Shown here in pieces: positions 1-64,000 of a stretch of 64,000 nt of DNA (the stretch's first letter is position 1; each line of letters starts with the position of its first letter). The stretch spans positions 1,736,001 to 1,800,000 of the forward strand of contig JAGPYM010000006.1 in the NCBI GenBank assembly GCA_020736575.1, written 5' to 3'. Source of the stretch: Thelonectria olida (taxonomy: Eukaryota; Ascomycota; Sordariomycetes; Hypocreales; Nectriaceae). The notes beneath the pieces were generated by a model. That model did not search any database and was not told the origin of the DNA. It worked only from the letters and a program-made list of their open reading frames with translations. The translations under genes and the position numbers were made by a program.

Positions 1-2
1 TT

Positions 3-2710
3 AACAAAGACCTGGCGACGTGCAAAAAGCTCCGCGCGAAACCCCAAGATCCAAAGGGCCTCGGTCGTGACAAGAACGCTCGATACATTGGCGGCGGCAA
101 ACCCACTTTGATCAAGAATGCTACCGTCTGGATTGGCGAGCCCATCAAGGGCACCAGCGAGGAAGATGCACGAGCTGGAAAAGGTTGGGAGTGGGTTTCG
201 GGAGACGTCTTCCTCGAGCATGGCCTCATAAAGAGGGTAGAGACCAGCATTCTGGCAAGCTCTCTTAGCGACGATACTGTCGTCTATGATGCTCGCGGAC
301 GTCAATTGACCAGTGGCATTATCGATATGCACAGCCATGCCGGCGTCTATCCGTTACCATCCCTCGAGGGCAACGCCGACGGAAACGAAATGTCCGACAA
401 CATCACCCCTTGGGCTCGCGCCATCGATGCATTTTACCCATTTGACACCCAGATCCGTGTCATCAAGTCTGGTGGCGTAACCACTTCTCTTGTGCTACCT
501 GGATCTGGCAACAATATTGGTGGAGAAGCCTATCTCATCAAACACGCAGTGGGCAAACCCGATGGTCGAAAGGAAATCAGTGCCGAGGACATTCTCGCAG
601 ACCCAGAGCGCAATTGGCGGTACATGAAGATGGCATGCGGCGAGAACGCGAAACGCGTGCATGGAGGAGTCGGAAAGTTGCCGTTCAGTCGTATGGGCGA
701 GAGCTACGACTTTCGACACGCCTTTGAGCAGGCCCGCGAGCTGATTCAGAAGCAAGATGACTGGTGTCACAAAGCCGAGACTCTTGGTGTTGAGTCCTTA
801 GACGAGTATCTACCCCAGCCGATCGCTTGGGAGGCTTTGGGCGCTGCTCTCCGTGGCCAAGTTCACATCAACACGCACTGCTACACAGTCCCTGACCTTG
901 AGGCCATGGTTGACCATACCAATGAGTTCGAGTTCCCCATCCGAGCCTTCCATCATGCTCATCAGACATATCTAGTACCAGAGGTAAGGGTATATGAAAT
1001 GCTCAACAAACTCCCCGATTAACAGCTGGTCAGATTCTCAAGAGAACTTGGGGTGGCCGCCCACCCGCCTCGGCCCTTTTTGCCGATAACATGTGGTACA
1101 AGACAGAGGCGTATATTGGTTCCGAGTATGCCGGCAAAATCCTTTACGAAAACAACCTCACGACTGTCTATGTCAGCGACAATCCGGTCCTTAATGCTCA
1201 ACACGTCCTCTTTGAGGCGGCAAAGGCGTACCACTACGGTCTGCCCTATCACGCAGCCCTCTCTGGCGTGACTTCTGCCTCGGCGGAATTGCTAGGCATG
1301 GGCAACAGACTGGGCAAGGTTAAGCCTGGATTTGATGCTGATGTAGTTGTCTGGGACAGCGATCCGTTGAGTGTAGGAGCGACTCCTCTTCAGGTTTGGA
1401 TCGACGGCACACCTCAGTTCGAGGATCCAGTCGAGCTCTCAAAGCCTCTACAGGCCCCCACCACACCCGATTTGTCTCTCGGTGAGGATGTAGAAGAACC
1501 TGTTTTGGTGGGAGATACTTTCTTCACCGGAGTCACGAAAATTCTACTCTCTGACGAGGAAAAGTATGAAGCAGGTGTACAACCGTTCAATGTGGTCATA
1601 TCCAGTGGGAAAATCGCTTGCGTTGGTCCCTGTGAAGCCGAGTTCAAGCAAGCAACTGCCTCCAACGCCAAGATTGTCAATCTCAAGAACGGATATCTCT
1701 TCCATGCCTACACTGGTGTGGCTGGTACACTTGGGTTGAACGCCATCGACGCCGAATCTTCAACTGATAATGGTGGCAACGTCCGTGTTTTCTCCCGTGC
1801 TGTTGATGGACTTATGCTCGACACCAAGAAGCTTCATGTTGCACACAAATACGGAGTCACTCGAGCGATTTCAGCGCCAACCTTTACGGGAGGGGCGACG
1901 CATTTCGGTACCAGCGTGGGCTTTCTGACATCGGCTTTGACGAGCCTTGAGGAGGGCGCTGTTTTTGCGTCGGATCTCGCAGTGCACTACACGCTAGATG
2001 TCAATGCCAGACGGGTGGGCAGCTATTCCGAGGCATTCGGGGTTCTCCGGTCCAAACTCCTTGCTACTGCCGCGTCCACCGAGCCTGTTTTGGATCGTTT
2101 CTCTGAGAAGGCATACCTCAGGAAGGTTCTGAATGGAGAACGGGTGCTAGCACTGACGATCAACAGCGCGGATGGCATTGCTACGGCTCTGAAGATCAAG
2201 TCAGAGGTCGAAGATGCCCTGTTGACCATGCAGAGCGGCGACCAGGCTGCTGCCAAGATCAACCTGGCAATCATTGGAGGCGCCGAAGCTTACCTCGTTG
2301 CCGAAGAGCTCGCCGCGGCATCTGTGGGAGTTATCCTTGAGCCTCTACAGTCTACGGGCGAAAGCTGGGACTCTCGTCGCGTATTGACTGGGGCACCGCT
2401 GACCAACGGCACTACGGTTGACGCATTGATTGACGCGGGCGTAGTCACGGCGATTGGACTCAAAGAAGATTGGGAGCTGCGTGATCTTGGGTTTGCTGCC
2501 GGCACTGCGTTCAAGAATGGCGACGGTCGGCTGAGCGAGAAGGCGGCGCTGGATCTTGTGAGCACTAATATCTACCGAATCCTTGGGATGAGATATGGTC
2601 AGACAGCAGATGATGGGCACTTTATCGTGAGTGAGGGAAGCCCATTAGAAGTTGGGCATCGCATCAAGGCGGTTGGATCGGGCAAGGACCAGGTTTTGTT
2701 GTTTGCTTAG
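3..2710 (+). CDS. Amidohydrolase family protein (imidazolonepropionase-like), 5' truncated by the window
   Basis: The gene enters the window already in frame (codons from base 3) and ends at TAG 2708-2710. Exon 1 runs to 983 and exon 2 is 1034-2710; the 50-bp intron (GTAAGG...TGGTCAG) joins ...YLVPE to ILKRTWGG in frame. About 885 residues are visible. Amidohydrolase marks are the DMHSHAG segment (HxH metal ligands), NTHCYTVPD, FHHAHQTYLVPE and VYVSDNPVLNAQ, which carries the expected metal-binding Asp, followed by a DADVVVWDSDPLS segment typical of the barrel end. A second, amidohydrolase-like half follows from about base 1500. In the family such proteins hydrolyse C-N bonds using divalent metal; the substrate is unknown. 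The true start and any N-terminal signal lie outside the window. Confidence 0.85.
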
Positions 2711-3288
2711 GTGTAGGCAGCGTTGCTAGATTATTTCTTGATACCATATTTGAACAAGTTAACTGAAGTTGATGCAGACTCGTGAAATGGATGGAACAGT
2801 TGATATCTACTCCCGTTCTTTGGCCCGTGTAAAGTGGATACCACAGAAGCTCGATCCGAATGACTTAGCACATTTTGGCCAATCAAAGCGCTTGAAAAGC
2901 CGGATTATTAATGATTGCGGGTCTGCCGCGCGGGTATGACAGCGGTCAGCCGTGACTAAGCCCCACTCGCCCCAACCCACCAACGAGCGATGAGGTGATG
3001 GGCAGCACATTTTCGCATTCTTGTGCTATCTTGTTACCCGTTGTCCGTTGAAAGCTGACGGTTAGCTGCATCGCTGTCGGAAAGTCGGAACCAAGCCTTC
3101 CAAATGGGGAAATAAGGCGCCGCCGTGGCGGGGGAGCCACCATTTAACCTCGATGCCGCGAATGGATTGCATATGCAGCCACATCAGAATAAATAGCTGG
3201 GGCGTCCCGCCGTTTCTCTGCCATCAAGATTCTACGAGTCGTCGACAAGGAGATTCAATTCCCTATTCACCTGCATCTCACCAAGTCC
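2711..3288. other. Intergenic region between amidohydrolase and dioxygenase genes
   Basis: No gene is seen. It holds the 3' flank of the amidohydrolase and the promoter of the dioxygenase. An AT-rich AATAAATAG stretch near 3187 could serve as a TATA-like element about 100 bp upstream of the first ATG of the next transcript; this is a guess from position and composition only. Confidence 0.4.
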
Positions 3289-3429
3289 ATGTCGAGCTTG
3301 GCCGTCGCTGCTTCAAGACGACGCCTCGCTACTTATACTCTGTCCACTGCCGCCACTCGGCCCCAGCTCTTCTCCAGATTCAATTCCGGAATAAATTTCT
3401 TAGGCGTCTTCATCAAACAGCCAATATGA
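3289..3429 (+). CDS. Upstream ORF of 46 codons ending in an ATGA overlap with the dioxygenase start
   Basis: ATG 3289 opens a 46-codon frame whose TGA (3427-3429) overlaps the ATG (3426-3428) of the dioxygenase. The peptide begins MSSLAVAASRRRLATYTLST and is rich in Arg, Ser, Ala and Thr without acidic residues, like a mitochondrial presequence. It is in a different frame from the dioxygenase, so it cannot simply extend it. It may be a regulatory uORF with termination-reinitiation, or the relic of a longer mitochondrial isoform. No splice that would fuse the two was found. Confidence 0.35.
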   Translation: MSSLAVAASRRRLATYTLSTAATRPQLFSRFNSGINFLGVFIKQPI

Positions 3430-4362
3430 GCACTGTTGGTCCTGTCATTGCCCTCTCCCACGGCGGAGGTGAGTTCTTCCTCCCTATATCCTAGCTTGCG
3501 GTTGTATTTCCGTATATCCGAAGACAGGACTAACACGACGAAAATAGGTCCCATGCCTGTTCTGGGCGATCCTGGCCATGAATCCATCATCTACTCTCTC
3601 AAGAACAGAGTCCCCAAGCTCTTGAAGCTGGGCACCCCGGAGCAACCCCGTGCCATCGTCGTCGTGACGGCACACTGGTCCACCGACAAGCCCACCATCT
3701 CTTCCGGCGCTTCTCACAAGCTCCTGTACGACTACTACGGATTCCCTCGCGAGTCCTACGCCCTCAAGTACCCCGCCGCCGGGTCCCCCGAGATTGCTCG
3801 TGAGCTCCGCGACGCCCTGGCCAACGAGGGCCTCGCCGCCGACCTCGACGACGAGCGCGGCTGGGACCACGGCGTCTTCATCCCGCTGCTGCTCGTGAAC
3901 CCCAAAGCCGACATCCCCGTCGTGCAAGTCTCGGTGCTCGAGTCAGAGGACCCCGACCAGCACCTGCGCATGGGCAAGGCGCTCGCCAAGCTGCGCGCGT
4001 CCAACGTGGCCATCATCGGCTCGGGCTTCGCGTCGTTCCACAACCTGCGCATCATGCAAGCGCTGCGGTTCGCGGAGCCGGCGCAGCAGGCCGAGTTCCG
4101 CAAGGCGTCGGATGCGTGGAACGGCAAGCTGACCGAGGCGGCGTCGCAGGCGGACGTGGACGGGCGGTGGGCGATGCTAAAGGGGTGGCGGCAGTTTCCC
4201 AACGCGGACGTGATGCACCCTCCGCGCGGCGGCGAGCACTTCATGCCGCTGCTCGTGTGCGCGGGGGCGGCGACGGAGGGCGAGCAGACGAGAAGGTATG
4301 CGGATGAGTTTGTGGGTGTTGAGATCAACACGTACTACTGGGGAGCTGAAGAGGTTAAATGA
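3426..4362 (+). CDS. LigB-family extradiol ring-cleavage dioxygenase (4,5-DOPA dioxygenase-like)
   Basis: Two exons, 3426-3468 and 3548-4362, with a 79-bp intron (GTGAGT...AAATAG); the product is 285 aa. Splicing restores ...LSHGGGPMPVLGDPGHESI, the usual N-terminus of this family. The candidate non-haem metal ligands are the His of SHGGG, the His of VVTAHWSTD and further His residues in GWDHGVFIPL and MHPPRGGEHFMPL. Family members cleave catechol-type rings (DOPA in plants and fungi) and use Fe(II) or Zn. Length fits the family. Start at 3426 is chosen because the conserved N-terminus begins there; an overlapping uORF precedes it. The natural substrate in this fungus cannot be read from the sequence. 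Confidence 0.88.
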
Positions 4363-4682
4363 GCGAAATATGTCTAATGATTGAAAAGAAGCGAGGACTG
4401 TATAAATATATTCAATGATTACTTGTGTTTATGAATGTTCCTGGGTTGTGTTTCGTAAGTATGAGATGAGCTTCTCATGAGAAAGGCTCCCAGGCGCGGT
4501 CAACTATCACAAAGCCTTTTACCCGATTCGATAGTATTGAACCATCAACTTACTCAATTCCCAGTAAATGATCGACGAGATTCGCAGGGGCACATGAATT
4601 AGGTCATAAACCCACATGGACAGGCCCCGCTGCCGTCATGGATGCTTGGCTTCCCCAGACATCGCGAACTACACTTCTCCGC

Positions 4683-4708
4683 TGACGTCAAGCCAAGAGG
4701 AGTATATA
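4683..4708 (+). promoter_or_regulatory. CRE palindrome (TGACGTCA) followed by a TATA box
   Basis: A perfect TGACGTCA at 4683-4690 is followed 12 bp later by TATATA at 4703-4708, about 180 bp before the ATG of the glutamine amidotransferase gene. TGACGTCA is the full palindromic site of ATF/CREB-type bZIP factors, which in fungi include stress regulators. This suggests, but does not show, stress-responsive transcription of the downstream gene. The rest of 4363-4889 has no recognisable gene. Confidence 0.5.
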
Positions 4709-4889
4709 GCGAAGCCATTTTTTGGCATCGTCAGAAGCAAGTCTTCATTGGCTTGGCTGCGTCAATTACGTGGCCCGGATAAAGGCTCTTCAAGCATAAA
4801 GACAGCTGCATTCCTTCATGGCCCAAAACTCACTTCATAATCACACCAGACTATTGCGTCCCGGCAAGGCAAGGAACTCCCGTAACAAA

Positions 4890-5825
4890 ATGGCTCAGCA
4901 CTTCAAACCCACAAACGACGCCCCCGTCGTCAAGATCTTCGTCCTCGAAACCGACAGGCCTCACCCAGACACCGAGTACGAGAAGGGTTCCTTTGGCGAA
5001 ATCCTCCACGACCACTTCAGCAAGGCCGGCACGCTTCACCACCCGCCTCTCGGCGTCGAGACTGAACAGGAATTTGTCGTCACTGAAAAGGGCGGCCGCA
5101 TGCCGAAGCCTGAGGAATTCGACGACTACGATGGTCTGCTCATTACCGGGAGCATGTACGATGCTCATGGAGACGACCAGTGGATTCTTGACCTGCTGCA
5201 GTTGTTGAAGGGTACGCCGCGCACTTACTTCTTCTCACTATGATCTTCGCGAGCTGGGGTTGACTAACTCGATCTGATAGACATCTGGACGAGGAGACCC
5301 GAGTTCCGCTTCACCGGCGTCTGCTTCGGCCACCAACTCCTCGCTCGTCTCCTCGGCGGCACCGTCGGGCCCTCCCCAACCAGGGACTGGGAACTCGGCC
5401 ACAGCGCCATTACCCTGACACCCGTCGGCCAGCGCCTCTTCCGCACCGGCGACAGCACCATTTACCTCCACCAAATGCACCAAGACCAAGTCCTCCAAGC
5501 CCCGACGGCCGAGACGGCCGGCAGTCTGCTCCAACCCGACGACGCTCAAGTGCACGTCTGGGGGCGCAGCGACCACACGAGCATCCAGGGCTTGTACATG
5601 CCGAACCGGCTCTTTACGACGCAGGCGCACTTGGCGTTTGACGAGGACATGGTCGTGAGGCAGATCCAGATGCGCGTGGAGAGCGGAGGGATTCAAGACT
5701 TGGAGCACGCGGATCGAGCGGCCGAGACGGCGCATCTGGAGCATGATGGAGTGGCAGTGGCGGCGGCCATTCTGAGATTGTTTCGGTTCGACCATGACGG
5801 CTCGGTTAACGGTGGGAAGGATTAG
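4890..5825 (+). CDS. Class I glutamine amidotransferase-like protein
   Basis: Two exons, 4890-5211 and 5281-5825, with a 69-bp intron (GTACGC...CTGATAG); 288 aa. The ATG at 4890 (context ACAAAATGG) is preferred to the in-frame ATG at 4818 because the conserved region starts right after it. The nucleophile elbow is GVCFGHQ with Cys122, and the substrate-side segment is GLLITGSMYD. The usual triad motif H-x-E appears as His224-Leu-Ala226, so the expected Glu is replaced by Ala. Fungal stand-alone members of this family are often annotated as GMP-synthase-like and some act in secondary-metabolite or stress pathways. Activity here is uncertain because of the missing Glu. Confidence 0.82.
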
Positions 5826-6070
5826 GTTCTCGAGACTAGAGTTGAGAGAAGTGCAGTTGACAACGGCTGTAGCTAGCTTAATGTCCTGCGTTCCTTGTCC
5901 CTAGGGAACTCGACCTGATGAAGTTGCGGGAGCCCCTGTGCCTCCTGTCGGTGGGTGTTACAGATTCACCAATGGAAGATTATTACCAGTTTGATACCCC
6001 CCCATCGCTCCGTTGCTTTGGTTTATTCCTTGTTGAGTTCCTTTGGTGACTGTCGTTAGACTATTCACTA

Positions 6071-7007
6071 CTAGCGGGTGCAACACTGCATTGACCTTGC
6101 TCTCAACATCGAGACGTACAATGTTCGCCTTGTCGAGCGACGGCATTTCTCGATCGGCGTCCTTCCATCCGTCGTATGCCGCAACCCGAACTGCCCTGAT
6201 TGGGGAGAGTTTAGCCCCAGGTCCTTGTGGGAATCTATAATCCTCGACCGCATATAAAACCCGGATTGGGTTGGCCGCCGATGGTCAGACACACGTCTTT
6301 GTCAAAGGGACAGGCCGTGTTGTGCCAGGCCGTCCAGTTCAACCGCCTCTGCATAAGGAAATCGTCGCACGGCTCGGCGGTCGCATCGTTCTCGTAGCAC
6401 GTGTCGGCGTACTGGATTGCCTCGCGAGTGCGGCTAGCAACGTCGGTGGACGCGACGACAAAGTCGTTGGAGAAGTCAGACTTCCACCAGCCGCAGTTGG
6501 GGCTCTTGATGAGGACTTCGTTCGCCTGGTTATCAAGCATGGAATACGCGGCCATGAAGGGAAGGGCGATGAGGAAGAGGAGAAAGGACCCGAGGGCAGT
6601 GAGGATGGTCGGCCAGGTGCGCAACATGATCCCGGGGCACTTTCACCCGTACATTATCCACAGGGAGATGTATGTGAGTCCAACAGTCCGGTCGTCTCCC
6701 GCGTTGCGCAGGACTGCCTGCTGCTGATGCCAGATGGCGTCTTGATATCCGTTCTTCCTTGCCCCAGTGCTGCCCACGGCCTGGAGATTGGGCCGGCGGC
6801 GCCAGAGAAACAAGCGAAGGAAATGAGTGACCAAACACCAGCCTCGGCAAAGACGAAGAAGATACCAATGAAGATCATCAGAAGATCGGCATCGCTTTTG
6901 GTGATTGTGATTTTGCCGCCGGTGTTCGTATTGCCGTTCCAGTTCGTCCAGCCGCCCTTGTGAATGAAGCTGCGCGAGATGTAGAAGTCGGGAGTTGGGT
7001 TTGACAT
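6071..7007 (-). pseudogene. Broken gene for a fungal multi-spanning membrane protein
   Basis: The - strand starts with ATG 7007 (MSNPTPDFYISRSF...) and a hydrophobic helix (LLMIFIGIFFVFAEAG, ending near 6855). The continuation (DAIWHQQQAVLRNAG...SLWIMYG) is in another frame. It is then cut by an in-frame TGA at 6643-6645 where the family would have Trp, since the downstream frame continues unchanged as LRTWPTILTALGSFLLFLIA. A further frame change near a T4 run at about 6250 leads to the segment DSHKDLGLNSP. The pieces line up in the order of a fungal membrane protein family (HQQQAILRN...LGLN) that is normally several hundred residues longer. One short intron could explain the first frame change, but not the stop plus the second shift. 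Probably a decayed, 3'-truncated gene. Confidence 0.55.
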
Positions 7008-7112
7008 TGCGATGGATGGAATAATGCCTACTTTGTATCCAGATGGTATCGAGTCATAGGAGTCCAGGGCCCAGTGTAGATAGGATGGTCTGTTAAAGAT
7101 GTCCTCCGCCAA

Positions 7113-8176
7113 GGAAACACAAACCGTTCACTACTACCACTTCCGGTTCCGTTTGGATGAGCTGAGAGCTGGATATGCGCATCTCATGGATAAGGACAAA
7201 CAATCAAGACTCCGCCAACCCAAAGCCTTAGGTGCATCCAACCTGTCAATACGCTAACCACGCAAGGGCAGTCGGTCTTCTCAGCTCTCGATAATGAGTC
7301 CATGATTGTGCCCTGGGATGGTGTGGTTCCGACAGCCCAGTCACATTACGCCATGTGCCAGCTTGGAGCAGATGGATGACACCGTTCATCCCTGACTGGA
7401 TATAGGTGTGTTTGCCAGTAGAGACGGGCATTATCTTTTGGCTTAGCATTAACACTCCGTCCCGCGGAAGTTGGAGTAGTCGACGCTATCCGTCAAGCTA
7501 GGGTCGGCACGGGGAGGGAGACAGAAGGGATACGAGGCTCCCAGTACCGGCATGCACCGGTAGTTTACTCTACGTACCCCGTATCCCACGAGGCGAACCC
7601 ATTTCTTAATTACAAGCGTATTTATGTGCCGCGAGTCCAGTTCCCCCTTGCATTGTGCAACCCCATGGGGGTCGCATACACGAGTCACATCCAGGCGCAT
7701 CCGCGATTCGCCAGGAGTTAGGCAACGCATACCCTAAACGCCTTGTGGGCGAAGAGATTGTGATCATTCGAATGTCTTGGCTGGAGGAAGTTTGCCTTGC
7801 GATCGTGAGGCTACCAAGCTTGACCCAACAGCGGTAGCGGGACCGCCACTGGGTATCATCGCTCGTCAGCCTCACCACGCCCATTCACACTGGTTCGTCA
7901 GGCAGGCAGTCAGTCTTTGAGCTGAGAAAAAGTGCAGTTTTGCCGAATGGAGTTACGAAGTTGGTAAGAACGAGCCAGGATTGATCGGGCAGCGGAACAT
8001 TTTTGATCCTGATCTGACACAAGCAGCTGCGGGGGAGGGCATTATCGCAACCTCATGTGCCTACCTCTTCCGACTCAGTCTATCCTTGGTGCATCAGGCC
8101 ATCGTCTCCTCTCACGGATTAGCACCAACATTAGAATGCGTCGCCTTGTTTCCATCTTCACTCTCCCACGGTGACA
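7113..8176. other. Intergenic region before the NLR gene
   Basis: Only short open frames without family features or consistent codon bias were seen. It presumably contains the NLR promoter. No repeat or RNA gene was recognised. Confidence 0.4.
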
Positions 8177-11100
8177 ATGGCCTCTTCTGCGGATGGCTTT
8201 GCCGTCGACAGACTTGGCCTCATCCTCGTCCATCCAAAGACTGCTGAAACTACCGATTTCAAGCCAACATCCAAGTAAGGACCGCTTTGCTTTCAAGACC
8301 TATCGTCACTAAAGGCTTGAAGCATCATCTTCGTGCATGGGCTCAGAGGCCACCCTATCAAGACATGGAGTTACACGGAAAAGACCGCAGCCCAGCCAAG
8401 CCCGGAGCCATCAACAAGTGTCATCGAGAACTTGCCCATAGCATCAAAGCGACACATCTTTTCAAAAATAAAGTCCAAACTCAAGCCGTCCTCTTCCAGC
8501 AAGCCCGCTCGCCAAGCCTCAGGACTATCGGACAAGGGCAATCCAAGTGCAGCCAGAGTATTCTGGCCCACCGACATACTACCCACCAAACTGCCGAGAG
8601 CCAAGATTTGGACGTATGGTTACAACTCGGGCGTCGTCGGTGGCCTGTTCCAGCCCAACAACCAGAACAGCATCCTCCAACATGGGAACGACCTGATGGT
8701 CAAGGTTGCGAGGGGACTCGACCATGACGACGTGTGTATACATGATCCCCCGAAATGCGTCCATATGGCTTACACGCTTTGAAGAAGCCCATCATCTTCG
8801 TCGCACATAGCCTCGGTGGCCTCTTAGTCAAAGTGGTGCGTACAAGAAGCCACGCGACTCCCAATCTTGACTGACGTTGTATTAGGCATTAAACCGTATG
8901 TGTCAGAGCTTGGACAAAAGGGAGAAGCAGACCTTTGAAAGGACAAAAGCCGTGGTCTTCTGCGGTACTCCCCATCGTGGAAGCAATGCCGCAGCATGGG
9001 CAAAACTCGCATCCAACTTGGTATCTGTCTCCTTCACCGACTCCAACGCGAAACTCGTGTCCGACTTGCAGGTCAACGCAAAGGTTCTTGGTCCCATCCA
9101 GGAGGACTTTCTCAAGCTACTTCACCAGTCAGGAATCCGAGTTCACTCGTTCCAGGAAGGCCGGCCATCGTCCGGTATCAAAGGCTTCAATGATAAAGTC
9201 GTGGACGACTTTTCCTCTACTTGCGGCTGGCCCCTCGAAAGCGTCGAGACAATCGACGCCGACCACCGGCAGATGGTCAAGCAACCCGGTGCCGACATCA
9301 TTTGCGATGTGCTTCGCGATATTAACGGCGTCATATTGGAGGAAGCAGAAGCTCAAGGTATTCCCTACTAATTTTTCTCATTTCGTTCTGCGTGAAATCT
9401 TACAGATACTTTCGTAGAAAAACAGAAGAAAAAGAAGGGAAAGCGTCGTTCTAACGAGCCATACACCTACTTGAACCGCTTCTTCACGGTTGATTATCAC
9501 GCCTTTCTCTCCAACGTCTCTCAGCGTCATCCAAATACCTGCGCCTGGCTCATGGATGCAAATCCCGTCAGTACCTGGCTCTCTGGAACTGGTCCGAATA
9601 TTCTGTGGCTCCGAGGGTATCCTGGTCTCGGAAAGTCGGTCCTCGCTCGATATCTCGTTGAAGAACTACATCCAAAGACAGAAACGTCGCCGCCACGAGA
9701 CACGTCCATGGTGGCCTTCTTCTTCTGTTCCTACAGAGATGAAAAGGCCAAGACTGACAAGAGTTTGGTGTGCTCTCTCATTCATCAGCTGGTGCATTCC
9801 GACTCCAGACTGTCTGAGGCCATCTCCCAGAAGTTCATCGTCATTGATCGGTCAGTCACCGGCAGCATGAGGAACCTATGGGACATTCTCCTAGACGTGA
9901 TTGACGCCATTGAGGATAAAACACTCTACATCGTCATCGATGCGTTGGATGAGCTCACTCCTTCGTTATGGGGAACCTTCTTCACCGAGCTCTTGGCCAT
10001 GCTAACCAAGACTACAACAATTGTAAAGGTTGTCATCACCAGTCGAGCGGAACCCGAAATCGAAAAGACTCTTGGTCATAACGCTGTACAACTCGACCTT
10101 AGCAAGGAAAAAAAGAACGTGTCAGACGTGTCGGTCTATCTCACAGATACTGTTCTCTCGTATGGTGATGAGAACGGCTTCGGAGATGAAATGTGCCAAC
10201 AGATCCTCAAAGAACTCATTACAAGAGCCGATGGCATGTTTCTCTGGGCAAAACTTGCTTGGTCTTATTTCATAGATGGCGTCGGTTTGTGGACAAGGCC
10301 ACTTCTGGAACAGAAGCTCGAGGAACTTCAGGGCCTGCCGCCCGGAATGGACGTTCTTTACCACCGCATCTTATCGTCGGTTGACAAGCGCATGAGGCCG
10401 GAGCTGCTGCAGGCCTTCCAGTGGATTGTCGTTGCTACGAGACCTCTCACCATCACCGAGATCTCCATTGCCCTGGGCCTTCGGCACCGACCTCGACGCG
10501 CCGCAGGCATCAAAGTCCAACTGAACATGCGAAACTTCTTCAAGAAACTGTGTCCACATCTCGTCAAAGTCGATGAGCGCGACGTCATCACGCTCGTTCA
10601 TCAATCCTTCAAGGACTTTCTTCTTCAAACCACACAGGTAGCTGACATCGAACGCCCCATCCCGAACGAGTTCTTCATCAACCGCAATGCCACCTGCTAT
10701 GAGTCGGGATTGGACTGTCTAGCCTATCTCGGAATGAGCGACTTTGAGGATTGGGAACCATTGTGGGACTTGACGGGTCTATATCCCGTCCTTCGCGACG
10801 ACGTACCCAGGGTGTTTCCGTTCCTCGACTACTCTCGGCACGAATGGGCATCTCATCTACGCAACCTGGACGACGGCGATGAAGCCTGGAGGTATTTCTA
10901 CGGCACCGTAAACCGCAAGCAGAAGATGCGGTGGGCGCCAGCCAATCCCCTCATCTTCTGGTTGTTCAAACAGCGCATGAAGGGTCTCTTGCGGCGAGCG
11001 GCGAGAGAAGGATTCGACATGAACCAAGTCGATTCTCAGGGAGCCCACATCGTACACATTGCCGTGCAATACATCAAGGAAATGGTCTTCGAAGACGTCG

Positions 11101-12434
11101 ATTTCCTGCTTAGCCTCGGCGCCGACATCAACGGCAGAGATGCACACGGCCAAACGCTTCTCCACCGACTGGCCATCAATGAAGAGCTAGACGGCATACG
11201 CCAGTGGATGACCAAGTCTCATGTAGACATTAATGCCCAGAACTCCAAGGGCGAGACGGCTTTGCACGCGGCAGTCCGTACTGAAGATCCAGTCGTCGAC
11301 ATTCTTGACATATTGTTAGCATCGCCCCAAATCGACGTCAATATCACAGATCATGAAGGCCTCACCCCTTTATGTCTCGCCATCCATTGGTGTCGCCATC
11401 GAGCAACGATGAGGCTTCTCCAGCATGACACCGTCGACGTTAGTATTGGGTCCCCGGCAGGAGAAGACCCTCTGGTCAGCGCAATCATCCAAGGCTGGTC
11501 AGACGTTGCCCTCGCAATATTGAACAAGCTCGACAGCGTCGAGCCTTATCGTGACAACGTCGGTAGAAACGTCTTGCACTGGGCAGCGTACATGAACATG
11601 CCCGGCGTCTTCAAGGCTGCCCTCGGCAAGCAGACGACCCTTCTAGACGCAGTCAACAACAGACGCTGGACGCCGCTTCACAGCGTAGCCGATGATGGGA
11701 ATGCCGAACTCGTCGAGTTGCTACTCGCCCGAGGAGCCTCCACGACGGCAAAAACTCGCTACGACGAAACTGCCCTCCATCTCGCTGCCTCAAAGGGGCA
11801 TTTCCCCACTGTCAGGCTTCTCCTGCAGAGCATGCCGGCCATTGCCATCAACGCCAAGGACCTCAACGGGTGGACGGTCCTCCACCGATCCCTCAGCTCA
11901 GGGAGAGACGACATGACGACCTGGCTGCTCGACCAAGACGTCGTCAACGTCGGCGTGCGGGACAAACACGGGCGAAAAGCCATCATGTTCGCGTCGGCCT
12001 TTGCATCCAACGATATGCTCCGCACCTTCCTCAAACGCTCCCCGTCTGACTTGTTCCACGTCGACCGGTTCGGCTACGACCTTGTTCACATGGCCGCCTT
12101 TTACGGCAACAAGCCCAACGTCGAGTACCTCCTCCAGGAGTCGGAACACTTTGACCAGTCGACAGAGAACCACTGGGGGAAGAGGGCGCTGGACCTCGCT
12201 CCGACGGAAAAGTTCGCCGACATCTTGACGGAACAGGGCTTCACGCATTCGAGCCGCCATCTGGAACAGCGAGCTGCGCTGAGGGAGCAGGAGTTTCGAT
12301 ACGAAACTGGGACCCGGCCCACGGGCAATTCCAGCTCGGAGTGGGCGGTCTTACCTTTTCTACCAAACTATCCCCAGATGCCTGAACCGCCGCAGTTGCC
12401 AGCTGCTCCGCCGCCACCGCAGCATCCTACATAA
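8177..12434 (+). CDS. NLR-type protein: lipase-like (SesB-type) domain, NACHT, ankyrin repeats
   Basis: Five exons: 8177-8274, 8323-8731, 8785-8835, 8886-9357 and 9406-12434. Introns are 48, 53, 50 and 48 bp; the product is 1352 aa. Residues 1-340 are an alpha/beta-hydrolase: IIFVHGLRGH oxyanion region, VAHSLGG with nucleophile Ser178, and DADHRQM with a candidate catalytic His313. This matches the SesB-type esterase domain found in front of fungal NLRs. A basic linker leads into NACHT with Walker A GYPGLGKS (about 414-421) and Walker B TLYIVIDALDEL (about 516-527). About ten divergent ankyrin repeats cover roughly 880-1290, followed by a Pro-rich tail. In fungi such proteins act in non-self recognition and programmed cell death. 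No stop or frameshift is seen, so the gene looks intact. Start ATG 8177 has a good context (ACAATGG). Confidence 0.88.
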
Positions 12435-13835
12435 CTATCAAGGTCAAGGAGTGATGGGGGAGGACGTCGAGCAAGTGTAGCATAATTCCTTAGAGATGGC
12501 GATGTCACGATTCACTTTGGTCGTTCTATTGTAGCATTTCTTGGTAGTATACCCGATGTTAGCGAATTATTAAAGCAGGAGGCTTGGGCTAATCAACTTT
12601 GAGTTAACTCTCTCGCGTCTAACATGGCAACTACGGAACTTGTGCATCCATTCAATCGTCGCCATTGCATATCATATCATCCATCACATGTCCAAACTTA
12701 GAAATTTTCCCCCTCCCCATCCGACCCCTGCTTAGCCTATTCTTCTTTTCTCTTCTCGCCTTGACAATCAAATCATGATCGGATATTCATTCCGACTCTA
12801 CTGTAGCAGTCCGTAGTTCAGTGGAGCAATCCCAAAGAACCATGGGTTCATCCGGCAGACTGAGGCATGTGAGCTTATGAGCCTTTGCGCGCCCAATATC
12901 CGATAGCGGAGCATCGCCGTCGGCCGGCTCCTATGCATCCACCCATACCATTCTCATACCATCGTAATTATCGTACATGTATCCGTAGACTTTGGGGAAA
13001 TACACACACACACACACACCATCTTTCAACTTATCCGAATCGTCCCCTTTACCCCGGCTGCGTCCCTTCCCCGCGCCACGACACCCCCAGACGCCTCCTT
13101 CTACCGTGCAGTTGCAGTCTGCAGCGTCAATGACAACGCAATGGCATCACACAACATGGAGGGTGACAACCTCGTGCATAAGACAGCCACTTCAGCTGTC
13201 GTTGGTAACTCGGGCCTCTAGTGCGCGCGCTCTTCCGCCTCATTCTGCCGGTCAAACGCCTGCCCCCAATGCTTCGGCTCGTTGATCGTCACTGTGGCAC
13301 AGGTCATGAGACTCGATGTGCATAACGCTTGCATATGTTGGTAGTCTAAGGATGTATTCAAAATTTGTTTGTGATTTTTTTGCTTTTTTATCTCGCTGGA
13401 TATCATGCTATCTAGCTACTCCTGTTGTTTGCGTTTGCAAATGCCCGGCTCGCTTTCCTGGCCTGGGTCTCTTCCCTCTTCTTCGTTTTGTTCCCAGTCG
13501 TAATTCACACACACTCGGGGTATCGCTCTTTTCTTTTCCAACCCGGCATGTGACCATACATGATTAATTCTTCGCCCTCCTTTTTTTGTGCATCGCTTCC
13601 CAGTAATGTCCTGTAGTTCCCGTTCCTTTGTAATGAAGAGCATCGTCTTCCAATCAACGCTGGTGGGGTATAATGTTTGCAATTGAAAATCCAAAAACGC
13701 GCCGCGTGTCTCATGCATGGCTTTGTAGCATCGTGTAAAAAAAAATAAAGTCAAGGTATGTTGTAGAGGAAATGTGGAAAGTGAGAGTGATAAGGCTGAA
13801 GGTCGGCATGCCTATGCCGATAGAATTCGGCGTAC
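12435..13835. other. Convergent intergenic region between NLR and arrestin-like gene
   Basis: 3' flanks of two convergent genes. It contains an (AC)9 microsatellite at 13002-13019. No gene is supported. Confidence 0.5.
13002..13019. repeat. (AC)9 microsatellite
   Basis: Nine uninterrupted AC dinucleotides in noncoding DNA. Confidence 0.95.
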
Positions 13836-15302
13836 CTATGCCGAGAGGCGTCGGCTCCGATCACTTGTTGATTCCCCGGATTGTCGGTCCGCAGGCTCAA
13901 CGCTCAGGCGATGAGCATCGAGGGGCTCGAGGTCCTCGTACTCAACCGGGGGCTCGAGAGCCGGGTAGGCTGGCGGGCTGGGAGGCACGTCTTGATAGAC
14001 GGGCGGGGCTTCGTTATCCCAGCTGACGCCCATCCCCGCATGGTCTGTCATGACAACACCGTAATGCATTCGCAGGATCCGGCCAGTACCCGTCTGCGTC
14101 GCCATGTGAGGCTTGCCTTCGGGAGCGTACTCCCTAGATACGACGAGCTCGATCAGGAGTGAGTGCGTCACTTCGACACCCTCGGTCGTCTTGGTGTCGC
14201 AGGCGTACTTGAGCTCCCGAGTGTGCGCCTTGTACTGGTTCGCGAAGTAGTCAAATTCCATCTCAACGTTGCCGTCGACACCGCTGAAGTCTGACTTCCA
14301 TCCCTCGTGGAGGTGCTTCTCTCCCAGCAGCCGAACCTCGCTCCTCGGCAAGCCCTTCTTCTCTGGGTCAGTTGCATTAGGTGCGGGGGAGTGACGCCCG
14401 CAAGCGGGAGCCACTGACTTGATAGTCTCCTCGAGCCTCCAGGTAACCTTCTTAAGTCGCCAGAAGTCAATCGTCTTTGCCTTTTCGTTGCGGGTCACGA
14501 GGCCATCGAGACGAAGGGAGACACTGTTTGTGCCGGTAGGGTGGATGATGGAGCTGTAGTGTGCGCTGGCTTTAATATTCGTAGGAGGAAAGACGCGCAC
14601 AGAGTGGTGTGGGAGGTCGTGCTCTGGGATGGATCGCTTGACGGTCAAAGTCTTCTCGAAACGGACCGGGTCGCAAGAGCCAGAGTGCGAGCAAGAACTG
14701 CTGCTAAGGATGAGTGCATCGGCGCTGAACTCGTAGGCAATGGACACGACAGGGGTGTCTATCGACGCAGGCAAGTGACCCTTGAGGAGAATGGAAAAGG
14801 GATACGAGTGTCGTCCCTTTCGCAGAGTTGTGGGGTGAGCGAGGAACTTCCAGCTCTGCAAGTCAGTATACTGGTTCTGGCAGTCTGTGCAGTGGCCTTG
14901 GAAGGGTCGCTTCTGAACCGTGTGTAGGCGCAGGCAGGCGGTGAATGTGCCAACATCGACCGACTCGTCGCGGACGTCGAGGAACATCTGGCCCGTAATC
15001 AGGGCACCGCTGCTCTCTTCGGGGGTTCCGTGGAAGACAATGGGCGGGCTCTCAATGCTCCATCCCAACGTCACGGCGGAGTGGTGGTGGTCCTTCGAAG
15101 ACTTGCCGAAGGGCAGGGAGATGCGGTGGTGCTTTCTCGCAACATCGGTGACTTCGGGCATCTTCACTGGGGGGGCATTGGGCTGGTCCTCGCCGTCTGA
15201 GGTGTAGGGGCTGGTGGTGCGGGATCGTGAAATGGCAACCTTCTTGATCTGCGCAATGTTGCCAGACGATGTGCGAAGGAAGTTGGCCACGCGGTGGGGC
15301 AT
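13836..15302 (-). CDS. Arrestin-like protein (ART/LDB19-type trafficking adaptor)
   Basis: A single uninterrupted frame of 488 aa from ATG 15302 to the stop at 13836. The N-terminus is basic and Ser-rich. An arrestin-type beta-sandwich follows (GALITGQMFLDV, FTACLRLHTVQKRPF), with a CTDCQN pair and DPVRFEKTLTVKRSI. The C-terminal half carries ETIKSVAPAC, EKHLHEGWKSDFSG, and GTGRILRMHYGVV. A Pro/Tyr-rich tail (PPVYQDVPPSPPAYP) holds PPxY-like motifs. In yeast and Aspergillus, such alpha-arrestins use PPxY motifs to recruit HECT ubiquitin ligases (Rsp5/HulA) to plasma-membrane transporters for endocytosis. Assignment to the LDB19/Art1 branch is by resemblance and is less certain than the arrestin call itself. 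Confidence 0.75.
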   Translation of the reverse strand: MPHRVANFLRTSSGNIAQIKKVAISRSRTTSPYTSDGEDQPNAPPVKMPEVTDVARKHHRISLPFGKSSKDHHHSAVTLGWSIESPPIVFHGTPEESSGALITGQMFLDVRDESVDVGTFTACLRLHTVQKRPFQGHCTDCQNQYTDLQSWKFLAHPTTLRKGRHSYPFSILLKGHLPASIDTPVVSIAYEFSADALILSSSSCSHSGSCDPVRFEKTLTVKRSIPEHDLPHHSVRVFPPTNIKASAHYSSIIHPTGTNSVSLRLDGLVTRNEKAKTIDFWRLKKVTWRLEETIKSVAPACGRHSPAPNATDPEKKGLPRSEVRLLGEKHLHEGWKSDFSGVDGNVEMEFDYFANQYKAHTRELKYACDTKTTEGVEVTHSLLIELVVSREYAPEGKPHMATQTGTGRILRMHYGVVMTDHAGMGVSWDNEAPPVYQDVPPSPPAYPALEPPVEYEDLEPLDAHRLSVEPADRQSGESTSDRSRRLSA

Positions 15303-18300
15303 GGCGAAATAGTTTTCTACAGCGTAAAGCTGGAGGAAGGAACCTTTGAGTTTCTGTTTATGGATGGACCGCTGGTGGGGTCTTTGTACTTGATGATTTC
15401 TTGTAATAGAAAATCAGATCCAAGCAACTCGACGCCGGCGCCGCAGGCTTGAGTGGTAATGGGTCTTTAAACAACCAGGGGTGTGTTCAAAGACGAGGGC
15501 TATTGCTGGTCTGATGCCAATTATGAAGCGTGGTCGGCTGACGCAACAAGATGCAACGGCTGCAGGCGGCACCCAAACAACCGATGACGATGTATATGGG
15601 CGTCCAGGGGTCTAAACTCGTTCAAGTCTTGGCCGGTGCTGGGGTCGATCGCCTTGTTCCGTCTAGTCTTTCGAGGGCCGAGGGCGGAGGGTGGTGTGGT
15701 TCCGGTCCTGGGGAAATTTTTTTCTTCTGCTGCCTTCTGGTGTATTCCCTTCAGAGCACTCAATGGGGTTTTTCTTGCGGCAATTGTCTCGGTAGTAGAA
15801 CGAGCGACTGGCAGATCGAGAAGAGTTCGGATCGTAGTCAATTGCTGGTTGCTGTTTCGATCGAGACTGAAGCGCGTGCTCGTCTGTCGGTGTAAGTGAT
15901 GGATATATAAGTGACGGGTGGCAAAGTTGAGAAGGCTGGTGGAAGTGGAAGGGGTATGGAAGCTCTAGTATCTGGGGTAGAAGCAGAGGGATATGGTCAA
16001 TGTTGGAGAAGCAGCAAAAATCTGGGGAGAGCTGTTGATCTTATAACACGGGAAGAGAGATCAGAATTTCAGAGATGAGGAGCGAGATCAAGGCCCCTTA
16101 TGAGGCAAAGGAGCATGAGAATCAATGTTCTACCTGTTAGCCCGCCTTGACGAGCCTCCTGCACCGGCGGGGGAAACGATGTGTCATAGCAAACAACGCC
16201 CTGCTATGGCGAGCTTGTTCAGTGGCGCCTGAGGTGGACATGCACTGACAGCGGCTCCCGTGTGACTTGGGTGTGCATAGAGAAAACGCAATGGAAGTGA
16301 GGAGTGGTGTGTAGCGGTACAAGGCTCGATGGTATGTGGTGTGTAAGTGGGCTGGGCATACCAAGTGCGCTCCCTATGACACGGCCCACGGGATGCGAAG
16401 AAGGTCTTGAGGCATGGGGGGCTGCTGTGGATCATGGAACGGCACACAACGGAGACGGTACATGGGAACGGTGATGAGGTGCTTGGCCAAGCCTGGACAG
16501 AGAAGAGCAAAATGCAGTGGAGCTGGCTCTCCGTCCTCTCGTGGGCGTATGTGCCTGGACGACTGGATACGAATTTACTCACAACCCTGCGATGGGCTGG
16601 CCGACTGGACAACCTGCGGCGACGTTGGGTGGGGCGAGTAAGAGAAAAGAAAAAGAGGCGGAGGATCTGATCGTGGATCGCTGGTACCTCCGTCTGCGGT
16701 CTGGGTCTCGGTCAGTCAGGCCAGGTCCCATTGCGCAGGGGGGTTCCAGGTGCTGTTAATTCCCGTGAGCTATTCTCTTGACTCGATGGTCGTCGAGGAC
16801 ATGACACGGGGTTTGTTGGATCCATCGTGAGCTCCATGGACCATGGAGTCAGTCATGGAGCACCTTGAGGAACTGAGCTACGGCAGAACCGATGCTGCCC
16901 GGCTAAGGTCGGCAACGTTTCCGAGTACTGAGGAAGAAGAGGAAGACCGGAGCAGTAAGAACAGTGAGGGGGTTGAGATGATGAACCGGTTGTCAGTAAC
17001 GACCTGTGGAAGGAAGCGCAATTGTGACAATGCCATCCTGTCTCCATGTCTTAGATCCGAGTTTGGGCAGTTTGATGGTGTCTCAGTTGATCACCATCCA
17101 CCAAGCAAGTGCCTGGGCTTGAGCCAAATGGAAGGTGCAGATGGCGCCGTGAGTGGTGGAAGGCGCCGAAAAGCCACCAACCTTCCAGGGCGCTGTCGGC
17201 CGCGGCCACCACTTACAACGGTAGGTGCGCCCATTCCTCAGGCGGTCCCTCCTGCCCTTCCCTCGTCCTGAGCCCGAGTTTCGGGTCCCGCAAAACCCTA
17301 CCCCTGGACCGGCCCGGGTTAGGTAAGAACTGGCGGGAGTTCTGTCTCGGGAATTTCGTATGGGAAGCAACCTATGAGGTGATGTGACAGCACACATGAC
17401 GCCTTTTGCGCTGGTGCTGGCGCGGCAGAGCTAACTCGCTGTGGACAGCGGTTGACACTCACGGCATGAGGCCTGCACCTGTTGCCAGTTACTACCCGTC
17501 TCAGGCAACCGAAAGAGAGCCTCCTTTCCATCGCTGTTGGTTCTGGAGGCCGCGGGAAACGGTTTCGTCTCGTCGCTGTTCGCCGTTCACGCAGCTGACC
17601 GACTTACACCCAACCCCAATGGAAGTAGCTACGGCACCCAGACCGGATTGCGCCAGCGCTGGTCAATTCCAGGCAATGCCATGCGAAAGGCTCTGATGAA
17701 TAATTGCGTTCTCAAATTCGGGCATCCGGCGCGGAAAAAGCACTTTCATCAGGCAATAATGCAACTCTCAAAGCCCATCATGCACTTTTGCCTGTTCCCC
17801 TCGTTTTCGCCTTCATCCGCTATAAGCGATTCAAGGCAACGCCACATGGTCCCCCCTTTCCACTGTTTTTTCGCTGAACCAACTGTGCCTCTTCCTGACA
17901 CCATCACTCATCAGCCAACCACGCCCTCCGACTACGCCTTTTTTGCAAAATCATATCAGGTGCTGCAAACTGTAACATCCCTGTGAGACGGAGAACCTCA
18001 CCGAGAGAAAAGAGGAAACAAGTCTAGAAGCACATGAGCATAGCATGGTCAAACATTGCTTCCTGCCCATGGGACCTCGTAGCCAAGGAATGCACACTGA
18101 TGAACGACGTTGCAAAATTCTCTATGAAAACATCCCACTAAGAACTGTCACTTCCAAGGCAGACACGGGCTTCTCGGTGGGCCCATTTTCCACCTCTCGG
18201 CCGATGAGTCGGCTTGCTCCACCAGCGACACACGGCGAAGGAGCGAGCTCTGTCAGAAAGTCGGACGGGTATGGCCGGCATTTCTTGTTAGACGGAACGA

Positions 18301-21300
18301 GAGACAAGAGACAACTGCAACGGCTTATTGCCTGTTTTCGGATAGCACGATGCCGTATTCACATGCCGATAAGCTGCTCTACCTGGGTGTTACGAAGAAT
18401 GGTACAGCAGTCGACCAGATTATCAAGCATTGATGATGATGAATGCACTTCTCATGCCTCTTCAAGACTGCAAGCGCAAGCGTCACGGACAAGGACAGGG
18501 GCTTGCAGCTTACATGCTTTATTGAAGGGGGATGAACAATGCTGCCCTGTCAGCGGTGCTCCTCCTGATCAAGTGATCAACAGATGACTCCTCTTGCAGA
18601 AGCAGTGCATGGTGGCCGACGCGGGGTATGTGATTATCTATGTACAAGCACTCGCTTGATTGAACTCTCTGCAGGGCATGCCATATCTATCCGGGGTGAA
18701 GATGGGAAGATGGTGGTTGAAAGAAAGGGCTGGACGACAGCATGCAACCTGGCGATCCATGCTTGAGGTGGGCCAATCCCTCGCCAGAGCTGGCACACTT
18801 TCTTATTGTGCCAAGAATGGGAGATCAAGATGTCACCGGCTTAGTTACACAAGCCTCTAATTATTCGCAGACTCGGGCAGTGTCAGAGAACACCACCGTT
18901 TGTCCAGTGCAGCTTGCATGCAACATGTCGCCGACCTGGAGAAGACAGCACATGCGGCTCCAGGTCTCATGGCATTGCCCCAACTTGGCATTTCATCATG
19001 TGCACTTTCTTGCGGGACGTCAACTCCGCGTCTTATGGTGTTCATCATTGACTGACCGACCAACGTTGTCAGTTTCGAGTCACCACGGAAGGCTTGGCCC
19101 GTCCTCAGCAGTTGCCGGTTCCATTTCTAGAAGACGGTGCTCCGGGACCGGTCCCGCTTTCAAGCGCAATGGAACCGAAGGAAAACAGAAGGGCGGGAAA
19201 ATGGTCCTTGCTGATCAGCCAAAAGGCCACACGCAATCCGTGCCGCTATTCCGTTTCGTCTTGAAAGAAGAAAAAATTCACGCCGGTCCCACGGTTACTT
19301 TGCTCCACCGTCCACCGCTACTCACAAAACGGTGCGCGCTTCCATCTCTGACGTCTGACAACCAGCCAGCCAGCGAGAAACTTGCGCTTGGGTGCTTGGG
19401 TCAGCTGGCCAGGCAGGTGCCCGTGCGTGAGGTCGCCCAGCTCTTGCTTGCACCTTCCCTGCATGCTGGGAGTGGGCCAGCTTTTGGCGAAATGGTAAAA
19501 GCGCAAACAGGAAAGAACACAGGACCTGAAAATTTTTCTGTTGCGCGGTACTTGGCAGGTAAGGTTCCCTGGTCCCCCGTCCCGATCCCTGCGGTCTAAA
19601 CTGGAAAGAGCTCCCTCCTCGTGCCTGGTTGGTTGGATTGCCTGCAGACGGGCTTGGCTCTTGCTGCTAGAATCGGAAAGTTTTGCACACCTGATGAGGA
19701 AAGAATAGCAACATCTGCCGCACTTCATCCATGATGAGACGAGCACACGCCCAAGACGCCCTAATTATCCACTCCTTGGGCCGCGCTGTTAGTTGACGAG
19801 CTTGAATCCTGGGAAAATCTCTGAAATTGGATCACTGTACACTGGCAGCAGCACTCAGGGTCCTCGGTTCGCTTCAACCTCTGCGGGCCGCGTCTCTCCT
19901 ATGATCCATCTCAGTTCGATTCACTTGTACGTAAAGTTGGTAATGCGGTAGCAAACCCAACCGTCCAAACAAACCCCAAGAGCCCGGGCTGGTTACTTCG
20001 AGACCCACGTGCATCTCATTCGCACGCCCCCTTTCACGACCACAGCACCCATGGAACATCAAAGTCATGGTTCATCATCTCGATTGATGGCGATGAGCGT
20101 GCGTCGAACCAGGCAACGTCCGCCATGTACAAAGTACACGGTGAGACGTAACATCTCCATGGACAATACGATAGCAGAGGCATTTTTTATCTGTTGTTCG
20201 CGTTTGAGCGTCGTGGCCATCGATCTAACTCAGTTGAAGCAGAATCACATGTTGGACAGATGTTTTAAGCTTGTTGGACATGAGATGGGATGGACATCTC
20301 CAATTTCCTTGCGAGATTCAACACGTGCAGTATGCTGGTCCTACCGTTCCTTCGTGGTTAAGCTTTATTGCGCAATACACAGCCGCCATAAGCGTTTCGT
20401 TCCTCGACTGTTGGTGTAAGTCATCCCACCATCACTTCCCCTACCCTAAAGACACGAGACTTTGGTCAAAGTCTGAATAGCCTCAGAATGCATTTGGCTG
20501 AGCATTAGCAATATCAACTCGATGAATCACCCTACGTACTCCACCGCGTTCCCCGATATTGTCAGTATTCGTAACGGTGGATGTCTTCATGGGGCAAGTT
20601 TCCAGAACCTTTCAACATTTTGCCACCCCGAGCCGATCCAAGATCCAACCGCGATCATAATCGGTCCGCGTCGTGTTGTCCTACGCAATGTTTTGTTCTT
20701 TTTTTTCTTCCATGACCCCGCGAAAAGTGAACAGGCGGACGGTGGGTACCTTCGAAGCATTTTGTCGAATTATAACCGTTCTACGGTCTTACCATGACGG
20801 GAAGCTCGAAATATTTCGAGGTCGAGGTTGATGATGATGGTGGTGGCGAGACTCGCACCGGTTCAACATCACACCTCCAAAGTACAACGTACCCTTGTAC
20901 ACGACTCACTCACCTTGGATTACTCTGTGAAGAGAGTGCACCCAACCCACCTTGACGATGAACGGGCATGATCAGCACACCCACTCTTGTCCTCCGTCCA
21001 GATCGAACCGAATGTACTTCGTACCAAGAGCCGCCTTCAACCCACGCGGTCCGAAAAACATCAACCAACCAACCAGCCAACCAACCAACACACCCACACC
21101 CACGCTTGCGCCATCCACCGGTAGAGACCGAGTCGAACAAGGTGAGAGGCTCTTCCTGTCCCTCTCACCTCACAGTGAGTGAGTTGCAGAGCGAGCAGAA
21201 CTTGCATAAGACCCTGACCCTTGCCGTCGCTCGGTCTAATACGTAACACATTGCTCTTTTCGCTGTGCCTGAAGATCCCTGGCGTTCGTGAACCGTGGAC

Positions 21301-24300
21301 GCCCATACGATCGGCCATGCCTGACACATCCCATCTCATCTCGGTCGGGTTCAGCCCTGTCTCGATTCTCCCAGGCCTTCGAGCACGCCCTTTGGGGGTC
21401 AGTCGACGTTTTTCCACCCTCTTCCTTTGTAACCTGGCCGTCTTCGCCGTCGCCGTTTTGAATGACGATGGTGCAATCACCGGCGAAGCCCGCGCAACGT
21501 GGCTGGAACTTGCCCTTCCCTTCCCTTCCCAACCACGTTCCGAATTTCCGAATGACTAGCGATTTTTGCCTTGGAGAGTAGTTACGTTATTAGCTAACAT
21601 TCCGTCACCTCCCGAGAGGCCGCGTTTTCTTTGGTGTGTTTGTTATTCGTTAGTAGGTCTTGTGAGAAGGCGGACAAGACGGGCCGTCGCGGACTATCGA
21701 AAACTGAGGAAATTTCGACAATGAGAAAACGGTACATCGTGAACAGGTACATGCCTCCACTGGGGTGTCGACGTAAAAGCCACCATCTTGATTTTTTCCT
21801 TGTAAACCCGGCCGCCATCTTTCCTTGGGTGTGTGTTCGCCGCCTCTTCAACGACATCCTGTTTGAGCCGCATCAAGACCAGCGCGCGGGCCACATTTTA
21901 CGCTATAATTATACCATGGAATCCATCTTGGAAAAGTTATCAATCAAGGAATGGTTAGAGCCTCTTATTTTTTTTTATAAGTCGAGTGGGATGTATTGCC
22001 GAGTGTCCACGATAATCACACGGGGTATTGTTTGAGGTTGAAGCATCGGCCCAGGAGACGTGCTTGGTCATGCCGGTTATGCTTAACACGGATTGCGAGG
22101 GCCACCGTGGGATTTGCGTGGAATTGATGTCATGACGAAAATGCATACATCATCAGCGTTACGGACATTGATGCATATACGCCTGATGGGAGATGGCCAG
22201 GTCGACCACCGGCGTGCAGCCCGAAGTCGTGAACCGACGCCGACTCCGGATGCGGTGCCGTCAAGTTCCTGTTTCCCTTCCGTCCCTCTCCTCGCTTGCC
22301 ATTGCCAAACGAACACCTGGCGCGGCGAACGGCGTCGGTGTACCGTCTCTGCGTGCACAAATCGAGGCGCATCGGCGCCCCAAGGCGGGTCACCGACGGA
22401 TCCTCATCCCTGACGACGACGAGGCCCGGGCTTTGGGCGTGTGTCAAGCTGTCCCATCTGCTCATTGTGCGACCATGGCGGCGACGTCCGTGCGAATGAC
22501 ATGTTGCTTGGTACCATAGGCCATGGCAAAAACAGACCTGTCATATGGTGTTGTTTTACCTAAGACTGGACATGCGCGAACGGCATCGAGAATTCGAAGT
22601 TTGGTTGAAATGTGTCAAACGGAGCTTCCACGGAGCTTCCCGCCTGATCTGATCTGCTGGCTGATGTTGTTTACGCCAGTATAATTCCCAAGTTTGGCTC
22701 GGTAGTTGGATGGGAGAGGTTGAAAGCCCACTCCAGCTGTGACCTTGCTCGGCGGCGCCTTGGCCCCTGTCCTGGAAAACACTGCACCCGACACACTCTG
22801 TTTTTCTTCCTGCAGAGCTCCATCCAGTTTTGAGTGTTTTCATTGAGCGGGTACTTCCAAGGGTCTCGAGCTGGCATGTTTCCAGCAACAACGGTTCTGG
22901 AGCTCCCCTGACAGTCGCATGACCAAGGGTTATGTGCCCGCCGTCTATGAATCATCCATTTCTTGGAACACGGCGTAACTTTTCCAAAGCCGAGGGTATG
23001 CTTTGGCAATACCCGAGAGTGTTAACCTTGGCGGTTCCGTTCTTCTTCGTTGAGGGGATCCATACCTGCAGCCGTCTCGTGCTGTATCGGCCCAAACACT
23101 GGCTCCTCGAATCACCTGGAGCATCTCCCGGTTAGCAGATCCACAATCTGGATAACCTGCTTTCCTGGGCCATCACCTCACGAGAACACTGGTCAAGAAG
23201 TCGGCGTTTTGGCTCTGGAAAAGCAAGAGTTCTCAGTAGCTGAGGACCGTGTGTCGTCAAAGGAAAGCTATCTCGCGGCGAATTTCTTGCATGCGGGGTT
23301 GCAAGCCATCGGGAACTAAATCCTGGAGATATGCGGAAGCTGTGGGGATAGATAAGAAGCATCACCGAGATGTTGGGGTTGGGGTTGTCTGGACTGATAA
23401 GAGATAAGTCGGCCTGAGATTGAGTCGTGTGATAGAGATAGCGATCTTACTCGGTATCTAGATGTCTGGCGTGGAGGTGCCGGTAATTGTGCACAACCCA
23501 GCTATCTCCCCGAGTGAGCCTGGGATACATCTTTGTGACTAAAACCTCAACCTCGTTTCCAGATAGCTAGTATGTAATACCTTAGTGTCACAACCACAAT
23601 GCATAACTCGTAGCGAATGGCGTGACCAGCTTTTGAGGATCGTCTGCCCGAGATACGGCCAATCCTGTGCTGATACAGGTAGTAGATGCTATCTCGAAGG
23701 GTACTGGAGTTAATTTGGGCTACCTTAGGTTGGGGAAGGGTATGGCTCTTCAAGTGTTCTGGCCAATCTATAGTAGAGGCTTCGTGACAAGCTTTTCAAC
23801 TGCTCCCGTATGGCAATAACAAAGATGACAGGGTCAGAAAGGAGTCGGCGTTGGGGATTGCTCGTGTCCTCCTGGTGGAAGTCGGTGCTCCTATCTGTCC
23901 AACTTGAATTTAACAAAACCAGATCCATGATATCGCATCCGAGTCTTTCTCATCCCATAAAAGCGGCATCAACATGGAATTCACGCAACTTTGTATTGAC
24001 CTGATTAGATCTTTCACCACTGAGCTCAGCAACCGGGAACACGAAACGAAGTGCGGGAAACAGACACGAAAGCTCAGCGTTAGTCTCCAACAACATGGAA
24101 GATATAAAGTCACAAAAGGCTGATATGCCTTAGCAATTAATAACAGGTCGACAAAAAGACCGTTCTTCTTGATCACCGAACTACACAACCATTCTTTGCC
24201 CACATATATCCTCCGCTAATCTGGACAGATGTTATTCGCACCGAATCTCATACAAGGGAGCCAGGTAGAGATTAGAATTCGGCCAGGATCAAGTCGTGCA

Positions 24301-24439
24301 TGTGTGTGCATGGGTTTCTCCTTGATACACAAGTCGTGAGGAAACCATCCGATGTCCCTGGTCATCGGGCCACTGCAGACGTCGCTGACGTGGAATGCGA
24401 GGCCGAACTCGTTGATCCCGTGATTTCTGAGGCGGCCGG
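15303..24439. other. About 9 kb without a supported gene
   Basis: Contains the promoter and leader of the arrestin-like gene (TATATAA at about 15904) and then normal-GC DNA with many short overlapping open frames on both strands. None shows a domain, splice-consistent continuation or biased third positions. A (CCAA)-rich stretch lies at about 21062-21089. The longest frame (18742-19599) has flat codon use and is not called. Regulatory DNA or long noncoding transcripts would not be recognisable by eye. Confidence 0.4.
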
Positions 24440-25316
24440 ATGATCTACATGAAGTTAGTAAAGAAGAACACTCACCCCGATGCCACCGACGAGACTGTGA
24501 TGCCTTCAACTGAAAAGGCTGTCACCGGCGACGGTCACCTTCCAAGCCCTGCCGCAAACCCAGAAGCGATTACTGATGATGAAGACACCTTGCATGCGCC
24601 ACAACAGCCTCTGAAACCTGCGCTGTCGGCGCACGCGACTAGAGGGCCAGGCTCGCCTATTATCTCACGGTCAACGTGTGTAGTGACGAGCTCGTCGAAG
24701 TGATGGTCTTGAGGATTGAAGTTGGTGTATTCGTTGGGTGGAGAGGGGTCATCCTTAGGCTTAGGAGAGAGCTCCGGTTTGGCGAAGTCAGTGTTAACTC
24801 TCGCATTCTCGCTGAAAGAGGGGGAGATGCGGGCGGGATTCAAAGAGGAGCTCAACGATGATCGAGATAAGAGATGTCGACGGCAACCCCGTTGCCGGAG
24901 GAGCTGCGCAAGATGCCGCGGGGTCCAATACCGAGCCTACAAAGACAACAACCAAGAAGGGGAAGCAAAGAGCAACCAACGGAGACGTCGCCGAGATGGA
25001 CGGCAAGAGATGGAGTTGGTGCCAGGAAGCCGCCAGACGCCGGGTACTTCGAGGACACTCTATGCTACAACAGGAACGAAACAAATGGCGCATGCAGGTC
25101 AATGAGATGGACGTCACAGCGACCACGGGATTCCTGAACGCGAACAAGCTCCCCAGACATGGAGACAGCTGGGCGGCGATGGCCAATGTCGAGGTCGCCT
25201 CGAGGATCCTTATTGATGAGCCCGAGGCCGGTGCCAAAGGGAACAGGATCGGAAAGTCGAAGCTCGCGTTGGATGGGGCTCCTGCTGAGCGCTGCGAGAC
25301 TATGGACTCGGCATGA
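24440..25316 (+). CDS. Possible hypothetical gene, structure and strand uncertain
   Basis: Two + strand frames, 24440-24703 (87 codons) and 24858-25316 (152 codons, ATG 24858, ending TMDSA*), have C/G-rich third positions. Their composition is protein-like (hydrophilic, Lys/Thr/Ala-rich; for example GDVAEMDGKRWSWCQEAA). They could be parts of one spliced gene, but no convincing donor/acceptor pair joining them was found. The - strand is also open over 24535-24855 and 24794-25396, and a reading such as NFNPQDHHFDELV there is equally gene-like. No family is recognised. Confidence 0.25.
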
Positions 25317-26795
25317 GTAGGGTGTTCAGTAGTTGGGGGAAGTGCTTGGGATCTCACCCTGAAGACCAGGATCGAGACCACCAAGTGCCAGAGCATCTTG
25401 GTTTCTCTGCACGGTTAGCATTTTAGAACCTTTGAGAAAGTTCTTACTTGTGTTTGGAGGAAAAAACGAGTGATTTCATCTGGCGGGCAAGGCGCGAAAG
25501 GAAAAATAGGCTGTGACGGCCGCTTGACAGCTGGAGACTAAGAGCTGGAGATCGAAGATGATGTACCTAATGAAGATGTGAAAAAAGACTGTGTGATGTT
25601 GGGAGCGTATAAAATGACACGGAAGGAGACATTAGTTGCTTTTGTGTCATACGCACACTGGTTGTCGTTCATAGTCAACTTCCCTACAACGAGATAATCC
25701 CCTTTGTCATGAATGACTATATCTGTTAAATAGCCACCAATATATCAAGGGGGGCGTGAAAGAATTGACAGATAATGGTCGCCTGGCATTATTATTAAAG
25801 ACTATCTATGGGTTGAAGAGGTATTTTGAGCTGAAAGCCAGCTTGTGCATAAGTATTAACGCAGCCTTGATTGAGTAATTAGAGGTTATGAACGATAATG
25901 AGAGATTACAAGATGGGTTCTTGGCTGTTCTATGTCTCCCGCGGATGATATATGGGTATGACTGTTGAAACTCGGTTCTGGCCCGACTCCTCCTAAACAC
26001 CGCTCGAAGAGGGAACACACATCTGGGGGCAATTTGTGACGAAGCCTCGTTCTTAGAGGAGAGGAATGGCTCGACTTGGCCCCACGTGTTATACTTTATG
26101 AGGCTTTAAGTAGTTGAGTTGATGTTCTCTTCGTAGACTTCGATGAAATGATACGGCCTGAAGCAACATAAACTCTATGGACATGTTCGATGTTTCTCTT
26201 GACTGCGACTTCTGACACAAGCCCAACAGAGACAAGCGCCTGTCCTGCTCGAGATGCTGATAACTAATGTACGAAAGCCAACGACAATATCATCGAGAAA
26301 TAAATAAAAGTGTGTGTGACTGTGGATTCAATAGATCCTTTTCAAGTTTACCCTCAAGGAATCGATCTTTGGTGTGTTGTCAATGCGACAGCACCGTCAA
26401 GGTGAACTGACGAGTGGCTTGAACAACATGTACAACAGACTATCAATTACAACAAGGTAGACCAACACGTACGTAGACTGTTAGTTCTCGAGTTTAGGTC
26501 GCAAAGTCCCTACCGCTTGACGATTCGTAGGTAACGAGAGCTTCGCATTTGTTTTCAGATGATGCCAATTTAATAGTTGCAATGGTGGTGGAATTAAACG
26601 ACCTGCTGGGCGAGCAGTGAGGAAGGCAAAAACAAAGAACTATTGCAGCATAATTAAACCACTCGCAATAGAAAAATGCCTTAAATAAAGTTGCTTCAGA
26701 AATGGCTGTCAAGTCTAGGTTGAGACTCTTGTGGTTGCTGAGACTTCATGTCCACTGGATAGAAGCCCAAAAAATAGAGAAGAAACAAAAAGTAT
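25317..26795. other. AT-richer intergenic region
   Basis: Roughly 25.4-26.7 kb is visibly more AT-rich than its surroundings. It has only short frames and no recognisable gene. Confidence 0.4.
26787..26791 (-). terminator. Pol III terminator of tRNA-Ala
   Basis: Five A on the + strand, giving T5 on the transcript, five bases after the tRNA 3' end. Confidence 0.6.
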
Positions 26796-26885
26796 TGGAC
26801 AAACGGGGAATCGAACCCCGGACCGCTCACAAGCTATTCAGAAGAACCATGCTAAGCGAGAATTATACCACTAAACCATTCGCCC
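26796..26885 (-). tRNA. tRNA-Ala (anticodon AGC) with an 18-nt intron
   Basis: On the - strand the 7-bp acceptor stem GGGCGAA/TTTGTCC contains G3:U70, the classical alanine identity pair, and the discriminator base is A. The T arm is CGGGG-TTCGATT-CCCCG. The anticodon stem CTCGC/GTGAG closes a loop TTAGCA+T with anticodon AGC; an 18-nt intron (26849-26832) sits after position 37. The mature length is 72 before CCA. The D arm (GTT/AAT stem) resembles that of Gly/Pro tRNAs, so isotype rests on anticodon plus G3:U70. Confidence 0.82.
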
Positions 26886-29800
26886 GGTGATTGATATTTC
26901 GATTGGCGTTATTGAGGCATATTGAGGGTTCACAATACGGAGTGGGTCAACGAAACCGCAAAACTCCCACACGACAACAACGGAACAACAACCACAACCC
27001 AACGCCTTCAGTGGCTCAGGCTGTGGGGCAAGAGAAACTAGCTTGTTGAAACAAGATTCGTTTGAAGCAGCACTGTCGCCTCTAAAACCTTGTCGCATCT
27101 CATATCCTTTCTCTTGCGCACTATCGAGATATCGCTGTCGCTTATTCTCCCACAATCTCACAATACGAGGAGACGTCAGATCTGAATCACTTCCAGCGAC
27201 GACGAGGCCGGACAGACATTCCGTTCTCGGAGTTGCACCATTCAAGGCTCAGGGGCCTGCCCAAAGACCTTTGCTAGACAACTGGTCCAGGCACCTCTCA
27301 GGCTTCTCCGCAGCGGCAGCATCAGCATCAGCATCAGCCTCCATGTCAGCGCCATGATGTAAACTGCTTCATCACGACTCAGACACGCATCTGCCGACGT
27401 TGCATCCTCGTCTCCTTCCACGTGAAAGGCACCTCTGTTACTCTATTGGGCAATTCCCTTCATCCTCGTCGCAGAACCAGCAAGGGTCTAAGCAATCCGT
27501 CATTCCCCCCAAGTTGCAAGCGATATTTCGAGGCAAAAGCATTTCTTTTCCTTCTCCAAATTTCTCCAAAATGATCATCCCCCCCCAAGTCATGACGGAG
27601 AACAGTCGGTCCTTTTGACTCTCTACGTCAACGACTCAAGAACAATATTCGGCGTAACGGTTGAACCCAGCCGGACGGGCGGGAGCACTTTACAATTCGG
27701 ACGGCGTCACGGCACAGTTGAAGACCAAGCCTTAGCGCGCCGTCTGGCCTTCCCAGGCTTCTAGGCTGCCTTGTGCGACGGATCAGATGCTCCCAGTGAT
27801 AATGCAAGCACTAAGTGTCATAAGGGCTTGGATAAGATAACTAATCAGGGACGGATCGGCTCGATAAGCAGGATAGACTGGTGGTGGTGTGCGGCGTGAA
27901 ACTCGTCGCCGGCAAGACATTGCCTTGTTGGGCTCTCCTTCAGTCCGCCAGCCTTGAACAAGACTGTTTGCCCCTGAGCGAGACGATCGCTTTGACATCG
28001 GACCTCAACATCTGCGAGTCAGGACACGTGGGAACCTGACATGAGCGGCAAGGCAATGGCGTACAGTAGAAACGTCAAGGGCGGCTCGGCGCACGTGGCG
28101 AGGACAGAAGAGCGTGTGAGAATGTGCAACAGCAGGGAAATGGAACGCCATCACCATTTCCCCTATGTGGTGTGCGTGTCACCGGCCCCTTTGCTTCCAT
28201 GCACTTACAGCCAACACGCATGCGAACAGCACGACTTGGCCGACGCTGCGGGCTTCATTTATGTAAGAAGATGCCCTGTTTTGGCAATTTTTCACGCTTG
28301 TCACTGCAGAAACAGAAGGGAAAAAGAGGCTTGCAGACTCGTACCATATCCCTCGCCCGTTGCAGAGCCACTTTGCGCTCGGGCTGGCGTTGCTTTAGCT
28401 ACTGGCTTGGGCAGCTTGGCGCAGCCCCGGCCAACCGCCACACGGAGGGACACAGTCACTCGGAGTCAGTGGTATTCCGAAGTGTTGCTTGTGTTCTTCT
28501 CGGGAGAAAAGAGTCCTTGCCTAAATCAGGTGGTCTCGTTAAGGTTTCTGTCCCGCAGAGTTTGCGCAGTCAATCATTCGTCGATCCCTTTTCCTTATCC
28601 GCAGACGACGTCTTGATATCATCCATCTTCTAGGGCCACCCATGGATGATACCAGTCAGTCACACAGCCCAACCGACTATTGCAGCCGGGTCTCGGAAAA
28701 TAATAAGGAATGACTCGATTCTGCTTATGCGTTGCGATGAGATGAATCGTGGAGTAAATCTCCTTTGTCCGTCGCCCTCACCTCGTCCCCTTGTGGGCAG
28801 GGAACATGCTTGCTGAATACATGCCAAATTTGCAGCTCCCCCCGCCGAGGCCGCCGTCGACAAAAAGACCCTGATTCAAAATCCCGGCCCTGCTTGGTCT
28901 TGAAGAATCAAATCGCCTTGCTTTCGTCGTTATCAGCTCGGGTCAGTTGGGTCCGAGAGAGATGACGGGTCCCAGATTTGATCTATTGCCATGTAAGATA
29001 TTTGGAAGAGAAATAACGGGCCCCGAGGCACCGGGTTCGAACCCGGTTCGAACAGAGGCTTGCCCTCTCATTGGCGATCAGACACTGATGTGGCAAAGCC
29101 TCTACCGTTAGCTGGTCCAGGGCCCTGGAAACTCTGGTAGTCTCAACGTCCTCGTCCGCAATGACCTTCGAGTCAACGCCAGCAACACCAAACTATGCCG
29201 TAACTCTGTGGAACGCTCTCTCCATCAACCATTGGGATCGTCCACAAGCCAAGGAGAAGAAAAAAATTCAGCAGGCGGCCTGATAAGCAGCAACACATGG
29301 CAGGATTGTGGGTAGTGACGAGACTAGACTCGATCAACGATAAGTGCCGGCCCAGCTTTCATCACACTAGACCAGGCACACAAATAGACGATTGATTGAA
29401 TGGACCATGGTGCACTAGCAGCAGACTCATCAAGGGATCTTTTCTCCGGCGCCGATAGTTCATTGTCTGGACTCGACCCGTCGTACGAGCGCCCTGCGAG
29501 AAGGGGACAAAGCACACTTGCATAACTCTTCACCAGGCTCGCATCCCAGGACGCTGAAATTCGGCCCGGCGGGTGGGTACCGGAAGAGCCTGGTCTGTCC
29601 CCCCGGGCGTCAGCTTCCAAGAGGGATCTCCAGCGCCTTCCTCCAACCGTACAGCGGTTCCGAGGAGACTCTGTAGTCTGTTTGGGACGGGGCCGACCAG
29701 TCTTCGGGAGCGCGGAGCGGGAATAGTCATCATGATCGCCCGGGAGAGAGCAGACCCGGCTCCAGCACAATTGTAAGTCACGTCGTAGGGCAGAGGGGGG

Positions 29801-31386
29801 CTGGCTGGTCGACGGAGGGCGAAAACATCTCGTGCGCGAATCGCAAAAGAGTCTTGACTTGCATCAGAGGGAACCTGCACGTTGGGTGCCCTTTCGCGGG
29901 GTTCATCTGGGGTTCCGGGGAATTCTGGAACATGTCTGTGTGTACTGAAGTCAAAGTGAGCCCATCCGACCCATATCTCACCCAGAAAACACGGGGTTGC
30001 GTCGTTACATTCCAGCAGCGGCCGGGCGAGAGACGTTCGCACGTTCGCACGTTGAAACGCCCTCTCTCGACAAGGAAGGCTTCCTCAAACAAGACTCCCA
30101 TTCCTCGCCAAGACCAAGTCGAGGCGCACTCTTTCGTACAGCAGCCAAGCAGAGCCAAGCAGAGAGCTCCCTCCACACTTCTTCACTTCACTTCCCGTCC
30201 GTAAGTCCCGCAAGCCTTTTGGAAGCAGCTGCGGGCCTAGTGCCGATCGCCGCTGTGGGCTGCGAGACACTGACTCGCGCCAGCCAGAGCCACGCGTTGG
30301 CTTAGGGCATCTAATTTTACCAGGGTCTCCAGTCTCTTTCTGCCAGGAGTCGGCCTGCCGGAGTCGCCCAGGGACAGATGAGATGAAAGAGTCAGATTGA
30401 GGGGTGAGCCCTGTCAGCATCAAGCAACATCGCATGGATCTCTGCGGGCGATGCTGTGCTGAAGGGGACGGACTCTGAATTCCGGGGGGGAAGATCTGGG
30501 GTTTTTTTTTGTTTGTATGGCGTCAGTTTAGATATGCAGTCCATGATTCATCTCAAGGCAATCATGCTTTTCTTCTTACTCGACGGGGGCTGCAGTGCTG
30601 CACTGCAGAGAAGGGTTTCGAAATCCATTCCAGAAATATGGCTTGCTGCAATGTCTGACGCCTCTCGCGGGCAAGTCACTTTCGGCCGACGTCGAAACAA
30701 AAGCCCCTGCCCGAGCTCCGTATTACCAACTCTTGCACTTCACTTTCACTTCTTGCTTCTCGTGCTAGACGTGTTTAGCGTAGTGTCAACTCCCATCCCC
30801 CGTCGTATCATAGTCCAGCGAATGCCCAACGCGCTGGTTGCTTCGGCGGAGAGGGTGGAGTTTGGAGGCGTCGACCATCGGGACCATGACCCTGCTGCCC
30901 TAGCTCTGGTCTGGTCACCTTCGACCATAGAACCAGGTTTGCCAGGTACACGACTCGGATCACCGCCCGCCTCGAGAGACATGTCAGGGCTTCTCCAGGA
31001 AGAGCATGGGCTCGTTCTTGGGCAGGATGGAGCCCCCAGACGCCGTCGTTGACGACTGCGATGAGGGGGGCCTTGCTCCAAGTACGCCATGTCTGTACGT
31101 ATCAAATCGATCTCTTCTAAAACCCTCCACTCGCCACGTCGAGAACGAACGCCCCATCCGTTCTTTTCTTTTTGCAGTGCCTGTCATTAACCCAGGGAGC
31201 TGGTCGGATCCGGGGATTTTGCTTCTTCTGCGTTCCTGTATTGTCTCACTCGGCCAACTTTGTTTTCTCTTTCCCCCAAGGGCAGACAAAGACAACCAAC
31301 AAAAGACCACCAAGGACGACCGAGGAAGAGAGGAGAGGAGAGATACGCAACATCACAAAGACGAACAAACACCAACTACCGCCAAG
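26886..31386. other. About 4.5 kb without a supported gene
   Basis: Short frames only. It includes a (CAGCAT)-like trinucleotide stretch near 27320, an 18-bp perfect palindrome at 29030-29047 and, from about 30.5 kb, presumably the promoter and leader of the membrane-protein gene at 31387. Confidence 0.4.
29030..29047. repeat. 18-bp perfect palindrome containing a B-box-like core
   Basis: ACCGGGTTCGAACCCGGT equals its own reverse complement. The core GGTTCGAACC resembles the pol III B box (tRNA T arm), and GGTTCGAAC recurs at once downstream (29045-29053). No acceptor or anticodon arm surrounds it, so a tRNA is not called. Confidence 0.7.
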
Positions 31387-32636
31387 ATGGGTCGAGGCTT
31401 TCTCGTGCCTGAGCACTTCAAGCATGAGCCGCCGACCGAGGATGATATGAACATTGCTTCTATCATCTGGGGCTTGTCCTTGGGTGTGACCGTCTTCAAC
31501 TGCGCCAAGGCGTTCCGACAAACGAAAGCAGCCATCGAGAGAAGGAAGAGGTTAACAGTTTATGTGTCTCTGATCTGGGTCGAAGTCATCTCTAGCACTA
31601 TTCTCGGTGTCATGGTCTGGCTTTATCTCCGCGACTTGCTCGGTCCGAGCATGTGGTTTTACTTCTTCATCAGTGAGACTGCCACGTTCCAGCTGGTAGT
31701 GTGATGGTGTACTGACAATATTCATCCAGTCGTCTTCTGGTCAATGCAGGTGCAATGCCTCATTCAAATCATCATCAACCGAGTGGGCTTGTTAATGGTA
31801 ATACGCTCAAACGCAACAAAGCTAAAATGGGTGTGCTTCCTTATCCTGTTGGCCATCAACATCAGCGTCTTCTGCATTTGGGTTCCCGCCCGTCTCCAGA
31901 TCAGCCAGAGATTCATCGACATTAACAACGTTTGGGATCGATGTGAGAAGGTCATCTTTGCCATCATGGACGCCGCTCTCAACTTCTACTTCATCTACGT
32001 TGTCAAGAAACGTCTGATCTCGAACGGTCTGCACAAGTACAACCGCCTGTACCAGATGAACTTGTTTCTCGTCGCCATTTCCATTGCCCTAGATGTAAGT
32101 TGGACCGATCTGGATATCGCTGGTTTCAACATACTGACTTGACGATAGATTCTACTCATCTGCATGATGTCTCTGCCCAACAGTTTTGTGTATGTCCTTC
32201 GGGGAACCCATCCATCGTGTCCCGCCCACTCACACTTTACAGTTATGTCCAATTCCATCCGCTCGTTTACCTTCTCAAATTGCACATTGAGATGAACATG
32301 GCCGATCTCATCAGCAAGGTCGTCCGCGCCAGCAACGCCGACGGATCCAACGACTACAGCTCCCGATCCCGATCGCACCCAACGGCGGGAACTCGTCCTA
32401 ATCACAGCCGCTTCGGAGCCACTCTTACACGAACACACATCGAGCTCGGCGAGGAGGACGAAATGGAACTGAAGGAGCGCCAGAACCTCGAGGGTATCAA
32501 GAAGACGGTCGTCACTGAGATTACGAGAGTCGGACCCAACGGCGAAGATGACGATGTCCCAGAGCATCACGAGAGGGCGGTTAGCGAGGCCAGCTCGACA
32601 AAGCATCAGGACTACACCATTGAACGCACGCGCTAG
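31387..32636 (+). CDS. Seven-helix fungal integral membrane protein, function unknown
   Basis: Four exons: 31387-31672, 31730-32094, 32149-32189 and 32243-32636. Introns are 57, 54 and 53 bp, all with clear GT...AG and in-frame joins; 361 aa. Hydrophobic helices lie at about 22-42, 57-80, 90-115, 126-148, 165-187, 203-224 and 228-250. The segment LHIEMNMADLI follows, then a hydrophilic, charged C-terminal tail of about 110 residues (RSRSHPTAGTRPNHS, EEDEMELKERQ). The topology resembles the PTH11-like and other seven-TM fungal families, but none of their diagnostic cysteine-rich domains is present. Probably plasma membrane with a cytoplasmic tail. No function is assigned. Confidence 0.8.
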
Positions 32637-35600
32637 ACCAAGCGTGTTTGTTTGATCACGATCATTTATAACACAGCCAAAGGAACACAAACACAAACAC
32701 ACAAATAGATATATCTACACCACCATATATAATATAGAGTTAGGAAGCATCGCCGGCAAGAGGCTAATGTAATGAGTATGTACGTTCGGATACCCAAAGA
32801 AAATTTTGCTACTCATGAATTGTTTCGCATTAAGTGTGTGTGTGTGTCTGTGAGTGTGTGCGCATTGATGACTACCGAATTGCCTACTGTATTCGAATGT
32901 GCCTTTGCTCGTCGGCGAGGGCCTCAAAACAAGGGTCTCCCGGCCACACACGCCCAGCTCGATCTGCAGGCACAACACCTGAGTCCCGGTTCCACTCAAC
33001 TATCTGATCGTCACTGGGGAAAAGAAGAGGACGGAAAAAGCAAAAACAAAGTGCCGTCGTCACTCAAAGTGCCCTCCGCGCAGAGACTAGTCAGTCTTAG
33101 TTGCAAGGATCAAGGCGGGGGGGCGGGCGAGCGGGAGTTGAGGAAAAAGCAAAGAAAGCAGGGTTACATTTGGTAGTCTCGCGTCGATTCCCCCATTCAC
33201 GACTCGGGGTCGGGCTGATGGGAGAAGACCATCGATCGACGGACTGCGGTCGATGTCTCGTGATGGACTATCACATCCAAGTTTGAAAAGAGTCAAGTCT
33301 CAACTCTTCCCCGGATTACGCCGTCAAACTTCCCCGGTCCCGGTTCCCCCAGGTTGCTTGCTTCAGTCGGAGAGCGCCAACGGACCACCACCCCCGGGAT
33401 CCGGTGCTCCCGCATGACTGACGCCCAAAGCCAAACAGTGCCTGGAATCCGTGCATTTTGTTCTGGCTGCCCGTTGGGTCGTTGCATTGCGCTGGGCGTT
33501 GGTTGTTAAATCTCTCTGCAGATGCCTATGCAGATCCCATCCGTCAACCAACAACAAGGGCTCCCCCGGGAGAATCTTGAAGAACAACAACAACTTGGTT
33601 CATCCGATGCCCCCGACGTTACCCCAGAGAATCATCATGTTCGCGGGGATTAAAGTCCGGGCGAAGGACGAAAAGCAGCGTCTCTGGCGAGTCAAGCAGC
33701 GGCCATGTGAAGTCTGAGGGCATCCCAGGAGTCAGCGCCTTGCATGACTAAACTGGTTCGGGGTGCTGTCAGACAGAACATGGGCGTCTTCGAGACTTAT
33801 TCGAAGCGTCACTGTCAGCCTCGATTCTAAAGACGGCTCGCCTCTGAGCGTCGATCACTACGTTTCTGGAGCTGACCGGTCAAGCCACGACGGGCTGGCA
33901 CGCCGACTCTGTCACATTCCACACCACCGACGACCTGGATGCAGGCCAACTCCCGCGTTCCAAGTGGACATGCATGCAATGCGATTCCTGCGGCTGCTGC
34001 TACCAAGTAGCCAGGCTGGTTTTTGAGGGGGGGAACAAGCACGACGTAAGGAAACTCTGATGAGAGGAGAGGGCTGTGTGTGTGTGTGTGTGTGTGCCAC
34101 AGGGTTCTTCTTCATGCAAGGACTCGGGGGTTTTGGCGTCAGATCCCGCCCCCAATCCCCCTCCCCCTCTCCTCCCCTTTTCAAAGATGCGATTTTAACA
34201 CAATGATGGTCATGTTCAAAAGCAAACTCGCATAAGATCTTTCCTTTCTTTTTCTTTTGCTCATTTGGTCTTCCCCCTGCGGGGTGTGACATTTCACATC
34301 TCAGATTCCATCCCTCATTTCCCCGCTTCTCCGCAAAAAGGGGGGGGGGGATAAACATTTCTTCACCACTTCGTCTCCAAAAACCCCAACACTTTCTCCT
34401 CAGTCACAGGCGAGAGACATCCGAACGACTAGACTTATTCTTAGCCCCTGTAACTGCGGCTCCGAGGTTGCAAAGATGGTGTCTTCATTACCGTGCCGCG
34501 TGGATGCGCCGAAGCGATTGGCCTTCCGCAAAACACCCCTTGCGAGAAACATATCTGAAATCAGAGCCATTCGTTCGGCCTTCTCTCCTTTTTTGCCCTC
34601 TCTTTTTTCTGTTGTTGCTGCTGTACGGCGTAACTCCTCCTGATGAGCCGGTCCTCTCATCTTGTCATTGGTTTCCGACTTCATTTGCCGTCCCCCTTCA
34701 ATCGTCGCACTCAGAAACTTGATGGCATCGCTCCTTAATCTGACACTACTTTGAACATCCGTCGCCCCTGGTCTCTCGACCGCCATTGGAGTGAGAATAA
34801 GATGAGCAACATCCCATGGGCCTTATCGTGTGTTTTTGTGTTTTTGTGCAAAGACTGGATGCTAACTTGTTCGATGCTGGCGCACATCGCCTTGGCCGAG
34901 GTCCCTGCCCGCATGCATCATCTTCGGCGAGACCTTTGGAGGACAGAATTTCTCCGTGTACGAGGCAGGGCTATTGAACTCAATTGAGCCCTTGACGTGA
35001 AAGCCAGAGTCGCTCGTATCTCCCTTTGCCCCCGTGCCCTGTGAGCGGGCGACGACAGACCTGGAGGCAGCCGTCCAGCGTTCCCAGCGGCTCGCGGAGT
35101 GGGAGTGTGAAGCAATCGCATCGCTATCGTGCCCATCGTGTAAAGGTTCGGGCTCTTTGACACCCGATGGTCCTTGAACTGCCTCTTGGTTCGGCCTGAG
35201 ACAGGGATATAACGAAGTGCCCAGTCCAAAACGAGTGATCCCTTGCCTTCTCCATTTGTGAGAATCTCATCTAGACACGTTCGTCACCGTGGCATCAGCA
35301 CTCCTTGACCGGGACAGGTCAACGCCCTTGATCTCACCGCCCTGTTTGTGCGTAATCTCACCCGAGTGCCCCCTATACTGCAATGGTGTAACACATTTGG
35401 TCTTATCGTCCTGTCAGTCCTGGCCTCTTACTCGGGCTCCTTTCCGGGAGTGAGCGGCCAAATCATCCCAGGGCGCTGCCCTGTTTAGACCATCGGTCAG
35501 ACTCCTTAGGCGATGTAACTTCTTCAGACTCCCGTGGCCACTCTCGGCTTCATTGGCGGCCGTTGTCTGTGTCTCTCGCTCTGTCAGTGATGACGGGAAT

Positions 35601-36877
35601 GGCCGATGGCGAGGAGTCAAGAATACGTTTTGACCCGGACCGCAACATCTCCACCTGAGCGCGAACGGGGATTAACATGTCCCTGTTACATGGAAAGTAA
35701 TTGCTCTTCAACCATGCATTATGAACATGCATCTTTCATCTTCTGCTTTATCTGTGAGTTCATCTAGCACATGTCGGACCCCTATCTTCGTTCCTTTGAG
35801 TGCCGCAACTGGCCCAAACGTCTTGGGGTAGAAGCCACGGTCAAACTATTTTGAGGCAGCCCGAAGTCACTTGTCTTCTCTATCTAATAAACAGTACATA
35901 GAGGCTCGTAGTTAAGACTTCAATTAGTGGCATCAGCAAGGTGTCAGGACGGCTATTGCAGAGTCCAAAGTCATCATCAGTCTCGCCAGTGTTAGAGGTT
36001 GCTGCTGGGTCTAGGACAAAAGGACGGCGTCCATTCGTTGGTGGCATTGTCTAGTCGGTCGGGGAGGAAGTTGATGGTGTCATATAGCGAGCTAATAAGT
36101 TGTCACAAAGACTTTCGTGAAATGCCGGTTGAAGGCTTCTTTGTGTGGCAGTCGCTCGTTAAAAGTCGCCATCATAAGTAGCCGGCGCATCCGAATATGC
36201 AGCAAGTTGGTCATTTTTAGGATATATCCTCCACCTCGCCCATCACCAAAGCAATCATGCGCCCAGGCAAAGGCTCTATCGTTGCGGCGCCCAGATCTTG
36301 TAGACTATACATGTAACTAGAGTGTTAATACGGCCGGTGTTTTTATCAGGAATGATGTTCGATCCAAGTGGGAATCACTAGATGACATTACTTAATTATG
36401 CCTCGAGCTTCCGTAGGTATTCTCATCTATCTACCTATCCCACTGCACTTGTATTTCACATTTCAGTATGTTGATGTAATTCCTTGTAACGTGGCATATA
36501 ATTTATCTCTCCTCTGAGCCGTCGCTCACTTCAATCCTCGCTTGCGTGTCATGACAAGACTGTTTCTCGTGTCAACCAGTTGAAACGTAAAACAAGTATC
36601 AGGGAGAACGATCGAGACAAGGTCAGGTAACCTTAAGAACTACTTGGTTTCGTAAAACTGAGGAGCGCCATCTGGAAATTCTTACAAACAGTAATCTCTC
36701 GAGGCTGCTTATCGCATACATGCACTCACATACCTGCTCAGGAAGGGCTTCGGCCAGTAAGCCTACATGCTATATCGAGCGCGACTCGTCACCATCAGCA
36801 TCAGTACAGGAATTCTGAGAATGGAGAAGTTAGACAGAGATAGATTCTAGCTCAAATTAATGTACATGTTGAAACCA
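32637..36877. other. About 4.2 kb without a supported gene
   Basis: Contains TG-rich microsatellites (about 32838-32862 and 34075-34096) and an 11-base G run at 34340-34350. Open frames are short and overlap on both strands without coding bias. Confidence 0.4.
34075..34096. repeat. (TG)11 microsatellite
   Basis: Uninterrupted TG dinucleotides in noncoding DNA; a G11 run follows at 34340-34350. Confidence 0.95.
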
Positions 36878-38100
36878 CTACAGTTCATCACTGTTTTCGC
36901 GTCGCCGGTGCTTCTCCCGATACATTCTGGTCAGAACCTCGTACAACTCCCTCGCATCCAGTCGGTCCAGTATAGGCCTTAACACAGCGATATATTCTTT
37001 ATGAAGTCAGCAAGCCCGACCTTCAACTCCTCTTGGGTTACTTACGCTTATATGATATGGTAGTGCACGATGCCGACTCTCTCACAAACTTGACAAAGTC
37101 CTGAATTGAATTGGCCAAGTGGTCAGGTAGATCATCAGGCAGGACTCTCTCATTCTTCTGCCACACGAATCCTTCAAATATAGGATAAAAGACGTACTAT
37201 TCGAACAAAATGTGATCTACTCCGGACGCCTCCATGGTTCTCGCGTAGTCGTATGCGCTTTTGTGCTGTTTGGAATGTGGTGTGTTGATGTTTGAGATGG
37301 CCCATTTTGGGGCTCAGCTCGGGGGCTTAAATACTACATTTTGGTAAGGTTGGAAGTGACTCACTCATTGCGAACTCTAGGTGAAAACGATGCCAGAGTT
37401 TCATAGGGTATTAGACACTATTTTCATGCTCGGTGATGGTTTCGATGATAATACCTTGAATAAGGTGCCCTCACTTCCAACCTTGTCCCTAGCCTTACTC
37501 CTAACCTCGTGTCGTTGGGGAGCTTCCCGATGCCCTTCGTCAGCAAATGAGGATCTCTAAACTTCACATCCCATCAAGGGGGATAAGAACACATTAGCGA
37601 TAGTATCAGTGAGCTGACATTATCCTGCGTGGATGCCAGAAGGTTCAGTTCATGAAGACACACCTATTTACTTCAAGTCACCCAGTTTCACCAAGATATC
37701 TGCCACGCCTCGTTATTGCAATCTTTTATGATACGAGCCATATTCGAGCAAACTCTTGAGCCACTTTTGACGGGCTTGTTCGCAACATGCAAAAAGGTGA
37801 CTTCGGGAGGAGATCAGTCAATAAGATGACAGGAGGGTACTTTCAACTTGGGCAAACTCGACCAAGCTTGCCCATCTCACGACCAAGCCATCGTGAAGCG
37901 AAAAAGGTACTGTAGCTTTTCTATAGAATTAACACCTTAATACTGTGATATTATGAATTAGAACCAGAGTTAATCTTACTAAGGGTAGCACACGAGTACA
38001 GAAGTGCACTTGGGAGGCCTCATAACATCACTAATCCCTAACAGGGAGTGCCTCTAATAATAAAGTGAGCAGCGCAGAGCTCAGATGATCTGTTGAGGAC
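36878..38100 (-). pseudogene. Relic of an unrecognised gene inactivated by C-to-T nonsense changes
   Basis: Reading the - strand, a protein-like frame runs from about 38100 to TAG 36878-36880. It has intact-looking introns, for example 37979-37922 (GTAAGA...CTATAG), one with GTGAGT...GCTGAG near 37340, and one with GTAAGT...ATAAAG near 37030. The frame is broken by stops at 37818-37820 (TGA), 37713-37715 (TAA), 37668-37670 (TAA), 37650-37652 (TGA), 37620-37622 (TAA), 37557-37559 (TAG) and 37197-37199 (TAG), plus a one-base frame change near 37403. Each stop becomes CAA, CAG or CGA by one T-to-C reversal. Between them the text is clearly protein-like (WASLVEFAQVESTLLSSY; YIAVLRPILDRLDARELY). 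The region is AT-richer than flanking genes. The family was not recognised. Confidence 0.65.
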
Positions 38101-38145
38101 TCGAATATATGTATCATTTTAGTTTCGTTTGCCTGACCAAAAATT

Positions 38146-38160
38146 TACCTACCTACCTAC
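38146..38160. repeat. Short TACC tandem repeat
   Basis: TACC units in tandem; a similar run occurs at about 42774-42786. Both are noncoding. Confidence 0.8.
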
Positions 38161-38518
38161 GCAAGGCAGCTTGCTTCGGGCACCCCTAGCACTGCCTTTT
38201 TAGAATTGATGGAGGTCAATTACAGTATCTATTCAAGTTAGAAATGCGCAGCCATAGGAATCTACGTGTCCTTATCTTTGCAACGTACCTATTATAAGCA
38301 CGTGGATGGAAATATTCGTTCATCAAAACTTCACTAACAAACTGTTGGCTCTGCGATCGAATGCCGAGATGCTAACAATGCTCTCTCGTATTCCTCTCAC
38401 CGAAGAAACGTCCTATTCACATCTCAGTCCTGCAAACGTTAGCACTACGCAAATTCATCATCACCGACATATTTGGGTTTCAACCTCAAACAGGTACAGC
38501 AAAAAGAGATGTCCATAG

Positions 38519-38524
38519 AAAAAA
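38519..38524 (-). terminator. Pol III terminator of tRNA-Glu
   Basis: Six A on the + strand (T6 in the transcript), 24 bases beyond the tRNA 3' end. Confidence 0.5.
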
Positions 38525-38547
38525 GAATATCCCATGGATGGGTTGTT

Positions 38548-38646
38548 CTCCGGTGCGGGGAATCGAACCCCGAGCGCCGCGGATCTGACACATGATGTAT
38601 CACGTGATTTGAAAACGCGGTATGTTAACCGTTACACTACACCGGA
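38548..38646 (-). tRNA. tRNA-Glu (anticodon UUC) with a 27-nt intron
   Basis: The - strand starts TCCGGTG and ends CACCGGA plus G, giving a 7-bp acceptor stem. The T arm is CGGGG-TTCGATT-CCCCG. The anticodon stem CCGCG/CGCGG encloses TTTTCA plus C, so the anticodon is TTC. The 27-nt intron is 38609-38583, after position 37, and contains the palindrome ATCACGTGAT. The mature length is 72. Confidence 0.9.
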
Positions 38647-39291
38647 TGGTGAATGTTGAAAGTCGGCGCAATTCAAGCAACCTATAGACTCCTCCGTTCA
38701 AGCTGGCCATCAAGTATCGCAGTTTGGCCTGGCAATTTGCACTTCCATTCTTCGATACTGGTGGCAATTACTCCAAAAACGGTTGTAAATTAAAGGTAAA
38801 AAGCACAAATGCATCTCGGCTGTTGTCGCTGACTAGAACACTGGGTACTTCCAACGAGGATGTGTCAATTGGAATATGCTTGGATAAGTGAGTAGTTGAT
38901 TCAAATGCACGATACATCAGAAGATGTGCCTAAGTCACGCGATGCTTCGTATAAAACATTAAAAGGAGGAATACAGGCCATCCAATGGGCTACTGATACC
39001 CCCAGCTAGCCCAAGTAAGCAATTCAGGCCTGTTGAAGGTTGAGATTTGGTTTTCATCATCTTCTGTCCAAAGTTTAGGGTAGCTCTGGCTGGATCTTCT
39101 TATCGGTCTTATCGCGTAGTCGTCTAACGAATCCGCCGGTAATCTGCCGGTAAGAACGCCACTGGCAAAGCGACGTCACCAAACAAACATCTGTCGCATC
39201 TCAGCTGCTTGCAGAGTAGACGTACCCTTCACTTGAACACCTCCACCACGGTCACTCGCGCCTAAAGCACCTATGCAAACATCACGTTGAA
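38647..39291. other. Intergenic region between tRNA-Glu and MDM10
   Basis: No gene seen. Presumed MDM10 promoter, with a GCGACGTCACC half-CRE at about 39170. Confidence 0.4.
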
Positions 39292-40813
39292 ATGCGCGAG
39301 TTCATGGACTATGTCCACAGCGCCTTCTACGAAGCCACCGGCTGGAACCGCGACAACTCGTATGCGGCGCTGAATTCGACCACCGATGGTGAGCATCACG
39401 ATTCGATCAATTGCCCTACCCTGCTGATTGCCCTTTCCGTTAGCTCTCCTGAACTTTCAGACTCCCCGCGGTCTACGACTCACCCTCTCTGCCCTCGCGA
39501 GCCCGAACTTTGCGACATCATACCAACTCGGTTCTGTCGGCATCGTCGACGGCTCCATCTCGTACCTCTTTTCTTCAGTCCCGCTCCGACTCCTCTTGAC
39601 GCCTCAATCCGAGACTGTATCCCTCCCCGATCTTCTGCGCTCATATCAACCCCTTGCTGAGCTCCCCCGACGGACCGAACCATGGCTTCAGACCCCACAG
39701 AACAAACCGGAGTCATCTCTGCTGTACGGCCGACTATACCTACCCCAATCCTTGCTTGAAGCACTGGTGGTGAAACGATTTACGCCTGCCCTCCAGGTTC
39801 AGCTGAGCGCGGTGTCAGCCCAGCACCTTAGAAATGGAGGCACGGTCTTGGGACTGGCTCAGTACGACGTGGGTAAATATGCGCTTGAGGGGCTCGCATC
39901 CTCCGATGGAGGACTTTTGGGATTCAGAGGAGTGTATAATTTCGGCGGAGACGCGGACATGCACCCCTCACCGAGTCCCACTGAGAACGGAAATGGCGAG
40001 AGAGAAAGAATCTATGGACGATTCAGCACAGGTGGAGAAATTTATTACGGAACACTGAACAAGTCGGGTGGGATTAGCCTGGGGACCAGGTTTGCGACGC
40101 TCCCGTCTCACAAAGGGACGCCACTGTCTGCGACCCTCACGCTTAACCCACTGATGGGAAATATCAGTGCAAGCTATGCAGTGGTGGCCGGCAAGCATTG
40201 CAGCTTAGCGTCGCGGATGGAGTTCAACATATTCAGCTACGAAAGCTCCTGGGCTATTGGTATGGAACTCTGGCGGAAACCATTCGTGAGACCTGTCCTT
40301 GAGGACGACGAGATGAAAGAGTCGAAGGCTCAGAAAGACGATAAAGTCCAGAAAGTACAGAAAGACCTGAAAGACCTGAAAGACCCGAAAGACCTGAAAG
40401 ACCGCAAGGGCCAGAAAGCCCACAAGAACCACAAGGACCAGAAAGACCGCAAGGACCAAAAGGACCAGAAAGACCAGAAGGACCAGAACGAACAACGGAA
40501 AGAACGCAGCTTCCAAGCGAAATTGGAGTGGCGACTGGATGATCCAGAGCCAGTGATCAAACCGGTGATCAAGTCAGTTGTCAAGCCAGTTGTCAAACCA
40601 GTTCCTGTTCCGGAACCAGTCGAGGATGAGAAGCCCGGTGAAGAAAAGTATGCCGGGGTATTGAAGACGCGACTGGATCAGAATCTCCGTATCGGTGTAC
40701 TCTGGGAGGGGCGCGTCAAATCACTCCTGTTCAGTTTAGGAAGTGGAATCGATCTGAGGAAGCTGGATAAACCGTTTCGAACTCTTGGCTTAGAAATCCA
40801 GTTCTCGTCATAA
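39292..40813 (+). CDS. mdm10: Mitochondrial distribution and morphology protein 10 (ERMES beta-barrel subunit)
   Basis: Two exons, 39292-39388 and 39444-40813, with a 55-bp intron (GTGAGC...CCGTTAG); 488 aa. The sequence MREFMDYVHSAFYEATGWN, the TPRGLRLTLSALASPNFATSY segment and GIVDGSISYLFSS are characteristic of Mdm10. The protein is a beta-barrel of the mitochondrial outer membrane that anchors the ER-mitochondria encounter structure (with Mmm1, Mdm12, Mdm34) and also joins the SAM assembly complex. The C-terminus LGLEIQFSS fits the beta-signal used for SAM insertion. Residues about 327-384 are an unusual Lys/Asp/Gln repeat (KDQKDQKDQ, KDLKDLKDP) in a region of the barrel that tolerates insertions, followed by Val/Pro/Lys repeats. 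Confidence 0.93.
40325..40497 (+). repeat. Coding minisatellite inside mdm10 (imperfect 9-bp units)
   Basis: Imperfect tandem copies of an AAGGACCAG-like 9-mer encode Lys-Asp-Gln/Leu triplets across about 58 codons. Units remain in frame. Confidence 0.85.
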
Positions 40814-43001
40814 CAACCCTGGAAGAGATGAATTCTGGCTCGAAGACGTAAAAGAGAAGACAACAAGTGCGGTGTTATTGGCCGAGTCGGACCACAGACC
40901 TGGCGCATAGAAGATACCGGGATAAAGGCGACCGAGCGTATGAGAGTCGTCAGCCAACGCCGAAACAACACTGGCACCAACGTGGGATGATCCACCACGG
41001 TCAACGCCTACGTCGACGGCTTTACTGACCGTTTGAAAGTTGCCAGGCGTTGAGGGAGAACCGTGGGGTGTATTCGGAGCCGCCTACCTGGTTCGAAGCC
41101 TGCAAAGGCTTCAGACGCTTCTTGTCTCGGTCAGACTACGGGAATGAATGGGTTAAGTAAGGGTGGGTTTAAGCATATGATAGGCGCAGGAGGGAAGATG
41201 CAGTCTCAACATGTACGATTATGTGCGATTAGAAACATGGAGCTACTATCCGAGCATGGATTTGAATTATTCTGGGCTAAATGGAGAAAAGGTTATCATC
41301 AGCATGGTTATTATTTGTCAAATATGGCAGTTCTGTGCCCTGATTTGCTTGGAAATGGTGGTGTCCTCGTCATGCATGGAGATGAACTCTTGGGAGGATG
41401 TGTCACTTACACGCAAACTACCACGAACAAGCGTAATGTGATGCAAACCGGTCTGACTAGCGCATCAAAGTTTGCAAAGCAGCAGTTGGTGCCAAGCGAG
41501 GGGTTGTGGTGGTTGCCGCGAGATCCGAGGGTGGACTGGCTGGTGTTTCTTAAGCTGACGGTGCGTGGGAGGATTCGACTGATGGACGGCAGCGCCATGA
41601 TCGATATGGGCCATGAGAACCTTGATGGCCTCAACGACATGGAGCCCTCCCACGCGCTTGTGGCTGGTGAGCCGCGGGATGGGTGGGCCAGACGCGCCAA
41701 TCAAGAGAGGAGAATGTCGACTGACGGGTCGAAAACGGAGCATCTGAGAGGCTCTGGCGGCAGCTGATGGAGATGGAGGTGAGGTGTGATGGGCAGGGGG
41801 GAGTGGGTGGATGAGCGGCTGTTGATTTGCGCCACACTCTGTGGAGGACTTCACATGGACATCGTCTGTTGGACTCGAGGGCCCGGGAGACATGGAGAAA
41901 TACGTACGAAGTAGTCCACACCGGTGAAAGGTTAAGTGACTGGGGGTGACGAGGTGAGTGAATAACGGCTGATATCAGCCAAGCGTGGTGGTTGATGAGG
42001 GAAAATGGCCGTGGTCAGCTGAACCTCTGAAAATAGTTCCATTTCTTATCTGAGACACGGCTGAGAAAATCAAGACATGACTTCGCTCATCCCCCATGTA
42101 TCTATCTGTCTATCGATAGTTAGCTACGTCTTCCCTTCAATATTCAATATTCCTCCCCCCAAAAAACAAATGTCAGCTGTCGCCATCATCAGCCACAGTG
42201 CCCAAAGCTGCAAGGCCTGCGCCAGCGACGGGGGTGCCCCTGTCCAGCTCGAGGCCATCAAGGTCCTCACCTTAAAATGACCCACCGAAACGCGGGCCAA
42301 TACCAGCCAGTCCCTAACTCCCTTTATCCCGCTCTTCACGCTTTCGGGCTTTCCGCCGTCGAATTTTTCGCCCTTCACGGACGGGGAGAACAACGATGAG
42401 GGCGATTGTGCGACTCCCTTGGGTGTACAATATGTGTCTCTGTTCAACGGGACAGAGTTCATGAGGGAGATAAAAAAAAACGTGGTTCATGTTGCAGTGC
42501 CGTTCCGTCGGGAATGCCCTCGAAAGATGTTCGACACGCGTAGCACCATCCATACGATAGACTCGTAAGGCACGACGACCCGGAGCAGGAAAAGCCCCGT
42601 GCGCCACCGATTTGCCAGTCACATCTAACCACTATCTTCCTAATCCATCATCCCCGTTTCCTCTTGCTCTCTCGCCCGTCGTTCTTCACATTTGCGACTT
42701 TGCTCGTCCTGAGAAACCTACGTACGATTACTAGGCACGCCCGTTTCCTCTTCTCTCCCACCCCCACGACGTTTACCTACCTACCTAGAGATCTTCCCTC
42801 TCCCTGTTAAACCCCTCCCCCCCGGTTCCCTTTTTCTGGACCCAGCGAGCACCACCCGTCCTGCCAGTCTCACATTCCCCGAGTCCCCTCCCTCTTGTGC
42901 AGCCCATTCACATCCATTTCCCTGCTGTCTTGAACCATCACCAGGCTGAGCTCGGCATCTTGCTTCCGTCCTGGCAGTCCATCATCGTCTAGAGCCCTTG
43001 A
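40814..43001. other. Intergenic region between mdm10 and the ZIP transporter gene
   Basis: No supported gene. It contains a 233-codon frame from GTG 41063 without an ATG-led conserved start, and a frame 42170-42568 with a single TGA (see findings). 42.7-43.0 kb is C/T-rich, as in many fungal promoters and leaders. Confidence 0.4.
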
Positions 43002-43122
43002 ACCTTGAAGCTAAGCTTAAGACACGCCTGTAAACGGTTGCGCGTCGCTCCCGTCCCCATCCGCTCCCGACCTATAAGTCCTGCTGTGCGCCGCCATCAA
43101 GGTCACCTTTGCTGCAACCTTG
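43002..43122 (+). promoter_or_regulatory. Cluster of zinc-responsive-type motifs upstream of the ZIP transporter
   Basis: ACCTTGAAGCT at 43002-43012 matches the yeast Zap1 zinc-responsive element ACCTTNAAGGT at 10 of 11 positions. CAAGGT occurs again at 43098-43103 and, reversed (ACCTTG), at 43117-43122; CAAGGT is the core bound by Aspergillus ZafA. The cluster is 370-490 bp before the ATG of a zinc transporter, the expected target of such factors. Confidence 0.55.
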
Positions 43123-43488
43123 ACGGACATCCTTCATTACGACCGGGAATAAATCGAATTGTCAGCTCTCCACACGACTTTATCATCCTCATCTTGGCAG
43201 CGTATAAAGCTGTCGTCGCTTCGCTGCAGGCCAAGACGAACTCTTCCGTGTGGCACAGACTGCGACTAAGCGCCTCCCGCCCTCGCTCCCTTCTTGGCTT
43301 CCCTTGGCACCACTGATCCTTTCGATCGTCACCGCATCGGGGTTGTCGTCTCTTCTGACAGCTTGGCGCTCCACGACATCCTCGTCTGAGGTGTTTCACT
43401 GGCCGTCAGACGTATAACACGGACGACCTCCGACATTCTTCATATCGATTCTTGAATTCTTCCACAACGCCACTACAACTTAACCGAC

Positions 43489-44502
43489 ATGGCGGAAGAA
43501 GAATCTTGCAACGGCGAGGCCGTCGACGCTGGCCGACGTGGCCTTCGAATTGCCTCCATCTTCATCATCATGGCCGCTTCACTCATTGGCGCCGTTGGTC
43601 CGATCATCCTTGCCCGACAAAGCAAGGTCCCTGTCCCCAAGTTTCTCTTCTTCATTTGCAAGTTCGTCGGTACCGGCGTCATTATTGCCACGGCCTTTAT
43701 GCACTTGCTGGTCCCTGCCATCGAAAACTTGGGAGACGAGTGTCTTGCGGACCGACTAGGCGAATACGACTGGGCCGAGTGCATCGCCCTCATGACCGTC
43801 ATCGTCATGTTCTTCGTCGAGATGCTAGCGATGAGGTTGGCCAATGAAGATGAGGAACACAGCCACGACAAGGACTTCGACCTCGACCCTGCTATGGACA
43901 TTGTTGCGGCCAAGTCTCGAGGCTCAGGAGCCTCTGACGTCGAGCGTGACGGCAACGGCCTTGCCCCGGGCGGAGAGGAGCACCTTGCTCATCGACGCGA
44001 GCATAAGGAGAACGACTCTGGAATTGGAAGCCAGCTCCTTGCTATTTTCGTTCTTGAATTTGGTGTCGTGTTCCACAGCATCTTCATCGGTCTCACCCTT
44101 GGTACGACCGACGACCTTACCGTCCTCCTCATCGTTCTCGTGTTCCACCAGCTGTTTGAGGGTCTGGGTCTGGGCTCTCGATTGGCCGTTGCCCCTTGGC
44201 CCAGTAACAGAAAGTGGGTGCCCTACGTCCTCGGCGTCATCTTTGCTCTTTCAACGCCCATTGGCGTGGCTGCTGGCATAGGAGCCAAGCCCAACAACGC
44301 CAACACGCAGAAGCTTGTCAATGGTATCTTTGACGCCATCAGTGCTGGTATTCTGATGTACACTGGTCTCGTAGAGCTCCTCGCCCACGAGTTCATGTTC
44401 AACCCCTACATGCGTCGGGCGCCTCTGAAGACGCTATTGTTGGCCTTTGCCTGCGTAGCATTCGGTGTGACGGTGATGGCAGTCATTGCTAAGTGGGCTT
44501 AG
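43489..44502 (+). CDS. ZIP-family zinc transporter (Zrt1/Zrt2-like)
   Basis: A single exon of 337 aa. Eight hydrophobic segments fit the ZIP topology: RIASIFIIMAASLIGAVGPI, FLFFICKFVGTGVIIATAFMHLL, ALMTVIVMFFVEMLAMRLA, then four to five more at the C-terminus. The short His/acidic variable loop EDEEHSHDKDFD lies between TM3 and TM4. The metal-binding helices are HSIFIGLTLG (TM4) and HQLFEGLGLGSRLA (TM5), whose His and Glu residues form the binuclear metal site. The role is zinc uptake across the plasma membrane. A motif cluster upstream suggests control by a Zap1/ZafA-type factor. Zrt1 versus Zrt2 cannot be separated by eye. Confidence 0.93.
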   Translation: MAEEESCNGEAVDAGRRGLRIASIFIIMAASLIGAVGPIILARQSKVPVPKFLFFICKFVGTGVIIATAFMHLLVPAIENLGDECLADRLGEYDWAECIALMTVIVMFFVEMLAMRLANEDEEHSHDKDFDLDPAMDIVAAKSRGSGASDVERDGNGLAPGGEEHLAHRREHKENDSGIGSQLLAIFVLEFGVVFHSIFIGLTLGTTDDLTVLLIVLVFHQLFEGLGLGSRLAVAPWPSNRKWVPYVLGVIFALSTPIGVAAGIGAKPNNANTQKLVNGIFDAISAGILMYTGLVELLAHEFMFNPYMRRAPLKTLLLAFACVAFGVTVMAVIAKWA

Positions 44503-45276
44503 AGAAAATTGGTGACACAAATATTCTAATAGTCAATTTTGCAGCATCTTCTGGTTAAGGACACTGGGTTGGATGGGCGAAAAACATGTTTCTTTCTTGT
44601 AATGCTTATAGACCTCTCAATGATACCTCGTCTGTTTGCATTGGTTTTCCTTTGATAATACTTGACTTGCAAAGACCGAGAATGAAGCCATAAGGGTATT
44701 CCAGCATATCAGACCGTCTTAAATGCATATGTCGATGCCGTTTCATTGCCAAACGTGTCTTGCATCGGTCCTATGCCATGTCGTGGTCAGGCCACGGCGC
44801 AGAAAGCCTGATGAAGGAGGCGTTCCTGACGTTGAGCAATGTTGAACCCTTCAGCTAGCCACTTCGAGAGCGTAGAATGGGAGCACGATGACGTTAAAGA
44901 GGGGTAGGTTTGTGTTACGGTCTCGCCTATTGAGGACGTTTAGTTTCATTGCGGATGCTTGACAGATGTTTCTGTCTTGAATTAACTACCCAAATAGGTA
45001 ATAGGTAACCATCTTCAACATGGAGCGGTTGGTCCCGCTTTGCATTGGTAATACAGTGCGTTTGAACGAATTACTTATATGCACTGTATTGAACACTGTG
45101 CTGAGTCATCCTCGTTTGTGCACCCCGCGACCTAGGGCCACAAACCCTACCCGAAAAAAGTTCCCCAATTCGAGGTCGAATTACAACACCACGAATCGAG
45201 CTCTCCAACCCTCACGCTTCGACAACCCATCACCCAACCACCCACCTTCCCTCCCATCCCCTACAATACCGCAAAA
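44503..45276. other. Intergenic region with the rps19 promoter
   Basis: No gene seen apart from the telobox-like site listed separately. Confidence 0.5.
45142..45149 (+). promoter_or_regulatory. Telobox-like element (AAACCCTA) in the ribosomal protein promoter
   Basis: AAACCCTA lies about 130 bp before the rps19 ATG. AACCCTA motifs are common in ribosomal protein promoters of plants and of fungi that use Tbf1-type factors; role here inferred from position. Confidence 0.4.
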
Positions 45277-46073
45277 ATGGCCGGCGGAATTACCGTTCGC
45301 GATGTCGATGTAGGTGCTCCCTGAAGAAACAGACCGAGAAGGACACAAACCCGAACCTTTCGAAGCCCTCGACGACTTGGCAACACAATCTTCCAACAAT
45401 AAATCCACGTCCGCAACGAAGGCGCTCGCTGCATCGCAAGCGCGTTGGGGAGTCAAACTGACACGCTATGCGATTCGGCCCGCCGACGGAGCGAACAGTG
45501 AGAAATAAAATGGGATTTTGAGGAGCAGGCGCGAGGGAGTCGAAAGACTTCTGACGACGGAATCATTGCTAATGGGTTTTGTGTTGCCAGGCGCAAAAGT
45601 TCATCATCGCCTATGCTGCGTTCTTGAAGCGTCAGGGCAAGCTGCCCATCCCTGGTACGTTCCCGCTGACAATTGCTCTCTGAATGAAGAGTCTCGATCG
45701 CTAACACTCCGTAGGTTGGGTTGACACCATCAAGACCGGTCCCGCCAAGGAGCTCCCTCCTCAGGACATTGACTGGTTCTACGTCCGCGCCGCCTCCATC
45801 GCCCGCCACGTCTACCTCCGCAAGACCGTCGGTGTTGGCCGTCTCCGCAAGGTCCACGGTACCGCCAAGAACCGCGGCAACGCTCCCTCCCACCACGTCG
45901 ACGCCTCTGGCTCCGTTGACCGCAAGGTCATGCAGGCCCTTGAGAAGATCGGTGTCCTCGAGCAGGATGAGGACAAGGGTGGCCGCCGCATCACCCAGGC
46001 CGGCCAGCGTGATTTGGACCGAATTGCCCAGACCACTGCTGAGGCCGAGGAGGAGGAGGAGGATGACGAGTAA
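45277..46073 (+). CDS. rps19: 40S ribosomal protein S19
   Basis: Three exons: 45277-45309, 45591-45654 and 45715-46073. Introns are 281 bp (GTAGGT...TTGCCAG) and 60 bp (GTACGT...CCGTAG); 151 aa. The sequence MAGGITVRDVD, AQKFIIAYAAFLKRQGKLPIP, WVDTIKTGPAKELPPQDIDW and YVRAASIARHVYLRK is unmistakable S19e. It belongs to the head of the small ribosomal subunit and is needed for 18S rRNA maturation. The tail (AEEEEEDDE) is more acidic than in animals. A tiny first exon and a long first intron are typical of fungal ribosomal protein genes. Confidence 0.96.
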
Positions 46074-46987
46074 AAAAAACATGGCGGGATATCATGGAAT
46101 TTGGGCGTACGGGTCATAGATGTCATGTATGAATGAGATTCCCCCGACATTGGGTCATTCGGTTTGTTCAATTTCGACCCGTCCAACCTCGTCGACCACT
46201 TTTCGTTTCCTGTAGTGCATGTTGACTCACCTTGGAATCTGTCCCTGAACTTGATGACTCCCAAGTCCACAGCACACCTGGCCTTGATCCTTAATTATCT
46301 TACCACGGCGGTGATTCAATGACAGGAACCGATCGCTTTGGAGATCTCCTTATTGGTTTGTTCGCCCCATGCCTTGCCATTTCTATCGTTCGTGAGACGT
46401 TCTCGGTCGCATTACATCGCTCCAATCATCTATTCGGTGGCCTTAATGGTCAATTGCTGTTTCTGTAGTTTCTACAAGCTCCCAAACGCTCCTTCAAGAG
46501 CCTGCATCTTTGGAAACCATCTCCCTTTTTCTCTCTCTATGACCTGAAGCATTCACCTACATCTCACAACTCCATCGGCGGCAACTTCTCCCCTAAACAA
46601 CACCCCTCGCTTGTTCTTTAACATGCGTGCTCTTTCTTAGGGCTGTTTTAACACAAGAACCACCTGCTCATGGCTATTCGACATCCTCCGCTTGCCGTTT
46701 GAGCTTGCTGTAGGCGGTTTGGACTCGCGGCCGTGATTCAGGCCCGAGTTTCGCCTGCGCCGAAGGGAGTGAGTGTTTCTGTGTGTAAGCACTTGAGCTC
46801 CAAGAGGAGGCACGTCAATAAACACGAGAGCTCCAACTGACGGAGATTAGGAGTTCCTGTGAGCAGTGCCGACCCCTATCTGCCATCTGAGATTGTATCA
46901 ACCACGACGTACTTCTCTCCACAAGCTCGAGTCTGCTCCAAACTGGCATCCCCAGGTGAAAACTTGTGGCTCGACTACATACCAAAA
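46074..46987. other. Intergenic region between rps19 and the deaminase-like gene
   Basis: No gene is supported. The frame of the next gene is open back to about 46841 but lacks an ATG until 46988. Confidence 0.45.
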
Positions 46988-48517
46988 ATGTCAAATACTC
47001 AGGGAGAAAACTGTCGTATCCCGACTTTCATTACATCTAATGAAGTCGCCTCCCCATTCTTTTACTTTCGACATATCGTTGATCCCGACGACGCCACCCT
47101 GAAAGTCCAGGCCATCGGACCAGACCTTGAATTCACCTTCACACACTCCCGGGCCAAGGCTATGTTCTCTCGCTCGAAAATCAAGTTCCAGCTCGAGCAG
47201 AAAACAGCAGGCTTCGTCGCCCTCGTCACCAACACTGGCCACCGCGTTGTCCTCTCCGCAGCCGAGAGCGGCCACGGCGCAGGCAGACTCGGAGATGTGC
47301 TCGATGCGCCGCCAGGCGTGTTGGCCAATGCTCTCTGGACGAGACGCGCCGTTGCCGTTGGGAAACTACTCGGTATCAACATGAGACGGCCGTTTGACAA
47401 CCCTCACGGCTTCATCGCAGGGGCGGATGGCATCTTCCAAGGGTCGCATGTCGAGGTTAAGCTCGCGGTGCACGGCATCTTTCTCCTCCTAAACACGTTC
47501 AACATCACGAGGAATTTCGACAATGTGAGGCTGGGACACTTGAAAAGGCTGAAGAACGCGCTCTGGGAAGATGGTACGAGGCCGTCGTTGGAGGTGTACT
47601 TCTCCCGGAAGAACTGCGCGTGCTGCGGACAGCTCGTCAGGGCTCTTGCGGGAGTGACTGGCATTTCGATACGGCTGCTTTGGAAACATCGACTCGAACT
47701 AAAAGAGTATGCATCGAAGCCGCTTGGAGCTGCCGACGGTTCTGGAAGGGCTAGGGGTGGACAAGAGGCAGAAGTGTTGGTTGAGGGCCAGGACATGGAC
47801 TTTGGCGATGGTCTATCCCGGGATTTCGACTCGGATAATGAGGCCCTGGATGGGGAGGACTCAGATGATGATGTACAGGCTCTCGACTTGGTCGATCTCG
47901 TTTCCAATGCTCCCATCTCCATCAGCCCGGGGCCGCAAGAAGTCATCTCGGTCAGCCCCGCGGCAGAAGAAGGACAGGGGCCAGAGCCACACCCCGCAGA
48001 CGACTATCTAGACGGCCTGGCCTATCGGGTTGGCCAACTCGAGTCGTCCCCCGAAGGCGCCGCCGAAGCCGTCGTACAGTTCGCGACAAAGATGGTCGGC
48101 ACCAACAAGATCAGCTGGCTGCCCTCAAACTCGCCGCCCGGCCTCGACACTCCCAATATCAACAACCCCAGCTCCAGCGCCGCCTCCACCGTCGCCAAGC
48201 CCTTGCCCGCAACTCCTAAGACGGAGCCGCCGGAGTGGATGTTGGGAGGAGGAAAGGCCAAGAAGCCCTCCCGTCTGCGTCGCGAAGACAGCGAGAGTGA
48301 GGACGACGACTGGGAGTTTCCTGAGAGGAGGAAGGGGATGAGCTCGCCGTGCGAGCGGGCCTTGAAGCGTGAGAGCAAGGTGCGTGACCGGTCGCCGCGG
48401 AGGTATTCGGCGCGGCCTTTGGAGCGAACCGTGGTGAAGAGGACGATATCGCGGATCTGTGTCGAGATTCCGGTGAAGCGAAGATCGACAAGCTCTGAAG
48501 TTTCTTACGTGATGTGA
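46988..48517 (+). CDS. Unnamed protein with a cytidine-deaminase-like zinc signature
   Basis: A single exon of 509 aa; 46988 is the first in-frame ATG (AAAAATG). Residues about 75-93 form a predicted beta-hairpin (FVALVTNTGHRVVLSAA). A helix beginning HVEVKLAVHGIFLLL supplies His154-x-Glu156. A strand LEVYFS leads to Cys210-Ala-Cys-Cys213 at the start of the helix GQLVRALAGVTG, then the strand ISIRLLWKH. Strand, CxxC-helix and strand after an HxE helix is the arrangement of the zinc-dependent deaminase fold (CDA, APOBEC and OTT_1508-like families). The C-terminal 230 residues are acidic and then basic and low-complexity (KKPSRLRRE, SPRRYSARP), suggesting nuclear localisation. The family assignment is inference; no substrate is proposed. 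It ends 283 bp from the convergent PXB gene. Confidence 0.6.
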   Translation: MSNTQGENCRIPTFITSNEVASPFFYFRHIVDPDDATLKVQAIGPDLEFTFTHSRAKAMFSRSKIKFQLEQKTAGFVALVTNTGHRVVLSAAESGHGAGRLGDVLDAPPGVLANALWTRRAVAVGKLLGINMRRPFDNPHGFIAGADGIFQGSHVEVKLAVHGIFLLLNTFNITRNFDNVRLGHLKRLKNALWEDGTRPSLEVYFSRKNCACCGQLVRALAGVTGISIRLLWKHRLELKEYASKPLGAADGSGRARGGQEAEVLVEGQDMDFGDGLSRDFDSDNEALDGEDSDDDVQALDLVDLVSNAPISISPGPQEVISVSPAAEEGQGPEPHPADDYLDGLAYRVGQLESSPEGAAEAVVQFATKMVGTNKISWLPSNSPPGLDTPNINNPSSSAASTVAKPLPATPKTEPPEWMLGGGKAKKPSRLRREDSESEDDDWEFPERRKGMSSPCERALKRESKVRDRSPRRYSARPLERTVVKRTISRICVEIPVKRRSTSSEVSYVM

Positions 48518-48800
48518 GGTGGTTTCGGTGGCATGGAACGATGAGAGATGCTTTAAGACGGGTGGCTTTTTGGCAGGCGATGAGGACATGTTCACGAGTG
48601 TGCAGAGCCACACTGTTTCAAACGAGAGAGAGGGTGCTCCAAATGTATTATGATTAATTCAATGCGTAAATGCTCATGGCTCTCATGTGTTGTTACCCCG
48701 ATACTCCTGTGATGCTGTTCGCCATCTTTCACGCTGTCTAGTAGGTCTAAGTCGCCGTAGCACCCATCATGTTCCGCACTGCCTTCGAGCCGATTGAGGT
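48518..48800. other. Convergent 3' flank
   Basis: Short tail-to-tail spacer; nothing seen. Confidence 0.5.
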
Positions 48801-51265
48801 CTATTGCTGTTCGACTTCCTGGAGCAGCTTCCGGAATCCGTCTCCCAGTTCATGGACCACAATGTCAACGTTGGGGGCCTCGGGGCCCTCATCTGCTGAT
48901 TTGATGGCCGCATCCCTAGCCTTCTGAGCATCAGCAACACTCTTGCCAATGGCGACGTTTTCCTTGACGTCCTTTCCGCATCGTAGAGGGCCCTTAGGCA
49001 CGCCTGGCGTAATCGGCGTGCAGTTCAAGAGACTCTGCCATTTCGAGAGGTACATTCCCGGACCATTCATGCTGGCGGGACTCGCGCTTGAGGTGCAGCT
49101 CGAGCTCGTGCTAGAGCTGGAGCTTGACCCCGGCCGAGACCCGGAGCTGGGGTTTGACTTGGCTTTAGATCTCGAGCCGGAGCTAGACCTCGAATTTGAC
49201 TTGCAGCCAGAGCTGGAGCTGGAATCGGAGTCGCAGGTGGAAGAGTCGACGATTCGTTGGAGGCGGACTTGGGAGAGGGCGGAAAGGGAAGACAGATATG
49301 ACGAGTGGGCGTTGAGCGCGGTGAGGATGGGCTGTCGTGAGGGCTCTGGGAGAGCTTGAAAGAGTCCGTTTAGGCGGTCTTCCATGATACTCACGTCGGC
49401 TTCTTCCTTGCCAACCTCGGTATCGACCTTGGCATCATTATCTGCACCTGATGTTTTCGCATCTGCTTCCTTGGGCGCCCCTGGATATTTTCGCTCTTGG
49501 TGGAATTCAAGCATGGCATCCTTGCACCACCTTCTCATCTCTTCCCAGACATCTGGACATGATTTCGCGACGGAGTGAATCAAGTTGTACAGAAACATGC
49601 GGTTCCTCGTGAGCAGGTCGACATAATCTTCGACGCTGGGCATCTTCTCTGGTTTTTTCGACTCGCCATTCCTCATCCACCGCCATCCTGACGTCGCTCC
49701 CGTATCAGTCTCATCCTTCTTCGGTTTACCGGTTTTGATAAAGTCGTCAATAAACTTCTCATATGCCTCGAAATGCTCTTGCCGATTTAGGTTGGAGTGC
49801 AACGAGCGCATGATTGGCTCGGAGGCTGTGAAGACATCCTTAACCGTTGCGGTGAAGAGATCGGGTGGTTGACGGCATAGTGTGGCGGTGATGCGCTCGC
49901 GGTCGCGGATGGAGAGGAGGGCAGAGTAGTACTCCAGACACTGGGTATGTTTTTCCTCGGCTAGGTTGGCATTGAGGTCTGGATTAGAAGCGTTGAATAT
50001 AGCAGTGATGATGGATTGAGCATGCTCGGCGCTGGCAGCTCGCACCGTCTCGTGTTCGTCACGACCTTGAGCAATGTGATCCCGGATGGCCTGCAACATT
50101 TCGTCGGTGGGTCGATCTTTTGCCCTTTCAATCTTGTCGGCACCTTTGCGGAACTCGCCGGAATCCCAAGAAAGCACCATGCTGATGATCCTCTGGAGTA
50201 GGTTCATGCCGTCGTCAGCGTTGGCCGTTAAGCCGACCCAGTTTGTGATGCTGGTGACGCTCATCTTGGCTAGGAGCAAACGCATCATGGCACTAATCAT
50301 GACGGTAGCGTTGCCGAGTCTAAGCGTCTGCTTGATCATCTTGTAAGGCACGAGGTTGTGGATGTTTTCAAGGAGCTTGAGGAGGTATTGTCCTTCGGGA
50401 GAGTGGACAAAGATGTGATGAAGGAATGTCGAGAGGCTGTTTCGTGATTAGCATAAGAGGACAATATAGAGGGGCGGTGAAGATACTGAATGATGGCATA
50501 TTGGGCCGCCGCTTTGATGGCGGGGGAGTATGCCTCGAGGTCATCTGTCTCGCCGAAATAGTCAAACATTTTGTCTACGAGGTCTCCGTAGACGAGGTCC
50601 TCGACAACATCGTCCCAAGCTCTGGTAAGATCTTCGGCTTTGGTGAGGTCGTAGGTGTAACTGGCTTTGGCGTGGTCATCCTTGGTCGTTTGGGGAGATT
50701 TCCGTTTCACGCCACCAAGGGCGCCTCGACCGACCATTTCTATAAGACCGCTTGACCCAGTCGACAACATCTTCCTGGTGCCCATGGCGCCCTTGTCGTA
50801 ACTCTCTGAAAGATCTGCCTCGCCGAATCTGACGAGAAGTCCCTGAATTCTCACTGACCAGAAGTCACGAGGTAGATCTTTCACACCGGGAAGTCCGATG
50901 ACGAATTTGGACAGCAGCATCTGCAAAAGAGGCGACGTCGATGGCCCTGCTTCATCTTCGGCCTGCGTGTCCTCTTCTGGTTCGGGGTTTTTGGACTTTG
51001 CAGCAGATCGGAAGATGGAGACGGGAGTCCTCGCTCGAGGAGTCACGGGTCTTGAGGCAACGGGTGTCACGGGCGTCGACGACCACGTCTTCCACCCCGA
51101 CTGCTGGGGAGGGACGGCGACGGTGATGCGGGCAAAGGGGAAGCCGTAACTAGTGACGGCGTGAGGGGACTTGAAGCCCTCGATCTCTGCGTACGTCTCA
51201 TGATGGGTGAGAATGTCGAAGAGGGCGTGAGTTTGGTCTGGCGTCAGAGCCTCACTGGACGACAT
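48801..51265 (-). CDS. PX-associated domain protein (PXB + DUF3818) without an evident PX domain
   Basis: Two exons on the - strand, 51265-50487 and 50436-48801, with a 50-bp intron (GTATCT...GAAACAG); 804 aa. The N-terminus LTPDQTHALFDILTHHETYAEIEGF is the start of the PXB domain. The region around and after the splice (FLHHIFVHSPEGQYLLKLLENIH, LVPYKMIKQTLRLGNATVMI, MLQAIRDHIAQ) fits DUF3818. Yeast YPR097W and its fungal relatives combine these with a central PX phosphoinositide-binding module and act in lipid and membrane organisation. No PX signature (RR-x-Y, P-x-x-P-x-K) was found here. A Ser-rich low-complexity tract (SSSGSRSKAKSNPSSGSRPG) lies about residues 660-720. It may be a PX-less paralogue. 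Confidence 0.75.
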
Positions 51266-52762
51266 GATGCATGTGTCTTTGGTGGGGCATCAACTCGAGA
51301 TGTACGAGCAGAGAGTTGGAAACGGTATGGGAAAAGACGTTGAAAAGACGTTGCAAAAAGGGACAAAGCAGGAACTAGATAAAGACCTGCTCTGGCCGGT
51401 TGATGACAGTGGCCGAAGTCGACCCAGCAAGCGAAAAGATGCAGGCTCTGTTGAGGTTCTCTCTCTACTATCAGCCAGTCACCACGACGGAGGACGGATA
51501 ATGGAGACGGAACTGCTGGCAGCTGAGATGCGCCCCACTTGCATTCGCCACAAATGGGCATTCGCCACAACGATCAATTCACGTCTAAGCCACGACTTGA
51601 CATGTGGCAAAAGCCTTAGTCGAGCTGATCAACGAGGCAGTGACGGCGAGGTTGGAATAACTACATATTATACATGTCAGTAAATGGAAAGAAAATTGAT
51701 TTTGTATTGATACCCATCCAACTTGTGTTGACAGTCATGTCGATCGTCGTAATTCTCTGCAAACCCCAGACCTGGTTTAAGAGACCCATGTAAGTGGTCT
51801 TGTCTAATATACCAATACACGAAATTGCTCACCAAGATATTCAACAAAATGAACAAAATTATAAAAGTGGCAAGAAACGCCCTATACGTGACAATGGGAA
51901 CGACATAGGCTGCTAATTGGCACCTCACTGCATCTGAATTGTTGGCCCGTTGCCTGCTTGTCATTGTTGTCGGTGTGAATAGAGCCAATGACCAATTCAT
52001 CCTCGGCTAATTATAGCATCAACCTGCATCCCAACAGATCAAACTGGCATCATCTCTTACCGCTCGATTGGGACGTCAATGAATTGCGGAGTTGACTTGC
52101 CGTTGAGCGTTGGGCCATCGGAACCAGCGTTGGATCGCAAGTATCCAGAGGAGGGAGTGGGAGACGAGGAGCATCGAAATCATCCACCACACAGGGTAAT
52201 CAATAAGAAAAGCCCGTCGTCGGACGGACAAGTTTCGTTTGAACCGTCATCCCATGTCCAAAAACAAAACGGGCCAAGCTGTAAGCGATGGCACAGTTCA
52301 GGTGAAGGCGGAAACCCCTGTTTATACACGTACTTTAAAACCACCACGGTTTGGATCATAGTGGGAAATCATTCCATGTTTGTTCCTTTTCGAGCGTCTC
52401 CCCGGATTCCTCTTCATCGCCGGTTATCCACCCTCCGTTTCGTCTTGGGTGCTTGTTCATAACTCCACCAATGGCCGATTTCTCCCACGCGCTGAAGATG
52501 AAACACTTTGGGACTGCCAAGATGGTGTTTTCTCAGCAACCGAGTTTGAATGGCGGGTTTTCTTCTTAGGGATCAATCCCTTCATTCTATCTGAGAATGC
52601 AATGACGACTGCTTCTCCGAGAGAAAATGGCATTTAAAATGGCCGCCTGTTTCTCACTTCGAGATGCGGAATCAGACCAGTTCTCACACCACAAACAACA
52701 ACCCGCCGGCCGTGGAATTCTTTATTCGTTTTTTTTATTCGGTTAGTTAACTGATATTCACA
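51266..52762. other. Intergenic region between PXB gene and LPMO
   Basis: Divergent promoters of the PXB gene and the LPMO. A GGCTAA at 52005-52010 matches the XlnR/Xyr1 core but is about 750 bp from the LPMO start. A weak small-protein frame is listed separately. Confidence 0.4.
51677..52000 (-). CDS. Possible small single-pass membrane protein
   Basis: A 107-codon ATG-led frame with one strong hydrophobic stretch (FLATFIILFILLNILVSNFVY) preceded by a hydrophilic N-terminus and followed by a charged tail. Codon use is AT-rich, unlike neighbouring genes, and no homologous family is recognised. It may be chance. Confidence 0.2.
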   Translation of the reverse strand: MNWSLALFTPTTMTSRQRANNSDAVRCQLAAYVVPIVTYRAFLATFIILFILLNILVSNFVYWYIRQDHLHGSLKPGLGFAENYDDRHDCQHKLDGYQYKINFLSIY

Positions 52763-53620
52763 ATGCGTGTCATTGCTTCTCTTCTTTCTTCTGCGGCGCT
52801 AGTCGCCGCCCACGGCTACGTTTCCAATGGAACCATTGGCGGCGAGGAGTACGAGTTCTACCAGCCATATACCGACCCTTACATGTCGCCCTCTCCCGAC
52901 CGGATCTCGCGCAAGATTCCCGGGAACGGCCCTGTCGAGGACGTCACCTCGATCGACATCCAGTGCAATGGCTACACTGCCGGCGGCACCGAGGGCAGCG
53001 AGCCTGCCGCTCTGCACGCCACGGCCGCTGCTGGTTCGACTGTGAACCTGCAGTGGACTTTGTGGCCCGAGTCCCACGTCGGACCTACCCTCACTTACAT
53101 GGCTCGATGCCCGGATACCGGCTGCGACGCCTGGCTTCCTGGGTCCGAGGCTGTGTGGTTCAAGATCCAGGAGGCGGGCCGGACGGGAACCTCGAGCACC
53201 TGGGGCGCTGTAAGTCAACTCCTCGGCGCATTGCAACTATATTACAACGAATTTACTAACAAGCTCAGTCTTCTTTGATGGTATCTGGTAACAAGGGTGT
53301 CGACTACACCATCCCCAGCTGCTTGAAGGCCGGGTACTACCTGGTCCGTCACGAGATCATCGCTCTGCACGCCGCCTACCAGTACCCTGGTGCTCAGTTC
53401 TACCCCGGATGCCACCAGCTCAAGGTCACCGGCGGCGGTAGCACTGAGCCATCTGACCTGGTCGCCTTCCCTGGAGCCTACTCTGGAGATGATGCCGGTA
53501 TCACCTACGACGCATATCAGTGTAAGTTCTCCCGATTCCCTGTAAAAGATGCTGGAACTGACATATACATTCGCAGCTACGGCTTACACGATTCCCGGAC
53601 CTACTGTCTTCTCTTGCTAA
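52763..53620 (+). CDS. AA9 lytic polysaccharide monooxygenase
   Basis: Three exons: 52763-53209, 53269-53521 and 53577-53620. Introns are 59 bp and 55 bp; 247 aa. The signal peptide MRVIASLLSSAALVAA is cut before His17, giving the HGYV N-terminus required for the copper histidine brace. The second ligand is His105 in SHVGPTLTY, and the axial Tyr is about Tyr194 in AQFYPGCHQ. Cysteines in SIDIQCNGY, MARCPDTGCDAW, TIPSCL and PGCHQ fit family disulfides. The enzyme is secreted and oxidatively cleaves cellulose or related glucans with copper and a reductant. There is no linker or CBM1. The short last exon (TAYTIPGPTVFSC*) is supported by the usual AA9 ending YxIPGPxxF. Confidence 0.93.
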
Positions 53621-53975
53621 GTGACTGATGGGCTGGTCAGCCGATCAACCGGGTCTGAACGAACTGCATGACTGTAAATGCTGGTTTCATTGTACATACA
53701 ACTTCATGTATATCGATTGGAAGAACTTCGAGTAAAATACAACCCCCTCGCCTGCTTGCGGGTTTCAACCATCCCTCCCCGGAACAATAAGTGAACATTG
53801 TAATGAAATAAGCGCATTGTTGCATCTTTAGAAGTTAGGAGGATGTCATGAGATTAAACATTGAAACATGTAAATAAACATATGGTGGCGCTAAGTAATC
53901 GGAGAATAATCACAGCTAGATTATACATGGCATTAGATACTGAACTTGAAACTGCTAACAGAGAATTAGCCACAC
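53621..53975. other. Convergent 3' flank between LPMO and CorA-like gene
   Basis: AT-rich 3' flanking DNA; no gene seen. Confidence 0.5.
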
Positions 53976-55517
53976 TCACGACGACGCCTTCCTGCTTCCC
54001 GCCGTGCTGGAGTTGAATGTCGCCGTTCTCGCCCTATTCACAACCTCGACCACCTGCCCCTTTGGCGACTCGCTATGCGTCCACCAGTGCCAGATGAAGG
54101 CCAGAATCGCCGTGAAGACGGTCAAGGGAATGGAAATCCACCACATTGTCCAGAACAGCGGCGAGGTCAGAACCTCCCACCCCTTGTCACTATGGTCGGC
54201 GAGGAAAAGCTGCGACCCGACGATGGTGGCGACGCCCGTCGTCGGGAGGAAAATCATGGTGATGGCCGCGATGACCTTCATCGAGTTGGAGTCTTGGATC
54301 ATGACCATCGAGTCCTGCTGCGTGACGAGGTTGAACGACAGCGTGAGGGCGTTGTCGATGCGCTTCTGCAAGCTGGAGAGGCGCAGTTGGCTGGAGCGGT
54401 AGAGCGATTGTCGATAGCGAAGACATTCGCGAAGCTGTCTGCCCACCGGCACGTTGCTCCCGTTCATGGATGTGTGGTCGTGGTTGCCGACGTTGTCGAT
54501 GGCCGAGTCGACGAGCATGAGGCAGGACTCGATGGCTTCGGCGATGTGGATGATGTGCTTGGCGCAGTTGTGCAGCGCTGCGAAGGGGATTTTGGAGCTC
54601 ATTTTCCGGATGCCCTTGGTGTTGGCGTAGTCGAGGATCAACTGCATGCCTGTTAGAATAGCCCGTGGACAAGTAACCAGTGCAGGGCGACTTACATGCT
54701 CGAGTGGACCGAAGACGGTGTTCATCTTCCACACCGTGTCGTCGACCTCAAAGTACAACCCCTCGAAGACGAGATCAAACAGAATGTAGGGATCCTGGGC
54801 CACGTCCTCCCAAGCCTTAGCGGCGATGAACTCATGGAGCCTGGCAGTCACGCGCGGCGTCGACCCGAAGCACGTCAAGGTGACGCACCCGTCCAAGCCG
54901 ATGTTTAGGAAGAAGCCAGCGCGGTGCCAGCTATAGTCGGCCTGGGGAAGCGAGGAGACGTGGTATCCCATGGTGGCGGCGCGGTTGTCGACTTCCGGGG
55001 CGTTGGCTCCGTCCTGCCGGATGTCGATGTTCTTGCAGAGGAAATGGAACCAGGAGCAGAAGCCGGCTTTGGTGGTGCTTCGGCCGAAGCTGTGGCTGAC
55101 GGATTGGAGGCGCTCCTTTGCAAAGTCGCCCGGGACTCCGAGGATGCTGAAGAGCTCGAGGGTTTGGGAGAGGGCATCTCGTCGAGGAAGATCGAGCGGC
55201 GCGAATCTTGGTCTCTTGTTAGCAATGCGATGCAAGCTCGTACGTCAAGATGAGGTGCCCTTGGGACTTACACGATTCTCAGCTTTGCCGGAGCGCGAAT
55301 ATACCTGGGGTTTGCCTGGATATGCCATTGGCCGTCTGGGAATTCTGAATTCCAGTCAGTCACTCTCCAGCGAGAGAAGCAGAAGGGGAATGATGCTCGC
55401 ACCATCCGACACTTCGAAGATATTGAGCATCCATTGCGGAAACGCAACGTTGAGAGGCGAGCCGTTTGCCGAATCGATAAAGGCCTGGTACGGAGACTCT
55501 CGATTTGTCCACGACAT
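53976..55517 (-). CDS. CorA-like membrane protein (Mg2+ transporter superfamily, no GMN motif)
   Basis: Four exons on the - strand: 55517-55403, 55344-55272, 55212-54696 and 54641-53976; 456 aa. Introns are 58 bp (GTGCGA...CTGAC...TTCAG), 59 bp (GTAAGT...CAAGAG) and 54 bp (GTAAGT...CATGCAG). The N-terminus is MSWTNRESPYQAFIDSANGS. The middle carries DALSQTLELFSILGVPGDFAK and YLRYRQSL-type helices with KRIDNALTLSFNLVTQQDS. Two C-terminal helices follow (VIAAITMIFLPTTGVATIVG and FWTMWWISIPLTVFTAILAFIW). This is the layout of fungal CorA-like proteins, a long cytosolic coiled part and two C-terminal TMs. The GMN selectivity motif of true Mg2+ channels is absent, so transport is not assumed. The third intron is a multiple of three without a stop. 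Confidence 0.78.
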
Positions 55518-57003
55518 TGTTCACGCGATGAATAGCGACGATGATTATTCTGGAGGCAGAAGGAGATCACAGAGATTTGGCTACAGATCACCAGCTTGTC
55601 ATGGTGTCCTACTTTTGACAGGGCATCTGGACGACTGCTGTGCTACTTCATGCTTGGGCGTTCTCCTAGTCTCTAGGCGCCGGTGCAGCCAGGGGGGGGG
55701 GGGTGAAAACTAGGACTTCCCGTTTAGATTTCAGCTCGCTCACCAGTTTCGAATCAAGTAAGAGAAGTGATAAAACCAGAACTAATTAAAATAAACCAAA
55801 AGCGAAAAAGTCGGGTGAGCGAAAATACTACCCAGCGCAGGCTGTCTAGTCCCGAGTTCTAGACCAACGCCATGTCTCAAAGATAGTCAAAGTATCGTCC
55901 TCGGCCTCCTGTGACTGGACCGTCGCCCAAAACCCGCTAAGCCCTTGGCAGGGCAAAGTTGGGCGCCCCCTGTTATCAAGCAAAGACGGGGAGAGTATCA
56001 CCTTGGCTTCAGCTTGGGGGAGGAATGGAGCGTTAGCGGCTGGGGCTGAAAGAATCCGATGGCCTGGTTGGGTTGCATGCTGGACGTTGCCACTTTCAGG
56101 GCTGAGCGAGCATCCAGGGGGCTGTGATAAACTTCTGATCCAAGAGTCCAGGGGGGCCGTCATCTGAGCAGTGCAGGCATCATCCTCTGGAGTCCCAATA
56201 AGCGTCTGACAGCGAGACTCAAGCCTTTCCTACTTCATTTGCCGGGCTCGGCATGTAGGATCGTACTGACAGGGATGCCCCCCCCCAACAAGTAGGACGG
56301 CCGTGGTCAAAGGACGGTACTTGGTAGAGCCGGAGCGAGTCTATTTGATCCCCTGGCTCCGTAGCGTCCTGGCTTCCACTTCTGTGACACCGCAAGTCTC
56401 TTATTGCATGCTTAGCTTGACGAGCCAGACAATCATATCTGCCCTTGCGTTGCACCATTTTGACGCCACGCCTGATATCTCCAGCCAATATCGACGTGCC
56501 ATTCGAATCCAGCCGCAGGACGATGTGATGCTTTGGCCTAGCTTCGCGCGGCATGCCGCATTGAATACCCTCCACAGTCCAATAGCAACGAAGAGGGTAT
56601 CAGGAGGGCTTCATGTGGGATCAAGGAAGCTGGTCACATGAGCATCCTCACTTACAATGCAAACACTCCATGAGTCAAGACCGGGGTTGAGCTGCTGGAC
56701 CACAGTCTTGGCTTTCGATGGCGTCCACGCCTCCTAGATACCCGGCTGCCTAGCAAACAGCCGGATCCAAGCCGTGCAGCCTCCCAATAGGCCAAGCATG
56801 ACATCCATCGAGCCTCAGCTCATTTCGGCCTGAAAAGCTCTGTGCCACCCTTCTCCTGATGCCTACATATCCGTCCGTCCATCTTTGACGAGATCATTTT
56901 GCAGCCGTCGAGCCCAGCCCCCCTTCCCTCTTCCTCTTGCACTTCCTCCCAGTCCTAGCCGTAATTCGAGTCCTCTCATTGCTGTAACATCTCTACTTAA
57001 GCC
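55518..57003. other. Divergent intergenic region
   Basis: Promoters of the CorA-like gene (-) and the ten-exon gene (+). It includes a G12 run at 55692-55703. No gene is supported. Confidence 0.45.
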
Positions 57004-60000
57004 ATGGTAGGTCGCCGACCTCAAAAGTAATATGACGCTCGTCTTGGCTCATCCCTCTTCTTAGGCCCACTTACACGGAGGCTACTTCGACCCCAACAAC
57101 CCAAGCAGTGTATGACTTGGCCTCGCTCTGCCCTAGGACGTTGCTCTGACCCTTTCTTAGTATCCGCCGCAGATCCCACAAACAGGGGGAGGATACTCAG
57201 CTCACGGAGGTGCCTACACCCCAGGAAGTTCGGTCGTTGTAAATGCCCCTGTCCAAGCTCCTCTCCCTCCATTTGAGGCATGTCTGATTGTTCAAATAGT
57301 CCTACCAGAACCAACCGTACCAACCTCAGAGCCAACCTGTTTCGCCCATCTCTCCCCAAGGCCAGGTTCCGCCGTACCAAGGTCTTCCTCCAGGTCAACC
57401 ACAATACCCCTTGCAACAGGTTCAGACTCAGCCAAGCAAGCCTCAGTACCAGCAGCAAACTATGGTTAGTCTTCTGCTCCCAGGCATCACTATCGGCACT
57501 CAACTCACAGAGAACAGAGTTACAACCAGCAGCAGCAGCAGACTTATCTGCAGCAAGGATCGAGTCAGGAGGATGGAACAATGGTAAAGCTCTTCCGCGG
57601 TTGCTGGTGTGTGTAGACGTCAAATTGAACAGCGTTTTTAGCAAGCGAAAGGCCCTGTGCCTACTGTCGTGCCCGCCCAGTTCACTCCTGTCCAAACGTC
57701 GACGAATGTAAATGATCTTCCTACCTGTGATAGTGTTGTGTCAGATGCTAATGGACTCTACTTGCCAGAATGCCGAGAAGGAGTTCCCCGTCACCCTAAA
57801 GGGAAGCTTCCACTTCACCGAGCCTCGATCGACTTGGCGACTGCGCAACCCGCGGCTGTTCCAGCAGCCCGGGTTCGTCTTCAACGACTCGGAGCGCCAG
57901 TTTAGACACCGCGACTATGCTGGTCGAGTGTCGAACAAGCCTCGGTCGGATCGATACCTCCACCACAACGATGGATATCTGCGCAACCTGTATGTGGCCT
58001 GCACAGACGAGATCTACACTGGACCGGGGACGTCGACTTGGAGGCGAACCTATGTTCGTAAGGTCGCCCCGTTGAAGGTCCGAATCGCCACATGGGTGAT
58101 TGACTTCACCTATGACCCCGAGAGTTGGCAGGATTGGGGCATTATGATCCTCCGTGCTCTGCCCGCTGCCGTCGCCATGAGCCTTTGCGTAAGTTCTCCA
58201 GGACACCCATCTTGAAACCGTGCGAGTTAACTCGTGTGTAGTTCTGGGACAGCAAGTCGAGATTCTTCCAGCGCCAGCTGTACTATGCCCCTGTGCTGTA
58301 CACGTACCATGGCGACGCCAAGGTTTGGAATAACATGCTAGAGAATCGCAAGGGGGGCGATTTGACCATCAGGAGTAACGAGGTCTACCGCCAGCTCCGG
58401 CCTCGCTACCTGTGCTTCCTCCGCGACCCGTTCAGCGACGAGAACAGGGGCGTCGAAGTCCACGCTGTCGAGGACTGGGAGCGCACCCAGCAGGAGGACA
58501 ACAACCTGAACTACCTCTTTGTTGCGTACTCCACAGAGCACTTCTCCCACGCCTCTGAACAGGACATGGTGGCTCTCCATCACATTGCTGAGACGGCTTG
58601 TCGTGCTGCCAAGTTGCCGGCGTACTGGATTGCCTGCAGCTGCATGCGAGACCCCGCCCAGCTGGAGTCAGATGTAAGTGTCTCCTTGACCCATACCCAA
58701 CAGTCGACTAACGGTCGTAGGTTTATCGCATTTCGGATGTTGTACGTGGTGCTTACAGTATGGTCATTGCTGTCGGGCGAGGCAAGACGGCCACATCGTC
58801 CGACAAGGTCACGACTGAAAGACTGCTTCAGGAATGGGGCAGCCGAATGTGGACGTTCCCCGAAGTCCTCCTCAGCCCGGGCCGTAGCATCAAGGTCTAC
58901 ACTCGTGATGGCAACCTTAATGCTCCTTTGAACGTGGCCAAGAACCAGTTCCCGTCCCAAGTTTGGCCGTACATGGACTCGAGTGTCGCCAGACATCTCA
59001 TCGACCACTACCTGGGCAGCATTTCGCTCAGTCGATTGGAACTCGCTGTCCTGGCCCTGAAGTGTCTGTACACCCGGCACACGACTGAGTACTTCCCAGG
59101 TGATCAGGCATATGCCCTCATGGGACTTCTCAGGATGCGTCCCCAGATTGACTCGACCGATACTGCCTTCCAGGCCTTTTCTCGCTTGTCTCTGGCAAAC
59201 GACTCGGACAAGCTCCTCGAGCGATACATCTGCACGCTCCCTACCGAGATGACGCAGCCATGGTACAACATGGACGACACGTACAAGTCGTCGCTCTGGG
59301 ATATCACTCCCCACTGTGAGGTTGCTGGTATCGCGGATAACGACACTGTCATCATCGACGGCGCCTTTGGAATTTCCGTTCGATGGAAGACTTTCTACTC
59401 AGTCTACTGGTCCACCGGCCCATCTTGGAAGCGCTGGGTTTCCGAGCTCTTGTTGGAATGGAACGGCGCTCTCTTCATCATTGCCATTGCTCTTCTGGTA
59501 CAGGGCGGCTCGGCTGGAGCGTACGGCACCGGGATGATTGCAGCTGGTGTCATCTTCTTGCTCGTTTTCCTCTACACCTGGATCATGACGCCTAAGCTGG
59601 TTCGAATTATTTATGGAGGCAAGTTCTGCGAGACGCAGGCAGAGATGTTTGGTTTCGAGGGCCACTTGAACGCTGCCACGATTGAGAGGTGCATCTTTGG
59701 TGGCAACTTCAGTCGCTTCACGTGGAGTGTCAATGGCAGCCCCCTCAGTCGCTCTATCATCAACGAGCACGGCGAGCGTGTTGGAGTTGACCCATACAAG
59801 GACCCCGAGATCCGTATGAAGGTTGAGGCAGCCAAGCAAGCTGGCCCTGGCGAGATGAGAGTAAGTCGGCCAACACCGGCGCAAGTCGACAAGTCGCTAA
59901 TATGATGCAGATCTTTACGCTCGTCGATACGTACAACATGCAGTTGACCCTCTTCGAGGCTGTTCGGCCGCCAGTCACGCTCATGTTCTGCGCTTCCGAG

Positions 60001-60177
60001 GGAGGTATGCAGCGAGCGATTGGATGTTCGTATGAGTGGGAGACGCAAACCATGTATCGGGAGACGGTGCTGCGCCTGCCCACAACGACCCTGAACCGCA
60101 TGGACCGAGTTCCTCGCTTCAAGATGGGAATTCAGCGTACCACGTATGCCTCCAGTCCTCGTACTGGTCAGGCTTGA
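57004..60177 (+). CDS. Ten-exon Gln/Pro-rich membrane protein with HET-like segments
   Basis: Exons: 57004-57006, 57065-57109, 57161-57238, 57300-57464, 57518-57583, 57642-57707, 57769-58188, 58242-58673, 58721-59860 and 59911-60177; 893 aa. Introns are 47-61 bp. The first exon codes only the ATG. Residues 1-140 are low-complexity Gln/Pro/Tyr/Ser (YQNQPYQPQSQPVSP, NQQQQQTYLQQ). The folded part starts at EKEFPVTLKGSFHF. The segments AYWIACSCM, VYRISDVVRGAYSMVIAVGRG and LLQEWGSRMWTFPEVLL resemble the core of fungal HET domains. Three hydrophobic helices are seen (WGIMILRALPAAVAMSLCFW; ALFIIAIALLVQGG; GMIAAGVIFLLVFLYTWIM). HET domains act in heterokaryon incompatibility, but this architecture is conserved-looking and its role is unknown. 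Every intron is phase 0. Confidence 0.8.
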
Positions 60178-60773
60178 ACATAAGTTGTAACTTTGACGCG
60201 TTGGGTAATGGACGTGTGAGCACAGAATGCTGATGTCTGTTTTTGCTTTTCATCTTCCTTCTTTTGTTATTTATTTTTGACCTCGTCCGCTGAAATACTG
60301 TTGGAGATGATGGTCACTTAATTGTAGAGCAATAAAAGTGTTTGATGCTTATGTACGCAGTATGGAGGTAGAGTGCAGGGTGGATGACCTAGATCGACTC
60401 TTATGACATGACGACACGTGATCGACCTACCATGATTAATTTTCAGTCCAAACACAGAGAGGATTGACCAAGCTTAGGATGACCAAAACATATGAATGTT
60501 TCATCCGACAAAATCACCGTTGTTCTTTCTGAATGAATTGATTGCTTGGAACCCGTCACGTGTGCATCCGTCTGATTGCTTCAGCAAGCATCAGCTCTTA
60601 TCGATAAGGGTCATCCAGGCGGCAGTGCGAGAGCGGGGCAATCTCTCCAGCTCCCACCTCTACCTCCAGCCAGCACCATCACCTTGACCCATTCGTGCAA
60701 GCCTCATCTTTCCTCCTCTTCGTCTCCATCACCAACACCCCGCGCACTTCCCTGGAAGAGTCGGGTCGTCAAG
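60178..60773. other. Intergenic region before csn5
   Basis: No gene seen; presumed csn5 promoter and leader. Confidence 0.5.
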
Positions 60774-61845
60774 ATGGAGGCGTCTGCTCTCAAGTCATGG
60801 GGTCCGTTTTCCCGAACCTGAAACACCTTTCCGAGACCTATGCTAACCTCGCGTCACAGAGCTGGACAACAACATCCAGTTGGTCGATCCGAAGCGGGAC
60901 GCACTCTACAACTACGATGCCGAAGCCCAAAAGACCATTTCAGATGCACGGCCATGGGCCCAAAGCGGCAACTACTTCAAGCACGTGCGCATCAGCGCCG
61001 TCGCTCTCATCAAGATGACTATGCACGCCCGCTCCGGCGGCAACCTTGAAGTCATGGGCTTGATGCAGGGTTTCATAGACGACGAGACCTTTGTCGTCAC
61101 TGATGCCTTCCGTTTGCCTGTAGAAGGTACCGAAACACGAGTCAACGCCCATAGCGAAGCCAACGAATACACTGTCGAATACCTTGACCTTTGCCGTGCG
61201 CAAGGACGTCAGGAAAACGTCGTGGGCTGGTACCACAGCCACCCTGGCTACGGATGCTGGCTAAGTGGAATTGATGTCGAGACTGAGGCCATGCAACAGA
61301 AATACCAGGATCCTTTCCTTGCCGTTGTTATTGACCCGGATCGCACCATCAACGCTGGCAAGGTCGAAATCGGAGCGTTCAGAACCTACGGCGAAGATCA
61401 CAAGCCCGAGGGAGCCGGTGCCAACTCGGACCAAGCCGTGCCCCTCGCCAAGGCCGCCGAGTTTGGCGCGCATGCGAATCGCTACTACAGCCTAGAAGTT
61501 TCACACTACAAGAGCTCTCTCGACTCGCATCTCCTCGAGCAACTGTGGCACAAGTACTGGGTGCAAACTCTTAGCCAGAGCCCGCTGCTCACCAACCGGG
61601 ACTACGGCAATAAGCAGATGTTGGATCTCAGCTCCAAGATCAAGGAGGTGACAACCAACATGGCGTGGAACAGGTCATCACATACCGTGATGATGGGTGG
61701 AAGGGCCAAGACTACCGATAAGGCGGTGGAAAAGCTGGCTAAGGAAGCTAATCTGATTGCTACAAAGGAGAAGTCGGGATTGATTGCTGGCCAGATCAAG
61801 GCCAATGTGTTCAACAACCTCGGGGCAAAGCCCTCAGCGGAATGA
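60774..61845 (+). CDS. csn5: COP9 signalosome subunit 5 (JAMM deneddylase)
   Basis: Two exons, 60774-60801 and 60860-61845, with a 58-bp intron (GTCCGT...GTCACAG); 337 aa. MPN+/JAMM residues are all present: Glu73 in GGNLEVMGLMQG, His135 and His137 in WYHSHPGYGCWLSGID, and Asp148. The zinc metalloprotease removes NEDD8 from cullins and thereby controls SCF-type ubiquitin ligases; in filamentous fungi the COP9 signalosome links light, development and secondary metabolism. The C-terminal helices (DYGNKQMLDLSSKIKEVTTN) are typical. The donor GTCCGT is weak but is the only site that restores ELDNNIQLVD in frame. Confidence 0.95.
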
Positions 61846-61948
61846 AGATTCATGATCTGGTTTTATGGTCAACATGGTAGCACCCATAGTAACGACGTAA
61901 GCGGCGTTTAGAAATGAAACAAGAATGCCTACACGGCTATATCCAATT

Positions 61949-62935
61949 CTACAGCTTCCCCTCTAATGGCTTTCCCAACATCTTCCTCACCCACGCCGCC
62001 CTCGCTTTAATCGATGCCTTCGATCCGGGATGTTCAGGAATTAACATGTCAAACAAATGGAACCCCCCAGGCCAGATGTGCAACTCGACTTGCACGCCCG
62101 CTGCCCATAACTTCTGTGCGTACTCGACACTCTCGTCACGGAACAGCTCGGCCGATCCCGCACAGATGAATGCCGGAGGTAGACGTGAGAGATCCGTCGC
62201 TCGTGACGGGGCGGCGAGGGGACTCACGCCGTCTTCCCCAGCTGACGATCCCAGATACGCCGTCCAGGCCGTTTCGTTGGAGCCGCGCGACCAAATGCCC
62301 TCGCCGACGTACTGTTGCGCCGAGCTCGTCTCCATGCGGTCGTCCAGCATGGGGCTATCGAGGATTTGAGCGCAGATGCGAGGTCCGTTGCGGTCCCGCG
62401 CCATCAATGTCATGGCCGTCGCCAGGTTGCCGCCAGCGCTCTGGCCCGCGAGCATCAAGCGCTTGGCATCGATGCCCAGCTCCGCGACGTGCCGCCACAC
62501 CCACGTCAACCCGGCGTAGCAGTCGTCCAGCGGCACGGGGAAAGGGTGCTCGGGCGAAAGCCGGTACTCGACGGTGATGCACACAGCGCCGACGGCTTTG
62601 CCCCACGACAGCACGTCCTTGAAGCCCATGAAGCGGTTCGCGCTGATCATGCCGCCGCTGTGCGTGTAGTAGATGGCCGGGCTGCCGGAGCGCGGCGTGG
62701 GCGAGCTGGCGGGGTAGAAGATGGAGAGGGTGACGGGGCCATGGGGACCGGGCACGGAGCGTTCTTCGTGGGTGAAGGGCTCGCCGGCGAGTGTTGTTTG
62801 AAGGGTTGAGGCGGCGTTGAGAGCTTCGCGGAGCATGGGGATGCCGTCAGGGAGGATGTCCTTGGGGCCTGCGAGGGCGTCCAGATATGCCGCGAACTCT
62901 GGTTCGTATGGTGGCTTTGGGATATCTGCGGGCAT
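61949..62935 (-). CDS. HSL-family alpha/beta hydrolase (esterase/lipase-like)
   Basis: A single exon. The start chosen is ATG 62935 (MPADIPKPPYEPEF, 328 aa), although an in-frame ATG at 63016 would add 27 residues without family resemblance. The catalytic triad is Ser166 in GQSAGG, Asp267 in ELFRDESVEYA and His293 in PGGFHLFD. The HGGG oxyanion motif of the hormone-sensitive-lipase family appears as His92-Ser-Gly-Gly. VEYRLSPEHPFP is a hallmark of this family. Such enzymes hydrolyse short-chain esters or act in detoxification and secondary metabolism; the substrate is unknown. No signal peptide in the short form, so probably cytosolic. Confidence 0.88.
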   Translation of the reverse strand: MPADIPKPPYEPEFAAYLDALAGPKDILPDGIPMLREALNAASTLQTTLAGEPFTHEERSVPGPHGPVTLSIFYPASSPTPRSGSPAIYYTHSGGMISANRFMGFKDVLSWGKAVGAVCITVEYRLSPEHPFPVPLDDCYAGLTWVWRHVAELGIDAKRLMLAGQSAGGNLATAMTLMARDRNGPRICAQILDSPMLDDRMETSSAQQYVGEGIWSRGSNETAWTAYLGSSAGEDGVSPLAAPSRATDLSRLPPAFICAGSAELFRDESVEYAQKLWAAGVQVELHIWPGGFHLFDMLIPEHPGSKASIKARAAWVRKMLGKPLEGKL

Positions 62936-63016
62936 GACGAATATGTTTCCTGGGGGTCTGCAAAAGCTATGGGTACTAAAGTGAAGCTCAAGAGTCGGGG
63001 AGGATGAGGCGAGCAT

Positions 63017-64000
63017 ATGAGGATGTTTTCAGCTTGGGGGGAACAGAAGATGGCCACGACGTCAATGCATTCAGAGCTGTAATCTTACCTGCATCATACC
63101 TACCGTGGAGAAGCTCGCTGTCATGTTTCCGAAAGCCAGCTGCAGTGCATCGTGCCGAATGACCTCGGGTCTCCAAGTCGGGGCCGGAGGCCGGCGGTCG
63201 GGGCGGCGAAGCGGGTCTGGGCCGAATATCTCTGGTGTTGTTTACGTCCGGTTGGCTCTTTTCGAGATTGATATTGCAGCCTTCCGCACTTGAGAATGTT
63301 CAACTCAACGATACATTGTTTTGCTCGTCTTTTCCGTGTTTTGTCTCACGTCCCAAGGCAATGTGCAAGGTGGTTGCAACTCGCAACTCAAGGCATCCCC
63401 GCCCAAGTAAAGAAAAATGTCTTCCGGGCGCCTAAACCACCTCCACCTTGACTTCAGCTCGGAGACTTGTCAGAAGCTCTCCCGATTTCTCGAGCGTCGG
63501 AGCAGAGGATTGGGAGGGAGTTCCGACTCACATGCACCAAGTCTGCAGGCTCAATGCCTGCCGCTTGGACTTTGTACGAGGGAGAGTAGGGGATATATCA
63601 TCTCGTAGTGCAGACGGCTCCACGCTCTTGCTTCCAGGTGCGTGATTCATGCGCTGGCATGGCTGAGATCTGGAATAAGTAGGGAGGCTGTCGAGTGGAT
63701 CGCAGATGCACGTGCTTGCTTATCTGCAGACCGCCCGCCCGTTGTCACATCCACGCATTTCGAAGCTGGAATACTGTAGATTGATGGGCTGCTCTTTGTG
63801 CCAATTGACCCAATGTTGATATGAAAAGGACCCGTGTGTTGCATCTTCTTACATACGTGACTGCGTTCCAGGGCAGTGCAGGCCCTTCTGCAAGCACGAC
63901 ATAATGGTATCGTACAAGCCGACTTTGTGCGGCTGAGAGCTCTTACGATGCGGCAGCTCGTGTCACGACATTGTTTTCCTGTTTCTTCTTCTCCTTCTCT
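63017..64000. other. End of window, no gene seen
   Basis: Promoter region of the hydrolase gene and unassigned DNA. Only short frames. Confidence 0.4.

Follow-up and report, generated by a model that had tools for sequence, protein, structure and literature searches.

Within the window, by which we mean the whole 64,000-nucleotide stretch of Thelonectria olida DNA that was analysed, one gene encodes what the predicted model supports well as a real deaminase-fold protein of the SsdA clade. On balance, and with modest confidence, we favour the reading that a Hypocreales ancestor domesticated a bacterial domain of this SsdA (DYW-like) clade and that the resulting protein deaminates cytosine in single-stranded nucleic acid, likely DNA. 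The fungal, vertically inherited branch of the clade is new. No title or abstract listed in a literature search, which ran largely outside the subscription journals, dealt with a fungal SsdA-like protein, and Pfam and UniRef labels had in part anticipated the kinship with SsdA.

Reading frame, predicted fold and conserved residues

The open reading frame runs without interruption on the + strand from the ATG at 46988 to a stop codon ending at 48517, and 5' of this ATG the in-frame codons continue to a stop with no other ATG nearer. The initial annotation had described the 509-aa product as a putative zinc deaminase, with H154-V-E156 opening a helix and C210-A-C-C213 following a strand, and the residues are located at these positions. 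Table 1 reports the features of the gene and its neighbours.

Table 1. Features of the deaminase-like gene and of the neighbouring genes, with positions in the window
Feature	Position	Strand	Remarks
Deaminase-like gene, SsdA clade	46988..48517	+	unbroken ORF, 509 aa; alignable with orthologues right from the N-terminus
N-terminal strands and two short helices, residues 13-70	47024..47197	+	mostly within the SsdA structural alignment
Deaminase core, residues 74-236	47207..47695	+	predicted model; VIA-align to SsdA
SGHG, residues 94-97, directly after the second core strand	47267..47278	+	place of SGW in BaDTF2 toxins
H154-V-E156, predicted zinc ligand and catalytic glutamate	47447..47455	+	129/129 rows
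C210-A-C-C213, predicted zinc ligands in S-[RK]-x-x-C-x-x-C	47615..47626	+	C210, C213 and S206 each 129/129
Acidic tract (281-295), then LDLVDLVS (299-306)	47828..47905	+	place of the SUMO-interacting-like [VI]DL[TS] of orthologues
Predicted helix pair, residues 336-371, motif DGLAYxVGQ	47993..48100	+	motif in 125/176 proteins
KPLPATP, residues 404-410, conserved linear motif	48197..48217	+	KPLPxT in 134/176 proteins
Basic tail with RDRSPRRY	48365..48406	+	RSPRx[YH] in 52/176 proteins
RPS19 (ribosomal protein S19) exon	45705..46070	+	upstream neighbour, not part of the enzyme; PF01090 E 1.3e-44
PXB/DUF3818 (PX-associated) protein	48801-51265	-	downstream; two ORFs, probably split by an intron
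ZIP zinc transporter	43489-44502	+	two genes upstream; PF02535 E 6e-65

A structure prediction was run, and the strand/helix core is present in the resulting model. Specifically, the core comprises strands 74-80 and 85-93, helix 114-127, the HxE helix 155-170, an extra helix 182-190, strand 200-205, the CxxC helix 211-224 and strands 227-232 and 234-236. The DSSP assignment of the model therefore bears out the HxE motif at a helix start and, for the CxxC motif, a strand before it, a helix beginning there and a strand after it, which is the order that had been claimed for a deaminase. Only one residue separates the two last strands, which may represent a bulge in a single strand; a C-terminal hairpin, considered at one stage for the deaminase, was withdrawn on this ground.

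By themselves the two motifs are only suggestive, since the pattern HxE(25-90)CxxC occurred in 81 of 20,000 composition shuffles of the window protein, and it is conservation that decides. The family, as collected by three protein searches, consists of 176 proteins (P0001-P0176), from which a 129-row alignment was made of mostly intact gene models, fragmentary and fused models being mostly left out. In this alignment H154, E156, C210 and C213 are invariant (129/129 rows), as are G75, S94, G95, N114, L159 and S206. A 48-row alignment, covering 48 of the 102 proteins of the first protein search, gave H154 and E156 in 48/48 and C210 and C213 in 47/48 rows, the sole miss (P0077) being a gap. Across the whole family HxExKL matches 174/176 proteins and S[RK]xxCxxC 169/176, several of the misses being short or partial models. 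Conservation of the four residues in orthologues had been proposed as a check on the zinc-deaminase interpretation, which the predicted fold and these data support overall.

In the deaminase superfamily zinc is held by one histidine and two cysteines, and a glutamate acts as proton shuttle. By this general chemistry, H154, C210 and C213 would hold the zinc ion and E156 would shuttle the proton in a hydrolytic deamination of cytosine to uracil; we infer zinc binding and deaminase activity for the family, with cytosine as the presumed base. That the protein is an inactive enzyme, retaining the deaminase fold as a scaffold or adaptor while the conserved motifs of its tail could be the functional part, appears very unlikely, as four invariant catalytic positions in all 129 rows would be unusual for a dead enzyme.

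Kinship with SsdA and comparison with other deaminases

PF24120 (SsdA_C) was the only Pfam family to match the window protein at E<=10, with E 0.15 and 13.1 bits over residues 92-159, below the cut-off of 27. It matched 26 of the 48 members of the 48-row alignment at E<=1, far above other families and at best with 2.2e-5. None of ten relatives scanned passed the cut-off of 27 (best 25.4 bits), and the precomputed Pfam column of the protein database carries PF24120.2 on 13 listed relatives, P0157 among them. NCBIfam gave no match for four family members, and no SsdA chain was found in the PDB by sequence with two family profiles.

For profile comparisons we used four PF24120 domains of bacterial origin: a single phylum sample supplied two, a Streptomyces the third and an Oscillatoria plasmid the fourth. 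All of them lie above the PF24120 cut-off. Using hhalign, the fungal core aligned with these domains over 73 columns at E 2.1e-6 (a single-comparison E-value), with fungal SHVE paired with bacterial SHAE and SKxxCxxC with SKxxCxxC. The untrimmed 129-row alignment gave E 2.9e-5 and a probability of 74%, also in a single comparison, while the trimmed one scored 43.6; the best of 60 column shuffles reached 17.6, and the reversed alignment 13.1. Judged from these profiles, the fungal family is homologous to the bacterial SsdA-type domains.

Structural comparison led to the same nearest known relative: the best VIA-align score (10.2) was obtained with SsdA of Pseudomonas syringae (BaDTF2; PDB 7JTU and 9C63; PF24120), whereas the dsDNA deaminase toxins DddB (BaDTF3) and DddA (BaDTF1) scored more weakly, at 6.6 and 5.2 respectively, and the PPR-DYW structure 9kfx stood third in the structural list for the fungal model. 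No Foldseek match reached E<=0.001; DddB occupied the first rows (0.029 and 0.039), and SsdA was absent among the 50 rows listed.

In the available part of PMC7901873, BaDTF2 is defined by an SGW that follows the second strand close to the active site and replaces the PG of DYW proteins, and further by antiparallel strands 4 and 5, the lack of DYW and CxC, and occurrence in interbacterial toxin systems. The fungal family differs at the third residue of SGW: following the invariant S and G, position 96 is H in 124 of 129 rows, N in four and G in one. This SGH loop, which flanks the active site and takes the place of the SGW of SsdA, would probably set the choice of substrate. The four bacterial domains have SGW or SGY, and since two of them carry SGY, W at this position is not universal in the bacterial PF24120 domains either. 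As in BaDTF2, and differently from the DYW deaminases, a C-terminal DYW is found in 0/176 family proteins; CxC is present in 11/176, one of them the window protein, whose CxC is contained in CACC. Compared to the four bacterial domains, the stretch from HxE to CxxC is longer by about 25 residues in the fungal proteins and includes an extra helix, and a long disordered tail distinguishes the fungal protein from SsdA. On this comparison we do not file the family as BaDTF2; it is a fungal sister or a derived branch of the SsdA clade.

On the bacterial and viral side, an Oscillatoria nigro-viridis plasmid (L130, 169-972 and 992-1566) encodes a HINT-type polymorphic toxin that ends in an SsdA_C deaminase domain and has an Imm5 immunity gene behind it, and a bacterial genome (L123, 627-1490 and 1453-1836) contains an RHS-type ORF with an SsdA_C deaminase cassette after it, in a different frame. 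In addition, the viral contig IMGVR_UViG_3300044658_000142 (L144, 3001-3369) carries a relative, at 41% identity, of a bacterial SsdA-type domain.

The OTT_1508-like deaminases (PF14441), which the initial annotation had named among the families to compare, share with the fungal family the HxE, followed as there by an xxS[KR]xxCxxC half. The hhalign comparison with this family, for which 7 of the 13 PF14441 places of the genome itself were used, stayed within the range of shuffles: its score of 16.9 was reached by 3 of 60 (maximum 25.6), and Pfam gave no PF14441 match to the window protein at E<=10, HMMER filters applying. The 13 places in the genome (L131-L143, at E<=0.01; 12 above cut-off, two with an internal stop) are an expanded deaminase family separate from the SsdA-like gene. 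With AID/APOBEC the fungal family has the deaminase fold, HxE and CxxC in common; in AID/APOBEC strands 4 and 5 are parallel with a helix between them, and the confident part of the model shows no helix of this kind.

As regards the substrate, PMC7901873 describes, in the part available, a preference of SsdA for ssDNA, and places the DYW deaminases that edit organelle RNA in plants and protists in the same broader clade. The preference of SsdA is the reason why a single-stranded nucleic acid, most likely DNA, would be the favoured substrate here, while kinship by itself does not reveal it, because the DYW relatives edit RNA. For the same reason the main rival is an SsdA/DYW-clade deaminase that edits RNA from C to U, like the plant DYW proteins. 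We consider this unlikely, given that the nearest relative prefers ssDNA, that the DYW end is missing throughout the family and that Pfam reports no PPR or ankyrin repeats in the fungal protein; moreover, the review PMC7306014, in the portion available, gives C-to-U mRNA editing for basidiomycetes and not as an ascomycete feature. That the protein is a zinc deaminase with a small-molecule substrate, be it a free base, a nucleoside, a nucleotide or a secondary metabolite, seems rather improbable: the nearest matches (SsdA, PPR-DYW and DddB) all act on nucleic acid, and the acidic and basic tail with its SUMO-like motif suits a nuclear protein better.

Distribution and descent in the Hypocreales

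Every organism named among the matches listed in the three protein searches (120 of 138 matches for the second) belongs to the Hypocreales; 11 genera were placed by look-up in the NCBI taxonomy, and the other genera, such as Fusarium, Trichoderma and Metarhizium, we take to be members of this order. In a tree of the 86 rows with a named organism, Nectriaceae (27), Hypocreaceae (24) and Clavicipitaceae (12) each form one supported group, as do the Cordycipitaceae group as assembled (8, counting Aphanocladium, which is unplaced in NCBI) and Clonostachys (4). The Ophiocordycipitaceae (6) need two changes and the Stachybotryaceae (2) are weakly joined. Trichothecium, Emericellopsis and Amphichorda cluster at 81/87, the last two being Bionectriaceae in NCBI and not united with Clonostachys in the tree. 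The window protein joins Ilyonectria and Neonectria.

Upstream of the deaminase gene lies RPS19. In Fusarium austroafricanum the model P0012 holds RPS19 and the deaminase in one protein and in the same order, its RPS19 part showing 95% identity over 108 aa; this is probably a gene-model fusion of a mis-joined neighbour pair and, so read, implies a shared RPS19-deaminase gene order, which rests on the window and this one fused model. The ZIP zinc transporter two genes upstream is taken as a coincidence.

All together, the restriction of named matches to the Hypocreales, the tree, the single copy (one match in the T. olida genome) and the shared gene order suggest that the gene was acquired once, no later than in the Hypocreales ancestor, and has been passed on vertically since then. 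An SsdA-clade bacterial domain would have been domesticated in that ancestor, the direction from bacteria to fungi being the presumed one. Searches for bridging relatives with the family profile gave 35 stretches in genome contigs and 20 in viral contigs, none of them confirmed, and neither P0129 against plasmids nor P0177 against phages gave any match. In four scans of prokaryote genomes PF24120 matched 1 of 8 (below cut-off), 0 of 369 at E<=1e-5, 2 of 193, and 0 of 398 at E<=1e-4 (genomes partly shared); as 14 control genomes were silent in all of these, the scans do not demonstrate absence.

These data also bear on the reading of the protein as a retained toxin, directed against other microbes or serving self-killing (a heteroincompatibility-like cell death) rather than editing. 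Bacterial relatives are indeed found in polymorphic toxins (the Streptomyces and Oscillatoria HINT proteins, the latter with Imm5 next to it), and the accessible part of PMC3482391 proposes conflict or defence roles for deaminases acquired by fungi. Nevertheless we hold it quite improbable: the gene is single-copy and vertically inherited, a crude measure finds no hydrophobic leader or membrane stretch, and, unlike SsdA, it comes without a PAAR, RHS or HINT carrier or an immunity gene. A link to interbacterial antagonism was found neither in Pfam scans, which report no carrier domain, nor among the neighbours, which are RPS19 and the PXB/DUF3818 protein.

It is tempting to see in the protein the so far missing cytosine deaminase behind repeat-induced point mutation (RIP), as a nuclear C-to-T mutator would fit a group with RIP, and RIP is used in Fusarium graminearum according to the available text of PMC11087585. 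However, RIP is classical in Neurospora, in the Sordariales (PMC11156358, in part), and no named relative outside the Hypocreales is among the matches listed; we therefore regard such a role as extremely unlikely. In the same portion of PMC11156358, 16 deaminase-domain genes of F. graminearum are reported as deleted singly, with no defect in A-to-I editing.

The C-terminal tail and the possible role

The tail had been described as acidic and then basic, and the counts agree: residues 240-335 contain 24 D/E and 4 K/R, residues 372-509 contain 28 K/R and 18 D/E. The motif [VI]DL[TS] occurs in 117 of 162 tails, compared to a mean of 2.6 and a maximum of 7 in 200 shuffles, and a looser SUMO-like pattern in 125 of 162 (mean 9.4, maximum 19); the shuffles ignore relatedness in both cases. 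The window protein reads VDLV, which fits the looser pattern only. Neither pattern is present in its near relatives P0003-P0006, of which P0003 and P0005 have VDLI, and the motif is lacking in all eight Cordycipitaceae-group rows of the tree. The Clonostachys proteins P0117, P0118, P0119 and P0125 carry three tandem [VI]DLT, and a further family protein, P0079, carries four, resembling tandem SUMO-interacting motifs. KPLPATP fits the class I SH3-ligand pattern.

(I/V)DLT is given as a SUMO-interacting core in PMC4907222, and PMC3901395 stresses flanking acidic residues for such motifs, both sources being available in part. As read from its composition and motifs, the tail hints at work in the cell nucleus. 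In the proposed mechanism the disordered tail, through its acidic tract, SUMO-interacting-like motif, KPLPATP and basic RSPR end, would target the protein to SUMO-rich nuclear sites and regulate the enzyme; SUMO binding and nuclear location are thus predicted properties, as are DNA as substrate and the biological role.

A bolder and doubtful extension of the favoured reading sees in the protein an independently arisen fungal equivalent of AID/APOBEC: a bacterial toxin domain acting on ssDNA, domesticated a single time in Hypocreales, would be recruited by a SUMO-interacting motif to nuclear sites and convert C to U in the ssDNA exposed there, for example of mobile elements or at stalled forks, as a built-in mutator or for genome defence.

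If the enzyme is active, the family would represent a eukaryotic gene, either a descendant or a sister of a bacterial toxin that mutates DNA, which one fungal order has retained through its radiation, and would offer a direct test of the route from toxin deaminase to host enzyme that has been proposed for AID/APOBEC. It would also provide a new base-editing scaffold and might underlie programmed mutation or defence in fungi such as Fusarium, Trichoderma and Metarhizium.
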